A DNA stretch of 6,088 nt from Desulfofustis sp. Lineage in GTDB: Bacteria; Desulfobacterota; Desulfobulbia; Desulfobulbales; Desulfocapsaceae. The notes beneath the pieces were generated by a model. It was not told the DNA's origin. It searched no databases and was given only the letters and a program-made list of their open reading frames with translations. Location of the stretch: the NCBI GenBank assembly GCA_029287755.1, contig JARFQM010000155.1, forward strand, positions 1-6,088, given 5' to 3'. This document shows, in pieces, positions 1-6,088 of this stretch; the first letter of the stretch is position 1; every line of letters begins with the position of its first letter. A program made the position numbers and the translations under genes.

Positions 1-211
1 GGCTACTCCTCTGCAGTATCCTCAAATACCCTGGACAATCGGGCTGATCCTCTTCTTCCTGCTCGCTCTCTATAATCTGTTTAGTTCCACCTGGCTGCTG
101 CTCTCCGGCCGCTGGGATGAACTGCGGGTTCTTTTTCAGCCGAAGGGATCGGCTGATGAAGTAAAAGAGGAGTTGCAGGACCTGGCTCAGCGTGAGACGA
201 GGGGGGAGTAG
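1..211 (+). CDS. TRAP transporter small permease (DctQ-type), C-terminal part only
   Basis: The reading frame is open from base 2 to the TAG at 209-211, giving the last 69 residues; the start lies upstream of the window. The visible part has one strongly hydrophobic segment (from about IPWTIGLILFFLLALYNLF), taken as the last of the four helices of a DctQ subunit. A charged cytoplasmic tail follows (KGSADEVKEELQDLAQRE). DctQ is the small membrane subunit of tripartite ATP-independent periplasmic transporters and pairs with DctM in the inner membrane. The sequence alone is not diagnostic, because this family is poorly conserved. The call rests on the helix plus tail and on its position two bases upstream of a clear DctM gene, the standard dctQ-dctM order. 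The solute-binding protein (DctP) is not in the window and may lie further upstream. Confidence 0.75.
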   Translation, partial: ATPLQYPQIPWTIGLILFFLLALYNLFSSTWLLLSGRWDELRVLFQPKGSADEVKEELQDLAQRETRGE

Positions 212-213
212 AG

Positions 214-1509
214 ATGCCGGTTACCGACATTCTGATATTCTTTCTGGCAGGTTTGACCCTACTGTTTTTAGGAATCCCCATTTCTCCGGTAATGGCAATA
301 ATTGGTCTTACCGGTGGCCTTTTAGCGTTTGGTTTGCCGTTTATGAACTCCATTGGCAACGTGGTCTGGGGGGTCCATAACTCGTTTATTCTCACCGCGG
401 TACCGCTGTTTATCCTGATGGGCGAAATCCTGCTTCGCTCGGGTGTGGCCGATCGCATGTACGAGTCACTGGCCAAATGGATGAACTGGTTGCCCGGCAA
501 TTTGCTGCACACCAACATCGGCTGCTGCGCCTTATTCTCGGCCACCACAGGGTCATCAGTTGCCTGCGCGGCAACGGTGGGAACGGTGGCACTGCCAGCC
601 CTGAGCGAGCGAGGTTTTTCCAAGAAGTTATCGCTGGGGTCCCTGGCCGCCGGCGGCACGATGGGAATTCTCATTCCCCCAAGCATCGCTCTGATCATTT
701 ACGGCAGCCTTACCAATAATTCTATAAGTCAGTTATTTGTGGCCGGCGTGATCCCGGGCATTGCCCTGACCTTTGCATTTATTGCCTACCTTATGTTTGC
801 CAGTGTGTATGTCGGCAAAACCGGTACTGTTTCAGTTTCTTGGCCAGAAAGGATCAGGGCGCTGCCGGCGATGATACCGCCTCTGGTGATCTTTTTCATC
901 GTCATGGGCTCAATCTACTTCGGACTGGCAACGCCAACCGAATCGGCGGCCCTGGGCATCATGGCTTCCCTGTTTTTTGCCTGGCGCAGCGGCCGGCTTA
1001 CACTGGAAATGCTTCACAAGAGTTTTGTTAATACCGCCCAGCTCACCGGTATGATAATCCTCATTATTACCGCAGCGTTCATTCTGAACCTTACGCTCAG
1101 TCTTCTTGGAATTGCCGAGATGCTCACCCAGCAGGTGATGAGTCTGGATTTGACGTTCACTCAACTCACCCTGGTAATGATTGCGTTCTATATAGTGCTG
1201 GGTATGTTTCTCGACGTGTTGTCGATCCAGGTAGCAACCATTCCCATAGCCTACCCAATCATGACGGCAGCTGGCGCCGATCCTATTTGGTTCGGCATAT
1301 TCATTGTCCTGATGAGTGAAGTGGCGATGATTACCCCGCCGATGGGAATGAACCTGTTTGTCATCCAGGGAGTGCGCCAGGACAAGGGACCGCTGTCTGA
1401 TGTTATTTGGGGAGCAATGCCCTTTGCTCTGATAATGCTTGCCTTTACCGTGATGCTGATATTCTTCCCGGATCTCGTTACCTGGCTGCCTTCGAAAATG
1501 AAAGGATAA
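214..1509 (+). CDS. TRAP transporter large permease (DctM-type)
   Basis: This 431-residue protein has the normal length for the family and is almost entirely hydrophobic, consistent with the usual 11-12 or more membrane helices. Family landmarks are visible: AVPLFILMGEILLRSGVAD at about residues 62-80, the small-residue stretch ATTGSSVACAATVG at 110-123, GILIPPSIALIIYG at 151-164, and the late ITPPMGMNLFVIQG at 373-386. DctM is the Na+-coupled transport subunit that takes substrate from a periplasmic binding protein. The start is well supported: a purine-rich GGGGGGAG at 201-208 lies five bases before the ATG, and the gene begins two bases after the upstream stop. The substrate cannot be read from this subunit. 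Its linkage to the oxamate carbamoyltransferase genes suggests a small carboxylate or ureide from purine breakdown, which is inference. Confidence 0.95.
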   Translation: MPVTDILIFFLAGLTLLFLGIPISPVMAIIGLTGGLLAFGLPFMNSIGNVVWGVHNSFILTAVPLFILMGEILLRSGVADRMYESLAKWMNWLPGNLLHTNIGCCALFSATTGSSVACAATVGTVALPALSERGFSKKLSLGSLAAGGTMGILIPPSIALIIYGSLTNNSISQLFVAGVIPGIALTFAFIAYLMFASVYVGKTGTVSVSWPERIRALPAMIPPLVIFFIVMGSIYFGLATPTESAALGIMASLFFAWRSGRLTLEMLHKSFVNTAQLTGMIILIITAAFILNLTLSLLGIAEMLTQQVMSLDLTFTQLTLVMIAFYIVLGMFLDVLSIQVATIPIAYPIMTAAGADPIWFGIFIVLMSEVAMITPPMGMNLFVIQGVRQDKGPLSDVIWGAMPFALIMLAFTVMLIFFPDLVTWLPSKMKG

Positions 1510-1511
1510 CC

Positions 1512-1714
1512 ATGAGCAGCAGTAATCATTACAAGGCGTCGGACAAGCGCCTCGTTGCTCTTGGCGGGAATGCAATCCACCCCGAAGGAATACGAGGCAC
1601 CGGACAAGAGCAGTTCGACATTGCCTCCGAAGCGGCAAAAACGCAACCATCGCACATCTCGGGCAGGCCCACGGGGCGCTGCTGGGGAATACGGGCAGCC
1701 GAATTTCGCATTGA
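1512..1714 (+). pseudogene. Carbamate kinase remnant with internal deletion
   Basis: The ATG at 1512 follows the dctM stop by two bases, with AAAGGA (1501-1506) as ribosome binding site. The frame reads RLVALGGNAIHPEG, then GTGQEQFDIASEAAK, which is the N-terminus of carbamate kinase including its nucleotide-binding GGNA motif. After about base 1640 this frame loses family resemblance. A different frame (1634-1714) then reads GKNATIAHLGQAHGALLG followed by NTGSRISH and a TGA. This aligns without gaps to the usual C-terminus of the family (GK-A-I--L--A--AL-G-AG-RI). A normal enzyme has about 310 residues, so roughly 700 bases of the middle are missing, with the junction near 1631-1645, and the two ends are out of frame. 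Carbamate kinase makes ATP from carbamoyl phosphate and ADP, and E. coli AllK (YbcF) serves the oxamate carbamoyltransferase pathway. The first frame could still yield a peptide of about 70 residues ending at the TAG at 1722-1724, but it would not be an enzyme. Confidence 0.85.
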
Positions 1715-1716
1715 TC

Positions 1717-1721
1717 AGAGG
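1717..1721 (+). promoter_or_regulatory. Probable ribosome binding site deciding the GTG start of the DUF2877 gene
   Basis: AGAGG lies four bases before the GTG at 1726 and just after the TGA (1712-1714) that ended the ancestral carbamate kinase. This spacing fits an operon in which the kinase was followed about 11 bases later by the DUF2877 gene, and it argues against the ATG starts further upstream. Confidence 0.55.
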
Positions 1722-1725
1722 TAGA

Positions 1726-2706
1726 GTGAATTTCGAAAGCAACAAAGACGTTTTTTCTGCCGACTCAATCGGAGAATTGGCACTTCAGCGGATAAGGCTC
1801 TCGAGACGCTGGCGCATTATTGGTGTCTACCGATGCTGTTTCTATTGCCTGGACGATTCGGGAGAGATCCTCTGCATAGGGTCCGACCGAGTAGAACGGG
1901 GCCCCTTTACTATTAATAGCCCATCAATTGGTGGTCTGCTGGAAACCGGTATATCAGCCGGAGCCGTTCTCAACTCTGACGACAGTTGCCTCCATTTCAG
2001 GGATTTTTCCTGCTGCATTGATGTGGGTGGGGCCGAGATCTGGGATGCGGCTTTCCCGGTTTGCCCCGAACCCTTGACCAGCCTGGAAAGTGATGTTGAT
2101 GTGTTAATTTCGCTTGCCCGGCGTCACGCGCCACTAGAAAGTCTGGGCCAGCTGATCCCCAGAACGTTCAAAGAAGCTTCCCGGAGTTCCACGGCAATCC
2201 CACTCTTGTCAGAACTTCTGCATGAAAGGGTGTGGGAATCAATAAAGTGCATCTGTCAGGATATTGAGGACAAAAGTCAGGAGGACAGCACAGCAGTGCT
2301 GGCGAATCACCTGACCAGTTTGATCGGAGCCGGTTACGGCCTGACCCCGTCGGGGGATGATTTTTGTTGTGGGGTAATCCTCGGGATAGCGAGAATGCAG
2401 AACCGTCGGGCAGCCGAAAGTCTGGCGATGGCTTTAAACGCAGCAGCCGAAGAAAGAACCACCACTCTCAGCCGCGCATTTTTTAGATCTCTGGCCGAAG
2501 CCAGAGTGTCGGAGACGCAAGACAGGCTGCTGAGCAATTTTGGCAACTCCGGGGTGGCCGATATACGGCCAATCCTGCTCAGAGCAGCAAGCCATGGCTC
2601 TACTTCCGGTTGGGATATGCTTGCGGGATGGGCCTTTGGCGTCGAGCTCTTCAGACAAAGATCGTTAACAGGTAAGGCAGCCTATGAAAAAGGGTGTGTA
2701 TGCTGA
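1726..2706 (+). CDS. allH: DUF2877 protein, AllH (YlbF)-type oxamate carbamoyltransferase subunit
   Basis: From the GTG start this is a 326-residue soluble protein without signal peptide. The DUF2877 signature GAGYGLTPSGDDF is at residues 201-213, and the second conserved segment, HGSTSGWDML, is at 290-299 close to the C-terminus. In E. coli the DUF2877 protein AllH, with AllF and AllG, forms oxamic transcarbamylase, which phosphorolyses oxalurate to oxamate and carbamoyl phosphate. All three families occur in this cluster. The frame stays open upstream to an ATG at 1555, which would give 383 residues. That extra region overlaps the carbamate kinase remnant in another frame, is of low-complexity K/R/P/S character, and contains no family sequence, so the GTG at 1726 with its AGAGG is preferred; an in-frame TTG at 1711 is a weaker alternative. 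The gene looks intact although the genes on both sides are decayed. Confidence 0.85.
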   Translation: MNFESNKDVFSADSIGELALQRIRLSRRWRIIGVYRCCFYCLDDSGEILCIGSDRVERGPFTINSPSIGGLLETGISAGAVLNSDDSCLHFRDFSCCIDVGGAEIWDAAFPVCPEPLTSLESDVDVLISLARRHAPLESLGQLIPRTFKEASRSSTAIPLLSELLHERVWESIKCICQDIEDKSQEDSTAVLANHLTSLIGAGYGLTPSGDDFCCGVILGIARMQNRRAAESLAMALNAAAEERTTTLSRAFFRSLAEARVSETQDRLLSNFGNSGVADIRPILLRAASHGSTSGWDMLAGWAFGVELFRQRSLTGKAAYEKGCVC

Positions 2707-2892
2707 GCGGCAGGTTTTTTCACCAGGCGCATTTTGAGTGCACTTTCCTCTTTTATGACCCAGTCGCCGGGGGACCTGGTGATAACCGTTACAGCGTGTG
2801 GTATAGGGCCGCTAAAAGCGGGAGATGAGTTAGGGGTGGAAGTAAAAGATATAGGGCGACTTAGTAACCCGGTGCACAATGACACGCCGTAA
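2684..2892 (+). pseudogene. Fumarylacetoacetate hydrolase (FAH)-family remnant, mainly C-terminus, frameshifted
   Basis: The frame ending at the TAA 2890-2892 reads RILSALSSFMTQSPGDLVIT, then GIGPLKAGDELGVEVKDIGR and LSNPV. This is the characteristic C-terminal end of FAH-family hydrolases (consensus FMTL-PGD-I-TGTPAGVGPLKPGD-VEVEI-GIG-L-NPV). The usual TGTPAG is changed to TVTACG. Just upstream the preceding family residues (RQVFSPG) are in the next frame. A single missing base near 2726-2730 would join them into FSPGRILSALSSFMT, which has the spacing seen in intact members. An ATG at 2684 with AAGG (2674-2677) six bases before it lies in the upstream frame and may be the original start, overlapping the end of the DUF2877 gene. 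As it stands, that frame stops after 17 codons at 2737. A full FAH protein has roughly 250-300 residues, so most of the gene, including the metal-binding core, is gone. The FAH fold hydrolyses or decarboxylates many 2-oxo compounds, so the former substrate cannot be stated. Confidence 0.8.
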
Positions 2893-2913
2893 TTAATCGA
2901 AATGGATGTAAGC

Positions 2914-4455
2914 ATGTTCACTGCTACGACAATAGAAAATTCAAGTTATCATGACTCCGTGGTACTCATGCGAGTGGCGAGTCAGTTAAAAAAGCGCACG
3001 GGCGTGTCTGAAGTAGCTCTGTTCATGGGTACCCAGGGCAATCATGAATTACTGAATCAGGTCGGCCTTACGACTCCGGAGAGTCAGGGGGCAGGGCCTG
3101 AAGACCTGATCATTATTGTCAAGGCTGAGTCGGAAAAGCTCGCTGAGGCGATTACCTCACAAGCTGTCCAGATGCTTGCCTCCCGCCGGGATGAGGTCCA
3201 GGCCACCCTGGAATATCGACCCCGAACTCTTGAGCGGGCCTTGGAATACCTTCCGCGCGCCTCTCTTGCATCGATTTCTATCCCTGGTGAGTATGCCGCC
3301 AGGGAAGCATCACGCTGCCTCGACCGGAACCTCAACATCTTCCTTTTCAGCGACAATGTATTGCTTAAAGATGAACTGAAATTGAAAATGAAGGCTCTAG
3401 ACAGGGGGTTGCTCTGCATGGGACCGGACTGCGGTACGGCCAGTATCGGCGGAGTGGGGCTCGGATTTACCAATCGGGTCAGCAGGGGAAGGGTCGGCTG
3501 CGTGGCCGCCTCCGGTACCGGCCTGCAGGCTGTCATGTGTCGGATTGATCAGCTCGGCGAGGGCGTGTCGCATGCAATCGGCGTCGGGGGTAGAGATCTG
3601 AGCCAAGAGGTTGGTGGATTAATGAGCCGTTATGCACTGCAGCTGCTCGATGAAGATCCATCGACGGAAATCATTGTCCTGCTCTCCAAAGCGCCTCACC
3701 CTGAAGTACGTGAGCGGTTGAGCGAGACCATTAAAAAATTACAGACCACGGTGATAGTTTACTTCCAGGGCGAGAGGACATTCTCCGTCGGAGAAGACCA
3801 GGCTGAGACTCTGGACGGTGTGGCAGAGCTGGCGGTCAGTTACCTGCAAAATAAACCGTACCACCCCGTGTCGTTCGGAGATCCGGGTCAGGTTAAGGAA
3901 CTTCTCGAGCGTATGGGAGGCACCGCAGAAGGGCAACGCATCGTTGGTCTCTACGCGGGCGGAACGCTGGCTAAGGAGGCTCAATTGCTCATTCAGGATC
4001 TGGCAGGTAAGGTATCAAGTGATGTCGATGACGGGCACAATCACCTGGTGGTCGATCTGGGTGAAGACAAATATACCGTCGGTAAACCGCACCCTATGAT
4101 AGCACCGGAAAACCGCACAGACATGCTGTTATCCCTGGCCGCCAATGAAAAGCTTGGAAATTGCGGAGTTCTGCTTTTTGATCTGGTGCTCGGTAATGGT
4201 TCTCATCTTGATCCAGCTACTGAACTGGTTTCAGGTCTCGAGGTGCTCAATGAAAGATATGGTATCTCCTTACCGGTTGTGGCGGCCGTGATTGGTACCG
4301 AGAAGGATCGCCAGTCAATTAATGAGCAGATAGAGCGTTTAAGGGAATATGGCGCTGCTGTCTTTGTCAAGAACAGTGAATCTGCCAGGTTTTCAGCCAT
4401 CCTGACTGACCCTGCCAAACATGCCAGCCTGCTGGAGGTGTCTGATGAGCTCTAA
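2914..4455 (+). CDS. fdrA: FdrA/AllF, acyl-CoA synthetase-like subunit of oxamate carbamoyltransferase
   Basis: This 513-residue cytoplasmic protein belongs to the FdrA family, which shares the succinyl-CoA ligase alpha-subunit fold. The N-terminal SYHDSVVLM and EVALFMGTQGNHELL (residues about 11-48) are typical. The Rossmann/ligase region has MGPDCGTA (169-176), AASGTGLQ (198-205, the loop matching the phosphohistidine-loop area of the ligases) and AIGVGGRDLSQEVGG (221-235). The C-terminal half has VGLYAGGTLAKEA, VDLGEDKYTVGKPHPMI (380-396) and LLFDLVLGNGSHLDPA (420-435). In E. coli this protein is AllF, part of oxamic transcarbamylase with AllG and AllH. The ATG at 2914 is preferred because a GGA at 2905-2907 precedes it and the N-terminus then has the usual length; an in-frame ATG at 2902 has no ribosome binding site. 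E. coli FdrA is about 555 residues, and the ~40-residue shortfall may correspond to the small gene that follows. Confidence 0.92.
   Translation: MFTATTIENSSYHDSVVLMRVASQLKKRTGVSEVALFMGTQGNHELLNQVGLTTPESQGAGPEDLIIIVKAESEKLAEAITSQAVQMLASRRDEVQATLEYRPRTLERALEYLPRASLASISIPGEYAAREASRCLDRNLNIFLFSDNVLLKDELKLKMKALDRGLLCMGPDCGTASIGGVGLGFTNRVSRGRVGCVAASGTGLQAVMCRIDQLGEGVSHAIGVGGRDLSQEVGGLMSRYALQLLDEDPSTEIIVLLSKAPHPEVRERLSETIKKLQTTVIVYFQGERTFSVGEDQAETLDGVAELAVSYLQNKPYHPVSFGDPGQVKELLERMGGTAEGQRIVGLYAGGTLAKEAQLLIQDLAGKVSSDVDDGHNHLVVDLGEDKYTVGKPHPMIAPENRTDMLLSLAANEKLGNCGVLLFDLVLGNGSHLDPATELVSGLEVLNERYGISLPVVAAVIGTEKDRQSINEQIERLREYGAAVFVKNSESARFSAILTDPAKHASLLEVSDEL
4434..4438 (+). promoter_or_regulatory. 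Strong internal ribosome binding site for the small downstream gene
   Basis: A perfect GGAGG lies inside the last codons of fdrA, six bases before the ATG at 4445. Together with the 11-base overlap of the two genes it indicates translational coupling, and it supports the small gene as a real separate product. Confidence 0.75.
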
Positions 4456-4642
4456 ACGAACGGTCCTTGGTCGAGAAATCCGGGTAATCAACATCGGAAT
4501 AGAGCGTTTTTCAGAAGACCTGAAAGAAGCCAATGTGCCGGTAATCCAGATGGACTGGCGTCCCCCGGCGGGGGGCGACAGAAAATTGATCGAATTGCTG
4601 GACAGCCTTAATGAGGAATCCGGCCCTGATGTAAGTGAATAG
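4445..4642 (+). CDS. Small DWRPPAGGD protein, probable split-off domain of the oxamate carbamoyltransferase
   Basis: This 65-residue protein starts inside the fdrA end (11-base overlap) with a strong GGAGG. It reads VINIGIERFSEDL, VPVIQMDWRPPAGGD (31-45) and then LIELLD, with a polar tail. The pattern of N-(I/V)-G-L--F---L--Q----V-VDWRPPAGG is one I associate with FdrA and DUF1116 proteins, where it sits at the end of the former or the start of the latter; I recall this and have not checked it. Here it is an independent gene between them, in a different frame from DUF1116 and 28 bases upstream of it. It is likely a small structural or active-site piece of the same enzyme. No signal peptide or membrane segment is present. 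Function is inferred only from motif and position, but the motif, ribosome binding site and tight packing make it a confident gene. Confidence 0.85.
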   Translation: MSSKRTVLGREIRVINIGIERFSEDLKEANVPVIQMDWRPPAGGDRKLIELLDSLNEESGPDVSE

Positions 4643-4670
4643 GTGAACCCCTGCCATTTAAGAGTCGTCT

Positions 4671-5909
4671 ATGAAAATTGAAGAAGCTAATCAACTCTGT
4701 CTCGAGAAAATTCAATCCAGCACCGCCATCTGGACCGATATAAAACCGGCTAGGGAGGTTGTTCCCGGAATGGATGATTACACCGTCCTGCATGCAGGTC
4801 CGCCGGTAGCCTGGGACAAAATGTGCGGACCGATGCGCGGCTCAATCACCGGGGCCTGCATTTTCGAGGGCTGGGCCAACACTCCGGAAGAAGTCGAGAA
4901 AATCGCTACGAGCGGTAAACTGATTTTCGATTCAAGCCATCATCACCACGCTATTGGCCCGATGTCCGGCATCATTACCCCGTCCATGGAGGTTTCGGTC
5001 GTAACCAATGATGTTCACCACCTGGAAACCTATGCAACCCTTTATATGGGTATCGGCAAGGTGCTCAGACATGGCGCATTCGACGACGAAGTAATGGCAA
5101 AACTTCGATGGATGAACCAGGAACTCGCTCCCCTCCTAAAAAAAACGCTGGCCGAGGCTGGCGGTGTCGATCTTAAAAGTATTGTGGCGCAGGCGCTGCA
5201 GATGGGCGATGAACTGCACAACAGGAATAGGGCCAGCAACGCGCTGCTGCTCAACAGTCTCGTCCAGCATATGATCAAGGTAGGTCCCCAGGGCCTGGTG
5301 ATTAAAGCCATTGATTTCATAGATAAGGCGGGGCATTTCATTCTTAACGCCGTCATGGCCGGATCCAAAGGGATGCTCGATGCCGGCGCCCATATTGAGA
5401 ACTCCACCATCGTTAGCGCCATTGCCCGCAACGGTTACGAAACCGGTATTCGCGTCAGCGGTTTGGGCGATCAGTGGTTTACAGCACCTGCACCGATGAT
5501 CGAGGGAGTATATTTCCCAGGCTTCGGGCCGCAAGATGCAAACCCCGACATGGGGGATTCTGCCATAACCGAAACCATTGGCCTCGGATCATTTGCAATG
5601 GCAGGGGCGCCTGCCGTAGTTGAGTATATTGGTGGCACGGCGCAGTTCGCCATGGAGACGTCCCTGAAGATGTATGAGATCACAGCTGGCGAGCACCAAA
5701 CCTATAAAATCCCGCCCCTTAACTTCCGGGGCACTCCACTGGGAATTGATATTCGCAAGGTGGTCGAAACAGGAATCACCCCCGTGATAAATACAGGAAT
5801 TGCTTGCCGCCGTCCCGGCGTAGGGCAGATTGGAGCCGGTCTTACCGCGGCCCCGATGGAGTGTTTCAGCAAAGCGCTCGAAGCTTTTGTAAGACAACGA
5901 GTCAAGTAA
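4671..5909 (+). CDS. allG: DUF1116 protein, AllG (YlbE)-type oxamate carbamoyltransferase subunit
   Basis: At 412 residues it is close to E. coli YlbE (about 419) and appears complete. Conserved DUF1116 features are in order: AREVVPGMDD (28-37), HAGPPVAWDKMCGPMRGS near 41-58, the histidine run SSHHHHAIGPMSG (88-100), MGDELHNRNRA (178-188), RNGYETGIRVSGLGDQWFTA (253-272), MGDSAITETIGLGSFAMAGA (294-313), and INTGIACRRPGVGQIGAGL (373-391). In E. coli the family member AllG is part of the oxalurate/oxamate carbamoyl transfer enzyme with AllF and AllH. The histidine run and the glycine-rich loops are family features and likely lie at the active site; that placement is inference. The start ATG at 4671 has only a weak AAGAG six bases upstream, and the gene follows the small DWRPPAGGD gene by 28 bases. 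No signal peptide is present, so it acts in the cytoplasm. Confidence 0.92.
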   Translation: MKIEEANQLCLEKIQSSTAIWTDIKPAREVVPGMDDYTVLHAGPPVAWDKMCGPMRGSITGACIFEGWANTPEEVEKIATSGKLIFDSSHHHHAIGPMSGIITPSMEVSVVTNDVHHLETYATLYMGIGKVLRHGAFDDEVMAKLRWMNQELAPLLKKTLAEAGGVDLKSIVAQALQMGDELHNRNRASNALLLNSLVQHMIKVGPQGLVIKAIDFIDKAGHFILNAVMAGSKGMLDAGAHIENSTIVSAIARNGYETGIRVSGLGDQWFTAPAPMIEGVYFPGFGPQDANPDMGDSAITETIGLGSFAMAGAPAVVEYIGGTAQFAMETSLKMYEITAGEHQTYKIPPLNFRGTPLGIDIRKVVETGITPVINTGIACRRPGVGQIGAGLTAAPMECFSKALEAFVRQRVK

Positions 5910-5932
5910 ATGTTAATAGCGAGGATTACCCA

Positions 5933-6088
5933 GTGACTACCTTTAAAAGCGGACGCCATTTTCTGCAAATCCCTGGACCGAGCAACGTACCGGACAGAAT
6001 TCTGCATGCCATCGGTCGGCCGACCATCGATCATCGCGGACCTGAATTCCAGAAACTCTCGGAGGAGGTGCTCATCGGTTCCAGGCGG
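5933..6088 (+). CDS. Class V aminotransferase, serine-glyoxylate type, N-terminal part only
   Basis: The first 52 codons run off the window end. The GTG start at 5933 has GAGG at 5921-5924, eight bases upstream, and lies 23 bases after the allG stop. The sequence GRHFLQIPGPSNVPDRIL followed by IGRPTIDHRGPEFQKL is the standard N-terminus of serine-glyoxylate/alanine-glyoxylate aminotransferases, which are PLP enzymes of fold type I. The PLP-binding lysine lies beyond the window. These enzymes convert glyoxylate to glycine using serine or alanine. The related PucG/HpxJ enzymes instead use ureidoglycine and produce oxalurate, the substrate of the enzyme encoded just upstream. The visible N-terminus looks more like the serine-glyoxylate branch as I remember it, so the donor is undecided. 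Position at the end of the cluster suggests co-transcription and a shared pathway. Confidence 0.88.
   Translation, partial: MTTFKSGRHFLQIPGPSNVPDRILHAIGRPTIDHRGPEFQKLSEEVLIGSRR

Follow-up and report, generated by a model that had tools for sequence, protein, structure and literature searches.

A carbamate kinase gene reduced to its two ends in an oxamate-carbamoyltransferase-type operon of Desulfofustis sp.

Introduction

In oxalurate breakdown, oxalurate and phosphate give oxamate and carbamoyl phosphate, after which AllK forms ATP, and AllF, AllG and AllH correspond by family to the three subunits that were found to form the E. coli oxamic transcarbamylase, as described in PMC11326118. The window analysed here, a stretch of 6,088 nucleotides from Desulfofustis sp., places a stretch of 203 nt between the genes for the TRAP transporter subunit DctM and for AllH, which the initial annotation had read as the two ends of a carbamate kinase gene whose middle was deleted. 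How did this stretch arise, and what would its loss mean for the pathway?

Results

Layout of the operon

The window holds an operon of the oxamate-carbamoyltransferase type (allFGH), preceded by a TRAP transporter gene, and this operon appears built for oxalurate breakdown. The features are listed below, with P0168 denoting an intact kinase used for comparison and L001 a related locus.

214..1509, + strand: TRAP transporter large subunit DctM, 431 aa, open; Pfam PF06808, 277 bits
1512..1640, + strand: allK (carbamate kinase) N-terminal remnant, residues 1-43; 35/43 identical to P0168, E 9e-19
1632..1640, + strand: deletion junction GCGGCAAAA, read against the P0168 sequence
1634..1714, + strand: allK C-terminal remnant in a different frame, with the final 26 residues plus the original TGA stop; 23/26 identical to P0168
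1512..1724, + strand: 70-aa ORF, kinase N-terminus and then out of frame; product of the deletion
1726..2706, + strand: allH (DUF2877), 326 aa, open; PF11392, 72.8 bits
2700..2733, + strand: FAH-family gene N-terminal remnant, assigned by eye, too short for statistics
2716..2892, + strand: FAH-family gene C-terminal remnant, in another frame, with stop; PF01557, 29.2 bits (cut-off 23.9)
2902..4455, + strand: fdrA/allF main part, 517 aa, open; NF004760, 444.4 bits (cut-off 433)
4445..4642, + strand: small gene for the FdrA C-terminal end; NF004760 positions 505-555 (matched on 4421-4642)
4671..5909, + strand: allG (DUF1116), 412 aa, open; PF06545, 269.6 bits; homologues up to 99% identical
5933..6088, + strand: class-V aminotransferase gene, start only, truncated where the window ends; compare the L001 counterpart

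All three AllFGH subunit families are present and open, with NF004760 above its cut-off and PF06545 and PF11392 above their gathering scores, and oxalurate/oxamate carbamoyl transfer is the activity predicted for them. Sequence and alignment indicate GTG 1726 as the likely allH start, one base ahead of which the 70-aa ORF stops (TAG 1722-1724). A mechanically called allH ORF (1555-2706) extends back across the allK remnant. The aminotransferase stretch reaches 29.8 bits with NF045640 on 5804-6088, far under the cut-off of 650, and L001 carries a full-length aminotransferase gene (PF00266) in the corresponding place. The C-terminal 51 profile positions of FdrA are encoded in the window by a small gene of their own that overlaps the main part, and in relatives too the corresponding matches lie beside, not within, the main FdrA; this is a normal split, not a broken gene.

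The E. coli allFGHK operon (fdrA-ylbE-ylbF-ybcF), as far as it is described in PMC11326118 and PMC9843812, shares the three carbamoyltransferase subunit families with the window and includes a catabolic carbamate kinase gene, as the window did before the deletion. The window differs in its deleted kinase gene, its gene order, the TRAP transporter gene upstream, the aminotransferase gene that follows, and the separate gene for the C-terminal end of FdrA, whereas E. coli AllF is a single 555-aa protein (PMC11326118).

Kinase origin of the stretch between dctM and allH

The comparison that proved decisive was made with P0168, a 321-aa protein found by a profile of six intact AllK proteins, five of them belonging to relatives in the order and the sixth to the more distant locus L009. 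Among the best 120 of 6510 kinases it is the closest to both ends together, and its intact sequence reaches 73.5 bits with PF00696 (cut-off 24.9), 306.6 with NF009007 (cut-off 266) and 343.9 with TIGR00746, under the cut-off of 358.25. A tblastn search of P0168 against the window gives two collinear matches in different frames, such that residues 1-43 align to 1512-1640 (35/43 identical, E 9e-19) and residues 296-321 to 1634-1711 (23/26 identical, E 6e-11). The next-best P0168 match in the window has E 0.18, and reversed P0168 reaches only E 0.41. With the more distant L001 kinase the N-terminal piece is still matched (24/42, E 8e-12) and the C-terminal piece weakly so (12/24, E 0.008). The best real fragment scores are 184 (N) and 122 (C); when each fragment was shuffled 100 times and compared with the 20 nearest kinases, scores rose no higher than 49 and 52, respectively.

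The remnant begins at ATG 1512 and ends at TGA 1712-1714, with the second frame open from 1634, exactly as the initial annotation had placed the two pieces. The P0168 gene measures 966 nt with its stop and the remnant 203 nt, such that about 763 nt were lost, a length that is not a multiple of three; the earlier estimate was about 700 bases. Both ends are homologous to the kinase, collinear and located in the slot that holds a full-length kinase gene in five of six relatives, and comparison at the sequence level confirms that 1512-1714 is what an internal deletion left of an AllK-type carbamate kinase gene, namely its two ends.

The profile check that had been suggested for the two fragments came back empty, with 0 Pfam families for either, because pieces of this length, taken alone, offer profile libraries too little to match; the remnant has neither a full amino-acid-kinase domain (PF00696) nor a match to the carbamate kinase models. 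With the 70-aa ORF, an NCBIfam search gave only one unrelated weak match (E 0.17), and the sole match listed in a PDB search up to E 10 was carbamate kinase 1e19, which at E 1.3 is not significant. No other kinase ORF was seen within the 6,088-base window, and with an internal deletion in the kinase slot this allFGHK-type operon lacks a functional kinase gene. Programmed frameshifting was considered and rejected, since about 250 kinase residues are absent and not merely out of frame.

The deletion junction

The initial annotation had pointed to 1631-1645 as a place to look for a short direct repeat, and the nine bases GCGGCAAAA at 1632-1640, perhaps ten with 1641, fit both sides of the deletion. 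Read in the first frame they encode Ala-Ala-Lys (A41 A42 K43) of the N side, and read in the second they fit Gly-Gly-Lys-Asn (end of G295, G296 K297, start of N298) of the C side; P0168 carries matching residues at both places. At the level of DNA, GCGGCAAA is present at the N site in L001 and at the C site in L006, and these codons together with the L006 DNA suggest the C-side copy of GCGGCAAAA. When deletions of 700-800 nt were simulated in five intact genes, at least seven shared bases occurred in 20/100,000 and at least nine in 12/100,000. Because the junction bases fit both ends, the gene was probably lost by deletion between short direct repeats. A repeat search in the junction regions found none, as one would expect if a single copy is left.

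The same slot in related genomes

Of 257 genomes of the order searched for this AllH, six have it (E up to 1e-15). Relatives were found via a profile of 18 AllG proteins, from which the best 80 of 396 matches were kept; a scan of the genome collection with the window AllH alone gave no relative. The slot between DctM and AllH holds a full-length kinase in five of the six genomes (L001, L002, L005, L006 and L101), and the comparison with relatives that the initial annotation had called for thus came out in favor of a lost gene. The sixth, the Desulfobulbaceae MAG Ww85 (L004), has 61 nt only. Inspection by eye suggests about ten N-terminal and six C-terminal kinase residues in these 61 nt, without statistical support, and a tblastn search for a kinase remnant there gave no match. 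AllG also occurs in G003 and at another place in G001, but in both cases the contig ends before the AllK slot, which makes them uninformative.

In a tree of DctM, FdrA and AllG, rooted on L010, the window joins L005, L006 and L101 (support 93); L004 falls with L001 and L002 (support 100). The loci of this nearest clade, which includes Desulfofustis glycolicus (L005), follow the same DctM-AllK-AllH-FdrA-FdrA_C-AllG order as the window but differ from it in that AllK is intact and no FAH gene lies between AllH and FdrA.

A second deletion in a FAH-family gene

The initial annotation was right about allK and missed a similar deletion further downstream, where an FAH-family gene between allH and fdrA is also internally deleted (2700-2892). 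In L001 and L002 the intact gene encodes 254 residues when counted from the start they have in common (the longest ORF, in L002, has 260 aa), and the L001 protein matches PF01557 at 214 bits. The start of the window gene, ATG 2700, overlaps the allH stop and by eye reads MLSGRF... against MLIGRF... in L001 and L002. Residues 197-254 of the L001 protein, up to the last 58 residues, align to window positions 2716-2889 (E 7e-17), and the remnant covers only PF01557 profile positions 160-213 of 214, short of a complete FAA_hydrolase domain. By eye, the junction lies somewhere around 2716-2741, with about 570 nt deleted. Conserved residues within the remnant are altered, reading VTACG in place of GTPAG (L002) or GTPSG (L001).

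The L004 locus resembles the window in that AllK is missing and the FAH gene internally deleted in the same two slots. It is unlike the window in its breakpoints, in its in-frame FAH deletion of about 150 residues, and in grouping with the intact L001 and L002. The surviving FAH pieces match L001 residues 1-16 at 4691-4738, weakly (E 0.019), and residues 167-253 at 4736-4996 (E 4e-30), and the start position reads ATA. Since both genes are intact in L001 and L002, and since the window and L004 have different breakpoints, the allK and FAH losses in the latter two are taken as independent. Among the four loci that have or had the FAH gene, both with a broken FAH lack AllK and both with an intact FAH have AllK; with only four loci, no link between the losses can be claimed.

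Condition of the remaining genes

Is the remainder of the operon on its way to the same fate? The frames of the transporter gene, allH, fdrA and allG are all open, and the window branches of AllG and DctM are in the range of their sisters. The FdrA branch is longer, at 0.545 against sister terminal branches of 0.30-0.36, and the AllH branch of 1.26 is the longest terminal branch in the AllH tree, with L006 at 1.11. AllH is only 28-39% identical to the window across the six related loci, against 77-82% for AllG and 84-89% for DctM, and thus diverges very fast beside two slower proteins in one operon. These remaining genes appear consistent with retention, with relaxed constraint possible to some degree because the FdrA and AllH branches are long.

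A whole operon in decay, in which AllK and FAH went first and allH, fdrA and allG would go next, might account for the two broken genes, the long AllH and FdrA branches and the changed conserved residues of the FAH remnant. We nevertheless regard such decay as unlikely, given that the remaining genes are open with family matches, that the AllG proteins P0002-P0004, 97-99% identical to that of the window, likewise have 412 aa, and that AllH differs strongly among all relatives compared and not in the window alone.

Usual assembly word lengths far exceed nine bases, and the stretch shared at the allK junction, at about nine, would be far too short for a metagenome assembler to have fused two distant places of one gene. 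Such an artefact is suggested by the short source contig (6,088 bases) and by the listing of the exact 70-aa ORF from one contig against three for the exact AllG. It is nonetheless highly improbable: the altered conserved residues of the FAH remnant are changes that a false join would not cause, L004 has independent losses in the same slots, and no intact copy from the same strain appears among the best 120 of 6510 kinases, in a clustered collection.

That the remnant serves as a functional small protein or leader peptide, as its open 70-aa frame with a stop one base ahead of the likely allH start might suggest, is scarcely credible when its second part comes from reading the kinase C-terminus out of frame, none of three candidates scored proved to be a homologue carrying that part, and L004 has only 61 nt in this place. 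A conserved in-frame small protein of about 200 bases in a relative, named at the outset as the finding that would speak against a deletion, was looked for and none was found; the 70-aa ORF matched itself, P0122 and P0123 (three candidates scored), and the latter two resemble it only over the kinase N-terminus. P0122 (78 aa) and P0123 (50 aa, from a contig of 2954 bases) consist of an AllK N-terminus only, and may be cut by contig ends or represent further broken kinase genes.

Discussion

We consider it very probable that allK and the FAH gene were both inactivated by internal deletions, that carbamoyl phosphate is used elsewhere, that AllK became dispensable, and that the spared gene ends keep signals for their neighbors. 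The deletion in allK, of about 763 nt, would most simply have occurred between two nine-base copies of GCGGCAAAA, and a second deletion, of about 570 nt, would have inactivated the FAH gene. The operon would still make carbamoyl phosphate, which may feed the synthesis of arginine and pyrimidines or be used by another carbamate kinase, and through such other uses AllK may have become dispensable. Deletions sparing the gene ends may have survived because the downstream genes thereby kept their start and overlap signals, although the ATA at the FAH start position in L004 counts against this idea. Overall, the locus represents a well-supported case of ordinary gene loss, with parallel loss of both genes in another lineage. 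A broader reading, in which parallel loss of allK and FAH repeatedly turned the AllFGH operon of this lineage from a catabolic unit that yields ATP into one that salvages carbamoyl phosphate, with the transferase and transporter kept under selection, is in our judgment doubtful.

Would loss of the kinase break the pathway? The initial annotation had concluded that the ATP-forming step was removed, which holds for the operon kinase and goes too far for the whole cell, as three of six relatives carry a second kinase and, in the E. coli work described in PMC9843812, allantoin degradation hardly changed when the kinase gene ybcF was deleted, which the authors explain through the flow of carbamoyl phosphate into arginine and pyrimidines. 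A kinase search in ten genomes found at least one in nine. The second carbamate kinase, outside the operon and 54-57% identical to the operon type, is present in G001, G003 and G004, with an additional third kinase (42% identical) in G001; G002, G005 and G006 have the operon kinase only. In G008, the genome of L010, where the operon has no AllK nearby, a kinase is located elsewhere.

A wider scan covered 82 AllG loci, of which 48 have flanks of 3 kb or more at each end of the cluster and 34 have shorter ones (L011 and L106, on the same contig, are both of the latter). No AllK match lies within 5 kb in 36 of the 48, and 28 of the 34 have none either. Many of the scanned AllG proteins are only about 50% identical, and their loci may do something else. 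Absence of AllK near AllG is common, which counts against a strong reading of the loss in the window. Given the mild ybcF deletion, the kinases elsewhere in relatives and the many AllG loci without AllK, it is plausible that the operon can lose AllK without serious harm, and the pathway need not break.

The window is a counterpart from nature to the ybcF deletion made in the laboratory in E. coli, and suggests that retaining oxalurate phosphorolysis can pay off even when the dedicated kinase is gone. An open-access literature search found nothing on carbamate kinase pseudogenes with allantoin, nor on Desulfofustis with allantoin. The locus also presents an annotation pitfall, in that the mechanical allH ORF covers the dead kinase and the second (FAH) remnant is easy to overlook.

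The surroundings of the extra kinases deserve mention in their own right. In G001 the extra kinase sits between an aspartate-carbamoyltransferase-like gene, which is above the cut-off of PF02729 and below that of the equivalog model TIGR00670, and a ureidoglycolate lyase gene; in G003 it adjoins a similar lyase-like gene, family tests having been made on the G001 genes only. In G004 its neighbors are a carbamoyltransferase-like gene resembling that of G001 and a gene for a ureidoglycine aminohydrolase; here the kinase runs off the contig. By position, the second kinase type accompanies the carbamoyltransferase-like gene at L102 84-2863 and L104 7017-9715, the ureidoglycolate-lyase-type gene at L102 84-2863 and L103 402-1912, and the ureidoglycine aminohydrolase gene at L104 7017-9715. 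This neighborhood looks like a second ureide operon, judging by families tested in L102 and for the L104 aminohydrolase. Downstream of allG and the aminotransferase gene, the related locus L106 carries an amidase gene (PF01425) and a ureidoglycolate-lyase-family gene (PF04115) at 4759-6584, whose predicted families fit a ureide pathway.
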